Assembly (NCBI GenBank): GCA_016765495.1
Contig: JAESPV010000025.1
Location: 141,021-205,020, forward strand
DNA length: 64,000 nt
Origin: Desulfocapsa sp.
Lineage (GTDB): Bacteria > Desulfobacterota > Desulfobulbia > Desulfobulbales > Desulfocapsaceae
Direction: 5' to 3'
The position numbers and the translations under genes are program-made. The first letter of the stretch is position 1; each line of letters begins with the position of its first letter. Below the pieces are notes generated by a model. The model did no database searches, had not been told where the DNA came from, and worked only from the letters and a program-made list of their open reading frames with translations. This document shows positions 1 through 64,000 of this stretch, piece after piece.

Positions 1-1478
1 GCTGCACAAAAGGCATCAAGAGGGCCGTTTCCTTCAGCTGCTATGGTCTTTTCTCTACCATCTACTGTAATCACAGCATCAATTTCGGCAAAAGATGCCT
101 GCTCATCATTATCAATATGACGTTTCACCACATTGAAGCTGCTCAAACAATACGGTGCAGTCTTGTGCAGATATTCGCTCTCAAACGAATCCCATATCTC
201 AGCACTCTTCAGTTCGCGCCCTGCTGCATCAGTCAGTTTCTGGATAATTGAACCAAATTCCGGATGCATGGATTTAGGCATCTTCAACCCAAACTCCCGA
301 TCCATAATATAGGCAACGCCCCCCTTTCCAGACTGGCTGTTAATACGAATGATGGATTCATAGGTTCTCCCCACATCTGTCGGGTCGATGGGCAGATAGG
401 GTACTGCCCATATCCCGGTGCCTTCGCGTTCACAAAGTTCCATTCCTTTATTGATGGCATCCTGATGAGAGCCTGAGAATGCAGTATAAACAAGTTCTCC
501 GGCATAGGGGTGCCTTATGTGAACCGGAATCGAAGTTACCTGTTCTGATACAGAAATCAAACGATTAATATCATGGAGATCGAGTTCCGGATCGAGCCCT
601 TGAGTAAACATGTTGAGTGCAAGAGTAATAATATCCACATTCCCGGTACGCTCACCATTTCCAAAAAGAGTTCCTTCCACCCTGTCTCCACCCGCCATAA
701 GGGCGAGTTCCGTTGCAGCAACAGCACAACCGCGATCGTTATGGGCATGCAGGCTGATAATTGCTGATTTCCGGTTCTTCATGTGTTTGCAAAACCACTC
801 AATCTGATCTGCATACACATTGGGAGTTGCCATCTCAACGGTCGAGGGAAGGTTGATAATAACAGGATTTTCAGGTGTTGCATGCCACACATCCATTACA
901 GATTCGCAAATGGATAAAGCAAAATCAAGTTCTGTGCCGGTAAAACTCTCGGGAGAATATTCGAAACGGAAATTTGTTTCAGGATAATTTTCGACTTCTT
1001 CCCTGATTACACGGGCACCTTCCACACCAAGTGCCGTTATCTCGTCACGGCTCATCTTAAAAACTGCACGGCGCTGTAGGGTGGATGTGGAATTGTAGAG
1101 GTGCATCACCACATTCTTTGCTCCCCTTACAGCCTCAAAGCTCTTTTTAATAAGATTTTTGCGGGCAGGAGTAAGCACTTGAATTGTCACATCATCGGGA
1201 ATAAGATTATTCACAATAAGAGTACGTGGAAATTCAAATTCAACTTCAGAGGCCGAAGGGAAACCAACTTCAATTTCTTTAAAACCAACATCAACCAGCA
1301 ACTGAAACAGCTCAAGTTTTTGTTTGAGATCCATCGGTTGGATAAGTGCCTGATTCCCGTCCCGAAGATCCACACTGCACCAATCGGGTGTTTTCGTGAT
1401 CGTTTTACCAGGCCAGGTACGGTCAGGAAGATCTATTCCTTGAAAGGGTTTGTATTTTTTAACAGCTTCAGATTTCAT
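1..1478 (-). CDS. leuA: 2-isopropylmalate synthase, long LeuA form (C-terminal part truncated by window edge)
   Basis: Minus-strand translation MKSEAVKKYKPFQGIDLPDRTWPGKTITKTPDWCSVDLRDGNQALIQPMD... is typical LeuA; AGGAGG RBS just upstream of ATG at 1478. Absent from the ORF track because it runs off the edge. Confidence 0.93.
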   Translation of the reverse strand, partial: MKSEAVKKYKPFQGIDLPDRTWPGKTITKTPDWCSVDLRDGNQALIQPMDLKQKLELFQLLVDVGFKEIEVGFPSASEVEFEFPRTLIVNNLIPDDVTIQVLTPARKNLIKKSFEAVRGAKNVVMHLYNSTSTLQRRAVFKMSRDEITALGVEGARVIREEVENYPETNFRFEYSPESFTGTELDFALSICESVMDVWHATPENPVIINLPSTVEMATPNVYADQIEWFCKHMKNRKSAIISLHAHNDRGCAVAATELALMAGGDRVEGTLFGNGERTGNVDIITLALNMFTQGLDPELDLHDINRLISVSEQVTSIPVHIRHPYAGELVYTAFSGSHQDAINKGMELCEREGTGIWAVPYLPIDPTDVGRTYESIIRINSQSGKGGVAYIMDREFGLKMPKSMHPEFGSIIQKLTDAAGRELKSAEIWDSFESEYLHKTAPYCLSSFNVVKRHIDNDEQASFAEIDAVITVDGREKTIAAEGNGPLDAFCA

Positions 1479-1536
1479 GCTCTTCCTCCTTTTGTTTCCC
1501 GATATCAGCCTTTTTCTTTTGCGTTCACCCGGCCAC

Positions 1537-1570
1537 AAAAAAAAGGCCGCAGTTTACGCTGCGGCCTTTT
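1537..1570 (-). terminator. Rho-independent terminator (leu attenuator) upstream of leuA
   Basis: Minus strand AAAAGGCCGCAG-CGTAAA-CTGCGGCCTTTTTTTTT: perfect 12-bp stem, 6-nt loop, U-tract; lies between leader peptide and leuA. Confidence 0.85.
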
Positions 1571-1606
1571 GGGAATCTTTTTTACGTAATTATGATTATG
1601 TACGTT

Positions 1607-1687
1607 TCAGAACTCTCCATATTCCACCACAGTCAATTCCCTAAGCAGGGTTAGTAGTAGAGTTGATAGATTGTTATGTGCGTACAT
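1607..1687 (-). CDS. leuL: leu operon leader peptide (26 aa, 7 Leu)
   Basis: Minus strand ATG TAC GCA CAT AAC AAT CTA TCA ACT CTA CTA CTA ACC CTG CTT AGG GAA TTG ACT GTG GTG GAA TAT GGA GAG TTC TGA = MYAHNNLSTLLLTLLRELTVVEYGEF*; followed by terminator and leuA. Confidence 0.8.
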   Translation of the reverse strand: MYAHNNLSTLLLTLLRELTVVEYGEF

Positions 1688-1748
1688 GAAAGTCTCTCGG
1701 TAAATGTAACTGTTTATTTATTTTTAAGTAATCACCATCGGGGTTGCT

Positions 1749-1754
1749 TGTCAA
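1749..1754 (-). promoter_or_regulatory. candidate -35 box of leu leader promoter
   Basis: Consensus TTGACA on the minus strand about 60 nt upstream of the leader start; the -10 region is AT-rich but weakly matching. Confidence 0.35.
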
Positions 1755-2049
1755 GAAATGAATAGCAACAAACCTTAAAAAACTGTGAATTACAGTGTTT
1801 TTCCTTCAGTTTCTTCTTGGATATTGACATCCACGCCATTGCTAGATATATTTCACCTCCTGATAGTATTTAGACACTGCATGTACTAATTGACAACTTT
1901 TCCAGTAACTACTCACTGGGAAACGAAATAGTTTCAAAAAAACTCTTACGTTGTAACTGTTTACAGAGCGCCGGATATTTTACGATTTGCCCCCTGTAAG
2001 TGGTTACCTTCTCTAAAAACCTCAACACATATATGAAGGAATAGGGTTC

Positions 2050-3753
2050 ATGGAAAAAATAACAGGCTCTGAAGCCATTATAAAATGCCTCCTTGAAGAG
2101 GGGGTTAAAACAATCTTTGGTTTTCCCGGAGGTGCAGTGATTGACCTCTATGACACCCTAATGGATTCCCAGGTAAATCATGTGCTTGTTCGTCACGAGC
2201 AGGGCGCTGTTCATGCGGCAGATGGTTTTGCCCGTGTAACCGGAGAAGTGGGAGTTGCACTTCTTACTTCCGGTCCCGGTGCAACAAATGGTGTTACTGC
2301 CATTGCCACTGCCTATATGGATTCCATTCCGATGGTAATCCTCACAGGACAGGTTCCCACACCCCTTATTGGTAACGATGCCTTCCAGGAAGTTGATATT
2401 GTTGGAATCACGAGACCATGCACCAAACATAATTACCTGGTAAATAAAGCAGAAGATCTGGTTCCGACTTTGCGCGAAGCATTTCATATTGCCCGTACCG
2501 GTCGTCCAGGCCCTGTTCTTGTTGATCTGCCAAAAGATATTGTCGCATCCATGGTAGAGTTTCACGAGAAGCAACCCATCCGCATGCAGAATTACCAACC
2601 CACCTACGAGCCTCATTTGGGACAGATTGAGAAGGCATGTAAAGAGATCCTGAAAGCGAAACAGCCTGTATTATATGTTGGTGGTGGAGTAATCCTGTCC
2701 AATTGCAATGAAGAGCTGACAGCACTTGCTAAAAGCCTGAACATTCCGGTTACCATGACTCTTATGGGTCTTGGCGGATTCCCTGGCCACGATCCACTCT
2801 CCATGGGAATGCTTGGTATGCACGGAAGTTATACTTCCAATATGGCTGTTGCCAAGAGTGATCTTCTCATCGCCGTGGGTGCACGCTTTGACGACCGTGT
2901 AACAGGAAGAGTTGATGCATTTGCACCACACGCAAAAATTATCCACATCGACATTGATCCAACTTCGATCAGTAAAAACGTCGAGGTTGACATCCCAATT
3001 GTTGCCGATTGCAAGCATGCACTTGTTGCTATGAACAGCTGGTTCGCATCATGTGGTGAAAATCTTGAAGAAATTGGTGCCACCCATTCACCATGGCTTG
3101 AAACTATTAATGCCTGGACCAAGAAGCACCCCATGTCCTACCTTAGTGAAGGCGAAACGATCAAACCGCAGTTTGTCATTGAAAAACTGGACGAACTGAC
3201 TGGCGGCGATGCCATCATCACTACAGAGGTTGGCCAGCACCAGATGTGGACCGCACAATTTTACAAATTTAACAAACCCAGACGTTTTGCCACCTCCGGT
3301 GGTCTAGGAACCATGGGTTTTGGACTTCCTGCTGCCATTGGTGCTAAAATGGCCTTTCCTGATGCAACTGTTATTGATGTGGCGGGTGACGGTTCCATCC
3401 AGATGAACATTCAGGAACTTTCCACATCCAAACAGTATGATTGCCCGGTAATTGTCTGTATCTTAAATAACAACTATCTTGGGATGGTTCGTCAGTGGCA
3501 GGAACTCTTCTACGATAAACGCTATGCGTCAACTGTTATGGAAGTGACACCTGACTTTGTTGCTCTTGCTGAAGCCTACGGTGCTGTAGGGTATCGTTGC
3601 GACAAAACCAGTGAAGTTGAAGCAACTATTAAACGGGCCCTGGAGGCAGTTAAGAAAACCACTGTTATCCTGGATTTCCGTATTGCTCGTGAAGAAGGTG
3701 TTTTTCCAATGGTTCCTGCTGGAAAGGCTACCACGGAAATGCTTCTTGTCTGA
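2050..3753 (+). CDS. ilvB: acetolactate synthase, large (catalytic) subunit
   Basis: 567 aa; MEKITGSEAIIKCLLEEGVKTIFGFPGGAVIDLYD..., TPP-binding GDGSIQMNIQEL. Confidence 0.96.
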   Translation: MEKITGSEAIIKCLLEEGVKTIFGFPGGAVIDLYDTLMDSQVNHVLVRHEQGAVHAADGFARVTGEVGVALLTSGPGATNGVTAIATAYMDSIPMVILTGQVPTPLIGNDAFQEVDIVGITRPCTKHNYLVNKAEDLVPTLREAFHIARTGRPGPVLVDLPKDIVASMVEFHEKQPIRMQNYQPTYEPHLGQIEKACKEILKAKQPVLYVGGGVILSNCNEELTALAKSLNIPVTMTLMGLGGFPGHDPLSMGMLGMHGSYTSNMAVAKSDLLIAVGARFDDRVTGRVDAFAPHAKIIHIDIDPTSISKNVEVDIPIVADCKHALVAMNSWFASCGENLEEIGATHSPWLETINAWTKKHPMSYLSEGETIKPQFVIEKLDELTGGDAIITTEVGQHQMWTAQFYKFNKPRRFATSGGLGTMGFGLPAAIGAKMAFPDATVIDVAGDGSIQMNIQELSTSKQYDCPVIVCILNNNYLGMVRQWQELFYDKRYASTVMEVTPDFVALAEAYGAVGYRCDKTSEVEATIKRALEAVKKTTVILDFRIAREEGVFPMVPAGKATTEMLLV

Positions 3754-3782
3754 TACTGCGCTTCGCACATAACACAAAGTTA

Positions 3783-3807
3783 AAGGTGCCTGAAACTCAG
3801 GCACCTT
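3783..3807. other. perfect 11-bp hairpin between ilvB and ilvN
   Basis: AAGGTGCCTGA-AAC-TCAGGCACCTT. Confidence 0.6.
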
Positions 3808-3844
3808 ATGAACAAATATATTTTTCTATTCACAGGATAAACAG

Positions 3845-4327
3845 ATGAAACATACGCTTTCAGTTCTTCTTCAAAACAAACCTGGAGTCCTTTCCCGAGT
3901 TACTGGCCTGTTCAGTGGCCGCGGGTTCAATATTGAGAGTCTCAGCGTGGCAGAAACGCTTGATTCTTCCCTCTCCTGTCTCACTCTGGTAACCACTGGC
4001 AATGAAGCAATTGTTGAACAGATAACCAAGCAGCTTCACAAGCTTATCGATGTCATCAAAGTGACCGATATCAGTGAAAGTGAATATGTTGAAAGAGAAA
4101 TGGCACTCATCCGGGTTAAGGCCGAAAATACCACTCGCGCAGAAGTGTTGCGAGTTATTGATATTTTCCGTGGCAAAGTCGTTGATGTCAGCCCAAAATC
4201 GTATGTTGTCGAGGTCACTGGCACCACAACTAAGCTTCAAGCCATTATTGACATTCTCCGTCCAATTGGGATTAAAGAGATTGTTCGTACCGGAACCATT
4301 GCCATGGTACGAACGCCAAAACAATAA
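3845..4327 (+). CDS. ilvN: acetolactate synthase, small regulatory subunit
   Basis: MKHTLSVLLQNKPGVLSRVTGLFSGRGFNIESLSV ACT domain; follows ilvB. Confidence 0.95.
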   Translation: MKHTLSVLLQNKPGVLSRVTGLFSGRGFNIESLSVAETLDSSLSCLTLVTTGNEAIVEQITKQLHKLIDVIKVTDISESEYVEREMALIRVKAENTTRAEVLRVIDIFRGKVVDVSPKSYVVEVTGTTTKLQAIIDILRPIGIKEIVRTGTIAMVRTPKQ

Positions 4328-4447
4328 GACCGTATGACGAGTCTTATAGGCACTACACGATTGTTTCCGGTAAAAGCAGGTTAACGACATGAGTCGTTAC
4401 CGGCTTTTCCTGCTATCAGCCCATTTACAGATCACCAAAAAACTACC

Positions 4448-5092
4448 ATGACCCACCCCAGGATACCACTTGCACAGGAAGGCTACCCATTTATTGCTTT
4501 TGCAGCCTTTGTTACTCTTATTACTGCCATTCTCGGATATGAAATCTTTGCCTGGCCTTCCCTGTTTGTTACAGGCTTTGTTGTTGCATTCTTCAGGGAT
4601 CCAGAACGAATGACCGATGCAAAACCTGAAGAGTTAATCTCCCCTGCAGACGGGAAAGTCATCCTTATTGAAGAACAGTTTGATGACACTTACCTGCAGG
4701 AACAGGTCATAAAAATTTCCATCTTCATGAATGTCTTTAATGTTCATGTTAACCGGATTCCCGTGGATGGTACCGTGCAGAAAATTCATTACAAACCCGG
4801 AAAATTTTATTCCGCCGATAGTAACAAGGGCGCTCTTTTAAATGAAAGCTGCGGCGTTACCCTGCAAACCAAAACAGGGCAGCGCATGGTTTTCGTTCAG
4901 GTTGCAGGCTTGATTGCCAGACGAATTGTTAACTGGCTGGAGCCTCAAGACTCGGTTCAACGAGGTGAACGTTTCGGGCTTATTCGTTTTGGTTCACGTG
5001 TTGATCTGTACCTGCCCGTAACAAGTAAGATTTCTGTGGAAATTGGACAAAAAGTCAGTGCCGGAAAAACTGCCATCGCATCATTTTCCTGA
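4448..5092 (+). CDS. psd: phosphatidylserine decarboxylase, short (PSD-A-like)
   Basis: 214 aa, FFRDPER, SPADGKV, MNVFNVHVNR motifs; adjacent to pssA. Confidence 0.92.
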   Translation: MTHPRIPLAQEGYPFIAFAAFVTLITAILGYEIFAWPSLFVTGFVVAFFRDPERMTDAKPEELISPADGKVILIEEQFDDTYLQEQVIKISIFMNVFNVHVNRIPVDGTVQKIHYKPGKFYSADSNKGALLNESCGVTLQTKTGQRMVFVQVAGLIARRIVNWLEPQDSVQRGERFGLIRFGSRVDLYLPVTSKISVEIGQKVSAGKTAIASFS

Positions 5093-5218
5093 TATTTTAA
5101 TGTATCGGAAAAGTAAATTTCCCGTGGAATGCTTTCCGATAGAGCTGACAACTGATAACTTCCGCCCGCAGGGCATCATGATAAAAGTATAATTATCCTT
5201 TCTTCAGGGGCATATTGT

Positions 5219-5977
5219 ATGACTGACAGTTCCTCAAATATGGATAATCGTTTTTATCCATTGCCATGCATGTTTACATTGGCAAGTTTATTTTGTGGCT
5301 TTTACTCCATTGTCGCAGCAATTAATACCGAGTTCAAAACTGCCGCCATTGCAATACTTGTAGCTGCTATTTTTGATACACTCGATGGCCGTGTTGCTCG
5401 AATGACTCAGACTACCAGTCAGTTTGGGGCTGAACTTGATTCCCTTTGTGATATGGTTTCTTTTGGTGTTTCGCCAGCTATTCTCGCATATCTCTGGGCA
5501 CTGCATCCATATGGCAGGTATGGCTGGCTGGCAGCTTTTCTCTATGTTGCCATGACATCTCTACGCCTTGCCCGTTTCAATACCAAGGACAGTACGTCAA
5601 GTTCCAAAAATTTTATTGGCCTCCCCTGTCCTGCCGCTGCTGCCATGATATCTGCTGCAGTTTTATTCAGTCATTTTTTGGGTGTTACCGGTGAGGTAAA
5701 ACATATCTCGCTGCTTTTACTGGTGTATATTCTCTCTTACCTTATGGTCTCAACCCACACATACTATAGTTTTAAAGAGTTGCCCAAGTTTAAAATGAAC
5801 CGGTTCCAAATGCTTGTTGGACTCCTGCTCCTTTTCATTCTTGTTGCTGCCGAACCTCAAATAATGCTCTTTGCACTTTTTTTAATCTATCTTGTGTCGG
5901 GACCTGTTTTTGGCCTCATGACAAAGCTTCGAGCAGTTAAGAAAAAAACGATCCCAACCAAAAAACGGGAGCCCTGA
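5219..5977 (+). CDS. pssA: CDP-diacylglycerol--serine O-phosphatidyltransferase
   Basis: CDP-alcohol phosphatidyltransferase motif D-T-L-D-G-R-V-A-R...AELDSLCDMVSFG. Confidence 0.93.
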   Translation: MTDSSSNMDNRFYPLPCMFTLASLFCGFYSIVAAINTEFKTAAIAILVAAIFDTLDGRVARMTQTTSQFGAELDSLCDMVSFGVSPAILAYLWALHPYGRYGWLAAFLYVAMTSLRLARFNTKDSTSSSKNFIGLPCPAAAAMISAAVLFSHFLGVTGEVKHISLLLLVYILSYLMVSTHTYYSFKELPKFKMNRFQMLVGLLLLFILVAAEPQIMLFALFLIYLVSGPVFGLMTKLRAVKKKTIPTKKREP

Positions 5978-5999
5978 GCGTTACTTATTGTCAATTTTG

Positions 6000-6037
6000 A
6001 GCGCCTCAGGTAACAAACACCTGAGGCGCTTTTTTTA
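6000..6037 (+). terminator. Rho-independent terminator after pssA
   Basis: AGCGCCTCAGGT-AACAAAC-ACCTGAGGCGCT followed by TTTTTTT. Confidence 0.85.
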
Positions 6038-6133
6038 TTCCGTATGCCATGGCCATTGTGTCTTGTTCAGGAATCAAAAATTTGTTATTTATCGTTCTTA
6101 GTTTCTCTAACTGACAAATATAAAGGTTTTATT

Positions 6134-7165
6134 ATGAGTGAAAATCAAAAGAAGTATAATGTGGCTATCGTCGGGGCAACCGGTGCAGTTGGTGGAGCCA
6201 TGCTCGATGTCCTGAAAAGACGTGACTTTCCCATCAATGAACTACGACTGCTTGCCTCCGAACGATCCGTTGGTAAAAAGATCTCTTTTAAAGATGAAGA
6301 GCTGGAAGTACAACTTCTCAGTTCCGATGCGTTTGCAGGGATTGACATTGCTCTTTTTTCAGCAGGCGCCACACGATCGTTAGATTTTGCACCAGCTGCA
6401 GCTGCGGCAGGTGCCGTTGTTATTGACAACTCCAGTGCCTATCGGATGGATCCTGAAATTCCCCTGGTTGTGCCGGAAGTCAATCCTCATGCCATCGCCC
6501 AATACAAAAAACACGGTATTATTGCCAACCCAAATTGCTCCACAATTCAGATGCTGGTTGCCTTAAAGCCCATTCTTGATAAAGTTGGAATCAAACGACT
6601 GGTTATCTCAACATACCAAGCTGTATCGGGTACCGGGACAAAAGCGATTGAGGAACTTGATCAGCAGGTGAAAGACTATATAAACGCTAAAGAAATGAAA
6701 GCTTCTGTTTATCCTCACCAGATCGCATTCAACTGTCTTCCTCACATCGATTCATTTCTTGAGAATGGGTATACCAAAGAAGAGATGAAGATGGTAAATG
6801 AAACCAGAAAAATTTTTGAAGATGATTCCATTGGCATTACCGCAACAACGGTTCGGGTTCCCGTCTACTACGGACACTCGGAATCAGTTAACATAGAAAC
6901 AAAGCGTAAAATCACTGTCGCTGAAGTTAAAGAATTGCTAGCCATTGCACCAGGAGTGAAACTTGTTGATGACCCTGAAAACTTTAAATATCCCCTTGCC
7001 ACAGATTGTGCAGGAAAGTTTGAAACACTGGTCGGTCGAATTCGTGAAGATGAATCCATAGATAATGGCATTAACCTCTGGGTTGTTTCTGACAACATCT
7101 TAAAAGGTGCTGCGCTGAATGCTGTTCAAATTGCTGAAATCTTTATTAGCGACTATACAAATTGA
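6134..7165 (+). CDS. asd: aspartate-semialdehyde dehydrogenase
   Basis: MSENQKKYNVAIVGATGAVGGAMLDVLKRRDFP...NPNCSTIQM; internal start chosen within ORF 6044..7165. Confidence 0.94.
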   Translation: MSENQKKYNVAIVGATGAVGGAMLDVLKRRDFPINELRLLASERSVGKKISFKDEELEVQLLSSDAFAGIDIALFSAGATRSLDFAPAAAAAGAVVIDNSSAYRMDPEIPLVVPEVNPHAIAQYKKHGIIANPNCSTIQMLVALKPILDKVGIKRLVISTYQAVSGTGTKAIEELDQQVKDYINAKEMKASVYPHQIAFNCLPHIDSFLENGYTKEEMKMVNETRKIFEDDSIGITATTVRVPVYYGHSESVNIETKRKITVAEVKELLAIAPGVKLVDDPENFKYPLATDCAGKFETLVGRIREDESIDNGINLWVVSDNILKGAALNAVQIAEIFISDYTN

Positions 7166-7749
7166 GGATCATAGGCGGCCTTGCCCGTGGACGGAAACTC
7201 AAGACCCCGGGCAGATCCAACTCCATTCGTCCTACTACTGATCGTGCAAGAGAGGCACTGTTCAGCATAATAGGCAGCATGATCCACTCAGCTCGAGTGC
7301 TGGATCTCTTTGCCGGGACAGGAGCGCTTGGCCTGGAAGCTTTTAGCAGAGGCGCTAAGCAAGTCGTTTTTGTTGAGAAAGAGAGCAAAGCAATTCATGT
7401 CATCAACCACAATTGTGCTCTGTGCACAAAGGGTATAAAAGATATTCAAGGGGATGAGCTAATTGTTATTCAACATGATCTTTGCAGGGGAGTAAACTTC
7501 AAGCATCCCATGTTTGCAGACTCACCCTGCTTTGATATTATTTTTCTTGACCCGCCTTACAATAAAAACCTGGCTGAAAAAAGTCTGAGCTTTTTGGATA
7601 CCAGTAATTTTATCACAGCGTCAACATTGATCATTGCTGAAGAAAGCAGCGCAAACACATTGCCTGATTCTTATCTACGATTGAAGCTTGCTGATCAACG
7701 AAGATATGGGGACACCGGATTCTGGTTTTACAAAGCAAGAGAACGGTAA
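7162..7749 (+). CDS. rsmD: 16S rRNA (guanine966-N2)-methyltransferase RsmD
   Basis: MRIIGGLARGRKLKTPG..., VLDLFAGTGALGLEA, FLDPPY; TTG start overlapping the asd stop. Confidence 0.92.
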   Translation: MRIIGGLARGRKLKTPGRSNSIRPTTDRAREALFSIIGSMIHSARVLDLFAGTGALGLEAFSRGAKQVVFVEKESKAIHVINHNCALCTKGIKDIQGDELIVIQHDLCRGVNFKHPMFADSPCFDIIFLDPPYNKNLAEKSLSFLDTSNFITASTLIIAEESSANTLPDSYLRLKLADQRRYGDTGFWFYKARER

Positions 7750-7776
7750 AATTTTATAACTTTAATTGATTGAGGA

Positions 7777-7816
7777 AGGCAACGAAATATTTCCAAGTTA
7801 TTTCGTGTACGTTCCT
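7777..7816 (+). repeat. dispersed repeat copy A (TTATTTCGTGTACGTTCCT core)
   Basis: GAAGGCAACGAAATATTTCCAAGTTATTTCGTGTACGTTCC resembles the copy at 18416-18460. Confidence 0.55.
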
Positions 7817-7823
7817 TATTACT

Positions 7824-8339
7824 ATGACAACAACTTCCCAACACCGGAAAAAACTTGCCGTCTACCCCGGCACATTTGACCCCATAACCATGGGCCACCT
7901 CGATATCATTGATCGCGCCTTAAATATTTTTGATACGGTCATTATTGCCATAGCCATTAATCCAGGGAAAACACCTCTTTTTTCTCTGGAGGAACGGGAG
8001 GAAATGGTGAAAAAATGTTTTCCACACGATTATTCACGTATCAAGGTAGACACAGTATCGGGATTGCTGGTTCAATATGCTGCGGATAAAGGTGCAAAGG
8101 CTATTATTCGTGGATTGCGAGCGGTATCCGACTTTGATTATGAATTTCAGTTGGCATTAATGAATAAAAAACTTGAGCGGGAAGTGGACACTATTTTTCT
8201 TATGCCTGGGTTCAGGTGGATCTATATCAGTTCCTCCATTATTAAAGATGCTGCACGACACGGAGGAGATGTTTGTGAACTTGTTCCAGAACACGTAAAC
8301 CAGAGCCTTCTCAAAAAGTTTTCCAAAGCAAGATGTTAA
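7824..8339 (+). CDS. coaD: phosphopantetheine adenylyltransferase
   Basis: KLAVYPGTFDPITMGHLDIIDRA, RGLRAVSDFDYEFQLALMN; internal start MTTTSQH chosen. Confidence 0.95.
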   Translation: MTTTSQHRKKLAVYPGTFDPITMGHLDIIDRALNIFDTVIIAIAINPGKTPLFSLEEREEMVKKCFPHDYSRIKVDTVSGLLVQYAADKGAKAIIRGLRAVSDFDYEFQLALMNKKLEREVDTIFLMPGFRWIYISSSIIKDAARHGGDVCELVPEHVNQSLLKKFSKARC

Positions 8340-8340
8340 A

Positions 8341-8362
8341 GTTACTTCGTGTACGTTCCTTT
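8341..8362 (+). repeat. dispersed repeat copy B (partial)
   Basis: GTTACTTCGTGTACGTTCCTTT matches the 3' half of copy A. Confidence 0.5.
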
Positions 8363-8380
8363 CTCTCTATCTGATTCTTC

Positions 8381-8788
8381 ATGAAATCCTGTAAAAATAC
8401 CCCGCCAATACAAAGCAAACGCAGGTTTCTTTTTTTATGTGCCGGATTTGCTGCTCTATACCCCATCTTTCGTTTTCTTGGATTCTCAATGCCCAAAAAA
8501 CCAAGGGTGATAGAACTGAGTAACACACTCACCGCTGGTGGGTTCCATACCGGCCCCGACTATATTCTTTTTGATAACGGTACCGAGGCATGGGCACTCT
8601 CAAGAAAATGTACTCATCTTGGGTGCACCATAAATTACCATGAAAAAGATGGTCTCCTTGAATGCCCGTGCCATCAGAGTCGTTTTTCAACGAAAGGTCT
8701 TGTTCTTCATGGCCCGGCCGAGAAAGCACTGGCCCGTTATAAGGTGGAAAAATTAAAAGATGGTGGCGGCTATATTGTTACCATTTAG
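8381..8788 (+). CDS. Rieske [2Fe-2S] protein (menaquinol oxidoreductase complex)
   Basis: CTHLGC and CPCHQS Rieske cluster motifs, N-terminal TM segment. Confidence 0.92.
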   Translation: MKSCKNTPPIQSKRRFLFLCAGFAALYPIFRFLGFSMPKKPRVIELSNTLTAGGFHTGPDYILFDNGTEAWALSRKCTHLGCTINYHEKDGLLECPCHQSRFSTKGLVLHGPAEKALARYKVEKLKDGGGYIVTI

Positions 8789-8807
8789 AAAGTACAACAT
8801 ATATAAG

Positions 8808-9644
8808 ATGAAGAGTATCTGGAGTACATTTTTAGAACTTAAATGGGGCAATTACTCCCTTCTAGCTCTCTATATTTCTGTACTGTCAGGTGTCGTTGTT
8901 GCCTGGCAATATGATCCGGCAACTCCACTTTACTCAGTCTCCACAATAGATTTACTGATTCCCTTTGGGGAGTATTTCAGATCCCTTCACTTCTACTCCA
9001 GCCAATTCTTTTTTCTTTTTTGTATATGTCATGTAATTGCTACTTTTGAACAGGCTCAGCACTACTCCAGGAAACAGTGGATTATGCTCATGGCTACTCT
9101 TCCCGTGACATTACTCATTCTTTTTACCGGTTATATACTGCGTGGTGACTCTACCGGTTTTTCTGCAGGAATGATAGCTGAAGCAATTTTGCTGGACTTA
9201 CCGCTTATTGGCCAACCAATAAATAATCTCCTTTTTTCCATAACAGACAATGGAATGAAACGGATATATGTAAATCACATCGTTGGATTCTGCCTGCTTT
9301 GGGGTTGGCTTGCCTGGAGTCATGTAAGAAAGTATCGGGTTTCATTCAATAATCATATTGTGTTAACCACATCTATTCTTCTTTTTTCAGTCTTTGTTGC
9401 TGCCCCTTTTGAACCTGATCACCTGGGGGTTACATACATATCGGGGCCATGGTTCCTGGTTGGACTGCAAGAGCTCTTGCGTTACTTCTCTCCTATGTTT
9501 GCTGGAGTCTTTGTCCCGTCAACACTGCTTCTTGCGATAGCTCTCTTACAGAAACGGAACCATTACTATCGCAGCTTTCTAACATTTATCTTCTGCTGGT
9601 TATTTATATATGCAATCCTGACTGCAATCGGACTCCTTCGCTAG
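8808..9644 (+). CDS. cytochrome b (b/b6 family)
   Basis: Multi-TM; GVVVAWQYDPATPLYSV, LHFYSSQFFFLFCICHVIATF, GDSTGFSAG; follows the Rieske gene. Confidence 0.9.
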   Translation: MKSIWSTFLELKWGNYSLLALYISVLSGVVVAWQYDPATPLYSVSTIDLLIPFGEYFRSLHFYSSQFFFLFCICHVIATFEQAQHYSRKQWIMLMATLPVTLLILFTGYILRGDSTGFSAGMIAEAILLDLPLIGQPINNLLFSITDNGMKRIYVNHIVGFCLLWGWLAWSHVRKYRVSFNNHIVLTTSILLFSVFVAAPFEPDHLGVTYISGPWFLVGLQELLRYFSPMFAGVFVPSTLLLAIALLQKRNHYYRSFLTFIFCWLFIYAILTAIGLLR

Positions 9645-9785
9645 GAGCTTGTCCGAGAATAGCAATTTTTGCTCAAATCGAGGCATTTGAGAAATTTTAC
9701 AGCAGGCATATAGTTGATATTCCGAGGATACAACTTTGCAAATAACGAAGAGTTGGGGGAAAAGGGCATTCTCGGACACGCTCCT
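9643..9785. mobile_element. MITE-like element with about 20-bp terminal inverted repeats
   Basis: Left AGGAGCTTGTCCGAGAATAGC; reverse complement of right end AGGAGCGTGTCCGAGAATGC; no coding capacity; sits in a convergent intergenic gap. Confidence 0.6.
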
Positions 9786-9795
9786 GGTTACAATA

Positions 9796-11391
9796 TCAAC
9801 GAGTCTCTACTCCATTATCCTTCAATGCCACTTTCACTTCAGCAATGGATACTTCCTTACGATGAAAAATCCCGGCAGCAAGCGCAGCTTCTGCATCAGT
9901 TTTTTTGAACACATCTACAAAATGAGCCGCCGAACCGGCCCCCGAGGAGGCGATCACAGGAATACTAACAGCACTTTTTACGTGGTTAATCAACTCAAAA
10001 TCAAACCCGCTATTTGTCCCATCCTTATCAATACAATTTAAAAGTATCTCCCCGGCACCCAATGCTTCACAACTTGAAACAAGCTGAACAGCATCAAGGT
10101 CGCGTCCTTCTCTGCCACCCTTTACAGTACACTGATACCAGCAATACTCTTCACCTTCAGGCCCCGGAACAATGGTTTTAATGGTATTGTGATCCGTGTC
10201 TTCAGGATCTTTCACATACACACGCCTTGGGTCAACCGAGATTACAACAGCCTGTGCTCCGTAAACAATTGAAATCTGTTCAATGGAACTCCTGCCTGTT
10301 TTTATACCGGTTTTCAAATACTCTTCCGCAGTATAGCAGGCATCGGAACCAATGGAGATTTTATCAGCACCGGAACGGAAATATTCGGAGGCGACATCAA
10401 GTGATGTGTATTCTTTGCCGTTAGTATCGGTAAATGCACGAATCCCTCCACCAATGGTGAGAGGTACAAACACATTCTCTGAAGTCCTCTGTAAGACCTC
10501 AAGCATGGGTTGATCTTCCATGGGAAAATCTCTGAATCCGGTGATATTTAGAAACGTTATCTCATCTGCACCTTCTTCGTAATAACGCTTTGCCAGCTCA
10601 ACAGGCTTTCCAAGATTTCTTACCTCACCTTTATCACGTACATCATACTGATCACCCTTGGTGACAACCAGATCCCCATTATCATTGGTTCGTACATCAA
10701 GACAGGCAATGACGCGTTTAGCCATCTTTGTCTCTTGTGGATTCCCTGATATCTCCTTTGCGGAAACAGTGATGGTGTCAGCTCTTTCAGATTTCAGATA
10801 ATTCCCTAAAATATTCAGCCCTGCTGTACCGCTTTTTTCAGGATGGAACTGAAATGCTGTAACGTTCCCCTTTTGAACACCACTTACAAATTCTTCGCCA
10901 TAATTAGTGGTGCTGAGCAACCATTCCTGATCAACATCTTCAAGAGTGGCCCTGTAGGAGTGGACAAAATAGAGCTTTTCACCATTGTATCCAGAGAATA
11001 TAGCAGATTGTTTGTGCAAATTAACACCATTCCAGCCAATTTGAGGCACTGACAGGTTGGTCTCTGCAAAACGTTTTATCTGTCCTTTTAAAATTGAAAG
11101 GCCGGCAACACCAGGAGATTCTTCACTGCCTTCAAAAAGAGCCTGCAAAGCAACACAAATCCCAAGAACGGGTTTATCAGCATGAATTCGTTCAATTAGA
11201 GGCTCTACAAAGCCATCACGTTGCAAACGCTCCATGACCGACCCATAGCTCCCAACACCTGGAAAAATCAAACACTCAGCGCTAATAATATCTGCTGGAC
11301 TTTTAACATCCTGCACTGTGTAACCAAGCTTTCCTATTGCATTTCTGACACTACGGACATTGCCGGCACCATAATCAAGTAATGTAATCAT
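9796..11391 (-). CDS. hisHF: bifunctional imidazole glycerol phosphate synthase, HisH-HisF fusion
   Basis: 531 aa: N-terminal HisH glutamine amidotransferase (MITLLDYGAGNVRSVRNAI, VLGICVALQALF) then HisF (MAKRVIACLDVRTNDNGDLVVTKG, TIGGGIR, IASSGAG). Confidence 0.95.
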   Translation of the reverse strand: MITLLDYGAGNVRSVRNAIGKLGYTVQDVKSPADIISAECLIFPGVGSYGSVMERLQRDGFVEPLIERIHADKPVLGICVALQALFEGSEESPGVAGLSILKGQIKRFAETNLSVPQIGWNGVNLHKQSAIFSGYNGEKLYFVHSYRATLEDVDQEWLLSTTNYGEEFVSGVQKGNVTAFQFHPEKSGTAGLNILGNYLKSERADTITVSAKEISGNPQETKMAKRVIACLDVRTNDNGDLVVTKGDQYDVRDKGEVRNLGKPVELAKRYYEEGADEITFLNITGFRDFPMEDQPMLEVLQRTSENVFVPLTIGGGIRAFTDTNGKEYTSLDVASEYFRSGADKISIGSDACYTAEEYLKTGIKTGRSSIEQISIVYGAQAVVISVDPRRVYVKDPEDTDHNTIKTIVPGPEGEEYCWYQCTVKGGREGRDLDAVQLVSSCEALGAGEILLNCIDKDGTNSGFDFELINHVKSAVSIPVIASSGAGSAAHFVDVFKKTDAEAALAAGIFHRKEVSIAEVKVALKDNGVETR

Positions 11392-11407
11392 TATTTATTA
11401 TTATTTT

Positions 11408-11992
11408 TTAATTCACAGACTTATAGTATTTTCCGTTGACACAGCCTCTGCAGAGACTCTTGCCATCTTTCTCAACATCACGACAATCCTGAACCCAGTC
11501 ACCACAGGATTCACACTGCACACGTTTTAGCGGTCTTCCTGGCATATCCTCTTCAGGAATATCAACATGCACCTCGTCGATGGTAAACAGTTCTTCCTGC
11601 GGCATCACTCTGTACGCTCCAAGTTGGCGCTCATATTTATTTTCAATTTCAGGGCAATATTTTTTGGAAAGTTCACGTGACTCTTCCCGTGCAACAATTC
11701 GCACGGCCTTACCGGTATCAAGATTTACAAAAGTAGCAGCCATTACCCCATAGTCAATCCAACGCATGGATCGTTTCCCCAGGCTGCACCCGGTCACCGA
11801 TTGAATGGCGTCCGTTGCACAACGGTCAATTTCCACCAGGACATAGAGTTTTTTTCTATCAAGACCTCTTGGGTCCTGAATACCAATTGCTTCAAGTCCA
11901 AGCAAGGATAGGCGGACTCCAATAACCTGTCCGGCACAAATATGTCCATGTACCTTAGTTGAACGTTCTAACAGAATATCAAATGATTCCAT
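11408..11992 (-). CDS. FmdE family (formylmethanofuran dehydrogenase subunit E-like) protein with C-terminal zinc ribbon
   Basis: STKVHGHICAGQVIGVRLSLLGLEAIG; C-terminal CESCGDW...CRGC. Confidence 0.85.
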   Translation of the reverse strand: MESFDILLERSTKVHGHICAGQVIGVRLSLLGLEAIGIQDPRGLDRKKLYVLVEIDRCATDAIQSVTGCSLGKRSMRWIDYGVMAATFVNLDTGKAVRIVAREESRELSKKYCPEIENKYERQLGAYRVMPQEELFTIDEVHVDIPEEDMPGRPLKRVQCESCGDWVQDCRDVEKDGKSLCRGCVNGKYYKSVN

Positions 11993-12082
11993 TATTTTCT
12001 CCAGATAATGTGAAAAAATCGCTTTTTATATAGACTTGGCATAGTACTCAGGAGGTTTTACAGTGTCAACAATCCCAGGACA

Positions 12083-12625
12083 CTAAAACTCAAATCCCCT
12101 TTGGGCTTTAATACCTGACTGAAAGGGATGTTTCACTTCCACCATTTCAGTTACAAGGTCAGCCATTTCAATTAAGGCATCCGATGCATAACGTCCTGTA
12201 ACAACAACATGCAATTCTTCAGGTTTTGCACCAAGAACTGATAGAATTTCCTGCTCCTCAATCATCTTATAATGGGGAAGGTACGTCAGTTCATCAAGAA
12301 TAACCAAAGAATAGTTGTTTTCTTTGATAACCTTTTTAGCAAACTCCCAGGCCTCAAGTGCAACTTCCTTATCACGATCCAGATCATCGGATTTCCAAGT
12401 GAACCCACGTCCCATAACATGAAAGTCAAGGAGCTGTGAGAACTGTTTAGCTGACTCCAGTTCTCCATACTTCCAACTTCCTTTTATAAACTGGATAATA
12501 CAAACTTTTTGTCCATGACCAAGTGCCCTGAACGCAAGCCCTAAAGAAGCAGTGGTTTTCCCTTTTCCATTTCCGGTAAAAACAGCCAATAATCCTTTAT
12601 TTTTCTGAGGCTTGTCTTGTGCCAT
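12083..12625 (-). CDS. cobO: cob(I)yrinic acid a,c-diamide adenosyltransferase
   Basis: GLLAVFTGNGKGKTTASLGLAFRALGHG, VILDELTYLPHY, VVVTGRYASDALIEMADLVTEM. Confidence 0.94.
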   Translation of the reverse strand: MAQDKPQKNKGLLAVFTGNGKGKTTASLGLAFRALGHGQKVCIIQFIKGSWKYGELESAKQFSQLLDFHVMGRGFTWKSDDLDRDKEVALEAWEFAKKVIKENNYSLVILDELTYLPHYKMIEEQEILSVLGAKPEELHVVVTGRYASDALIEMADLVTEMVEVKHPFQSGIKAQRGFEF

Positions 12626-13385
12626 GACTAAAACTCCTGTCATACAATTTTGAAACCGCTTCAAGTTCCGTATCAGCAAATACCTTTCCAACACAAATCA
12701 GTGCAGTTTTTCGTATGTCGGCCTCCCGAACCTGCGATGCAATACTCTCCAATGTGCCGACAAGAATTGTCTCATCAGCCCATGTTGCCTTTTCAACTAC
12801 TACCACAGGGGTATCTATCGGATACCCACCTTTCCCCAGTTCCCTGACCACGGTTTCAATCATGGATACTGACAAAAAGATTACCATGGTGGTTTGATGA
12901 CTGGCGAGAAGGTGTAATTTTTCCAGTTCCGGAACTGGCGTTCGACCTTCCTGACGAGTAATAATGACGGTTTGTGAAATTTCAGGAAGAGTAAATTCTG
13001 CATTCAATGATGCGGCAGCTCCAAAAGCAGAACTTACACCCGGAACAACATGATAGGGAATACCTAAAGTATCCAGCGCCTGCATCTGTTCTTTTATTGC
13101 ACCAAAAATGGAAGGATCTCCGGTGTGCAGCCGGACAACCTTCTTTCCACTTTGCCAGGCAGTGGATAAGGTATCCACAATTTCACCAAGATTCATTCCT
13201 TGAGAATCATAGATATCAGCCTTACAGCCATCAAGTATTCTCCTATTGACAAGGCTTCCTGCATAGACAATACAATCTGCTTCATCCAGTAGCCTTCTGC
13301 CCTTCACTGTTATAAGTTCCACATCACCAGGGCCTGCACCAATGATTGCAACAGGCACCGCTTCCATCTTTTTTTCACTACTCAT
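12597..13385 (-). CDS. cbiF: precorrin-4/cobalt-precorrin-4 C11-methyltransferase
   Basis: VAIIGAGPGDVELITVKGRRLLDEADCIVYAGSLV; GDPSIFGAIKEQM. Confidence 0.93.
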   Translation of the reverse strand: MSSEKKMEAVPVAIIGAGPGDVELITVKGRRLLDEADCIVYAGSLVNRRILDGCKADIYDSQGMNLGEIVDTLSTAWQSGKKVVRLHTGDPSIFGAIKEQMQALDTLGIPYHVVPGVSSAFGAAASLNAEFTLPEISQTVIITRQEGRTPVPELEKLHLLASHQTTMVIFLSVSMIETVVRELGKGGYPIDTPVVVVEKATWADETILVGTLESIASQVREADIRKTALICVGKVFADTELEAVSKLYDRSFSHGTRQASEK

Positions 13386-13409
13386 TACCTGACTCCCAAG
13401 GAATGGACA

Positions 13410-14645
13410 CTAACTTAATTTTCTTCCAACAATGATCTTAATTGGATTAAATTGTACTCTTTTTTCTTCTGGGTATTTGTACCTTTGCACAGAAATCTCA
13501 CTAATTTCAACATCAAATCCAAGTTCAGACAAAACCCGTGGGGCTATCTGTGCTGTTTTTAAGATAACAGCATTCACGACTATTATCCCATGCGGCAAAA
13601 GTCGTCCCGAACAAATCTCAAGAATCTCTTTTAGATTTCCACCACTGCCACCAACAAATATTCTGTCCGGCTCTGGAAGTTGCTGCAAAGAATCCGGTGC
13701 TTCCCCTTGTATACGATTCATATTCCAAGCAGCATATTTCTTTCGGTTAGCCTCAATGTTTTGCCATTGTTCTTCTTCCTTTTCAATGGCAAAGACCTGA
13801 AGTTCAGGAAATAGTCGTGCAGCTTCCAGACCAACGGATCCGGAACCAGCTCCCACATCCCAAAAGACACCTTTCCGGGGAAGCCGCAGGGCATGAATTG
13901 CAGCAGCACGTACTTCATTCTTTGTAAGAAGTCCTCTACTGTGACAAATCTCGAATTCCTTTAAGCCAAAACATGGATATGTCACCAAACGATCCTCTGG
14001 ATTAACAAGAATCATCACATTGGGATCAACAAATTTTTGCGCTGCAATGTCAGCAAGAGTACCGGTAACCAACCTTTCTGATTCAAAACCAAGGTGTTCT
14101 GCAACATAAACGCTAAGATTTAAAGTTGCATTTTTCCCGCAATCATCCATTAGTTTCGCTGCAATTATATCAGGACTGTTCTTGGGGTCAGTGAACACAA
14201 ATGTCTTTCCATGTTGCAAAAGGCTTGCAGCCCAATGATCATTACTGCGACCATGAAGACTGACAAACGCTGCATCATCCCAGGGAATATTAAAACGTGC
14301 AAAGGCAAGCTGCATTGAAGAGAGTGCAGGATGCACGCTAATCTTCTGCTCAGGAAAAGCTTGTGCAAGGCGACGGCCAATACCAAAAAAAAACGGATCA
14401 CCTGAAGCAAGAACCGTCACATCTCCATTCTTAAGACAATCCCCTATGGTATCGATACATATTGCCAAGGGTACAACAGGAACCAGAGGGGGACATATGT
14501 TGCGCAGACAATGTTTTTGGAGCTCTTTATATGAACGTTTCGAAGCAACAACAGCAACGGATGTCTCAAGTGCTGACTGGAGTACTGCCTTATCAGATGA
14601 AGAGTCAAAACCTATAATATGGAGCACTGAACAGCCCATCGTCAT
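13410..14645 (-). CDS. cbiET: precorrin-6Y C5,15-methyltransferase (CbiE-CbiT fusion)
   Basis: N-terminal tetrapyrrole methylase (LASGDPFFFGIGRRL) and C-terminal CbiT domain (FWDVGAGSGSVGLEAA). Confidence 0.93.
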   Translation of the reverse strand: MTMGCSVLHIIGFDSSSDKAVLQSALETSVAVVASKRSYKELQKHCLRNICPPLVPVVPLAICIDTIGDCLKNGDVTVLASGDPFFFGIGRRLAQAFPEQKISVHPALSSMQLAFARFNIPWDDAAFVSLHGRSNDHWAASLLQHGKTFVFTDPKNSPDIIAAKLMDDCGKNATLNLSVYVAEHLGFESERLVTGTLADIAAQKFVDPNVMILVNPEDRLVTYPCFGLKEFEICHSRGLLTKNEVRAAAIHALRLPRKGVFWDVGAGSGSVGLEAARLFPELQVFAIEKEEEQWQNIEANRKKYAAWNMNRIQGEAPDSLQQLPEPDRIFVGGSGGNLKEILEICSGRLLPHGIIVVNAVILKTAQIAPRVLSELGFDVEISEISVQRYKYPEEKRVQFNPIKIIVGRKLS

Positions 14646-15742
14646 TGCTCCTCTTCTGTTTGAAATACTATGCTTGTTGTGGCATCAACAAGATAAACAG
14701 TAACATCAAGTCCGGAAACCTTTTCAGCATATTCCTTAGCTGCGCCACAAACTCTTGCAATAACCCTTTCTTCTCCACAATCAAGTAAACGTCCATATAT
14801 TTCCCGTGCAGTGTTGGAACCTTCAAGGGATTGAAGAAGCTTTGCATTACAATCAAGTTTTTTTAGAAACTCTAAAGCAGCCGGAATTTCAAGTGCCCCA
14901 TTCCGTACATGGGTTTGCGGTATCTGCATTCCGCACTTAATAATCTTGGCCCACATAGCTGAAAGATGAATTTTGGCGAAATTATGTTTTGCAGCTTCGA
15001 CAAGGGAGAAGTGGAGATAATCGCCCATCATGACCTGAGCCTCTTCGGGAAATTCAAGGTACTCTTGAACTGCTTTTTCTGATGTTCTTCCTGTTGAAAG
15101 AATAACTTCATCAATTCCAGCTGCTTTGGCCACATCCATAGATGTTGCAATGGTTGCTGTCCAGGCAGCTGCAGAGACAGGTCTTACAACTCCAGTTGTC
15201 CCAAGCACAGATAAACCGCCAATAATTCCCAGCCGGTGATTAAGCGTTTTTTCTGCAAGTATTTCACCCTCGGGGATCGAGATAGTGATCTCAAGCTGCG
15301 TGGAAGCATTGCAATTACTTTCAAGAACTGCTTCTGCAACTGCGGCTCTTATCATTTTTCGTGGCACCGGATTGATTGCAGGCTCACCTACGGGAATGGC
15401 TAGTCCCCTTTTAGTAACAGTCCCCACTCCTTTGCCGCCATAAATCTTAAAAACTTCATCGCCTGATTGCTCTTTTCCTGCATAGCGGACAGTGGCCTCT
15501 ATAATGGCGCCGTTAGTCACATCGGGATCATCGCCAGCATCTTTAATAATGGATGCCTTGGCTATATGTTTCACATGATCAATTACCTGCAGTGATTCAA
15601 GTTTAAATTTCACCCTGTAACCATCAGGAAATGGAATTTCAACACTTTCGTGCTTAATACCTGTCAAAAGTAGCATTGCTGCGGCCTTTCCAGCTGCTGC
15701 TGCACAAGCACCGGTGGTATATCCAGATCGTAATTTTTTCAT
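14642..15742 (-). CDS. cbiD: cobalt-precorrin-5B C1-methyltransferase
   Basis: MKKLRSGYTTGACAAAAGKAAAMLLL; GxGVGTVTKRGLAIPVGEPAINPVPR. Confidence 0.95.
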   Translation of the reverse strand: MKKLRSGYTTGACAAAAGKAAAMLLLTGIKHESVEIPFPDGYRVKFKLESLQVIDHVKHIAKASIIKDAGDDPDVTNGAIIEATVRYAGKEQSGDEVFKIYGGKGVGTVTKRGLAIPVGEPAINPVPRKMIRAAVAEAVLESNCNASTQLEITISIPEGEILAEKTLNHRLGIIGGLSVLGTTGVVRPVSAAAWTATIATSMDVAKAAGIDEVILSTGRTSEKAVQEYLEFPEEAQVMMGDYLHFSLVEAAKHNFAKIHLSAMWAKIIKCGMQIPQTHVRNGALEIPAALEFLKKLDCNAKLLQSLEGSNTAREIYGRLLDCGEERVIARVCGAAKEYAEKVSGLDVTVYLVDATTSIVFQTEEEQ

Positions 15743-15751
15743 AAAACACAA

Positions 15752-15787
15752 AAAAAAGGCTATCCTGCGTAACAGAATAGCCTTTCA
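15752..15787 (-). terminator. Rho-independent terminator downstream of HU gene
   Basis: Minus strand AAAGGCTATTCTGTTACGCAGGATAGCCTTTTTTTT; stem flanked by U-tract just before cbiD. Confidence 0.75.
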
Positions 15788-15830
15788 AATCATAACAAGT
15801 TCTTTATGGGTAACTACTCACAGAGCACCG

Positions 15831-16103
15831 TTAGTTAATAGCCTCAGAAAGTTTAGAGCCAGCTTTAAATTTAGCCACATTCTTAGCTGGAATATCAATG
15901 GTTTTTCCGGTCTGAGGATTTCTCCCCTTACGAGCTTCACGCTTGGAAACAGAAAAAGTACCAAAACCTACCAAGGTAACTTTATCGCCGTTTTTCAATG
16001 TCTCAGCGATGGCTGCAAGAGTACTGTTTAATGCTTTCTCAGCAGCGGCCTTGGAAATATCAGCGGCATCTGCAATATTTTCTACTAATTCCTTTTTGTT
16101 CAT
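15831..16103 (-). CDS. hup: DNA-binding protein HU
   Basis: 90 aa MNKKELVENIADAADISKAAAEKALN...GFGTFSVSKREARKGRNPQTG. Confidence 0.96.
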   Translation of the reverse strand: MNKKELVENIADAADISKAAAEKALNSTLAAIAETLKNGDKVTLVGFGTFSVSKREARKGRNPQTGKTIDIPAKNVAKFKAGSKLSEAIN

Positions 16104-16371
16104 GAATCCCTCCCGGAAACTTCTTTTCTAATTAAACAGGATGCAGACTGTGCTGCTCCCCTCATCTCTTCTATGTTTCTTTAATAAAAGGCTAGTTGAT
16201 TGTCAAAAGAATAACACTGTTAATTTATTTATTTTAACGTACACTTTTCAATACAATCCTTTATTATCGCACTCTTACATACCAAAAACAGCTGGCTATG
16301 TAATTGAGCAGGTATTCAGAATCAGGTTATTAATAGTTTCTAAGAAATGTCACTTATCTCTCACCCTCCCC

Positions 16372-17136
16372 TCAAATACGAGGGTGCAGATCCACAAGAA
16401 CTCGCAAAAACCCCTTCGACTTAAAGAAGCATATGATTTCAACATGTACAGGAGAATTTGTCAATAGTGCTGCATCATTTTCAGCAAGTTCCAAAACAAC
16501 ATCTAAGCCATTTGGCTTTACCCGACATCCAGAAAAACCACGTTCTAACAAAAAATCTTCACATTCTTCAACTGTTAACAACAACTTCCTCTTTATTTCT
16601 GTTCCTTCAAGCAAACGCGTGGCAAGACAGGAATTTGATGGTTTATCGTGGTTGCTCAAATGAAACCTTTTCGCCAATGATCTGATGTCTTCTTTATTAA
16701 GATCAGCGTCAAGCATTGGCGTCTTTATACCAAATTCCTGAATAGCTCTAGAACCGGGCCTGTGACTCTTCAGGTCATCAACATTACTTCCATCAAGCAA
16801 TACGGGATCATCAGATATGCTAAGGCTACGTTGAAATGTTTGATACATTCTTTTTTTACAAAAATAGCAACGTTCAGGGCTGTTTGTGATAAATTCCGGC
16901 CAGATCAGTGGATAAAGCCTGATCTCCAGTATCTGTTTGCTGCTGATATTCAATTCACGAAGTAGTGCTGCGGCGGCAGTACTTTCCCGTTTGGATACAA
17001 GCTCTGACACTCCACGAAGCACAAAAACGCGTTCTTTCCCCAATGCTTCACAGGCAGCATAGAGTAGAAGCGTCGAATCCACTCCTCCTGAAAATGCCAC
17101 AGCAACAGATGGATACTGTTTCAGGATCTGCAGCAA
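16372..17136 (-). CDS. larE: LarE-like ATP-dependent sulfur transferase (PP-loop); start uncertain
   Basis: VAVAFSGGVDSTLLLYAA PP-loop; ERCYFCKKRMY, DGSNVDDLKSHRPG, SNSCLATR. Confidence 0.88.
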   Translation of the reverse strand: MLQILKQYPSVAVAFSGGVDSTLLLYAACEALGKERVFVLRGVSELVSKRESTAAAALLRELNISSKQILEIRLYPLIWPEFITNSPERCYFCKKRMYQTFQRSLSISDDPVLLDGSNVDDLKSHRPGSRAIQEFGIKTPMLDADLNKEDIRSLAKRFHLSNHDKPSNSCLATRLLEGTEIKRKLLLTVEECEDFLLERGFSGCRVKPNGLDVVLELAENDAALLTNSPVHVEIICFFKSKGFLRVLVDLHPRI

Positions 17137-17166
17137 AACCTGGTATTTTTCTTGAGTATCCAGTTG

Positions 17167-18351
17167 TCAGCCCTTTGAAATAGTAGCATCAGGCAGTAAT
17201 TCAGCCGGTTTATTGAGTAAAAATTTACCATCCTTCATCCAGGATTTAAGGGTTTCGGCAATTTCTCTGGCCATTGGCAAACTGGAAAGTGGCGCCGTAG
17301 GAACAGTTTTCCCATTAACTATAATGGATCCTGACTTTAGTTGTGCGTAACTCACTTCACCATAGGTTTTGTTGATACCGTTTGAATAATCATATCCGTA
17401 ATCAATCACCTGAGTAAAAAGTTCATCGTCGGAAACACCCGTGTAAGCAGCCATTTCAGCATTTAAAATTGGAATTGGCACACCTAAGCCAATGGCCATG
17501 GTATTACCGTATCCCAAAATGGAGATTCCACGAATGTAACGGGACGACATCTGTTTCATGTCACCCTGAACCATTATCGTTCCGGCAGGTCTAACCGGTG
17601 TACCATTTTTATGCCTCGGAGCATTGGGATTGTGCTGAGTACCTTGCGAGGTCACATAACCAATGCCACCACCTAAGAAAATCCTGCTTCCTATGCCAAT
17701 GGTTTTATAATGTGGATCATTAAACAGGGGACTCAAACTACCGGCACTACAGTAATTGGCATTTCTACAATGGGGTTTTAAGGTACCCATATAGGTATGT
17801 ACCGCCTTGTCGGATAGATTCACGGCACAGTTATAATTCTGGTATCCATTTCTGGGATTACAAAGCAAAGCAGAGGGAAGTTCTGCCAGGGTGAATTCCT
17901 TTTTCATTTTTCGCGCAAGGTAACAATCGGTTCCATAGGCCTTAGCTTCAAGAAATACTTTTTTTCCAGCAAGCAGATCCTCAATGACGTGCCCCCCTCC
18001 ATAACGAAATTCACCGGGGTAAAGCTTATTTAAAGGATCATCTTCAACTGGTTCTGTGGCACCAATATAACAATCAACTGCTGCAAGTCCTGCGTAGGCA
18101 GAAACCTTATTAATCCAGACCTTGGATGCTTTAATAGTGGGGGTCATCTGGCCAAAATTCAAAAAAGCTCCGGAAGAGCACATGGGCGAGAAGGTACCGG
18201 TGGTAACAACATCCACTTCTCTTGCTGCATCTTCAGCGCCCTTTGTTTTTACAATTTCAACCATCTCTTCCGCTGTGACAATAACAGCCTCACCGGCTTT
18301 GATACGGCCATTTATTTCTTCGTAGGTTTTCTGTACGGGTTTATCACTCAT
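17167..18351 (-). CDS. DUF39/HcyS family homocysteine biosynthesis protein
   Basis: 394 aa; KTYEEINGRIKAGEAVIVTAEEMVEIV, VVTTGTFSPMCSSGAFLNFG, HCRNANYCSAGSLSPLFNDP. Confidence 0.88.
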   Translation of the reverse strand: MSDKPVQKTYEEINGRIKAGEAVIVTAEEMVEIVKTKGAEDAAREVDVVTTGTFSPMCSSGAFLNFGQMTPTIKASKVWINKVSAYAGLAAVDCYIGATEPVEDDPLNKLYPGEFRYGGGHVIEDLLAGKKVFLEAKAYGTDCYLARKMKKEFTLAELPSALLCNPRNGYQNYNCAVNLSDKAVHTYMGTLKPHCRNANYCSAGSLSPLFNDPHYKTIGIGSRIFLGGGIGYVTSQGTQHNPNAPRHKNGTPVRPAGTIMVQGDMKQMSSRYIRGISILGYGNTMAIGLGVPIPILNAEMAAYTGVSDDELFTQVIDYGYDYSNGINKTYGEVSYAQLKSGSIIVNGKTVPTAPLSSLPMAREIAETLKSWMKDGKFLLNKPAELLPDATISKG

Positions 18352-18415
18352 GACTTACTGTTCTCTTTTATAAAATAATTGTAACGCTTTTTAACTTTGG
18401 CGTAAATGCGACAAG

Positions 18416-18460
18416 GAAAGGGAACGTAATATATTCAACTTATTTCGTGTACGTCCCCAA
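18416..18460 (+). repeat. dispersed repeat copy C
   Basis: GAAAGGGAACGTAATATATTCAACTTATTTCGTGTACGTCCCCAA, similar to 7777-7816. Confidence 0.55.
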
Positions 18461-18604
18461 AATACGCATAGAATGTAACTGTTCAGCAGTGCTTATTCCA
18501 GTCCTTTTTTACAACTTGACATACTTTTCCCTTTGCCCTACATTCCGCTGTTATACTGTGACACCATAAAAAACTCTCTCTTTTCATACCATAAAGGATT
18601 AATA

Positions 18605-19693
18605 ATGGCCCAAGACCTCACTCCGGTTCGTGATGGAATCGACAAAATCGACAATACTATTGTTGAACTCCTTAAAGAACGGCTCTCCCTTGCCAAAACA
18701 ATTGGCAAATTAAAAAATGAAAGTAAACGTGCCAAATGGGATCCCTTAAGAGAAAGACAGATATATGAACGTTTAACCAAACTGAATGATGGTGTTTTCC
18801 CCAAAGATGCGCTGCATTCAATCTTTCATGAAATTATCACCACATGCAGACTCTCCCAGCAGAAGATTGCTGTTTCTTATCTAGGTCCCGAGGCCACTTT
18901 CACTCATCTTGCAGGCGTTAAATACTTTGGTCATTCCGCCACATACAGCCCCATGGAATCTATTGCTGATGTATTTTCTGAGGTTGAAAAAGGACGAACT
19001 CAGTATGGAATAGTTCCAGTTGAAAATTCCATTGAAGGAGCTGTATTTTCAACGCTTGATTCCTTTATGAAGTTCAGGACGAAGATCTGTGGCGAAGTAC
19101 GGATGGAAATCACCCACAATCTGGTTTGCAAATCAGGTGATATTAAAGATATTCAAACAGTGGCCTCACACACCCAGCCGCTGGCTCAATGCCGTGAATG
19201 GCTTCGCAAGCATTTACCAACATGCCCCACCTTACCTGTGTTTTCCACAGGTGCTGCAGCCCAGATGGCTGCCAACAACCCCAATATCGGCGCTATTGCT
19301 TCGTCTCTTGCCATTAAAACCTATGAACTGCAGGTAGTTGTTAAAGGAATTGAAGATTATCGTGGCAATACTACACGTTTCCTGGTTATTGGTAAAGAAT
19401 CACCAACGCCCAGTGGAGCTGACAGGACATCTCTACTTCTGGGCATTAAGGAACGGCCCGGCGCATTGAATGAAATTTTAAGTGTAATTGCCAGGGCAGG
19501 AATTAATCTTGCGAAAATTGAATCAAGACCAATCAAGGGAAAGCAGTGGAAGTACCTATTCTTCCTTGATTTGATGGGACATATTGATGACCAGCATATT
19601 AAGGATTGTTGTACAACCTTAAAAGCACTCTGTTCTTACTTTGAATGGCTGGGATCTTATCCTGTAACCGAGGAATCATCCCCCGATGCGTGA
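18605..19693 (+). CDS. pheA: bifunctional chorismate mutase/prephenate dehydratase (P-protein)
   Basis: N-terminal chorismate mutase (RDGIDKIDNTIVELLKERLSLA), prephenate dehydratase (VSYLGPEATFTH, VPVENSIEGAV), C-terminal ACT domain. Confidence 0.95.
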   Translation: MAQDLTPVRDGIDKIDNTIVELLKERLSLAKTIGKLKNESKRAKWDPLRERQIYERLTKLNDGVFPKDALHSIFHEIITTCRLSQQKIAVSYLGPEATFTHLAGVKYFGHSATYSPMESIADVFSEVEKGRTQYGIVPVENSIEGAVFSTLDSFMKFRTKICGEVRMEITHNLVCKSGDIKDIQTVASHTQPLAQCREWLRKHLPTCPTLPVFSTGAAAQMAANNPNIGAIASSLAIKTYELQVVVKGIEDYRGNTTRFLVIGKESPTPSGADRTSLLLGIKERPGALNEILSVIARAGINLAKIESRPIKGKQWKYLFFLDLMGHIDDQHIKDCCTTLKALCSYFEWLGSYPVTEESSPDA

Positions 19694-20707
19694 CATCTGT
19701 CCTGAACAGTTGACCTGATCTTCTGCTAACGTGTGCCCTTTGGGTTTATCAAGGATGGTCCGTCTGATAAGCCCTCTGAGTTCCTGATCCGTTGCACCTT
19801 TACGCAACAATGCTTTTAAATCAGCCTCTTTGTCGTGAAGCAGACATGCCCGAAGGCGCCCGGCAGAGGTCAACCGCAAACGATTACAGGTGTCACAAAA
19901 ATGATGGCTGATTGGGCTTATAAATCCGATCTTTCCTTGTGCACCATCATCCGTTGTCAGGGAATAAACCCTTGCCGGGCCATCCATCCTGCGACCCGGC
20001 AAAGCTTTCAGCGTACCAAGCACAGCAATTCTTTTCTGAAGATCAGAAGAGGTAATATAGGAAGCCTCTTTCCAGGTGGAATCATCTCCCACCGGCATAA
20101 ATTCAATAAAACGCACCTGATACGGAGTTTCCAGCGCAAGTCGTACAAAATCTACAAACTCGTCATCATTAACTCCCTTCATTGCAACCACATTGATTTT
20201 CACATCAAAGCCAAGCTCACCGGCAGTTTTAATTCCCTTCCATACCTGATCAAAAAGATCAAACCCTGTTATTTTTTTAAATCGTTCAGGACGCATGGTA
20301 TCAAGTGAAATATTTAGCTTTCGAATACCGGCATCATAGAGACCCGTCGCCTTTTCATGAAGCAGAACACCATTTGTAGTTAAGCGAATTTCATCGAGCC
20401 CGGAAATTTTAGATAAAGAGGAAATAAAACCCATCACTCCCTTGCGTACCAGTGGCTCTCCACCAGTGAGCCGAATCTTGTTCATCCCCATTCCAACAAC
20501 AAGCTCTATAATATGCAGCAACTCCTCATAGCTAAGGAGCTCCTCATGCTTAAGCATCTTCAAACCATCTTTCTGGTCTTCAGGCATGCAATATACGCAG
20601 CGTAAATTGCAGCGATCAGTGAGAGAGAGACGCAGATAGGAGATGGTTCGCGAGAACATATCAACTAAGCTATCGATATTTTCGTTGTTTTCGTCTATAT
20701 TTTTCAT
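19676..20707 (-). CDS. moaA: GTP 3',8-cyclase MoaA
   Basis: LRLSLTDRCNLRCVYCMPED radical SAM motif; C-terminal CDTCNRLRLTSAGRLRACL. Confidence 0.95.
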   Translation of the reverse strand: MKNIDENNENIDSLVDMFSRTISYLRLSLTDRCNLRCVYCMPEDQKDGLKMLKHEELLSYEELLHIIELVVGMGMNKIRLTGGEPLVRKGVMGFISSLSKISGLDEIRLTTNGVLLHEKATGLYDAGIRKLNISLDTMRPERFKKITGFDLFDQVWKGIKTAGELGFDVKINVVAMKGVNDDEFVDFVRLALETPYQVRFIEFMPVGDDSTWKEASYITSSDLQKRIAVLGTLKALPGRRMDGPARVYSLTTDDGAQGKIGFISPISHHFCDTCNRLRLTSAGRLRACLLHDKEADLKALLRKGATDQELRGLIRRTILDKPKGHTLAEDQVNCSGQMSRIGG

Positions 20708-20863
20708 AGGGCTATGGTGTCAATTCCTCCATGATGACCTGCATCATTGACTTTGCTGACAAGGACTAATATATTGGCATCCTCTTACCCTAAATATTTG
20801 TTTTTCGCCAGCAGTTATTTCTTCTGCCGGTGCGAACAACAACAGAAAAACTGGTTCCAATAG

Positions 20864-21865
20864 ATGCTGACACTGGGAATTGAAAGCTCCTGCGATGATA
20901 CTGCCGCCGCAGTATTACAAGATGACTCCACTCTTCTCTCTTCCGTGCTTACCAGTCAGGACCAGATTCATACCCGTTTTGGAGGTGTGGTCCCGGAACT
21001 TGCATCGCGATGTCACCTTGAATCCATTGTTCCCGTTGTAAACGAGTCTTTAAAACGTGCAAAAATCACCATCTCTGACATTGACCTCATCGCCGTAACT
21101 CAGGGGCCTGGACTTATTGGATCACTTCTGGTCGGATTTTCTTATGCCAAGGCTCTATCCTATATCAGCAAAATCCCTTTCGTAGGAGTTGATCATATGG
21201 CAGGCCATATTCTTTCAGTTTTTCTTGAAGAGGACAAGCCTGAATTTCCTTTTATTGCACTCGTTGTATCAGGAGGTACAAGCTCCATTTACCGGGCGGA
21301 TACCTTCACCAAATTCACCCTTCTTGGTAGAACACGTGATGATGCCGCAGGAGAGGCATTTGATAAGGTGGCGAAACTCCTTGGATTTCCATACCCTGGA
21401 GGCCCTGTCATTTCTCATGAAGCACAATCCGGCGACAACGAAGCTATTCAATTTCCTCGTTCCTGGCTTGAAAAAGGTTCTCTTGACTTTAGTTTTTCAG
21501 GACTCAAAACATCTGTACTCAATCATTGCAACAGGGAAAAGCAGAAAAACAACCCTCTGCAGTTAGCTGATATCTGCGCATCTTTCCAGGAAGCTGCAGT
21601 TGAAGTGCTTGTGGAAAAAACACTTCTTGCAGCTTCACAGCAAAGTATTCAAAATATAGTCCTGGGAGGAGGAGTTTCTTCCAACCCACGCCTCAGACAA
21701 CTCATGGAAAGACGGTGTTCTGAAGATGGGAAGAAACTGCATATTCCACGCCCGTCCTATTGTACTGACAACGGTGCAATGATCGCAATTGCTGGTGTTC
21801 ACTCCCATCGCGAAAACTCTGAGTTTTCCTACGACCTTGATGTTTACAGTCGTTCTGCCTTATAG
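20864..21865 (+). CDS. tsaD: tRNA N6-adenosine threonylcarbamoyltransferase
   Basis: MLTLGIESSCDDTAAAVLQ; GPGLIGSLLVG; DHMAGHILS. Confidence 0.96.
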   Translation: MLTLGIESSCDDTAAAVLQDDSTLLSSVLTSQDQIHTRFGGVVPELASRCHLESIVPVVNESLKRAKITISDIDLIAVTQGPGLIGSLLVGFSYAKALSYISKIPFVGVDHMAGHILSVFLEEDKPEFPFIALVVSGGTSSIYRADTFTKFTLLGRTRDDAAGEAFDKVAKLLGFPYPGGPVISHEAQSGDNEAIQFPRSWLEKGSLDFSFSGLKTSVLNHCNREKQKNNPLQLADICASFQEAAVEVLVEKTLLAASQQSIQNIVLGGGVSSNPRLRQLMERRCSEDGKKLHIPRPSYCTDNGAMIAIAGVHSHRENSEFSYDLDVYSRSAL

Positions 21866-21872
21866 GTAAGAT

Positions 21873-22388
21873 ATGAACCCAAAACGAACAGCCAGATATT
21901 ACTTCATCAAGTTCACCAGGCTACAGGGAGATCCGCAAGCCCTCGCTTTTGGCACCGCCATCGGTACATTCCTGGGCATTGTCCCCATCGCCCCTTTTCA
22001 TACCATTGCCGTTGTTCTTGTAACCTTTATTACCCGTACTTCAACCATCGCTGCATATCTCGCGACTCTTTTGGTTTGCAATCCACTGACCTATGTTCCC
22101 CAGTATTATTTTTCAATACTTATCGGCAACACGTTAACTCCCTACAACTTTACCTGGAAACGAATGAAAGAAATACTTGATCTCCTGCTTGCAAAACCCG
22201 GGTTTATGGAATCCGTGCATATCCTTGGAGGAATTGGATATGAAGCTGTTATTGTTTTGCTTGTTGGCGGATCAATTCTGGCAATTCCCTTTACCATAGT
22301 CAGTTACGGCTTGTCGTTGCGACTTTTTGTAAAAATTAAGAAAAAAAGAAGAAAGATCCACATATTAGAGTCGCCCAATACACTATAA
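21873..22388 (+). CDS. DUF2062 membrane protein (copy 1)
   Basis: GDPQALAFGTAIGTFLGIVPIAPFHTI; NPLTYVPQYY. Confidence 0.85.
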   Translation: MNPKRTARYYFIKFTRLQGDPQALAFGTAIGTFLGIVPIAPFHTIAVVLVTFITRTSTIAAYLATLLVCNPLTYVPQYYFSILIGNTLTPYNFTWKRMKEILDLLLAKPGFMESVHILGGIGYEAVIVLLVGGSILAIPFTIVSYGLSLRLFVKIKKKRRKIHILESPNTL

Positions 22389-22423
22389 TTTTTTCCCATG
22401 TCGCATATTAACAAACAGGCTAA

Positions 22424-22960
22424 ATGAAATTTACACGGCTTAAACAATACTACTATCTCAAATTCCTGAGAATTAAAGGTGACCCGCGAGATATCGCCCT
22501 TGGAGCATTTATTGGTGCGATGATTGGCACCATGCCGGTAATGCCTTTTCATACCATTGGGATCATCGCTGTATGTTTTCTTACACGCACATCAGCCATA
22601 GCGGGACTTTTTTCCAGCCTTGTAATCAGTAACCCCTTCTCTTATATACCAATTTATTACATCAGCATGGTGATCGGCAATTTCATCACGCCCTACGAAG
22701 TCAGTTGGACAAAAATCCATAGCATCCTTGACGTTATTATTTCAGGGCGCGGATTTAAAGAATCTGTTCATATTCTTACCAGTCAGGGATATGAGCTTAT
22801 AATCGTTATGATGAGTGGAGGATTGGTACTTGCTATCCCCACTGCTATCTTCTGGTATGTTTTCACTCTACGGCTTTTTCTTAGAATTCGAGAAAAACGC
22901 CGACAAAAACAGATTCTTCGCGAAAAAAATAAAAAAATAAAAAAGAAGAGAAAACTATGA
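22424..22960 (+). CDS. DUF2062 membrane protein (copy 2)
   Basis: GDPRDIALGAFIGAMIGTMPVMPFHTI; tandem paralog of the preceding gene. Confidence 0.85.
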   Translation: MKFTRLKQYYYLKFLRIKGDPRDIALGAFIGAMIGTMPVMPFHTIGIIAVCFLTRTSAIAGLFSSLVISNPFSYIPIYYISMVIGNFITPYEVSWTKIHSILDVIISGRGFKESVHILTSQGYELIIVMMSGGLVLAIPTAIFWYVFTLRLFLRIREKRRQKQILREKNKKIKKKRKL

Positions 22961-23847
22961 CCCTCTACGGAGAAACCCGAAAATCCCTGCGGGAAGAAAA
23001 ACTTGCTCCCCAAAAACAACTTGGTCAAAATTTTCTGGTTCACAAGGCAACTGCTGCTGCCGTTGCAGGATGTGGGAAAATACATCCAAATGATATCATC
23101 ATAGAAGTAGGCGTAGGCCTTGGCGCACTTACCCTGCCCATTGCAGAACAGGCAGCACAGGTAGTTGGGCTTGAAGTGGATAGCGGGATTGTTCGACTCC
23201 ATGAAAAGAAAAATGATCTTCCTGATAATGTAACACTCTTACACCAGGATATTTTAAAGGCAGACTTTGATGAGCTTTATCGGCTCAGCAAGGGGCCTTT
23301 AAGAATCATGGCAAACCTCCCCTATTCCATCTCCAATCCCTTTTTATTTAAACTGATTGAACATCAGGAGAAAGTTGCCTGGGCCACAGTCATGCTACAA
23401 AAAGAAGTTGCCGATCGTTTAACAGCAACTCCTTCCACAAAACAGTATGGTATTCCCACGGTGCTCTTAAAAAGCTGTGCCACGGTAAAGCCCCTGCTTA
23501 CACTGAAACCGGCCGAATTTCATCCCCGTCCCAAGATTGATTCTGTGGTTGTTCGTATCGAGTTTTATGACCCGGAAAAAGTTGCAGGGAGAGCCTATGA
23601 CAGATTCCTTTTTCAGAAAATTGTACGGGCAGCATTCAGCCAGCGCCGGAAAACTCTTCTCAACACTCTTACTGCTGGAGGATTTTTCAGAACGCTTAGT
23701 GCAGACGATAAAAAACTTGCAAAACAACTTACCTGCGAGACCATTACGCAAGCTGAAATTAAACCGGGTGCACGAGCTGAAACGCTTGACTTGGAACAGT
23801 TTATTGATCTGACAATGGCTTTTTCCCTGAAACTATCCAATGGCTAG
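22957..23847 (+). CDS. rsmA: 16S rRNA dimethyladenosine transferase
   Basis: KQLGQNFLVHKATAAAVAG, IIEVGVGLGALTLPIAEQ, NLPYSISNPFLF. Confidence 0.95.
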   Translation: MTLYGETRKSLREEKLAPQKQLGQNFLVHKATAAAVAGCGKIHPNDIIIEVGVGLGALTLPIAEQAAQVVGLEVDSGIVRLHEKKNDLPDNVTLLHQDILKADFDELYRLSKGPLRIMANLPYSISNPFLFKLIEHQEKVAWATVMLQKEVADRLTATPSTKQYGIPTVLLKSCATVKPLLTLKPAEFHPRPKIDSVVVRIEFYDPEKVAGRAYDRFLFQKIVRAAFSQRRKTLLNTLTAGGFFRTLSADDKKLAKQLTCETITQAEIKPGARAETLDLEQFIDLTMAFSLKLSNG

Positions 23848-23877
23848 TTACGGGTAACTCCTCGCAAGGTACATTCC

Positions 23878-25041
23878 ATGCAAAACTTCGTTTTTCATAA
23901 TCCCACTAAAATCCTTTTCGGTAAAAACACCGTTCCTTTAATTGGTGCTGAAACAGTGCTCTTTGGAAAAAGAGTACTTCTGGTATATGGAACGGGCTCC
24001 ATCAAAAAAAGGGGTCTTTATGATCAGATCGTGCAATCACTCCATGCCGCTGCTGCAATTATTACAGAACATGGCGGTGTTCAGCCAAACCCTCTTCTCT
24101 CCCATGTTCACAAGGGAATAAAACTTGCCAGAGAAAACAACTGTGATGTTGTCTGCGCAGTTGGGGGCGGCTCTGTAATCGATGAGGCAAAAGCTATTTG
24201 CGCAGGAACTCCTGTTCAACATGATGTATGGAAGTTCTTTACCGGCAAAAAAAGTGTCAAAAACCCCTTGCCGCTGACCACTGTACTCACTCTGGCAGCA
24301 TCCGGATCTGAAATGAATTCGGGGATGGTCATCACAAACGATGCGACATCACAGAAATTTGGTTTTGGCAATAAACAGCTCTTCCCGAAAACATCTATTC
24401 TTGATCCCACCATCACCTTCTCGGTGCCTGCAGACTATACCGCATATGGCGCAATTGATGCCATTTCCCATGTACTGGAATGTTATTTTACCACAACAGA
24501 TCCCTACACCCCAGTACAGGACAGACTGATGGAAGGAATTGTAATGAACGCCATTGAGAGCTGTAACAGGGTCTTGGCCAACCCGGATGATTATCATGCA
24601 AGGGCAGATCTTATGTGGACTGCAAGCCTTGCATTAAATGGTCTTACAAGTTCAGGGCTTGGTAAGGTCGGATTTCCCATGCATATGATTGAGCACAGCC
24701 TTTCAGCATTTTATAATGTTCCTCATGGCGCTGGACTTTCAGCAGTTATTCCCGGTTGGATGCGCTTCAATGCAAAGCTGCAGCCTGACCGATTCGCCCA
24801 ATTTGCGACACGTGTTTTTGATAAACGCACAGGAAGTATAGAAGAGAAAGCAACACAGGGAATAGAAGCTCTTGGCAATTGGTTCCGTGAAGTCAAATCG
24901 CCTACAAGTATTACGGCATTGAATATTCCCGGTACAGATATTCCAAAGATTGCTGCAAATGCAATGACCCTTGCCAAAGTGTGGCGAATGCGGGATTATT
25001 CAGAAGAAAAAATTGAAGCGATCCTGGACGGGTGCTTATAA
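23878..25041 (+). CDS. iron-containing alcohol dehydrogenase (BdhA/YqhD-like)
   Basis: MQNFVFHNPTKILFGKNT; GGGSVIDEAKAI; DAISHVLECYF; GFPMHMIEHSLSA. Confidence 0.92.
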   Translation: MQNFVFHNPTKILFGKNTVPLIGAETVLFGKRVLLVYGTGSIKKRGLYDQIVQSLHAAAAIITEHGGVQPNPLLSHVHKGIKLARENNCDVVCAVGGGSVIDEAKAICAGTPVQHDVWKFFTGKKSVKNPLPLTTVLTLAASGSEMNSGMVITNDATSQKFGFGNKQLFPKTSILDPTITFSVPADYTAYGAIDAISHVLECYFTTTDPYTPVQDRLMEGIVMNAIESCNRVLANPDDYHARADLMWTASLALNGLTSSGLGKVGFPMHMIEHSLSAFYNVPHGAGLSAVIPGWMRFNAKLQPDRFAQFATRVFDKRTGSIEEKATQGIEALGNWFREVKSPTSITALNIPGTDIPKIAANAMTLAKVWRMRDYSEEKIEAILDGCL

Positions 25042-25043
25042 AA

Positions 25044-25847
25044 TCAGTAATGATTGAGAGCAATTTTCTCAAACATCTTCACAAGTCCTGCACATAATGT
25101 ATAAAGTGACTTAATGTGCAGGTTCATGGCACAACACTCATCAAAAAAAATATTTAACTCCGACTCCATATCTCCATCCGCTGCCTGATAACAGAGAAGA
25201 ATCGGGATATGAGGAAAAGGATGCACAACGAGTGCAATATCTGCATCAAATCCTTCCACTTCCTTTCCCTGAAAAAGCTCTACAATATCTGAAAGGAGTT
25301 CCGGGTGCCTGTCAGCAAGAAGTCTGAGCGGTATTTCACAACGGCTTTGAAAAAGACCCCGCCAATCAATCCCGCCTTTAATTTCCCGAAAAGAGATCCA
25401 GCGTCCGGAGATCTGCTGATGACTTGAATGACAGAGATAAGAAAGTAAGGGAACTTCAACCCAAGGGATAATATGACACTGGGAACGTACAACACCATTC
25501 CGATCCACATAAAAGTCTTTCCCCAATGATGTAACACGCATAACATCAGCATCATTATCACATCCACGTTCCTGTGCCACTGCTGTAAAATCAAGCGCCT
25601 GCACCTTTTGCAACAGCTTTTCCAGAAATTCAGGTTGTAATGGATCAGCAGTGGAACGTTTTTGCAGATTCCCAGATAAAGCATTTTTCACACTCCGGGT
25701 CAGATGGGGACAGTCATCAAGGTGTTTTTGTCCACCTATTACAGCAACGGCAAAGGCAAGACAGCTTGGCAACATGCACTGTTTGCAGTTTGTCTTTTCA
25801 AGCATCTTGTAAACTTCAAGAGGTGTTAAAAGTTTTTCATCTGTCAT
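25044..25847 (-). CDS. DUF3786 protein with N-terminal 4Fe-4S-type Cys motif
   Basis: KTNCKQCMLPSCLAFAVAVIGGQKHLDDCPHL Cys motif followed by a DUF3786-like domain. Confidence 0.8.
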   Translation of the reverse strand: MTDEKLLTPLEVYKMLEKTNCKQCMLPSCLAFAVAVIGGQKHLDDCPHLTRSVKNALSGNLQKRSTADPLQPEFLEKLLQKVQALDFTAVAQERGCDNDADVMRVTSLGKDFYVDRNGVVRSQCHIIPWVEVPLLSYLCHSSHQQISGRWISFREIKGGIDWRGLFQSRCEIPLRLLADRHPELLSDIVELFQGKEVEGFDADIALVVHPFPHIPILLCYQAADGDMESELNIFFDECCAMNLHIKSLYTLCAGLVKMFEKIALNHY

Positions 25848-25971
25848 CTCCTCAATCCACTCCCTTTACTCGCAAAACCACTGAAAAAGTGGTATATCTT
25901 TTCTTTGACTCAACATCAAACATACAAAATCAGTTGCCTGCCTGTGTCGGGATACTCGAAAGTTTAAAATT

Positions 25972-26247
25972 ATGATAGAAGAATACGATAAAAAAGAAGG
26001 ATATTGTAAAATCCTCGGACATTTTCTCACATTTGACTACTGCAGAAGCACAAATAAAGGCTTGCCCTGCAGCAAAATACTGAATTGCTGGTTTCAACAA
26101 TTTCCAATTGAAAAATTCGTTTCTGAGCACTACTCGGAAGAGGAATACAAAAAGATATTTGCACCGCCAAAAACAAAGATTTTAAGTCTCACAGAAATCC
26201 TGGAACAGGCCCAGCAGCGAATCAAGGAAAACAAGTTAAAATTATAG
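25972..26247 (+). CDS. hypothetical small Cys-containing protein
   Basis: 91 aa ORF MIEEYDKKEGYCKILGHFLTFDYCRSTNKGLPCSKILNCW; plausible start and intergenic context. Confidence 0.55.
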   Translation: MIEEYDKKEGYCKILGHFLTFDYCRSTNKGLPCSKILNCWFQQFPIEKFVSEHYSEEEYKKIFAPPKTKILSLTEILEQAQQRIKENKLKL

Positions 26248-26257
26248 TGCCGCGCAA

Positions 26258-26644
26258 TCACTTCCTTATTTTTTTCACCAGCTCACGATCATTAAGAGTC
26301 ATATAGACAATTTCACCAGTCTTCCTCTCAACCTGGCATGTTCCATCATATCTGACCTGTTCACCAGTAGACTTTTTAATAAAAATTGATTGTGGCTTGC
26401 TCCAATAAAAATAGAAATACTCATCATCCCAAAGCCGCTTCCTGCAATTGGATACTTTAATCAGTCCTGCCGGTCTCTGGGACTTGTATTTCACTTTACA
26501 TTTCTCAACTGCAGCAGCCCAGGAAATCGTGTCTGTTTCCAATACTTCCACCCCTGACTCACCAAAAAACCAAAAAACAAGAATGATAACCAGAATAAAA
26601 CCAACCCCTCCTATGATGGATCCTGTTTGAACAGAATTTTTCAT
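26258..26644 (-). CDS. hypothetical membrane-anchored protein
   Basis: MKNSVQTGSIIGGVGFILVIILVFWFFGE N-terminal TM, soluble C-terminus; internal start chosen. Confidence 0.55.
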   Translation of the reverse strand: MKNSVQTGSIIGGVGFILVIILVFWFFGESGVEVLETDTISWAAAVEKCKVKYKSQRPAGLIKVSNCRKRLWDDEYFYFYWSKPQSIFIKKSTGEQVRYDGTCQVERKTGEIVYMTLNDRELVKKIRK

Positions 26645-26944
26645 TTTACTTCTTCTCCCGTCTTTCCGTGAATAGTAGCAAGAGGCACTCCTCAGAACCA
26701 TCTGAGCATTAAGCACCGAACTTTTATTAGAAAAAACATCACAGTACATTAATAATACCTGGAATTATATCGTCATGTCAAGGCGAGCGTTTGTGGGTGA
26801 TGAGGCCTTGTGTGGTCTGACCAACCCCTTTCACCTTCAGCAATTTTTTAAACCGATTCATTCCACGCCAGGAATAGAAAACAAACCAAGGCCCTATGGT
26901 GTTGATTCACACAGTACAAAAAGATCTGTTTCCCAATCACTTAA

Positions 26945-27148
26945 ATCCCAGTACACTACTCATTGATTACCTTCCTGCGTGAGATCAATGATGAATAGTT
27001 TACCCCACGTGAGATGGTGGCAGAAGTATCTGAGCAGGCCAATGCTCCAACATTTGGAATTATTGATTTGTATCTTGGACGTGGTAGTATGGATGGTAGC
27101 CTCCTCAATGCTGATGGTCAGGGAAAAAGATTTGCTGCACTTTCATAA
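26945..27148 (+). pseudogene. remnant of an ABC-type substrate-binding/sensor-kinase input domain
   Basis: Frame reads IPVHYSLITFLREINDE*FTPREMVAEVSEQANAPTFGIIDLYLGRGSMDGSLLNADGQGKRFAALS*, interrupted by TAG; resembles the end of periplasmic-binding domains fused to histidine kinases. Confidence 0.55.
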
Positions 27149-27233
27149 GATACATTAAAGGGATCTTTGGTGAAATCTTCAAGAAACTATTGCACCTTTA
27201 TTGATCCCCCCAACAAGACAACACAATAACGAC

Positions 27234-27662
27234 ATGAAGAAACTCACCACACCCAGGATCCATCGTTGTATTGGATGTCACTCTTGTTCTCTTGCTTGTG
27301 CAAGGCTGGTTCATAAACAAATCTCCTGGGATACGGCCGGAATCCGAATCAAGTCTTCAGGTGGACTAACCACAGGCTTCCAGGCAAGCCAATGCCTTGC
27401 CTGCGACCCTGCGCCCTGTGCAGCGGCCTGCCCCACAGGTGCCTTTTCTCAGCGAAAAGGCGGGGGAGTGATAGTAAAGAAAAAGCTCTGCATTAATTGT
27501 GGTGACTGCGTTACCGCCTGCCCCATTGATGCTGTTTTTCAGGATTATAACGGTGCTGTTTATGTCTGTATCCATTGCGGCCGTTGTATTGATTTTTGCC
27601 CTCACAACTGCCTTGAGATGGAAGAAGTGGAACCAAGCATAAATGGGGAGGAGAGAGCATGA
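27234..27662 (+). CDS. 4Fe-4S polyferredoxin, AOR electron-transfer subunit
   Basis: Multiple Cys clusters CIGCHSCSLAC, CLACDPAPCAAACP, CINCGDCVTACP, CIHCGRCIDFCP; overlaps AOR start. Confidence 0.9.
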   Translation: MKKLTTPRIHRCIGCHSCSLACARLVHKQISWDTAGIRIKSSGGLTTGFQASQCLACDPAPCAAACPTGAFSQRKGGGVIVKKKLCINCGDCVTACPIDAVFQDYNGAVYVCIHCGRCIDFCPHNCLEMEEVEPSINGEERA

Positions 27663-29398
27663 TTCGTGATCATTTTAGAGTTCTTGTAGTGAACCTTTCC
27701 TCCGGTAAAGGACAAATTGTCCAGCTTGACGGCCGTAACAGTGAAGCAGGCGGCAGTGGACTTGCTGCGTTGATATTCAACAAATATGGTTTACCTGAGC
27801 AACCCTGGAATGATTCCCGGCAGCCTGTCATTTTTGCCATTGGCCCGCTTACCGGGTATTTCCCGCTGATGAGTAAGACTGTCTGCAGCTTTAAATCTCC
27901 TTATCATAATCAATATACCGAGAGTCATGCCGGTGGGCGTTCTGCACTTTCTCTCTGTTTTGCCAACCTGGATGCTCTGGTCATTACTGGAAAAGCTGAA
28001 CGACTCTGCTGTGTAAGCGTAAGTTCAAGATCTATTGAGATTAAAGATGTTTCCTTTATGAAGGGAATGGACGTGGATGAGAGCGGCAAGATCCTACGGG
28101 GTATGTCCAAGGGATCCGGACATCGGACCATTCTTCGCATTGGACCTGCCGGAGAAAATGGTTCGGCCATGGCCAATATAAATGTGGATACCTACCGTCA
28201 TTTTGGTCGACTTGGGGGCGGTGCAGCACTCGGAGCCAAAAATTGCAAAGCTATTCTCATTCATGGTGATGCGGTTTTTTCAGCGCCTGCCAACAAAGAG
28301 TACAGCAAGCTCTTTGCAAAGGTGTACCAGCAGGTTACGGCCACCGATATGATGAGAAAATACCATAACCTTGGAACCCCGGAAAATCTGCAGGGATTAA
28401 ATGATATCCAGTCCCTTCCCTGGCGTAACCTGCAGGCCACCAGTGACTCGGCCATCGATACAATTAATGGTGAACGATTTGCCACGGACAATCTGCTCCG
28501 CAACTCAGCCTGCTCCGGATGTCCGGTGGGCTGTATCCATGTTGGCTACGTACGGGAAATGTTTGATGCCAATCATCGCTACACCTTCAAACAGGTTGCC
28601 TATGATTATGAAACCATTTTCTCGCTGGGTACCATGCTGGGTGTGACAACTACCCGTTCTGTTTTGAACATTCTTGATAGTATTGAAAAGAATGGACTGG
28701 ATGCCATGTCAGGTGGAGTTGCCCTTGCCTGGGCAACAGAAGCCAGCGAAAAAGGGTTGATTGCTGAAAAAGAGACCATAGTGAAGCTCTCCTTTGGAGA
28801 TGCTGACGCCTACCAACAGGCAACAGAGATGCTTGGCAATGGTGTCAACGATTTTTACAGGCTGCTTGGTCAGGGAAGTCTTAAAGCTGCCAAAGAATAC
28901 GGAGGTGAAGACTTCGCCTGCGTACTTGGTCAGGAAATGGCAGGATACGCTACCGGAGAAGTCTTTTTCGCTGCACAATCACTTGGCTTCAGGCACTCTC
29001 ATCTTGACAGTGGTGCCTACTCTTATGACCAGAAACATTCAAAACAAGATATCAACGGAGCAGTGAATTTCCTGATCAGCGATGAAGCGAGTCGTGCCTT
29101 TATGACCTCCATGGTTGCCTGCCTTTTTGCCAGAGGAGTCTACAAAAATGAACTACTGGCGGATTGCTTGCACTCCGTGGGCTATTCGGAACTTGCTGCA
29201 GGGATCAATCCTCTTGGAGTACACATCCAGAAATTTCGCTGGCAGACCAGAATTGCAACTGGTTTTGCTCCTGAAGCTATCACCATTCCAAAGCGATTCT
29301 ATACAATCAAGACTTGGAAGGGCTCCATTGATTCGAACTATCTTAAAAGCTTAAAGAGCGAATACGGAAAAGCCATAATGAATCTTGCAGGAGCCTAA
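27659..29398 (+). CDS. aldehyde:ferredoxin oxidoreductase family (tungsten/molybdopterin) protein
   Basis: 579 aa; CSGCPVGCIH cluster motif, FGRLGGGAALGAKNCKAI. Confidence 0.9.
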   Translation: MIRDHFRVLVVNLSSGKGQIVQLDGRNSEAGGSGLAALIFNKYGLPEQPWNDSRQPVIFAIGPLTGYFPLMSKTVCSFKSPYHNQYTESHAGGRSALSLCFANLDALVITGKAERLCCVSVSSRSIEIKDVSFMKGMDVDESGKILRGMSKGSGHRTILRIGPAGENGSAMANINVDTYRHFGRLGGGAALGAKNCKAILIHGDAVFSAPANKEYSKLFAKVYQQVTATDMMRKYHNLGTPENLQGLNDIQSLPWRNLQATSDSAIDTINGERFATDNLLRNSACSGCPVGCIHVGYVREMFDANHRYTFKQVAYDYETIFSLGTMLGVTTTRSVLNILDSIEKNGLDAMSGGVALAWATEASEKGLIAEKETIVKLSFGDADAYQQATEMLGNGVNDFYRLLGQGSLKAAKEYGGEDFACVLGQEMAGYATGEVFFAAQSLGFRHSHLDSGAYSYDQKHSKQDINGAVNFLISDEASRAFMTSMVACLFARGVYKNELLADCLHSVGYSELAAGINPLGVHIQKFRWQTRIATGFAPEAITIPKRFYTIKTWKGSIDSNYLKSLKSEYGKAIMNLAGA

Positions 29399-29485
29399 AC
29401 ATGAACTATTCAGTGGATTTTTATTCTTCCCCTGAATGTTACAAGAAATTTTTCATATTTATTGGGCAGAATAAGGAGATATTTC

Positions 29486-31315
29486 ATGCATACAACAGTT
29501 CAAAAAGTCACTGATCGAATCATCGAACGGAGTAAGTCACATCGTCAACGTTATCTGCAAAGAGTGGAAGAAGTAAAAGGTGATAGTGCTTTTCGTAATA
29601 AACTTCCCTGTTCTAATCTGGCTCATGATCTCGCTGGATGTGTGGGTACTTGTCGTGCCTCGCTTCTTGATGAGACGATTCCTAATATTGGTATAATATC
29701 AGCGTACAATGATATGGTATCAGCACACCAGCCTTATGGCGAATATCCCGCAATCATTAAAGCCTCCGTCACAAAAGCCGGCGGTAACGCTCAGTTTGCC
29801 GGCGGTGTTCCAGCCATGTGTGACGGAGTCACTCAGGGGGAACCGGGAATGGACATGAGCCTGATGAGCCGTGACGTGATTGCCATGTCCACGGTAATTG
29901 GGCTTTCCCACAATGTATTTGACGGTGTTATCCTTCTCGGTATATGTGATAAAATTTTACCGGGTCTTCTAATGGGTGGGTTGCAGTTTGGCCATCTCCC
30001 CATGATTCTTATTCCTGGAGGGCCCATGACGTCAGGCATTGCTAATAACGACAAGAATAAGGTTCGGAAAGCCTTTGCCAAAGGTGACATTGATCACGAC
30101 GAATTACTTGCCTCTGAGATCAAGGCATATCACAGTCCCGGAACCTGTACTTTTTACGGAACAGCGAACTCCAATCAGCTCATGGCTGAAATGCTGGGTA
30201 TGCACCTGCCGGGCAGCTCATTTGTCAATGCCGGTACCAAATTGCGTGGTGCACTCACCAGATCAGCTGCCGAACAAATCACATCACTTACTCATCTTGG
30301 GTCGAACTACACACCCCTTGCCCAGGTTATCAGTGAAAAAGCAATCGTCAACGCCATTATCGGCCTTATGGCCACAGGCGGTTCAACCAATGAAACTATA
30401 CACTTGGTTGCTATTGCCCGTGCTGCCGGTATACGCATTGACTGGAATGATTTCGCAGAACTTTCAGATGTCACACCCCTTCTTGTGCGTATCTATCCAA
30501 ACGGTTCAGGTGATATTAATTCTTTTCAGCAGGCTGGGGGAATGGCTCTTCTTATTAACGAATTACTGAAAGGAGGGTTTATCCACGAAGATTTACAAAC
30601 CGTGGCTGGAAAAGGCTTTGCAAGATATTTAGAGGTTCCTGTACTTGAAAATGACAAAGTAGTTTGGAAGAGTGGCCCTGAACAGACGGGAGATCAGACA
30701 ATCATCTCAACAGTAACTGAACCCTTTGAAACAATGGGCGGCATTAAAGTACTGTCCGGTAATCTTGGCCGGGCAATTATGAAAATCTCGGCCCTTGCCG
30801 ACGGAGAGAAGACCTTTGTTGAGGCACCGGCAATGGTTTTCAACAGCCAGCAGGAACTCGAAAAGGCCTTCAAAGCGGATAAGTTAAACCGGGATATGGT
30901 TGCAGTGGTCCGGTTTCAGGGCCCTCGTGGCAACGGTATGCCGGAACTGCATAAATTGATCACGTACCTTTCCATCACCATGGATCGGGGCCATACAGTT
31001 GGTCTTGTTACAGATGGAAGGCTTTCAGGTGCTTCCGGCAAGGTTCCTTTTGCCATCCACTGCACTCCGGAGGCTGTTACCGGGGGCTTACTGGCCAAGG
31101 TGCAGGATGGGGATATCATTTGTATGGATGCTCATAACAGTATTTTACAACTGAAAGTAAGTGATCAGGAGCTTGAGCAGCGTAATCCTTGTCAATACGA
31201 TCTTGATTCCAGCCGTTACGGACTGGGCAGACAGATTTTCGCCCCCTTACGCAAGAATCTGCTCGGTGCCGAAGAAGGAGCAAGTTCCATCTTTGCCTAT
31301 ACAGATGAAAGCTAA
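29486..31315 (+). CDS. edd: phosphogluconate dehydratase
   Basis: [62 protein letters not shown]. Confidence 0.94.
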
Positions 31316-31363
31316 CTCTTTATCCAAACACCGAACACCTCAAACCTCAAATCGAGTATTTTT

Positions 31364-32002
31364 ATGCCAAACACAAGAAACTGGAAACTCACTGCTCTGG
31401 ATATTCTCAACACCGGACCTGTGGTGCCGGTGATTGTCATTAACACTATTGACCATGCTGTCCCCCTTGCAAAAGCACTTGTTGCAGGTGGGGTTAAAGT
31501 ACTGGAAGTCACTCTTCGTTCCCCGGTGGCCATTGAGGCTATCAGAAGGATTGCCGAAGAAGTCCCCGATGCCGTTGTCGGTGCCGGAACCGTGGCCACT
31601 GAAGCTGATTTAAACGCTGTAACTGCAGCCGGCGGTATTTTTGCGATCAGTCCGGGACTTACCCCAACCCTTCTCAAAGCTGCCATCAGCGGCTCCATAG
31701 CATTCATTCCCGGTATCTCAACTGCCTCTGAGTTAATGCTTGGTATGGAGTACGGATTACGGGAATTCAAGTTTTTCCCAGCAGAAGCTGCAGGTGGGAT
31801 TAAAATGATAAAATCCATTGGCGGCCCTTTTCCACAGGCAACTTTCTGCCCCACCGGCGGTATCTCACCGAATAATTACAAAGACTATTTGAGTCTGAAA
31901 AATGTAGCCTGTGTCGGTGGCTCATGGCTTGTTCCAACGGATGCTCTGGAACAGGGGGATTTCCAGAGAATAACAACCCTTGCCCGGAAAGCCACCCTTT
32001 AA
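31364..32002 (+). CDS. eda: 2-dehydro-3-deoxy-phosphogluconate aldolase
   Basis: [60 protein letters not shown]. Confidence 0.95.
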
Positions 32003-32016
32003 CAAAAGAAAATACA

Positions 32017-32179
32017 ATGAGAAATCTTTCCTGCACAAAAAATCCTGTTCTTCTATCTCGCAACACTACTCTGTGCTGGAAACGCCGTTACAGCAGATCT
32101 TTATTTGTTTCAGGACCATCCCAGCGGTGGCTGGAAGCAACCAGACACGAAGCCCCAGTTGCTGCATCGTCACACTTAA
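32017..32179 (+). pseudogene. small secreted-protein ORF disrupted by an apparent frameshift in an A-run
   Basis: ATG frame reads MRNLSCTK; a signal-peptide-like segment ILFFYLATLLCAGNAVTADLYLFQDHPSGGWKQPDTKPQLLHRHT* continues in another frame after AAAAAA. Confidence 0.35.
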
Positions 32180-32232
32180 TAATTATGGCAAACACCAGTT
32201 AATAATAATTTCAACATAACAAGGAGAAATAC

Positions 32233-33276
32233 GTGAAACATTGCAAAACCATCCCACAACAGCACCATCGAAAAACCTTCTCATACCTGACGAAAGGTAT
32301 CCTGCTTGCAAGCATATCAATTCTTCCCCAATCAGCTTTGGCCGATGAAATGAATGCATGTGTGTCAAAAATGATCCAACAGGCAGATGATTCTGTGACA
32401 ATAGGTGCCATACGCCAGGCGTGCAAAAAACATCTCGACACAGCAACACCATTAGCGCAGGACATGGACTCTTCCTTTGTTTCTAAACGAATACAACAGG
32501 ACAAAGAACATGTCCTCCAGCCCTTTACCCTGATGTCCCATAAACCCAATTTCGTCTTACTTGCTGCCTATAATACAACTGGTTATAACCCCGATGTATA
32601 CAGAAGTTTTATAGGCGATCCGGGACTAGAAGTAGATGATGTCGAGTCTCAGTTCCAGATAAGTATAAAGTCACCGCTGGCAGTTAATCTTTTTGGGATG
32701 ATGGACATTTATGCCGCCTATACCAATAGGTCTTTCTGGCAGGTATATAACGGTGAGGCGTCCGCACCATTTAGAGAAACAAACCATGAACCCGAAGGAT
32801 GGCTACAGTTTAATACAAACTGGGAGTTCCTCGGCTTTAATAATGCCGGAAATATGCTTGGTATTGTGCACCAATCCAATGGTCGTGGAGGTATATTGTC
32901 CAGGAGCTGGAACAGGATTTATGCAAATTTTGTCGTTGAGCGAGGTAATTTTGCCCTTGCCCTGAAGCCCTGGTACAGGATTCAGGAAGATATTGAGGAT
33001 GACGACAACCCTGATATTACAGATTATCTGGGCCATTACGAAATCCGGGCAGCTTACAAAATGAATGACCATCTTTTCTCCGTAATGTCACGAAACAACT
33101 TAGAATCCGGTTTTGAGAAGGGTGCGGTGGAATTGAGCTGGAGTTTCCCCCTTGGGAATTATAAATACTTTAAAGGATACGTCCAGTATTTCACTGGCTA
33201 CGGAGAAAGCCTCATAGATTATAACAACTATGTAAACAAGGTTGGAATTGGTATTGCTCTGACAGACTGGTTGTAA
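32233..33276 (+). CDS. pldA: outer membrane phospholipase A1
   Basis: HQSNGRGGILSRSWNRIYANF catalytic motif; GYGESLIDYN. Confidence 0.92.
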   Translation: MKHCKTIPQQHHRKTFSYLTKGILLASISILPQSALADEMNACVSKMIQQADDSVTIGAIRQACKKHLDTATPLAQDMDSSFVSKRIQQDKEHVLQPFTLMSHKPNFVLLAAYNTTGYNPDVYRSFIGDPGLEVDDVESQFQISIKSPLAVNLFGMMDIYAAYTNRSFWQVYNGEASAPFRETNHEPEGWLQFNTNWEFLGFNNAGNMLGIVHQSNGRGGILSRSWNRIYANFVVERGNFALALKPWYRIQEDIEDDDNPDITDYLGHYEIRAAYKMNDHLFSVMSRNNLESGFEKGAVELSWSFPLGNYKYFKGYVQYFTGYGESLIDYNNYVNKVGIGIALTDWL

Positions 33277-33425
33277 CAACTGACGCAGGTAACCTGCAAG
33301 TAAGTACCTTATGTGTATACCCAAGTAACAGTTAGATTTTATATACATTGTCCCAGTTCTACTGATAATTATTTATTTAATCTGATTTTTTTCTTATTTA
33401 CGTCCGACTTCAATGGAGGTTAAAA

Positions 33426-33818
33426 ATGGAAGGCAGGGTTCTCGATTTTGTCGCACTGGGTATCTTAATTAGTGTGGTAATTATTCTTCTTTATGGCGTT
33501 ATCTATATTCATGATATCCCATACAACATTGCAAAAAGACGTAATCACCCACATTTGCATGCGATTCATACAGCAGGATGGGTCAGTCTCTTTCTGATGC
33601 ATGCGCTGTGGCCGTTTCTATGGATATGGGCAACACTGTATGTCCCGGAAAAAGGCTGGGGAATGTCGTCACATAAAGGAAACACGTCAAAACTCGATGA
33701 TTCTGTTGACCCAAAAACTGCCATTGCCGCTTTACAGGAGCGAGTTGCTGATCTTGAAGCAAAGTTACATTCCGATCCTCCTAAACAAAAATCGAAAGCA
33801 GTTACGAAGGCGGCATAA
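33426..33818 (+). CDS. DUF3302 (YiaW-like) inner-membrane protein
   Basis: DIPYNIAKRRNHPHLHAIHTAGWVSLFLMHALWPFLWIWA; upstream of HlyD-like gene. Confidence 0.8.
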   Translation: MEGRVLDFVALGILISVVIILLYGVIYIHDIPYNIAKRRNHPHLHAIHTAGWVSLFLMHALWPFLWIWATLYVPEKGWGMSSHKGNTSKLDDSVDPKTAIAALQERVADLEAKLHSDPPKQKSKAVTKAA

Positions 33819-33819
33819 A

Positions 33820-34767
33820 ATGGAACTGATACTTCTCACAATCTACTTTAGCTTTTGTTGGGTCATCATCAAAATCTTCAAAATTCCGATCAACCAGTGG
33901 ACAATAACAACCGTATTTCTTGGTGCTGTGATTATGCTTGGATCCATATTGATGAGCATGGCCTATTTTCATCCTTCATCCAAGGTTGCCAGAAGTTATT
34001 TTGTCTCCACCGATATTGTTTCCAATGTACGTGGAAAAGTAATTGAGATCCCGGTACAAACCAATGTTCCCTTGAAAACAGGAGATATCCTGTTCAAGAT
34101 TGATCCCGTTCCCTACCAGGGGCAGGTAGATACTCTTCAGGCTCAGCTGGATTTTTCCAGAAAACGTTTGGAAGATTCCCGCAAACTTGTCAAACTCGCC
34201 GGTGGCGCAAAATTTGATATTGATCAGTATGAAAAAGAGGTCAAAAGCCTTGAAGGTCAATTAGACACGGCTCAGTTTAATCTGGACAGTTGTATTGTCC
34301 GAGCACCCGCCGATGGTTTTGTTACCCATCTCATGACACGTCCAGGTCAGATGGCTGTCCCGTTTCCCATCTCCCCTGTGATGACTTTTATCAATTCTGA
34401 TACTGAGACATTTATTGCCGGTTTCAGCCAGGAGCCCATGCAGAATATTAAAATTGGGAATGAGGCAGAGGTGATCTATCCTGGTATACCGGGCAGGGTC
34501 TTTAAAGCTAAAGTTGCTCAGCTCCTGCCAGCACTTGCAGAAGGTGAGCTTTCCGCAAAAAAAGATATGTTTTCGCTTTCAAAACAACTTCCACAAGGAT
34601 ATATCCCCGTAATTCTGACACTTGAAGAGGATATGAGTGAATTCTATATTCCCATGGGAAGTGATGCTGTTGTGGCAATATATAGTCATCGTGCCCATCA
34701 TATTCAAATTTTACGAAGAATATTACTGCGGATTGAAAGCTGGCGTAACTTTATACATTTTCATTAA
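33820..34767 (+). CDS. HlyD/EmrA-type membrane fusion protein (YiaV-like)
   Basis: Biotinyl-lipoyl-like VRGKVIEIPVQTNVPLKTGDILFKIDPVPY; SCIVRAPADGFVTHL. Confidence 0.88.
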   Translation: MELILLTIYFSFCWVIIKIFKIPINQWTITTVFLGAVIMLGSILMSMAYFHPSSKVARSYFVSTDIVSNVRGKVIEIPVQTNVPLKTGDILFKIDPVPYQGQVDTLQAQLDFSRKRLEDSRKLVKLAGGAKFDIDQYEKEVKSLEGQLDTAQFNLDSCIVRAPADGFVTHLMTRPGQMAVPFPISPVMTFINSDTETFIAGFSQEPMQNIKIGNEAEVIYPGIPGRVFKAKVAQLLPALAEGELSAKKDMFSLSKQLPQGYIPVILTLEEDMSEFYIPMGSDAVVAIYSHRAHHIQILRRILLRIESWRNFIHFH

Positions 34768-34784
34768 TTAATCAGGGTAAAAAT

Positions 34785-36200
34785 ATGATGGCTACCACCA
34801 ACAGTACACGTTCTCTCACCCACGGTATTGCAGCCGGGCTTACAATACTATTTCTCCACGGCTGTGCAGGACCTGTGGCAACCCAGGAAGAGGCAACTGC
34901 ATCGATTAAAGGTAATGTTGTTGAAAAGCGAGTACCGGATAGTTTTGCCGAAAAAGCCGAACAGGGTACTGTGGATGATGGCTGGATCAAAAGTTTTAAC
35001 GATCCAACCTTGACCACACTTACAAACGAGGCACTTGCGGCAAATCCCGGTCTTCAAATTGCTAAAGCCAAGGTTGATCAGGCCAATGGCTTGACCAGGC
35101 AGGCAGAAGCTGGTCTTAAGCCCACAGTCGGTTATGCAGGAGGATATGCCGATACGGAGTATGAAGGATCAGGTACTGGTCGGGGAGGAGGAGCCGGCGG
35201 GGTGGCAATTTCCTGGGAGGCTGATGTATGGGGCCGTATTGGGACTGATATTGCCGGCAGCGAGCAGGAAACAGCAGCAACTGCGGCAGACTATCAATTT
35301 GCAAGACAATCACTGGCAGCATCTGTTGCTAACGGCTGGTTTATGGCAAATACCGCTAAATTCCTGCACCAGTTTGCTGAGGATGTGGTTACACTCCAGC
35401 AGAAACGTGTTGAGATTGCTGTTGCCATGCAGGAAATAGGCAAGGGAACGGAACGGGATGTTCATCTGGCTCGCGGCTCAGCTGCCTCTGCAAGAGGAGC
35501 TGCACGGAATGCGTTGTCAGCTTCGGAAAAGGCCCTGCGCAGCCTGGAACTGCTGCTCGGGCGTTATCCATCGGCAGAGCTGAAAACCGCAGATATACTC
35601 ATTGCTGTCCCTCCCCCCATTCCAGCAGGTATCCCTTCTGCGATAATGGAACGTAGGCCTGATCTTATTGCCGCCGAGCATCGGGTGGCTGCTGCGTTTT
35701 ATAAACAAAAAGAGGCTGAATTGCTCCACCTCCCCCGCTTTAGTTTTTCCCTGGGAGTGGGTTTAAACACTATAAATGATACCATTGCGGGCCTGAATGC
35801 CGGTTTGTTTGGTCCTCTGTATACAGGTGGAGCCATTGAAGCTGAAGTTGACAAAGCAACAGCTGTACAGAAAGGAGCCATTGCCGCCTATGCCCAGGCA
35901 GCGCTAAATGCCTTCAAAGAAGTGGAAGAGTCACTGGCCGCTGAAGAACATCTTCTTAAACGGGAAGAATATCTGACGATTGAGGTGAGAGAAAATAAAA
36001 AAGCGTACGACCAAACCATGAAGCAGCATGAGATAGGTCAAATAAATCTTCTTGATGTCTTAATCGTTGAAAATAAATGGATAGCATCACGCATTGCTGA
36101 AATGGATGTTGCCGGTCAGCGACTGATGAACCGGGTGAATCTCCATCTTGCACTTGGTGGTAGCTTTGAAGAGATTCCGGTTGCAGCAGAGCAGCAATAA
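34785..36200 (+). CDS. outer membrane efflux lipoprotein, NodT/TolC family
   Basis: N-terminal lipobox-like LFLHGCAGP; tandem OEP domains (ANPGLQIAKAKVDQA, ERRPDLIAAEHRVAAAFYKQKEAE). Confidence 0.9.
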   Translation: MMATTNSTRSLTHGIAAGLTILFLHGCAGPVATQEEATASIKGNVVEKRVPDSFAEKAEQGTVDDGWIKSFNDPTLTTLTNEALAANPGLQIAKAKVDQANGLTRQAEAGLKPTVGYAGGYADTEYEGSGTGRGGGAGGVAISWEADVWGRIGTDIAGSEQETAATAADYQFARQSLAASVANGWFMANTAKFLHQFAEDVVTLQQKRVEIAVAMQEIGKGTERDVHLARGSAASARGAARNALSASEKALRSLELLLGRYPSAELKTADILIAVPPPIPAGIPSAIMERRPDLIAAEHRVAAAFYKQKEAELLHLPRFSFSLGVGLNTINDTIAGLNAGLFGPLYTGGAIEAEVDKATAVQKGAIAAYAQAALNAFKEVEESLAAEEHLLKREEYLTIEVRENKKAYDQTMKQHEIGQINLLDVLIVENKWIASRIAEMDVAGQRLMNRVNLHLALGGSFEEIPVAAEQQ

Positions 36201-36353
36201 GTAAATCCGGATATTGAAGTCATTTTCAATGAGTAGGTTTCAAAAACTTTCCACAAAAACGATTATTCTTCACAAGGATCTTACATAGCGTGACATGAAA
36301 TTATACCTGTTGTTGCTGGTATATTGAACAGACATATAGCTGCCAAGCTCAAG

Positions 36354-37022
36354 ATGAGTGAAAATATGGTAAAAACACATCGTTTCAGAAATCTTCTTTT
36401 TTTTCTGCTCTTATACATTGTAGGAAGTCCTTTCCTGGAACCGTATCCATCTCTTACTGTTCTTGCCCACGTATCACTGTCTATGACGTTTGTTGTCGCA
36501 GTGCATGCTATCACAAAAGTAAAGAATCAACACTCCATTGGCTCCATCCTGCTTGTGCCTCTCCTCATCTTGTATTGGCTGGGGTTCTTTGATGCACTCG
36601 CTTTTAGTCGCATTGGTGCACAGCTGCTTGCCACCATTTTTTACGCGCTGCTTATCTACACGTTCACGCTCCAGATTAAAAGGGCTCGCAAGGTCACCAG
36701 CAAAGAACTCTACGCTACTTTCTGTCTTTACCTTATTATTGGGCTTTTCTGGGGTTCACTTTACACCCTGTTATATTCTGTGGATCCGGGTGCGTATAGC
36801 GGTGCCCTTCTAGAGAGTACCAATAATACATCGCATACATTTAATTATTTCAGTTTGGTCACTCTAACAACCCTTGGTTACGGTGACATTACCCCTCAAA
36901 CTGCCGGAGCCGCGGCTCTTTGTCAAATGGAGGCAATTTTCGGTCAATTTTTTACGGCAGTTGTTGTTGCATGGCTGGTGGGAATGTTTGTCTCCAACAG
37001 ACAAGAGAGAAATCATAAATAA
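36354..37022 (+). CDS. ion channel family (potassium-type) membrane protein
   Basis: Selectivity-filter motif TTLGYGDITP and surrounding TM segments. Confidence 0.85.
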   Translation: MSENMVKTHRFRNLLFFLLLYIVGSPFLEPYPSLTVLAHVSLSMTFVVAVHAITKVKNQHSIGSILLVPLLILYWLGFFDALAFSRIGAQLLATIFYALLIYTFTLQIKRARKVTSKELYATFCLYLIIGLFWGSLYTLLYSVDPGAYSGALLESTNNTSHTFNYFSLVTLTTLGYGDITPQTAGAAALCQMEAIFGQFFTAVVVAWLVGMFVSNRQERNHK

Positions 37023-37041
37023 CTTAGCACAGGAAAAAAAC

Positions 37042-38247
37042 ATGTATACAGAATTAGCTGTTCTGGCACTGTTTGTTTTTTGTTACAGTTTGATAGCGGG
37101 CAGGATTGAACGAGCTGCCGCATCTGGCCCAATTGTATTCGTTGTTGCCGGTTTGTTCATGGGTCCCCTTGGGCTTGGCTGGTTTGATGGTGATTCCACG
37201 CATGTGGAATTAAGGGTACTTGCTGATTTAACACTTGCTCTGGTGCTGTTCATTGATGCAGCAAATGCTGATTTCAGAGTACTTAAACAGCAGTATCGCA
37301 TCCCCCTGCGAATGTTATTGTTAGGGCTTCCCGGTGCTATTTTCCTTGGTACCATTGCTGCCTCATTCCTGTTTGACAGTTTATCCATATACGAAGCTGC
37401 AATTTTAGGTACCATACTTGCCGCAACCGATGCCGCACTGGGTAAAGCTGTTATCAGTAATAAGGCTGTACCGGTACAGATCCGTGAAGGATTAAATATT
37501 GAGAGTGGCTTTAACGATGGCTTGTGTGTTCCCATTTTATTTGTTTTTATCGCCATGGCTGTCGGCACCAGTTCTGAAGGAAGTAGCTCCATGCTGGCAT
37601 TAACACTTGTAGCTGAAGAACTTGGAATTGGACTCGCTGTCGGATTAGGCCTTGCCGCCATAGGTACACGCTTATTCAAGTGGTGCCATAATCGTGGCTG
37701 GGTGACCGATGTTTGGAAGCAAATGACGGTTGTGGGACTGGCTATCGCCTGTTTTGCACTTGCCCAAAGCCTGCATGGCAGTGGGTACATCGCCGCATTT
37801 TCCGGCGGCCTGCTTTTTGGATACAAGTCGAAGCAATCCACCCACAAACTGATACTGGCTGCAGAAGGGATTGGGGAAACAATGGCCCTCATGACCTGGA
37901 TGCTTTTCGGATCCATTGTCATTGGTCAATCAATTGAATACCTTACATGGGAAATGCTGGGATATGCTCTCTTGAGTCTTACCGTCGTGCGTATGCTTCC
38001 TATCTACTTGTCATTGGCAGGTTCTGGAGAAAGTACATCTGCAAAATTATTCCTCGGCTGGTTCGGTCCACGAGGCCTGGCCAGTATAGTTTTTGCCATT
38101 ATTGTGATAAACAAGGGTGTGCCTCAGGCAAAATTCGTGGCAATGGTTGTGGTACTAACAGTATTCCTCAGCTTAGTTGCCCACGGTATTTCCGCAAACC
38201 CGCTGGCTAAATTATTCGGTGACAAAACAGATGCAAAAAAGAAGTAA
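37042..38247 (+). CDS. cation:proton antiporter (CPA1/NhaP-like)
   Basis: ALFVFCYSLIAGRIERAAASGPIVFVVAGLFMGPLGLGW; ILAATDAALGKAV; internal start chosen. Confidence 0.88.
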   Translation: MYTELAVLALFVFCYSLIAGRIERAAASGPIVFVVAGLFMGPLGLGWFDGDSTHVELRVLADLTLALVLFIDAANADFRVLKQQYRIPLRMLLLGLPGAIFLGTIAASFLFDSLSIYEAAILGTILAATDAALGKAVISNKAVPVQIREGLNIESGFNDGLCVPILFVFIAMAVGTSSEGSSSMLALTLVAEELGIGLAVGLGLAAIGTRLFKWCHNRGWVTDVWKQMTVVGLAIACFALAQSLHGSGYIAAFSGGLLFGYKSKQSTHKLILAAEGIGETMALMTWMLFGSIVIGQSIEYLTWEMLGYALLSLTVVRMLPIYLSLAGSGESTSAKLFLGWFGPRGLASIVFAIIVINKGVPQAKFVAMVVVLTVFLSLVAHGISANPLAKLFGDKTDAKKK

Positions 38248-38391
38248 CTACCGTAATAGACTCTTCTTGCTTGTCCTAATTCGAGTTCCAATAGAAAAAA
38301 ATACTGTTATGGAAATCCTTTCATTTTTAAAAAGAAGTTGGCTATTTTTTATGCCGCCCCATGACAGGTCATTGACTGAAAGGAATACTTT

Positions 38392-39549
38392 ATGAATCTT
38401 ATTTATCTTTGCCCTCAGTTCCCACCCAATTACGTTCCTTTTTGCAACTGCCTTAAGGAACTGGGAGTAAATGTTCTTGGTATCGGAGACGGGACTCCAG
38501 AGTCCTTGACTCCAGAAGTGCAGAATTCACTGACCGCCTACTATATGGTTGATGATCTTCATAATTACGAGTCTCTCCTGAAAGCTTGTGGTCATTTCAC
38601 CCACCAGTACGGCAAAATAGACCGCCTTGAATCCCATAATGAATATTGGCTGGCCACCGATGCCAAGCTTCGTCAGGATTTTAACATCAAAGGCCTGAAA
38701 CCCGCTGATATGCTGTTTATTCGTCGTAAATCAGGGATGAAGGAGGTCTTTCGGAAGGCCGGTATCAAGGTCGCACCCGGTAAGGTTATTCACACCCTAT
38801 CCGAGGCAAAAGAAGTCATCAAGGAGGTGGGCTACCCTGTTGTTGCCAAGCCGGACGATGGGGTTGGTGCTCTCGACACCTTCAAGATCCACGACGAGGA
38901 GGAACTTCTCTCCTTTGTTGAGAATAAACCGAAGCACGATTATATAATGGAAGGTTTTGTCAAGGGTACTATTTTCTCCTTTGATGGCCTGACAAACCGA
39001 GACGGCAAGATCATCTTCTGTACTGCCCACACTTATAGCCAGGGGATCATGGAAGTAGTGAACAACGCAGACCATCTTTATTATTATTCACTTAAAAGTA
39101 TCCCCAGGGAGCTCGAAGAGTTGGGCCGCAAAGCTGTTTCCGCCTTTGAGATCCAAGAGAGATTTTTTCATATCGAATTCTTCAAAACGGGCTCGACCGA
39201 CTATGTAGCCCTGGAAGTCAATATGCGGCCACCGGGTGGATACACCACCGACATGTTCAACTATGCCAATGATATCGATGTTTATGCTCTATGGGCCGAA
39301 GTTATTAATGGCCGAACCACCCCTCTGGAGTATGAGAGGAAATACCATTGTTGCTACGTAAGCCGCAAGAACCGTTTTAACTATGTCTACAGCCATCAGG
39401 CAATCATGGAGCGCTATGGCTCCAGTATTCTGGAGGTTCAATCAGTACCGGGCGTCTTCAGCGCAGCCCTAGGCGATATCGGTTATATCTTCCGGACTGA
39501 ACATGAGCAGGATATCATAGAAATAACCTCCTTTATCCAAAAGCTGTAA
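38392..39549 (+). CDS. ATP-grasp family ligase of unknown substrate
   Basis: GYPVVAKPDDGVGALDTFKI ATP-grasp region; EVNMRPPGGYTTDMFNYAND. Confidence 0.85.
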   Translation: MNLIYLCPQFPPNYVPFCNCLKELGVNVLGIGDGTPESLTPEVQNSLTAYYMVDDLHNYESLLKACGHFTHQYGKIDRLESHNEYWLATDAKLRQDFNIKGLKPADMLFIRRKSGMKEVFRKAGIKVAPGKVIHTLSEAKEVIKEVGYPVVAKPDDGVGALDTFKIHDEEELLSFVENKPKHDYIMEGFVKGTIFSFDGLTNRDGKIIFCTAHTYSQGIMEVVNNADHLYYYSLKSIPRELEELGRKAVSAFEIQERFFHIEFFKTGSTDYVALEVNMRPPGGYTTDMFNYANDIDVYALWAEVINGRTTPLEYERKYHCCYVSRKNRFNYVYSHQAIMERYGSSILEVQSVPGVFSAALGDIGYIFRTEHEQDIIEITSFIQKL

Positions 39550-39732
39550 AATGGTAGAGCAGAATGGACATCCTTGATGTGATTCCATAATTTCTAACTA
39601 GATTGAGAAGCAACTCCGGCAGGCATACCAACAGTCATAGCATAAAAGAGAACTCCATAACCGATCCGGCTGCCTTATCATCACAGAACCTTGTTGTTTG
39701 TCCTGCCCTGTCAATGGGTACAGAATATTTGC

Positions 39733-39927
39733 TCAGTGCAACCTGGACAGAAAAATAGTGCATGCAATTGCCATGATGTACCAAAGGAAAAGCTTAGACG
39801 TGGAAAGGATGCGCTCCATTTTCCCCTGATCATTTGAACAACATCCGACGCCTTCATCCTCCCAACTACTACTGTCTTCCGGCGTTATCAGCCAGAAAAT
39901 ATTTTTCTCTTTACTTTGATGCTTCAT
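39733..39927 (-). CDS. small membrane protein, divergent from chimeric regulator
   Basis: MKHQSKEKNIFWLITPEDSSSWEDEGVGCCSNDQGKMERILSTSKLFLWYIMAIACTIFLSRLH; strong AAGGAGG upstream; C-terminal TM. Confidence 0.4.
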   Translation of the reverse strand: MKHQSKEKNIFWLITPEDSSSWEDEGVGCCSNDQGKMERILSTSKLFLWYIMAIACTIFLSRLH

Positions 39928-40075
39928 CATTCCTCCTTCCTCTCTCGCTGCTTAATACAGCCTTGCAAACTCTTTTCTTTTTTCTTTGCATCATTATAAC
40001 CGAGGTGGTAAACAAGGACAGATACAGAACAGAAGAAAAACAACCAGTACAGAAATAGATGGCAAGGATGGCAAC

Positions 40076-42130
40076 ATGGAATATCAATATTTAAAAATAG
40101 CCAACAAGCTGGAACAACAGATTTTGGCTGGAGAATACCTGGCAGGGGATAAACTTCCTTCTCTGCGAAAACTGAGGGCTTCCACAGGTCGATCCATGTC
40201 CACAGTATATCAAGCCTATGAAGAACTGGAGAACCGGGGCCTGGTTGAGGTAAGAGAAAAATCCGGGTTCTTTGCCCGACCTCTTTTAAACGATATTCTC
40301 CCCCTGCCAAAGCAGGGTGTATCGCAAATAAAGTCACATAAGGTGGCCATAAACGTCCTGTCCTCCATGATGCAACGTTCCCTCACCAATCCGGATCTTA
40401 TTCCTTTTGGTGAAGCAGCCCTTGCCACCTCTCTTTTACCGGGAAAACAAATGTCAGCGGCTGTACGTTCTGCTGCAGCAGGATATCAGGATGGAAGTTG
40501 CAGCGGTTACGGAGCACCGTCTGGATACGAAAAATTGAAAAAAGAGATCAGCAAACGTTCCCTTGGCCTCTCTCATAGAGGCATTACCAGCGAAATTATT
40601 ATTACTCGGGGGTGCATGAACGGGATTGAACTCTGCTTGCGCAGTGTGGCACGTCCAGGCGATACCATCCTTTTGGAGTCCCCCACTTTTCTCTGTTATC
40701 TCCAACTGATTGAAGATCTCAACATGCAGGCTCTGGAAATCCCGGCAGACCCGATCTCCGGTCTGGATACCAACAAACTAAAGTCCACCCTGGATGAGCA
40801 TGACATTCGTGCAGCACTTTTTATACCCACATTCCAAAATCCCCTCGGATTCGATATGGGCGAAGCTGCCAAAGAAGAACTGGTCTCTCTGTTCACCGAG
40901 CGTGGGGTTCCCATTATTGAAGACAATATCTATAGCAATCTCTATTTTGGAGAACATAAATCCCTTCCTTTAAAACATTTTGATAGTCAGGGAATGGTGC
41001 TTCACTGCAATTCTTTCTCCAAAGATCTCATGCCCGACATGCGAATCGGTTGGCTCCTCGCAGGAAAGTATCGAGAAAAAGTGAAACGACTTCAATTCAA
41101 TAACAGCCTGGCAAATTCCCAGTTGATGCAGCATGCATTGGCGCTGTTTCTGGAGACTGGCGGATACGAAAGGCACCTTAGAAAGCTCCGTAACAGCCTG
41201 CGACGACAGGCAGCTGATATGAGTCAATCCATTGGGCGTCATTTTCCTGCAGAGACTAGAATATCATCCCCCAAAGGAGGTTTGACCCTCTGGGTTGAGT
41301 TACCGGACAGCGTAGACAGCCTTAAGCTCTTTCGTCTGGCAGAAAAAGAAAATATTTCCATATTACCGGGCACCCTCTGTTCAGGCACCGGTCAGTACGA
41401 TCACTGTATCCGTTTATGTTACGGCCACCCATGGGATGATAAACTGGAAAAGGGCATGGCAACACTTGGCGGTCTGGTACAATCTCTGGTCAAGAAAGAG
41501 CAGAAGATCAGCAACAAATCGAGCACAAATGAAATCGTCATCGGCCTGAACAGCGATCCTGAAATCCTCAAAATTGAAGACATTATTCGTAATTTCAATC
41601 AGCAGGACAGTGGCTCAACACTTCGATTTCACCAGTCTATTTCCGGCAACATCCTCAAACTCATTGCAAGTAATGAGTTGCACGGTGGTTTTGTTTTTGG
41701 CGAATGCGACGATGACAGGTTTGTGGTTCAACATCTGGTCACCTATTACCTCAAGATTGTAGGACCAATCCAAATGGCAGATAAAATTGCAGATGCAGAA
41801 TACCGGGATCTGGCAGAACTCCCCTGGATAGGAAATCCCTCGGAATGCCCTTATTGCCAATTAATGGAAGATATATTCTCTGAACGTGGTTTTCGCCCCA
41901 AAATTGTCATGTTTGCCAGTGACGAGTCTGCTATTCTCACCATGATAAAAGCTGGTGTGGGCTTAAATTTTATGCTTGAAGATCAGGCCGAAATATTGGC
42001 TGGAGAAGGTCGCCTGGTGACATGGGAACGGGAAAGATTTACATTTCCATTATCATTTGTCACTTTGGAAAGTGCTCAGAATAATGAACAGGTACAGACA
42101 GTTAGAAAAGTGATTGAAAGGATTTGGTGA
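40076..42130 (+). CDS. MocR-type transcriptional regulator (GntR HTH + aminotransferase) fused to a LysR-type substrate-binding domain
   Basis: LPSLRKLRASTGRSMSTVYQAYEELENRGLVEVREKSGFFAR (GntR wHTH); AAT domain; residues about 505-684 LRFHQSISGNILKLIASNELHGGFVFGE...CPYCQLMEDIFSERGFRPKIVMFASDESAILTMIKAGVGLNFM (LysR effector domain). Confidence 0.88.
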   Translation: MEYQYLKIANKLEQQILAGEYLAGDKLPSLRKLRASTGRSMSTVYQAYEELENRGLVEVREKSGFFARPLLNDILPLPKQGVSQIKSHKVAINVLSSMMQRSLTNPDLIPFGEAALATSLLPGKQMSAAVRSAAAGYQDGSCSGYGAPSGYEKLKKEISKRSLGLSHRGITSEIIITRGCMNGIELCLRSVARPGDTILLESPTFLCYLQLIEDLNMQALEIPADPISGLDTNKLKSTLDEHDIRAALFIPTFQNPLGFDMGEAAKEELVSLFTERGVPIIEDNIYSNLYFGEHKSLPLKHFDSQGMVLHCNSFSKDLMPDMRIGWLLAGKYREKVKRLQFNNSLANSQLMQHALALFLETGGYERHLRKLRNSLRRQAADMSQSIGRHFPAETRISSPKGGLTLWVELPDSVDSLKLFRLAEKENISILPGTLCSGTGQYDHCIRLCYGHPWDDKLEKGMATLGGLVQSLVKKEQKISNKSSTNEIVIGLNSDPEILKIEDIIRNFNQQDSGSTLRFHQSISGNILKLIASNELHGGFVFGECDDDRFVVQHLVTYYLKIVGPIQMADKIADAEYRDLAELPWIGNPSECPYCQLMEDIFSERGFRPKIVMFASDESAILTMIKAGVGLNFMLEDQAEILAGEGRLVTWERERFTFPLSFVTLESAQNNEQVQTVRKVIERIW

Positions 42131-42163
42131 GTGGTGGATTTGCGGGTAATTTTCTTTCATTGC

Positions 42164-42211
42164 AAAAAGGGGGATTTTGCAAGCAGCGCAATCACCCCTT
42201 TGTTTATTTTG
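42164..42211 (+). terminator. probable terminator between regulator and DUF445 gene
   Basis: AAAGGGGGATTTTGC...GCGCAATCACCCCTTTGTTTATTTT imperfect stem followed by T-rich run. Confidence 0.5.
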
Positions 42212-42287
42212 GCTATTAAAAATAGCCTCTTAATAACCAAAAAATTAATGCAACGACTCGGTAATCCAGTAAATTCCAATCAGTACA

Positions 42288-43901
42288 TCACATAGCATTC
42301 AAGAAAAACAAATTCAAGCATCCTATCAAAAATCCCAGTAACGCCCCAAAAAGATTGATATATTTAAACTGTTCTTCCATAATGGAAAGCAGAAGTCGTT
42401 CCAGGCGCATAAGATCAAGTGAATTGACTTTTTCTTTTACGATCTTCTGAATATTTAAAGAGTCGACAAGACCGGGAACTTCGACAGCAAGCATACCAGA
42501 AGCCATTCGTTGCAGGGAAGCGTAGATCCCTTCCCTGACACCTGCAGGCAAAAGTCTGGATATTTTTCCCACACGGTGATCCAATAGATTGTTCAACAGA
42601 CTCCCAACCATTGAATCCAGAGTTTTTCTGGTTTTTTCAGCTTTAAGAATGGTAAAAGCTTCCTGTTTCAGCCATTTCCTCCCTCGTGTTACACCATCTT
42701 CGCCCATTAGATCAAAAAGTATTTCACCCAGTGGGATTTTACCGCCATCTATGTGTGTCTCAATATTATCACGAATCATGGAGGCAAAGGCATTTGTGGT
42801 TTCCGGTTCCTGCAAAAGAGCAGCCAACTGCTGACTCAGGTTTGTACAAAAACCCTCCACCATATCATCATGATCATTTCCCACCATTTTCACCAGTGGA
42901 GTACCAAGTATTCCCACACTTCGTTCACGGAGAACTTTCGCAACCCTGCTCTGCACTTCATCATTCTGAAGCCACTCAACAATATCTTCTTCTTTTTCTT
43001 CAAGATATTCTCTTACTTTTTTTTCCACTACCTCGGGTGTAAGAAAACCACTTGCCAGAGCTGCCATTGGCCCCATACCAGCGACAAAGGAGTCCACTCC
43101 CATGCGTACTCCTGTAACAATACGATCTCTGATCGCAGGTTCTGCAATAATTTCTGCAAGTTTACTGAGCAAAAGCGGCGTCTGGTTCTCAATGGACGTT
43201 ACAATCAACTCCTGCATGGAACCAGGCATTATGTCACTTAAACTTTTTTCCTGCTGTAATACCGCATACACCTTTTGCTGAACAAAACTTTCAACCCACT
43301 CGTTCATGGCTGGGCTGGCAAGCATTCTCCCCAGACTTTTTTCCAGAAATTTGTAGACAGTTTCTCTATCTGCACCGGGTAGAAACATTTGCAGATCAGT
43401 GGCAAGCAGGCGATCAAATTGTTCATCTATGGACTCTTCGAGGATTTTTACAAAAGACTCTGAATCAAGAAATGAATGAATAGCTTTTTGTGATTGATCA
43501 GTAATTGCGTGAACTGCAACCTGATAATAACTTTGATATTTTTCCGGTACAATTTCGCACAGCGGACCATGATCTTTTTGGAGCAGAACCTCTCCCCTGC
43601 TTTCTATCAATTCGTAGAGAGTTTTCTGAAAACTTTTCTTTCCCAATGCCTTGCTGATCTCGGTACTGGTAAGCAAATGGCTTCCCACCATCTCACCAAT
43701 ATTAATTGCAAGGTCGCCCCGTTTAGACGGGATCACTCCTGGAGTCATGGGAATGCGTATGCCAAAAAGATATTTTGCGGTCAGTGGTCGAAACAGCATC
43801 TTAATAGCCACTTTATTCGTTAAATATCCGATAAATGCGCCCAGTAATGGAGGTGCTGCATATTGTAAATACGGTATTAAGCTAGAAGGATTAAACGGCA
43901 T
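42288..43901 (-). CDS. DUF445 family membrane protein
   Basis: AAPPLLGAFIGYLTNKVAIKMLFRPL...FGIRIPMTPGVIPSKRGDLAINIGEMVG. Confidence 0.88.
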   Translation of the reverse strand: MPFNPSSLIPYLQYAAPPLLGAFIGYLTNKVAIKMLFRPLTAKYLFGIRIPMTPGVIPSKRGDLAINIGEMVGSHLLTSTEISKALGKKSFQKTLYELIESRGEVLLQKDHGPLCEIVPEKYQSYYQVAVHAITDQSQKAIHSFLDSESFVKILEESIDEQFDRLLATDLQMFLPGADRETVYKFLEKSLGRMLASPAMNEWVESFVQQKVYAVLQQEKSLSDIMPGSMQELIVTSIENQTPLLLSKLAEIIAEPAIRDRIVTGVRMGVDSFVAGMGPMAALASGFLTPEVVEKKVREYLEEKEEDIVEWLQNDEVQSRVAKVLRERSVGILGTPLVKMVGNDHDDMVEGFCTNLSQQLAALLQEPETTNAFASMIRDNIETHIDGGKIPLGEILFDLMGEDGVTRGRKWLKQEAFTILKAEKTRKTLDSMVGSLLNNLLDHRVGKISRLLPAGVREGIYASLQRMASGMLAVEVPGLVDSLNIQKIVKEKVNSLDLMRLERLLLSIMEEQFKYINLFGALLGFLIGCLNLFFLNAM

Positions 43902-44544
43902 ATGATACTACCTCTGCTGGAGTTGAAACAATTTTCCAGGCATTATTATTTTGAAGTTCTGCATGATCCCGAAAACCCCACTCCACACCAATGGTCCTCA
44001 TTCCTGCACTGTTTCCAGTCTGCATATCTGTTGCAGTGTCGCCAACGTAAAGAATTTCACCTGCCACCAGGCCCATTTTTTCAACAATCTCTATTGCCCC
44101 GGCTGGATCGGGTTTTTTTGCAACACCTTCCCGCTGACCAAAAACACATACGAATGAATGCTCAGGAAAGAAATATTCCACACAGTGTTTTGTGAATTCA
44201 TGGGGTTTATTGGAAAGCACCGCAAGCTGCAGACCAGCCGAAGACAAAGCGGTAATCATTTCAGGAATACCTTTATAGGGAGCAGAACGTACATGCCAGG
44301 ATTTAGCATATATTTTTCCAAACGTATTCATGTACTCCAGCAGCTGATCATCACTTGCATCGGCTGCGGGAATAATTCGTTGCATCAATGTTTTCAAGCC
44401 TTCGCCGACAAAATAACGATATGCATCCACCGGATGAGCAGGAAAACCAAAATGTTCAAGGGTTGCATTGCCGGCAATGGCAAGATCCTCAAGAGTATCC
44501 AGCAGTGTTCCGTCCAGATCAAATATCAGTCCTTTGCATTTCAT
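43891..44544 (-). CDS. gph: HAD-family phosphoglycolate phosphatase
   Basis: LIFDLDGTLLDTLEDLA; VLSNKPHEFTK; YVGDTATDMQTGNSAGM. Confidence 0.88.
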   Translation of the reverse strand: MKCKGLIFDLDGTLLDTLEDLAIAGNATLEHFGFPAHPVDAYRYFVGEGLKTLMQRIIPAADASDDQLLEYMNTFGKIYAKSWHVRSAPYKGIPEMITALSSAGLQLAVLSNKPHEFTKHCVEYFFPEHSFVCVFGQREGVAKKPDPAGAIEIVEKMGLVAGEILYVGDTATDMQTGNSAGMRTIGVEWGFRDHAELQNNNAWKIVSTPAEVVSYAV

Positions 44545-44733
44545 GATTTCTTCCTTTTCCCAGCACATATTAACAGGAGACTTCCTCTTTCAAATCCTTG
44601 GCAACAATAGCACCTGACAATTTTTCACACAACTCAAAATCAAAGCTAGTCATTTTTGTTCACTTTTTTTACTATTAATGATATGGATAGCTGACAGATT
44701 AAACCTAATATTACTTTCAGATGGATTAATACT

Positions 44734-45360
44734 ATGCTCTTTATTCATTTTTTCAAATCATCCATTGGTAAAAAATGGATAATGGCCTGCAGCGGAAGTT
44801 TCCTGATTCTTTTCCTCTGTAGTCATGCAGCTGGAAACGCAACTCTTTTCCACTCTATGCCACTCTTCCAGGACTATGCTGACCAACTGCACAGCCACCC
44901 CCTGATCATCTCGTTTTTAAGTAACGTACTATTTCTGGTCTTTGTCATTCATATAGTCACTGGAGTATTACTCTTTCTACAGAATCGCAAAGCAAGAGGT
45001 ACCGGATACAGGGTACAAAAAAGGGCGGTTAAATACTCACAGGCTTCAAGAACTATGATCTTCAGCGGATTCTTTATCCTGCTTTATATCCTGATTCATA
45101 CCTATGCTGTCTCTTTTGGGGACCACAGAATAATCAGCCTCACCATCTCTTATCTGTTTAGCTCTCCTCTTGTGATACTCTTTTATATCACTTCCTTCAT
45201 AGTGCTTGCCATTCACATAACTCACGGGTTTTGGTCAATGCTGCAGACATTTGGTGTTAATCACCCGAAGTACAATACGCTGATAAGAAATTTAACGTAT
45301 ATTGTTCCCGTATTTTTTCTTCTTATATTCAGTGCCATCTCCCTTATTTTTATCTTTTGA
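44734..45360 (+). CDS. sdhC: succinate dehydrogenase/fumarate reductase cytochrome b subunit
   Basis: SSIGKKWIMACSGSFLILFLCSHAAGNATLF; 5 TM; precedes sdhA. Confidence 0.9.
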   Translation: MLFIHFFKSSIGKKWIMACSGSFLILFLCSHAAGNATLFHSMPLFQDYADQLHSHPLIISFLSNVLFLVFVIHIVTGVLLFLQNRKARGTGYRVQKRAVKYSQASRTMIFSGFFILLYILIHTYAVSFGDHRIISLTISYLFSSPLVILFYITSFIVLAIHITHGFWSMLQTFGVNHPKYNTLIRNLTYIVPVFFLLIFSAISLIFIF

Positions 45361-45383
45361 ACAGGAATTGAACAGGTATACTC

Positions 45384-47312
45384 ATGGAACTTAAATCCAA
45401 TGTCCCCGAAGGCCCTTTGTCCGAAAAATGGGATAATCATCGTTTTTCCTCAAAACTTGTAAACCCTGCGAATCGTCGTAAATATTCAATTATTGTTGTT
45501 GGAACAGGTCTTGCCGGAGCCTCTGCTTCTGCAACTCTTGCTGAACAGGGGTATGAAGTAGAGACATTTTGCATTCAGGACAGCCCGAGACGTGCTCACT
45601 CCATTGCTGCCCAAGGGGGGATAAATGCAGCAAAAAACTATCAGAATGATGGCGACTCCATTCTACGTCTTTTTTATGACACCATTAAGGGCGGCGATTT
45701 CAGATCACGCGAAGCCAATGTATATAGATTAGCCCAGGTCAGCAATAGTATCATCGATCAATGCGTTGCACAGGGTGTTCCCTTTGCCCGGGAATATGGG
45801 GGAACCCTGGCCAACCGTTCTTTTGGTGGGGCACAAGTTTCACGAACCTTTTATGCGCGCGGCCAGACAGGGCAACAGCTTCTGCTCGGTGCCTACTCTG
45901 CCCTCGCACGCCAGATCAAAACCGGAAAAGTTACCATGCACACCCGTAAGGAGATGATGGAACTTGTTCTTGTTGACGGGAAAGCCCGGGGTATCGTTAC
46001 AAGGGACACAATAACCGGAAAGCTTGAAACATATTCAGCGGATGCCGTAATTCTTGCCACCGGCGGTTATGGTAATGCCTATTTTTTATCCACCAACGCC
46101 ATGGCTTCGAATGTCACAGCCGCTTGGCGGGCACATAAAAAAGGTGCTGGTTTTGCCAATCCTTGTTTTATCCAAATCCATCCCACCTGTATTCCGGTTC
46201 ACGGTAGTTTTCAATCAAAACTCACACTGATGAGTGAGAGTCTTCGCAATGATGGCAGGGTCTGGGTTCCCAAAAAATCTGGTGATACGAGAAGGCCCGG
46301 TTCTATTCCTGAAAATGAGCGCGATTATTATCTCGAAAGCAAATATCCCAGTTTTGGAAATCTTGTGCCCCGTGATGTTGCATCCCGTAATGCCAAGGAA
46401 CAGTGTGACGATGGAAAAGGTGTGGGTACAACTAACCTTGCTGTCTATCTTGATTTTGCAGAGGCCATCAGCAGGGATGGTGAAGCTACAATCCTCAAGA
46501 AATACGGAAACCTTTTTCAGATGTATGAAAAGATAACGGACTCCAACCCTTTGCACGAACCTATGATGATCTATCCCGCTGTTCATTACACCATGGGGGG
46601 GCTTTGGGTTGACTATAATCTGATGACAACAATCCCAGGGCTGTTTGCCATTGGGGAATGTAATTTCTCAGATCATGGAGCTAATCGCCTGGGTGCCAGT
46701 GCCCTCATGCAGGGGCTTGCAGACGGATATTTTATTATTGGCACAACCATCGCAGGCTACCTGGGTTCTACAGAGCAAGACACAGTGGACAACGGGCATG
46801 AACAGTTTTTAGCTGCGAAGAAAAGTGTTCAGGATCGTATCGCCAAACTTTTACGTAGCAGTGACGGCGGTCCTGCGGGAAAGTTCACCGTTGATGAAAT
46901 CCACAAAGAGCTTGGCCTCCTGCTTTGGGATCATTGCGGTATGGCACGGAACAAAGAAGGACTCGAAAAGGCATTGACTGAGCTCCCGGAAATTCAGAAA
47001 AAATTCTGGAACAATGTGTATATCCCAGGCACTGGCAAAGAGCTTAATCAATCCCTTGAACGGGCAGGACGTCTGGCTGATTTCCTTGAATTTGCAGAAA
47101 TCATGATCCTTGACGCACTGGATCGTGCCGAATCATGCGGTTGTCATCTGCGGGAAGAAAGCCAGACAGAAGAAAATGAAGCCAAGCGTGATGATGCCAG
47201 ATACAGCCATGTTGCAGTTTGGGAATATCAGGGAGAAGGTGGAGTGCCAAAACTCCATAAAGAACCGTTAATCTTCGAGAATGTGACTCCAAGTCAACGA
47301 AGTTATAAATAA
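45384..47312 (+). CDS. sdhA: succinate dehydrogenase/fumarate reductase flavoprotein subunit
   Basis: [58 protein letters not shown]. Confidence 0.95.
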
Positions 47313-47327
47313 CAGAGATTTTCTATT

Positions 47328-48086
47328 ATGAGCACAACAAGTATTAGTCTCAACCTTGAAATCTGGCGTCAAAAAAACTCTCAAGCAAAGGGTGACTTTG
47401 AAACCTATAAACTCAGCAATGTATCCACGGATATGTCATTCCTGGAAATGCTCGACGTTTTGAATGAACAACTGACCCGTGAAGGACAAGATCCGGTGGC
47501 CTTTGATCATGACTGCCGGGAAGGTATTTGTGGTATGTGTGCGGCTGTAATCAACGGCATTGCCCATGGCCCTGAACCTGAAACCACACTTTGTCAACTC
47601 CATATGCGACACTTTGACGATGGAGACACCCTCGTTATAGAGCCATTTCGTTCCCGAGCATTTCCCATTCGTAAAGATCTGGTCATTGATCGTAGTTCAC
47701 TTGACAGGATTATTCAGGCCGGAGGCTATGTCTCTGTTAACACTGGAGGAACACCAGACGGAAATTCAATTCCGATCCCTTCTGCCACTGCTGAACTTGC
47801 CATGGATGCAGCATCTTGTATCGGTTGTGGCGCCTGCGTTGCAAGTTGCCCAAATGGTGCGGCCATGCTTTTTACCGGGGCAAAAATTTCTCAATTAAGT
47901 TTATTAGCTCAGGGACGACCTGAACGGAAAGAACGCGCCATGGCCATGGTAACTACAATGGACAAAGAGGGATTTGGCAACTGCACCAACGAGCGGGAAT
48001 GTGAGGCTGTTTGCCCCAAAGGAATTTCAATTAGACATATTGCAAGGATGAACAGGGAATTTGTGAAAGCTTCGTTTTTTGGATAA
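47328..48086 (+). CDS. sdhB: succinate dehydrogenase/fumarate reductase iron-sulfur subunit
   Basis: [44 protein letters not shown]. Confidence 0.95.
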
Positions 48087-48111
48087 AAACCTGGTCTTCA
48101 AGAATAATCCT

Positions 48112-49143
48112 ATGCATGTCCACACTCTTATCATCGGTGCAGGCCCCGGTGGCCTTGCCTGCGCAAAAATTCTTGCTGAACTTGGTATAGACACCCTTGT
48201 TCTTGAAAGAAAAAAGATCATCGGTCCAAAGGTATGTGCCGGAGGGATCACCTGGAGTGGATTAATAAGCCGTGTTCCTGAAACACTCGCCGAAAAATCA
48301 TTTCCAAAACAATACATTAAAACTCCTTTCCAGGAGATATCTATTCAGGAAAAAGCACCTATCATTGCCACAGTAAATCGTGAAAAGCTTGGCCAATACA
48401 TGGCACAACTTGCAGAGGATGCCGGGGCAAAACTTCGCACAGGGGTAATTGTTCGAAAAATCAGCACAGGCACCGTTCGTGTTGTTGATAAAGAACACGG
48501 TACCGAGGAAGCAATCAGTTTTGACAATCTTGTGGGAGCAGACGGTTCAAGTTCACGTGTAAGAAGATTTTTAAAACTCGAAAATAAACGGTTGGGGATT
48601 GGCATAAACTATCAAATCGCCGGAGATGTCCCCAAAATGGAATGGCATCTTAATAATCAGCTCTTCGGTAATGGCTACGCCTGGATCTTTCCTCACGCCG
48701 AAACAATTTCCATTGGTGCTTATGTTGACAGAAACAGAATGGGGCCGGGAAAATTAAAGAACAACCTCGTCAACTGGGCCAGGAAACAGGGCTATGACCT
48801 GGATCAACACTCTGCGAAGGCCGAATATATCAACTATGATTATCAGGGATGGAACTTTGACAACATCTTTCTGACAGGTGATGCGGCAGGTCTTGCTTCG
48901 GGCTTAACAGGAGAAGGTATTTACCCTGCAATAATATCAGGGGAACAGGTGGCACGAACCATAGCAAACCCTGAGCACAGCACTGACATCATGGATAATT
49001 TGATTTCCAGACATGATAAACACAGCAAAATGGTTGCAATCAGTGGAAAAAATGGGTTATTAAATTCAGTACTTGCAGAACTGGTGACACTGGGGCTGCG
49101 ATCAGGTATGATTAAGTTCAGTAAACTGGAAATGGCTGTATAA
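48112..49143 (+). CDS. geranylgeranyl reductase-family FAD-dependent oxidoreductase
   Basis: MHVHTLIIGAGPGGLACAKILAELGIDTLVLERKKIIGPKVCAGGITWSGL; TGDAAGLASGLTGEGIYPAIISGEQVA. Confidence 0.85.
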   Translation: MHVHTLIIGAGPGGLACAKILAELGIDTLVLERKKIIGPKVCAGGITWSGLISRVPETLAEKSFPKQYIKTPFQEISIQEKAPIIATVNREKLGQYMAQLAEDAGAKLRTGVIVRKISTGTVRVVDKEHGTEEAISFDNLVGADGSSSRVRRFLKLENKRLGIGINYQIAGDVPKMEWHLNNQLFGNGYAWIFPHAETISIGAYVDRNRMGPGKLKNNLVNWARKQGYDLDQHSAKAEYINYDYQGWNFDNIFLTGDAAGLASGLTGEGIYPAIISGEQVARTIANPEHSTDIMDNLISRHDKHSKMVAISGKNGLLNSVLAELVTLGLRSGMIKFSKLEMAV

Positions 49144-49192
49144 ATAGTGTTGTACCGGAGATATCAAAACTCCTATTGGAATTTTTTCCTCT

Positions 49193-49226
49193 ATAGGTTT
49201 TCAGTCACCAATTGCTGAAAACCTAT
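49193..49226. other. perfect 12-bp hairpin
   Basis: ATAGGTTTTCAG-tcaccaattg-CTGAAAACCTAT. Confidence 0.6.
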
Positions 49227-49230
49227 TCCC

Positions 49231-49263
49231 AATACCTTATACTAATACCTAATACCTAATACC
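49231..49263. repeat. short tandem repeat, 7-bp unit AATACCT
   Basis: AATACCTTATACTAATACCTAATACCTAATACC immediately upstream of ATG at 49266. Confidence 0.7.
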
Positions 49264-49265
49264 AC

Positions 49266-49535
49266 ATGCACACCACCAGAAAAAAAAAATCAATATTCAT
49301 CAATATCGCATTTGTAGTAACTTTAAGCGGAATTCTTCTTTTTCTATTCAGGGCCCCGGAAATAACAACACCGTCACTCCCCCACGATGATGACCACAAC
49401 CGTTTTTTTAGTATGAAGAAAAAAGTGGCCGGAAAATTATGCGTAGAGTGTCATACTCCTGAAGAAGTTTACGAAATCCATAAAGACAGCACGTCAAACA
49501 CCAATCGTTGTTTATTTTGCCATAGACGTGACTAG
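49266..49535 (+). CDS. membrane-anchored small diheme c-type cytochrome
   Basis: N-terminal TM; two CxxCH motifs CVECH and CLFCH in 89 aa. Confidence 0.75.
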   Translation: MHTTRKKKSIFINIAFVVTLSGILLFLFRAPEITTPSLPHDDDHNRFFSMKKKVAGKLCVECHTPEEVYEIHKDSTSNTNRCLFCHRRD

Positions 49536-52177
49536 GAATTCGGAAAAAAACAAACATGCAGACTTCTTCGTACCATTTCCGAGACATCCCCTGAAAGACC
49601 TTTTTTATCTGCAATGCGCTGAAGCTGTTTTTTCATAAGTACCTGCCGCGCCCCATCGTAACGTTTCCAAGTGGAAAATGGTGTGGTTAAGCGGGATGCA
49701 ATCTGGGGATTTCGAGAATCCAGTGCAAGGATTTGCTCGGCCAGAAAACAATACCCTTCACCATTATCACGATGAAAACAAACATGATTTGAGCCAAATG
49801 CTCCAATCAATGAACGTACTTTATTAGGATTTGTAATGGAAAAAGCAGGATGCTTCATCAGTTCCTGTACCGACGCAAGAGTGCCTGGCAAACTTGAAGT
49901 TGCCTGTAAGGTAAGCCATTTATCCATAACCAGCACATCGTCTTTCCATTTTTCGTAAAAATGTTCTAACAGTTCCAGACGCTCCGGGATCTCGCAGTTA
50001 CTAATAGCCGCCAGCACGGCAATGATATCGGTCATATTCTGACCATCATAATACTGGCGCAATGCAAGCTCCACATCTGTTTGATCGGGAGCATTTCCAG
50101 CTAAAAGATACGAGAGACAAACGTTCTTCAAACGTCTCTTCCCCATGGACTCAGGTGTTAATTTGTATTCCCCCTGGTCACAATTTTCTTCCCATATCTG
50201 CCTGAATTCACCATGCAAAACCCTACATAGTTCCTGACGAACAAATTTCCGTCCCTCATGCAAATTGTCAGGATCAATCACTGTCATTTGCTGAGCAAGA
50301 TAATTTTCTTCCGGCAGGATTAACGCCATTCCCAGGAGTGATTTGTCACTCCTTTGATCGGTCAGAATCCGTTTTACAGCCGCCACAAACAATGGGTCAA
50401 GAGTCGGTGATTCTCCATTCTGCAAACTTTTGGTAATTTCAAGAATCACTGCTTCACTTAGACGAAACGCAGCATCCCATCTATTAAAAGGATCTGAATC
50501 ATTTGCCATAAGAAAGGCAAGCTGTTCCCTGTCCTGCCATGGCATAATTTTCACAGGGGCTGAAAAACCGCGCAAAAGGGACAAGACTGGCTTTTCGGGA
50601 AGATTTTCAAAGGAATAGCTCTCTCTTTCGCTGCGAAAATGCAATACATCCTTTCCAGGGTTCATATCCTTACCAGCCGAATCCAGAAGGCCAAAGCAGA
50701 GTGGGATGTGAAATGCTTTTTTATTCTCCTGCAACTGACCTGGAGTTGATGGGCAGGTTTGTGCAATTTCCAGGCGATACTCCCCTGAGTTACTATTCCA
50801 ATGCTCTTCAATTTGTAATTCGGGAGTTCCGGATTGACTGTGCCAAAGTTTAAACTGCTCAAGATCAACTCCGGAAGCATCAGCAATGGCAGACACAAAA
50901 TCATCACAGGTCACTGCCTGTCCATCATGTCGCTTAAAATAGAGATCCATTCCTTTGCGAAAGTTTTCAGCACCAAGCAAGGTGTGCATCATGCGAATCA
51001 CTTCAGCACCCTTATTGTAAATAGTCACGGTGTAGAAATTATTAATTTCGACAAAAGAATCTGGACGAACAGGGTGCGCCATGGGTCCGGCATCTTCACG
51101 AAATTGAAAATTCCGCAATACCCGCACATCTTCAATACGCTGTATGGCACGAGAATTCATGTCTGATGAAAATTCCTGATCACGAAACACAGTCAAACCT
51201 TCTTTCAAACTCAACTGGAACCAGTCACGGCAGGTTACTCTGTTGCCGGTCCAGTTGTGAAAGTATTCATGGCCGATTACTCCCTCAATACCGAGATAAT
51301 CCTGATCAGTCGCTGTTTCCTTACTTGCAAGTACATACTTGGAGTTAAAAACATTCAGTCCTTTGTTTTCCATGGCGCCCATATTGAAATCATCAACAGC
51401 CACTATCATATACATATCAAGGTCGTACTCAAGGCCGAATTTCTCTTCATCCCATTGCATACTTTTCTTCAAGGAAGTCATGGCATGTCCGCATTTATTA
51501 CGATTCCTCTTTTCCACAAATATCTTTAAATCAATCTCGCGACCGGACATTGTCTCAAAGGAGTCATTAAGAGAAACAAGATCTCCTGCGACGAGCGCAA
51601 ACAGATAACTTGGCTTAGGAAAAGGATCTTCCCATATTACGAAATGACGACCTTCTTCAAGATCGCCCTCTTCCACTAAATTCCCGTTTGAGAGTAATAC
51701 GGGACAGCTGGTTTTGGATGCTTCAATGCGAGTAGTGAATCGTGCCATAACGTCCGGTCTGTCAAGATAATATGTTATCTTGCGAAACCCTTCAGCCTCA
51801 CACTGAGTACAGAAATTACCACTGGACCGATACAATCCTTCAAGTTCTGTATTTTTATCCGGATAGATCCGGGTACTGAGGTCAAGTATAAAAGTGTCTG
51901 ACATACCGGGCAAAATCACACCATCGTTAGTCAGTTGATAATTATCACTTGATAATTCCACACCATCCACTGCAATGTTGAGAAGCTCAAGTCCCTGACC
52001 ATGGAGGAAAAGATCTCCACTTGTTACCTGAGAATCCGGATTTTTTTGAAAAACAGTTTTAGCATGCACCACACAATCTTTATCGCTAAGTATAAAATCA
52101 AGATGTAATTCGTTTATAAGAAAATCTGGAACCTGATAATCTTTTCGATAAATGGTAGAATGCTTTCTGGTAGACAT
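49532..52177 (-). CDS. pepN: aminopeptidase N
   Basis: 881 aa; GAMENKGLNVFN, VIGHEYFHNWTGNRVTCRDWFQLSLKEGLTVFRDQEFS. Confidence 0.96.
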   Translation of the reverse strand: MSTRKHSTIYRKDYQVPDFLINELHLDFILSDKDCVVHAKTVFQKNPDSQVTSGDLFLHGQGLELLNIAVDGVELSSDNYQLTNDGVILPGMSDTFILDLSTRIYPDKNTELEGLYRSSGNFCTQCEAEGFRKITYYLDRPDVMARFTTRIEASKTSCPVLLSNGNLVEEGDLEEGRHFVIWEDPFPKPSYLFALVAGDLVSLNDSFETMSGREIDLKIFVEKRNRNKCGHAMTSLKKSMQWDEEKFGLEYDLDMYMIVAVDDFNMGAMENKGLNVFNSKYVLASKETATDQDYLGIEGVIGHEYFHNWTGNRVTCRDWFQLSLKEGLTVFRDQEFSSDMNSRAIQRIEDVRVLRNFQFREDAGPMAHPVRPDSFVEINNFYTVTIYNKGAEVIRMMHTLLGAENFRKGMDLYFKRHDGQAVTCDDFVSAIADASGVDLEQFKLWHSQSGTPELQIEEHWNSNSGEYRLEIAQTCPSTPGQLQENKKAFHIPLCFGLLDSAGKDMNPGKDVLHFRSERESYSFENLPEKPVLSLLRGFSAPVKIMPWQDREQLAFLMANDSDPFNRWDAAFRLSEAVILEITKSLQNGESPTLDPLFVAAVKRILTDQRSDKSLLGMALILPEENYLAQQMTVIDPDNLHEGRKFVRQELCRVLHGEFRQIWEENCDQGEYKLTPESMGKRRLKNVCLSYLLAGNAPDQTDVELALRQYYDGQNMTDIIAVLAAISNCEIPERLELLEHFYEKWKDDVLVMDKWLTLQATSSLPGTLASVQELMKHPAFSITNPNKVRSLIGAFGSNHVCFHRDNGEGYCFLAEQILALDSRNPQIASRLTTPFSTWKRYDGARQVLMKKQLQRIADKKGLSGDVSEMVRRSLHVCFFPNS

Positions 52178-52303
52178 GATTTTTCCTTTTTCTATTTTTC
52201 AATTCTGTTGGCGTTGACAGCCAATGAATTCCAGTATATTTTCCATGACAATAAAAATCAAATTTGTAATTCAATACTCTATTAATGTTGAGGCGACAAT
52301 CCC

Positions 52304-53527
52304 ATGATTAAAATAAATGAACATTACCTGAAACTTCAGGCCTCTTATCTTTTCTCAAATATTGCAAAAAAAGTAGGTGATTTCCAGAAAGCTAATCCTG
52401 ATAAAGATATTATCCGTCTTGGTATTGGCGATGTAACCCGCGCACTTCCTCAGGCTTGCACGGATGCCTTTCATTCAGCCATTGACGAGATGGCCACCGA
52501 TAGTGGATTCCGTGGCTACGGACCGGAACAGGGCTATGAGTTTTTACGTGAGGCCATTGCGAAAAATGACTTTCAATCTCGGGGAGCAGATATCTCTGCA
52601 GATGAAATATTTGTAAGTGATGGCGCAAAATGCGATTCCGGAAATATTCAGGAGTTATTCACAACTGATGCCAGAATCGCCATCCCTGATCCAGTCTACC
52701 CGGTCTATCTTGATACCAATGTTATGGCCGGTCGTACCGGAGATTTTGCAGATGGTCGATACAAAGGAATTATCTATCTTGATTCGACAAAAGAAAATAA
52801 CTATGTCCCGAGTCTGCCAGCTGAAAAACCGGATCTTATTTATCTCTGTTTTCCTAATAATCCTACAGGTTCCACCATCACCAAAGCAGAGCTGAAAACA
52901 TGGGTTGATTACGCAAAAGAAAACCAGGCACTTATTCTCTTTGATGCTGCATACGAAGCATTTATTCGTGACGAGTCCCTGCCAAAATCCATTTATGAAG
53001 TGGAAGGTGCCAAAGAAGTTGCCATAGAATTTCGCTCATTCTCCAAAAATGCCGGATTCACCGGAACTCGCTGCGCCTATACTGTGGTTCCTAAAGAATG
53101 TGCAGCATTTGATGCAAAGGGTGGAAAACAACTTATCCATCCACTCTGGAACCGTCGACACTGCACAAAATTTAACGGTGTTTCTTATCCTGTCCAGCGT
53201 GCTGCAGAAGCTGTTTACAGTGAAGCTGGTAAAGCACAAGCCCAGGAACTGGTTTCTGGATATTTGAAAAATGCAGATCTTATCGCCAGCGAAATCAAGA
53301 ACCTTGGTTATGGTTTTGCAGGCGGAGAAAACTCTCCATATATCTGGATTGAAGGAAAGCGTGATTCCTGGGAATTCTTTGATATGCTGCTCAGTAAAGC
53401 AGGAGTTGTTTGTACACCTGGAGCAGGATTTGGAAAGTGCGGTGAAGGGTATATCAGGCTTTCTGCTTTTAATTCCTACGAAAATGTTGAAGAAGCAATG
53501 AAAAGAATCAAGGCTGCTTTGGCTTAG
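52304..53527 (+). CDS. dapL: LL-diaminopimelate aminotransferase
   Basis: [64 protein letters not shown]. Confidence 0.95.
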
Positions 53528-53546
53528 GAACGTAACGATTGAGTAT

Positions 53547-53582
53547 ACTCTGATTACACCGCAGGGGCGGTGTAATCAGAGT
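53547..53582. terminator. bidirectional hairpin terminator between convergent dapL and ispH
   Basis: Perfect stem CTCTGATTACACCGC-AGGG-GCGGTGTAATCAGAG in convergent gap; no strong U-tract. Confidence 0.65.
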
Positions 53583-53593
53583 TACGAAAAAAG

Positions 53594-54532
53594 TTAGCTT
53601 TTCCTTTCAAGAATCGCAGGTTTAAAAGAAACCCGCTCCTCTTTACCATCGATCTCTTCAAATTGATCAAATCCCTGTTTCCGTAAAAAGGCAATTACTC
53701 CCTGTACCAAACGTTCAGGAGCTGATGCCCCGGCTGTAATACAAAGAGTGGACACACCGTGTAACCACCGTTTTTCAATGTCATGCTCATCATCTATAAG
53801 GTAGCCCTTCATCCCTGCCCGCTCCCCTACTTCGCGAAGCCTATTGGAATTTGAACTGTTTTTTGATCCAACAACAAGCAAAGTGTCACAACATTTACCT
53901 AGCTCCCTCATAACCCGTTGACGATTCAGAGTCGCATAACAGATATTTGATTCCAGCCCTTTGATACCAGGGAATCTTTCTACTAATATCTCTCGTATTC
54001 CCTTGATATCATCCTGGCTCAATGTGGTTTGAGTGACGTAAGCCACACGGCCCGGTTCCTGTACCTGGAGACTCCGTGCCTCTTCCTCGGTGGCAACAAT
54101 ATGAACATTTCCACTTACACGACCCGCAGTCCCTTCCACCTCTGGATGCTTGTGGTGACCGATTATCAAAACATCATAGCCGTCAGCATGGTAGGTCTCC
54201 ACCATATTATGGACAGAGCCAACAAGAGGACAAGTACCATCAATTGTACGTAATCCGAGTGTCCTGGCACGCATTTCCGTTGCCACCGATACTCCGTGGG
54301 CACTGAAAACACAGATGGCATTTCTGGGAACTTCAACCAGGTCATTGACAAAAACCACCCCTATCCGTTCGAGTTCCTGCACCACATGTTTATTGTGAAC
54401 TATTTCATGAAGTACAAAAATTGGTGCTCCATATCGTTTCACAGCTAAATTTACAGTGGAAATTGCCCGTTCAACACCTGCACAAAATCCTCTGGGATTT
54501 GCTAAAATGATCTTTTTTCCTTTTTTTTCCAT
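53594..54532 (-). CDS. ispH: 4-hydroxy-3-methylbut-2-enyl diphosphate reductase
   Basis: IILANPRGFCAGVERAISTVN; HEIVHNKHVV; TLSQDD; ITAGASAPERLVQ. Confidence 0.96.
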   Translation of the reverse strand: MEKKGKKIILANPRGFCAGVERAISTVNLAVKRYGAPIFVLHEIVHNKHVVQELERIGVVFVNDLVEVPRNAICVFSAHGVSVATEMRARTLGLRTIDGTCPLVGSVHNMVETYHADGYDVLIIGHHKHPEVEGTAGRVSGNVHIVATEEEARSLQVQEPGRVAYVTQTTLSQDDIKGIREILVERFPGIKGLESNICYATLNRQRVMRELGKCCDTLLVVGSKNSSNSNRLREVGERAGMKGYLIDDEHDIEKRWLHGVSTLCITAGASAPERLVQGVIAFLRKQGFDQFEEIDGKEERVSFKPAILERKS

Positions 54533-54802
54533 TACTCCCTCAATTTACATTAGAAAAACACCGTCTACTCTTCAATATCAATAAAACCTACAGTACTCTT
54601 CATTTTTATTGAACAAACGTATGCATTTTTGTTTTTTATTTGAGCCTGACTTGCTATGATAGCCTCTTCAATGCCTTTTATACCCCCTCAAAGGGGGACT
54701 AAAAAGAGTACTGGCTTACTTTCTATTCACCAGTGTTGGTGAAATCAAGCTGTATATAACGTTCATTACCATCATAATATCATCCAAAAAGGAATATGTT
54801 TC

Positions 54803-55984
54803 ATGAATACTTCTCAGACATTTACGGTGACACAGCCCACGCAAATTCAGTTCGGGGCAGGATCCATTGCAAATCTTGCTGAAACTGTTAAAAATTTTAA
54901 TGGAAGCAATGTCTTGCTGGTAGTTGATCCCGGCCTTGTAAAAGCCGGTCTGATTTCTCCAATCACAGCACCTCTTAAAAAGGCAAAAATTCCTTTTACC
55001 ATTTATGACAAAATTGATCCGGAACCGGGCTTGAAACTTGCTGACAAGGGATGCAAAATTGCCACTAAAGCTCAATGCGATTGCGTTGTTGGTGTAGGTG
55101 GCGGATCTGCCATGGATGTGGCAAAAGCCATTGCAATCTTACTTACCAACGGCGGCAAGGCTGTTGATTACTTAGGACTTGGGCTTATCAAAAAACCTGG
55201 AGTTCCAAAAATCATGGTTCCCACTTCTTCAGGTACCGGTGCTGAAGTAACATTCACAGCCGTATTCATCAATGAAAAAAACGGATCCAAAGTTGGCATG
55301 AACGGCGACCCGTTATATCCAGATGCCGCCATCCTTGACCCTGAACTCACCATCAGTCTTCCACCTCATGTAACTGCTTTTACCGGAATTGATGCCCTTA
55401 CCCACGCGCTGGAAGCATATACTTCCACCCAGGCTCACACTATCTCAGAGATGTATTCATTGGAAGCAATCAGCCTTATCGCAGACAATCTACCAGCAGC
55501 CTATGCCAATGGCGACAACCTGGAAGCTCGTTCAGCCATGCTTATGGGATCGCTCCTTGGTGGTAAGGCCCTGGCCACAGCAGGAGTTGGGTTGGTTCAT
55601 GCCATGGCCTACCCCATGGGCGGCATGTTTGGCATTCCTCATGGTCTCGCTAATGCGGTGCTGCTTCCCTATGTGGTTGAATATAATCTTATTGGAAATA
55701 CAAATAAATTTGCAATTCTTGCTGAAATCCTTGGTCAGAACACCGATGATCTCACCCTGCGTGAATCTGCCAGTCTCTGTGTTGATGCACTTTTCAATTT
55801 GAATAATGATGTTGGTATTCCGACAACTCTGTATGATCTCGACATTCCATTTGAGGCAATTCCAGAAATGGCAGAAATCGCACTCACAGTAACCAGACCA
55901 GTTGAAAATAATCCAAGAAAAGCAACACTGGAAGCTGTCATTAAAATCTACGAGACCGCCTTTAATGAAGATATTCCATTTTAA
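54803..55984 (+). CDS. iron-containing alcohol dehydrogenase
   Basis: GGGSAMDVAKAIAIL; PTSSGTGAEVTFTAVF; GIDALTHALEAY; HAMAYPMGGMFGIPHG. Confidence 0.93.
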   Translation: MNTSQTFTVTQPTQIQFGAGSIANLAETVKNFNGSNVLLVVDPGLVKAGLISPITAPLKKAKIPFTIYDKIDPEPGLKLADKGCKIATKAQCDCVVGVGGGSAMDVAKAIAILLTNGGKAVDYLGLGLIKKPGVPKIMVPTSSGTGAEVTFTAVFINEKNGSKVGMNGDPLYPDAAILDPELTISLPPHVTAFTGIDALTHALEAYTSTQAHTISEMYSLEAISLIADNLPAAYANGDNLEARSAMLMGSLLGGKALATAGVGLVHAMAYPMGGMFGIPHGLANAVLLPYVVEYNLIGNTNKFAILAEILGQNTDDLTLRESASLCVDALFNLNNDVGIPTTLYDLDIPFEAIPEMAEIALTVTRPVENNPRKATLEAVIKIYETAFNEDIPF

Positions 55985-56070
55985 ATGCTTTTTTTTTACG
56001 CAGAACAATCTGCATTTTAAACCAGAGACAAATTTTCCTGTCTCACAACTCTCTCCATGGAGGAAAGAAC

Positions 56071-57039
56071 ATGAATAAAGTATTTGGTATGATGTCTGTG
56101 ATCTGTCTTAGTATGGTCATGACATTCGCAACAGCAGCCGATTCTCACGCTAAAAAACGTATTGTTTTCGGCGGTGGTCCTGCAGGTGGCACCTTTCAGG
56201 TTGTAGCCAATGCCATTCAGGTCTACAAACCCGTAAAAGAGATTGCTGATTTTACAGTTAAGGCTCAATCTTCTGCCGGATCCGTTGAGAATCTCCGTAA
56301 GGTTAACTCAGGAAAATCTGACTTTGCTACTGTCTACTCTGGACACGTTTATCTTGGTGCCAATGGCATGATGAAAAACGACACCAAAACATATGAAAAC
56401 GTTATGGCCGTTGCATATCTCTACGGTGCTCCTGCTCAGCTTGTGGTTCGTGCAGGTTCAGGTATTAAATCGGTAAAAGATCTTGCAGGTAAAAAAGTTG
56501 GTGTTGGTAATGCCGGATCCGGCGCATTTGCAAACTGCGAACTCTTTTTCACCCACATGGGCGTATGGGACAAAATTAAACGTAACGCCATGGGGTACAA
56601 TGATGCAGCCTCAGCTTTTGGCAACAAGCAACTCGATGCTTTCTGGCTTTTTACCGCATTCCCTTCAGGAGCGGTTATTATGGCAGCCCAGACCAATGAT
56701 ATTGCAATGATCGACCTTGAGGCTGATGCCGTTGCTTCCGGTTTTTATGAAAAATATCCTTACTTCTCAAGACTCACTATTCCTGCAGGAACCTATAAGG
56801 GCGTTGATACAGATACCCCTTCTTTTCAGGATTCCGCTCTCTGGGTGGCGAACAAAGATGTACCCGAAGATGTTGTTTATAAACTTCTTGAAGTCATCTA
56901 TACCGATGAAGGCCTTGCCCATATGGTTGGCCAGAAAACAACTTTCAAACATATGTCTATTGAAAATGGTGTAAATGGCATCGTAACTCCAATGCATCCA
57001 GGTGCTATCAAATTCTGGAAAGAGAAAGGTATATTGTAA
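56071..57039 (+). CDS. TAXI-family TRAP transporter solute receptor
   Basis: Signal peptide, RIVFGGGPAGGTFQVVANAIQ; SAGSVENLRKVNSGKSDFATVYSGHVYLG. Confidence 0.9.
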   Translation: MNKVFGMMSVICLSMVMTFATAADSHAKKRIVFGGGPAGGTFQVVANAIQVYKPVKEIADFTVKAQSSAGSVENLRKVNSGKSDFATVYSGHVYLGANGMMKNDTKTYENVMAVAYLYGAPAQLVVRAGSGIKSVKDLAGKKVGVGNAGSGAFANCELFFTHMGVWDKIKRNAMGYNDAASAFGNKQLDAFWLFTAFPSGAVIMAAQTNDIAMIDLEADAVASGFYEKYPYFSRLTIPAGTYKGVDTDTPSFQDSALWVANKDVPEDVVYKLLEVIYTDEGLAHMVGQKTTFKHMSIENGVNGIVTPMHPGAIKFWKEKGIL

Positions 57040-57061
57040 CCTCCAAAAGTAAAGTCTGTCA

Positions 57062-57134
57062 GGCTGAAGACTGAAGAAAAGCAACGAGTCTTTGAATACT
57101 ATTTCTCTTTGCCTCCAATCTTCAGCCTTCAGCC
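57062..57134 (+). other. long-stem hairpin between TRAP receptor and permease genes
   Basis: GGCTGAAGACTGAAG (57062-57076) pairs with CTTCAGCCTTCAGCC (57120-57134), one G-U type mismatch. Confidence 0.55.
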
Positions 57135-57181
57135 CTTAGCCTTAGCTTTCCCATCACAACGCTCCCAACGAGGTTTCTCCC

Positions 57182-58906
57182 GTGTACAATGAACTGAAAA
57201 GATTTGAACAGATACTCTTTGATATCTGTGCAGTAGGTCTGCTGTTATTCTATTCCTATGCTGCTGTTTTGTCGCCTGCTGCGACCCAGTATCATCGCGG
57301 GATTTATGTTATTGTCACCTATGTACTGGTTTTTCTACTGTATAAATCAAAATCTACCATTGGCCGAATCATAGACTATATATTGATTATCGCCTCCATT
57401 GTAACCATTGGATACTGGATGTACAATTTCGAAGCCATCAATTACAGAACTGGCGCTGAAACACCCCTTGATATCGGGATTGCCATGGTGGGTGTGTTGC
57501 TTGGCATTGAGCTTGCCAGGCGGGTTGTTGGTACTATTTTTGTAGTTATCGGCGTTGTTATGCTTGCGTACGGGGTGTACGGCGATTATATGCCTGATCT
57601 CGTCTCCCATGCAGGAGATACTTTCCCATACCTTTGTACCTCAATTTTTTACAAGAGTGATGGGATATTTGGAATCATGGCAAATGTTCTTGCCACCTAT
57701 ATTCTTCTTTTTGTTCTTTTTGGTGCTTTTCTTAAAAAATGTGGCGCACAAAAATTCTTTATTGATTTTCCACTTGCTGCCGTCGGGCACAAAATTGGCG
57801 GCCCCGGTAAAGTTGCAGTTATTGCCTCAGGGCTTTTTGGTTCAATCTCCGGCAGTGCTATAGCCAATACTGTGTCAACCGGTGCATTCACTATCCCAAT
57901 GATGAAAAAAGCTGGATTTAAACCACATATTGCAGGTGCCATTGAACCAGCAGCATCCATTGGCGGAATGTTTATGCCGCCCATCATGGGTGCCGGTGGC
58001 TTTATTATGGCAGAGCTAACAGGACTGCCATATTCGCAGATCATGCTGGTTGCCCTGTTTCCTTCCATTATGTATTTTTTCTCTGTTTTTGTAATGGTCC
58101 ATTATGAAGCCAAGAAAAACAACATTGTTGGCGAAAAATCAGAACAGAACGCATGGGATATATTTAAGTCAGAATGGTATTACACCATCCCTCTTGTTGT
58201 GATTACCATCTTAATGCTCCGTGGCTATTCACCGGGCTATTCCGCTATCCTTGGCCTTGTTTCCTGCATTGTACTTTCCTGGTTTCGCAAAGAAACACGT
58301 ATAGGCCCCAAGGAATTCCTGGAAGCATCACGTGATGGTGCGGTGTCAAGCCTGCAGATTGGCGCCACTGTTGGAGTAATTGGTATCATCATCGGCGTTC
58401 TTACCTTCAGTGGACTGGTACTCACCTTTGCTGATATCGTTATTGAACTTGCAGACGGATCACTTGTTCTCACCATCCTCCTCATTGCCCTTGCATCACT
58501 GGTGCTCGGAATGGGAGTACCTGTTACGGCGGCCTATCTGATCACTGCAGTTGTTGCAGTTCCAGCACTTACTCATCTGGGAGTTAATGTCCTTGCAGCT
58601 CACATGATTGTTTACTGGTTGTCCCAAGATTCAAATATTACCCCGCCGGTGTGTATTGCAGCCTTTGCAGGAGCGACAATTGCCAAGGCCAACATGTGGA
58701 AGACTGCCTTTTCAGCATTTAAATTTGCCAAATTTCTCTATCTTGGCCCCTTTCTCTTTGGCTTTGTCCCCGGATTTTCCCTCACGGGAACATCAATGGA
58801 TATTATCAAAGCCTTTATTCTCATTATCTTTGGTACCTGGCTCTATTCCTACCTGCTGAGTGGTATTTGGATTCAAACAATTTTCGGTAAAAAACAGGCT
58901 GCATAG
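57182..58906 (+). CDS. TRAP transporter fused permease (4TM/12TM)
   Basis: 574 aa multi-TM; GPGKVAVIASGLFGSISGSAIANTVSTGAFTIPMMKKAGFKPHIAGAIEPAASIGGMFMPPIMGAGGF. Confidence 0.93.
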   Translation: MYNELKRFEQILFDICAVGLLLFYSYAAVLSPAATQYHRGIYVIVTYVLVFLLYKSKSTIGRIIDYILIIASIVTIGYWMYNFEAINYRTGAETPLDIGIAMVGVLLGIELARRVVGTIFVVIGVVMLAYGVYGDYMPDLVSHAGDTFPYLCTSIFYKSDGIFGIMANVLATYILLFVLFGAFLKKCGAQKFFIDFPLAAVGHKIGGPGKVAVIASGLFGSISGSAIANTVSTGAFTIPMMKKAGFKPHIAGAIEPAASIGGMFMPPIMGAGGFIMAELTGLPYSQIMLVALFPSIMYFFSVFVMVHYEAKKNNIVGEKSEQNAWDIFKSEWYYTIPLVVITILMLRGYSPGYSAILGLVSCIVLSWFRKETRIGPKEFLEASRDGAVSSLQIGATVGVIGIIIGVLTFSGLVLTFADIVIELADGSLVLTILLIALASLVLGMGVPVTAAYLITAVVAVPALTHLGVNVLAAHMIVYWLSQDSNITPPVCIAAFAGATIAKANMWKTAFSAFKFAKFLYLGPFLFGFVPGFSLTGTSMDIIKAFILIIFGTWLYSYLLSGIWIQTIFGKKQAA

Positions 58907-58957
58907 TCTCGCACAGAGGAACGGGAACAATCAGGCCTCCAGGAATCAGGGTTAAAT

Positions 58958-61246
58958 ATGCAGAGAGTTGAATACTGGATAGGAAATGTGGTCATTAAAT
59001 ACCGCTGGTTATTCATTTTTGCACTACTCAGTTTTGCAATCATATCTGCCAGTGGTATGCAGTTCCTCACCTTTTCTAACGATTCCAGAATGTTTTTTTC
59101 AAAAGAAAACCCTCAACTCCAGGCATTGGAGGCTCTGGAAAACACTTATACCAAGGTGGAGAATGTTCTGTATATTATTGCTCCAAAATCCGGAAATATT
59201 TTTGAAGCAAAAACTCTGGCAGCCATAGAATTCATCACCGAACAAGCCTGGACAATCCCCTTCTCCAGCCGTGTTGACTCCTTAAGCAATTACCAGCACA
59301 CTAAAGCCTTTGAAGATGACCTTGTAGTTGCAGACCTTATCTCTGGCGCAGAAGCACTCAATGATGAAGCAATAGCTGAAATCAAGCAAATCGCCATCAC
59401 TCAGCCCATGCTTTTAAACAGTCTCATTGACCAGAAAGGAAGTGTCACTGCAGTCAACATTAATATCATCAAGCCAGATGATGGAAGTTATAAAATTGAA
59501 GAGGTTAGTAAAGCTGCTCTTGCACTCGATCAGCTCATGAAGGACAAATATCCCTTTCTTGATATTTACCTTACCGGTGGAGTGATGATTGATACAGCAT
59601 TCGGGGAAGCCCCTGTAAGGGATATGCGCACTCTTATTCCCGTTATGTTTGCACTCCTGCTCTTTCTTATTATAGTTTCCATCAGATCTATAATGGCAAC
59701 AGTAGCCACCCTGCTGGTAATTATCCTGTCCACTATCACGGCCATTGGCCTTGCCGGCTGGATGGGAATAGTGCTGACACCGGCTTCAGCCAACGCACCA
59801 ATTATTATTTTAACTCTTGCGGTTGCAGACTCTATCCATATCCTTGCCACGGTCTTTTACCAGATGCGCAACGGTACTACCAGATACGATGCCATAAAGG
59901 GGTCTATCAAGGTTAATCTTAAACCTGTTCTCATAACCAGTGTCAGTACTGCAATCGGTTTTATGGCCATGAATTTCTCAGATGTCCCGCCTTTTAAAGA
60001 TCTTGGAAATATTGTTGCCATGGGGGTAATGGCCGCATTTTTCTATTCTATTTTCTTTTTACCTTCATTTATGGCAGTCCTTCCCCTCCGGGTAAAACAC
60101 AATACAGGAAAACAGATTAGAGTTTTTACACTTCTCGCAGATCTTGTCATTAAACGCCGTACACCGATTTTCTGGTCAATGCTTGTACTAATCATTGCCA
60201 CCAGTGCCGGGATATCAAAAATCTATCTTAATGATGAATTTATAAAATATTTTGACCACAGTTATCCTTTTCGGATTGCCTCTGATTTTTCAGCAGAACA
60301 TCTTGCAGGACTTGAAATCATCGACTGGGATCTTGACTCAGGTGAGAGAGGCGGGATCAACGATCCCAAATACCTGAAGACAGTAGAAGCCTTTGCAGAA
60401 TGGTTTCGCGCACAACCTGAAGTAAAACACGTATACACCATCACAGACATCATGAAGCGCCTTAACAAGAGCATGCATGGTGATGATCCGCTGTGGTACA
60501 AATTGCCGGAACAACGAGATCTGGCAGCCCAGTACCTGCTGCTTTTTGAAATGAGTCTTCCCTTTGGCCTTGATCTGAACGATCGCATCAACCTTGACAA
60601 ATCAGCTTCCCGGATGACAGTTTCCACTCCAAATATAGGCACTGCAGAAATACTTGATCTTGAACGTCGCGGCCGGGAATGGCTGCAACTCCACGCACCG
60701 GAAATGACCACCTACGGATCGGGGCTCTCCATTATATTTTCCTATATTTCAAAACGTAACATCGAATCCATGCTGAAAGGCTCCATCATTGCTCTGGTTT
60801 TAATTTCATTTATAATGATCCTGGCATTACGTGATTTTAAGCTTGGAATTTTAAGTCTTATACCAAACCTCACTCCTGCCTTTATGGCCTTTGGAATATG
60901 GGGAATTTTTGTTGGACAGGTTGGACTCGCCGTGTCAGTCATGATTGCCATGACTCTTGGAATTGTAGTTGATGACACCGTCCATTTTCTTTCAAAATAT
61001 CAACGCGCCCGCAAGGAACATAACATGAGCCCCGAGGATGCTGTCAGGTATGTTTTCAAAACCGTTGGGTCTGCTATCTGGATAACAACCCTTGCGCTGG
61101 TTGGCGGATTTGGCGTGCTTTCTTTTTCCAGTTTCCAGATCAACGCTCATATGGGAGCGATGACCACAATCACCATTATTTTTGCAATTATTCTCGATTT
61201 TTTCTTTCTCCCAACCCTTCTCTTAAAACTGGATACTAAAAAATGA
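58958..61246 (+). CDS. RND/MMPL-family transporter
   Basis: 762 aa, two repeated TM halves; SANAPIIILTLAVADSIHILATVF; MTLGIVVDDTVHFLSKYQRAR. Confidence 0.9.
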   Translation: MQRVEYWIGNVVIKYRWLFIFALLSFAIISASGMQFLTFSNDSRMFFSKENPQLQALEALENTYTKVENVLYIIAPKSGNIFEAKTLAAIEFITEQAWTIPFSSRVDSLSNYQHTKAFEDDLVVADLISGAEALNDEAIAEIKQIAITQPMLLNSLIDQKGSVTAVNINIIKPDDGSYKIEEVSKAALALDQLMKDKYPFLDIYLTGGVMIDTAFGEAPVRDMRTLIPVMFALLLFLIIVSIRSIMATVATLLVIILSTITAIGLAGWMGIVLTPASANAPIIILTLAVADSIHILATVFYQMRNGTTRYDAIKGSIKVNLKPVLITSVSTAIGFMAMNFSDVPPFKDLGNIVAMGVMAAFFYSIFFLPSFMAVLPLRVKHNTGKQIRVFTLLADLVIKRRTPIFWSMLVLIIATSAGISKIYLNDEFIKYFDHSYPFRIASDFSAEHLAGLEIIDWDLDSGERGGINDPKYLKTVEAFAEWFRAQPEVKHVYTITDIMKRLNKSMHGDDPLWYKLPEQRDLAAQYLLLFEMSLPFGLDLNDRINLDKSASRMTVSTPNIGTAEILDLERRGREWLQLHAPEMTTYGSGLSIIFSYISKRNIESMLKGSIIALVLISFIMILALRDFKLGILSLIPNLTPAFMAFGIWGIFVGQVGLAVSVMIAMTLGIVVDDTVHFLSKYQRARKEHNMSPEDAVRYVFKTVGSAIWITTLALVGGFGVLSFSSFQINAHMGAMTTITIIFAIILDFFFLPTLLLKLDTKK

Positions 61247-62046
61247 ATTTCTTTTTCAGTAATACACTCACCGCCTCTTTCCTCTTCGCACCGCTGCTCT
61301 TCGTCCAGCTGGCCTATTCAGAAACCGCAGAAGAAAAAGGCTTGGCCATCGCCATGGAAGCCGACAGGCGTGACAGCGGTTTTGGTGATTACACCGCAAA
61401 TATGACAATGATCCTGAAGAACAAACAGGGTAAAGAAAGCAAACGAGCCATTCGCAGCAAAACGCTTGAAGTACCAGGGGATGGAGACAAAATTCTTTCC
61501 ATTTTCGATACTCCGCGCGATGTTAAGGGAACCGCCTTTCTCACCTTTTCCCGCAAAAAAGGAGATGACAAGCAGTGGTTGTATCTGCCCGCCTTAAAAC
61601 GTGTTAAACGCATTAACTCCCGTAATAAATCAGGTTCATTCATGGGCAGTGAATTTGCCTATGAGGATATTGCCAGTCAGGAAGTGGAAAAATACACCTA
61701 TAGACATCTTCGGGAAGAAGAGTATCGGGGAGTACTCTGTTTTGTTGGAGAAAGCTATCCTGTGGATAAAAAGAATTCAGGCTACACCAAACGTATCTCC
61801 TGGGTGGATACAGCAGAATACAGATTATTAAAAGTAGAATTTTATGACAGAAAAAAGAGTCTTTTAAAAACGCTTACTATTGATGGATATCAGCAGTATC
61901 TCGGAAAATACTGGCGTGCAGACAGCATGAATATGGTGAACCATCAAACCGGAAAATCCACCACTCTCCTCTTTAATGATTACAACTTTCGTACAGGCCT
62001 TACTGATAAAGATTTTAATTCAACAAGTTTAAAGCGTGTCCGCTAG
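61243..62046 (+). CDS. LolA-like outer membrane lipoprotein-sorting protein
   Basis: Signal peptide; GDKILSIFDTPRDVKGTAFLTFSRKKGDDKQWLYLPALKRVKRI; SFMGSEFAYEDI. Confidence 0.88.
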   Translation: MNFFFSNTLTASFLFAPLLFVQLAYSETAEEKGLAIAMEADRRDSGFGDYTANMTMILKNKQGKESKRAIRSKTLEVPGDGDKILSIFDTPRDVKGTAFLTFSRKKGDDKQWLYLPALKRVKRINSRNKSGSFMGSEFAYEDIASQEVEKYTYRHLREEEYRGVLCFVGESYPVDKKNSGYTKRISWVDTAEYRLLKVEFYDRKKSLLKTLTIDGYQQYLGKYWRADSMNMVNHQTGKSTTLLFNDYNFRTGLTDKDFNSTSLKRVR

Positions 62047-63253
62047 ACTCTTCCCAAAAACGTTTTTTACCACTGCAGCAAGTATTCTTGCTTTGCTGCT
62101 TCTGCTTTCCAGCAATGCACAATCATTAGAAGTGGATGGTGAAATCTCTGTACAGGGATTTCTTTTTTTTGAGAATGGTGCCTGGCCGCATCAGAAAAAC
62201 CAGTCCGTATCAGGGGCAATAACGGTTAAAATATTTCATGAGATTCGTGACACCTTCCATCTCGCATTGGAACCATTCTATCGAATAGACAGTGAAGACC
62301 AGGAACGAAGCCATGGTGATCTGCGCCTGGCTGAGGTGCTCTATTTCACAGACAACTGGGAAATTTCTGTCGGCCTCGGACGGGTCTTCTGGGGTGCTAC
62401 TGAATTTGTTCATCTTGTGGACATCATTAACCAGACTGATCAGGTTGAAGATCTGGATGGGGAAGAAAAGCTTGGCCAGCCGATGCTGCACCTCACGGTG
62501 CCGCATGACTGGGGTGTTGTTGAAGCATTTGTCCTGCCATGGTTTCGGGAACGCACATTCCCTGGAGTGAACGGTCGTTATCGAACAGTATTGCCTGTGG
62601 ACACAGATAGGGCAGTCTATGAGAGTGGAGCCGGACAACATCATACTGATATTGCAATTCGTTATTCCACAACACTTGGTGCAACAGATTTAGGCCTTTA
62701 TTATTTTAACGGCACAGCCCGGGATCCAATTCTATTATTTTCTCATAAGCAAACTTCTTCCCCCATGCTCTTCCCGTACTATGAACAGATTGGTCAAACC
62801 GGCCTTGATCTCCAAATGGCTGCCGGGGAATGGTTATTCAAAGTTGAAGCATATTATCGTATTGGCCAGAGCCGTTCCTATGCTGCCACCACATTCGGTT
62901 TTGAATACACGCTGGTTGGTATTGCTGATACCATGATGGATCTGGGACTCATCGGGGAATATGTGTATGATGACCGTGATGATGGCTGGTTGCCAACGAT
63001 TTACGAAAACGACGTTATGACTGGTTTGCGACTTGCTGTCAATGATATGGATGATTCAAATATCCTGCTTGGCGTCATACGAGACATTCATTCTGACTCG
63101 ACAATTTTTGCTGTTGAAGCCAGTCGGCGACTGGGAGATTCTATTAGAATTAATTTGGATGCCTCTTTTTTTATGAATATGGATCAATTAGATCCTGCGG
63201 CAAGTCTTGCTCGTGATGACTCCATAAAACTTGAAATGGTATGGTACTGGTAA
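62036..63253 (+). CDS. putative outer-membrane beta-barrel protein linked to RND/LolA-like operon
   Basis: Signal peptide; alternating aromatic/polar beta-strand pattern; terminal aromatic ...KLEMVWYW; overlaps preceding gene. Confidence 0.7.
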   Translation: MSARLFPKTFFTTAASILALLLLLSSNAQSLEVDGEISVQGFLFFENGAWPHQKNQSVSGAITVKIFHEIRDTFHLALEPFYRIDSEDQERSHGDLRLAEVLYFTDNWEISVGLGRVFWGATEFVHLVDIINQTDQVEDLDGEEKLGQPMLHLTVPHDWGVVEAFVLPWFRERTFPGVNGRYRTVLPVDTDRAVYESGAGQHHTDIAIRYSTTLGATDLGLYYFNGTARDPILLFSHKQTSSPMLFPYYEQIGQTGLDLQMAAGEWLFKVEAYYRIGQSRSYAATTFGFEYTLVGIADTMMDLGLIGEYVYDDRDDGWLPTIYENDVMTGLRLAVNDMDDSNILLGVIRDIHSDSTIFAVEASRRLGDSIRINLDASFFMNMDQLDPAASLARDDSIKLEMVWYW

Positions 63254-63262
63254 AAAAACTCA

Positions 63263-63835
63263 ATGAATATACTTTCACTCATCTTTCCAGTAGTCGCCTC
63301 CATTCTTTGCCTTCCTGCTCTTGCAGACTCAAGCTCTGAAAAGTATGAGAATTTCTACAATGTTCAATTCGTAAAAAATTATGACGGTGATTCAATCACT
63401 TTCAACATTCCAAATACTCCTGCAATTGTAGGTAAAAATATGGTTATTCGCTTGCGGGGGATAGACACCCCGGAACTCAAGAAAAAAACCTGCACAGCCG
63501 AAAAAGAAAAAGCACTGCAGGCAAAACGACTGGTTCACTCCCTGCTGAAAAATGCAAAAGCTATACACCTGCATCGAATAGGACGAGGTAAGTACTTCAG
63601 AATGCTTGCCGATGTTGACTTTGATGGACAGGATCTCGCAACTGTATTACTGAACCGTGATCTTGCTGTGAAATACTCTGGCGGAAAAAAAGACTTTAGC
63701 TGGTGCAGGGAGAGCAGTAATAAAATATCAGTAAGACATAACTCCAAGTCTGTTCTTCCCCCAAAAATTTCAGGTGTATATGTCTGGCCCCCACCGCCAG
63801 TTCAAAAACCAATCAACAAAAAGAACACCAAATGA
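63263..63835 (+). CDS. secreted thermonuclease (SNase)-like protein
   Basis: Signal peptide; NYDGDSITFNIP, VIRLRGIDTPELKKKTCTAEKEKALQAKRLV. Confidence 0.88.
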   Translation: MNILSLIFPVVASILCLPALADSSSEKYENFYNVQFVKNYDGDSITFNIPNTPAIVGKNMVIRLRGIDTPELKKKTCTAEKEKALQAKRLVHSLLKNAKAIHLHRIGRGKYFRMLADVDFDGQDLATVLLNRDLAVKYSGGKKDFSWCRESSNKISVRHNSKSVLPPKISGVYVWPPPPVQKPINKKNTK

Positions 63836-63856
63836 CAAGCTCCTGGCGAAAATCAT

Positions 63857-64000
63857 TTATTCCTTTAGAAGATCAGCAAGTTCCTCAGGGGTAAGGATGG
63901 ATCGCAACTGTTGGGAACGACGATCATTATCCATACGCCGATCTGCCCCTTTACGACGATCAACACCCAAACGTGAATTAGCTAAAGACCGTATCCAGGA
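63857..64000 (-). CDS. hypothetical protein with DRR-repeat segment (C-terminal part; truncated by window edge)
   Basis: Minus frame SWIRSLANSRLGVDRRKGADRRMDNDRRSQQLRSILTPEELADLLKE*; open to the window edge. Confidence 0.55.
   Translation of the reverse strand, partial: SWIRSLANSRLGVDRRKGADRRMDNDRRSQQLRSILTPEELADLLKE

Follow-up and report, generated by a model that had tools for sequence, protein, structure and literature searches.

MocR regulators are described as two-domain transcription factors whose sensing part is a PLP-binding fold. The window analyzed here, a 64,000-nucleotide stretch of a Desulfocapsa sp. contig to which all coordinates without a genome or locus label refer, contains a gene (40076..42130, + strand) that raises the question of whether such a regulator could have gained a second, unrelated effector domain. 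Its open reading frame starts with ATG, has no internal stop and encodes 684 aa. Pfam searches identified three domains, all encoded on the + strand and all with matches far above curated cut-offs: a GntR winged helix-turn-helix (HTH) domain (aa 5-66, 40088..40273, PF00392, E=1.1e-15), a fold-type I aminotransferase-like domain (aa 126-452, 40451..41431, PF00155 (Aminotran_1_2), E=1.7e-25), whose PDB relatives include GabR and aminotransferases, and a LysR-type effector (substrate-binding) domain (aa 485-680, 41528..42115, PF03466 (LysR_substrate), E=3.6e-22). The last match was near-complete (profile positions 6-204 of 209), and when the C-terminus was searched in isolation against Pfam, LysR_substrate was the only family detected (E 2.3e-23). 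A phmmer search of the C-terminus against PDB gave weak matches only, the best of which (E 0.016) was to a CysB-like activator. The aminotransferase-like and LysR domains are separated by a linker that is poorly conserved in the alignment (aa 473-484, 41492..41527, + strand), and no LysR HTH (PF00126) was detected by Pfam, either between these two domains or elsewhere in the protein.

In terms of family membership, the fusion protein has the GntR winged HTH and the fold-type I domain of MocR regulators but not their two-domain ending, and it has the effector domain of LysR-type regulators but not their N-terminal LysR HTH. A preliminary description of this DNA had proposed the order of GntR, aminotransferase-fold and LysR effector domains, with a LysR_substrate fold in the C-terminal region. 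The Pfam results bear this out, the domain order being also supported by the conservation and purifying selection described below, and the residue ranges that had been given for the three domains were roughly correct when compared with Pfam boundaries. That description had not recognized the architecture from earlier work, and a literature search of open-access papers found no earlier report of a GntR-aminotransferase-LysR architecture. An AlphaFold model of the whole protein, based on a 5-sequence alignment, was uninformative on domain packing (pLDDT 39, pTM 0.27).

MpaR of Pseudomonas aeruginosa, a member of the MocR subfamily, has the same layout of HTH and aminotransferase-like domains and is 39% identical to the fusion protein over aa 4-472; however, MpaR ends at 471 aa and has no LysR domain. 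Lys314 and Tyr284, which are needed for MpaR function (PMC10790758), correspond to Lys316 and Tyr286 of the fusion protein. Lys316 (codon at 41021..41023, + strand) is the predicted Schiff-base lysine for PLP and is invariant in 16 fused proteins. The full set of PLP-site residues that marks MocR proteins (N255, D283, Y286, K316, R323 and R446) is likewise invariant in the fused set and matched in MpaR. MpaR controls ccoN4 in response to cyanide, whereas no such neighbors were seen at the fusion locus. The likeness to PdxR and GabR includes the GntR and fold-type I domains, the PLP-site residues and the direct-repeat style of the operator, whereas about 200 additional C-terminal residues distinguish the fusion protein from both. 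It could not be assigned as PdxR, since its score against NCBIfam NF052282 was 248.9 bits and the cut-off is 320 bits, and it was also below the cut-offs of other NCBIfam MocR families. Two-domain MocR orthologs were found in sister genera and in other families (45-58% identity). They end at approximately 472 aa, consistent with the earlier statement that MocR regulators normally stop after the aminotransferase-like domain.

MocR operators commonly contain direct repeats (PMC5320631), and repeated boxes were also found in the control region of the fusion gene. An element composed of ACAGATNCAGA, 20 bp and ACAG is located upstream of fused and most unfused orthologs. In the window, it constitutes the predicted operator ACAGATACAGA-N20-ACAG (40018..40052, + strand), which ends 23 bp before the start codon and has its pair of ACAG boxes at a spacing of exactly 31 bp, or about three helical turns. 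ACAG-N27-ACAG was present within 200 bp of the start at 33 of 37 orthologous loci, compared with 0.05 expected from shuffles, while the exact form of the operator was absent or relaxed at several two-domain orthologs. The exact full operator occurs only once in the host genome. With the exception of G007, where the operator upstream of the fusion gene has one mismatch, the other fusion genomes tested also had one exact copy each, invariably in front of the fusion gene. A search allowing one mismatch yielded few extra matches, near the level of the reversed-pattern control in most genomes. The motif that MpaR requires, ATCTGAT (PMC10790758), resembles ATCTGT on the other strand of the operator. 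Because the operator is common to fused and most unfused orthologs, DNA reading appears to be unchanged, and these comparisons suggest that the added LysR domain left the target DNA sequence as it was. In G035, operator-like sites were observed at C1:6494699-6494733 and 6512831-6512865, far from the two-domain ortholog gene of that genome.

A promoter scan of the intergenic region detected no sigma-70 site, and nothing was found in the upstream region by a terminator scan or Rfam. A separate observation is that a stretch of about 300 bp (39690-40010), which lies between the start of a lost gene and the operator, is conserved, in that its blocks can be aligned across the genus. It has no Rfam match and is possibly a long 5' leader.

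The closest free relatives of the fused LysR domain are ordinary LysR regulators of approximately 300 aa from the same order, with effector domains up to 39-41% identical. Usually, such a gene and one of the isochorismatase family are arranged head-to-head, and the latter is often followed by a PEBP-family gene. These regulators carry the N-terminal LysR HTH (PF00126), whereas the fusion protein has the GntR HTH instead. Thirty positions are invariant in both the fused and the nearest stand-alone LysR domains; among them are GLN, the SG of the QSISG loop, and the PWIG and PY of PWIG..CPY. This shared set makes it likely that the fused domain retains a ligand site. Since conservation extends to the PLP-site residues and to many positions of the effector domain, we infer dual-input sensing, and the most likely role that can be predicted from the sequence is that of a dual-input local regulator.

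We consider it probable that this gene encodes a lineage-specific MocR transcription factor which was joined once to a LysR effector domain from the same bacteria and thereby gained a second sensor. The protein appears to function in the manner of a MocR regulator that carries an additional LysR-type sensor, and it falls outside the two-domain definition of the former and the HTH-based definition of the latter. In the mechanism we propose, a two-domain MocR protein would have been joined in a single event, via a short variable linker, to a LysR-type effector domain; the product would act as a MocR-type dimer that carries PLP at Lys316; bound to the repeats spaced 31 bp apart in the control region of its gene, this dimer would regulate its own gene and, where present, a divergent gene. 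Through a change in the geometry of the dimer or tetramer, the LysR domain may provide a second input, either a small molecule or redox. In this clade, the operator format stayed the same when a second effector domain was added, and unfused relatives of both halves occur in sister genomes. The evolution of multi-input regulation could thus be directly tested by deleting one domain or exchanging it, and the fusion may offer a natural model for building two-signal sensors.

LysR effector domains dimerize, and LysR regulators are commonly tetramers. It is conceivable, though rather unlikely, that the fused domain is an oligomerization module only, which brings MocR dimers together into tetramers on a multi-box operator and binds no ligand. 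This general behavior of LysR proteins would fit such a role, as would the control regions of the fusion loci, where an additional inverted CTG[G/T]TA-like box is found upstream besides the two direct boxes. However, the positions that remain invariant across fused and free domains argue against oligomerization as the only function, and the 31-bp box pair is also used by most two-domain orthologs, which have no LysR domain.

Another explanation, which we regard as somewhat improbable, is that Cys591 and Cys594 make the LysR domain a sensor of thiol redox state or reactive sulfur in a sulfur-metabolizing anaerobe. These residues form a CPYC motif (41846..41857, + strand) that is present in 16 of 16 fused proteins and in none of 15 stand-alone relatives, all 15 of which lack Cys594. 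Cys591 was aligned with the peroxidatic Cys199 of E. coli OxyR by both MAFFT and hhalign, and Cys544 is likewise invariant in the fused set. On the other hand, the second cysteine of the fused domain is at +3, whereas that of OxyR is at +9 (Cys208, which aligns with Ile600), and the fusion protein is not LysR-type by its HTH. Moreover, nearly all unfused relatives also have Cys591, which therefore may be structural, and the fused LysR domains have 54 invariant positions, so that conservation alone is weak evidence for a thiol sensor. In view of the cysteine pattern, a thiol input through the LysR domain is possible. It is also conceivable, but doubtful, that one dedicated operator is under the joint control of the PLP sensor and a LysR-type sensor whose CPYC thiol switch was newly acquired, the MocR protein having captured the LysR effector domain and taken over a class of target genes that is still run by LysR regulators in relatives.

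With regard to the preferred reading, a MocR regulator that gained a LysR-type sensor, the distribution and conservation of the gene were also analyzed. It is single-copy in the host genome. Homologs of the same length, aligned over the full query (1-684) and 52-83% identical, were found in 15 further genomes, including eight of the host genus, one of another genus of the same family and six of a second family of the order. The three Pfam families were matched by all 16 full-length fused proteins, and three more fusion matches, in G018, G023 and G119, run off contig ends. Outside the order, genomes sampled from the host phylum did not show this architecture. A search of another phylum via G637 gave no match at E 1e-60, which is a weak negative as other phyla were thinly sampled. 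Nor was the architecture found among plasmid-borne MocR matches, which were present in 1,954 records (2,871 places), none of them covering at least 80% of the query.

The LysR domain is under purifying selection, with dN/dS of 0.07-0.09 where dS was not saturated, whereas the linker evolves fast (dN of 0.40-0.88 for aa 473-486 versus 0.13-0.24 in the LysR domain). It is very unlikely that the fused domain plays no part in regulation and is carried along as a passenger: its C-terminal place behind a variable linker would be compatible with this, but the low dN/dS, the retention of full length in 16 genomes of two families and the 54 invariant positions argue otherwise. An assembly or frameshift artifact that fused separate MocR and LysR genes, which the preliminary description had named as a possible source of error, is ruled out by the identical junction in 16 separately assembled genomes, one of them (G022, 4.0 Mb) with only two contigs, so that neither chance nor a two-gene join explains it, and by the lack of a LysR HTH between the domains.

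In phylogenetic trees, the fused effector domains formed one clade (support 97/95 and 99/98), and in the first tree its sister was the clade of LysR regulators whose genes mostly lie divergent from an isochorismatase-family gene. This position beside a LysR clade of the same bacteria points to one fusion event as the most likely origin. The tree of the MocR core gave a three-way split among two fused groups and the two-domain g6/g8 group. Such a split would also accommodate a later loss or a second fusion event, either of which is possible; a single fusion with possible later loss is the simplest reading, and not a proof. LysR regulators of the isochorismatase-associated type were found in G010, G021 and G024, which belong to the host genus and have no fusion, and in the second family. 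None of the sampled genomes of the host genus has both the fusion and this regulator, and several genomes of the second family carry both. An unfused LysR regulator beside a methyltransferase-like gene was also considered as the direct domain donor, but this is not supported, its identity to the fused domain being only 22-28%. In genus g32, a MocR match with one internal stop codon ends at aa 478 (G125:C6:20857-22293), a possible case of LysR-domain loss.

In most fusion genomes, the regulator gene is head-to-head with a small, fast-evolving, methyltransferase-like gene. By Pfam, the conserved core of this gene (YCRMLLKPGG...G.RP) is weakly similar to class I SAM methyltransferases, namely to their C-terminal half. 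This partner gene was detected in 19 of 251 genomes of the order, and nearly all strong matches adjoin the fusion; adjacency was observed in 16 genomes, including contig-end cases and one disrupted copy. In G124, the gene is near a contig end, and the copies in G021 and G152 have an ordinary LysR regulator as their neighbor in place of the fusion. The latter arrangement, with the two genes head-to-head, was observed at L147:5422-7292 and L148:440-2286. G000, G006 and G008 lack the partner or have it in decayed form, with a remnant kept in G006 and a permease-like gene in its place in G008. No copy of the partner gene was found in the host genome, where a remnant (39598..39681, - strand) has a start codon and 27 codons followed by a stop. 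This remnant aligns with the copies of relatives, its start codon and the intergenic DNA included. As the divergent gene is decayed in the host genome, only self-regulation can be predicted there.

Several close relatives also carry the 39598-39681 remnant (- strand). An ATP-grasp protein gene (38392-39549, + strand) lies immediately upstream of the regulator, a place where it was not found in relatives. At loci L060-L064 (family f6, genus g32), genes for an AraC-type regulator and a LysE/RhtB-type exporter lie downstream of the fusion gene and have its orientation. Elsewhere in the window, a gene (36324-37022, + strand) whose product is a small membrane protein containing a potassium-channel filter (GYGD) adjoins a sodium/hydrogen exchanger gene.
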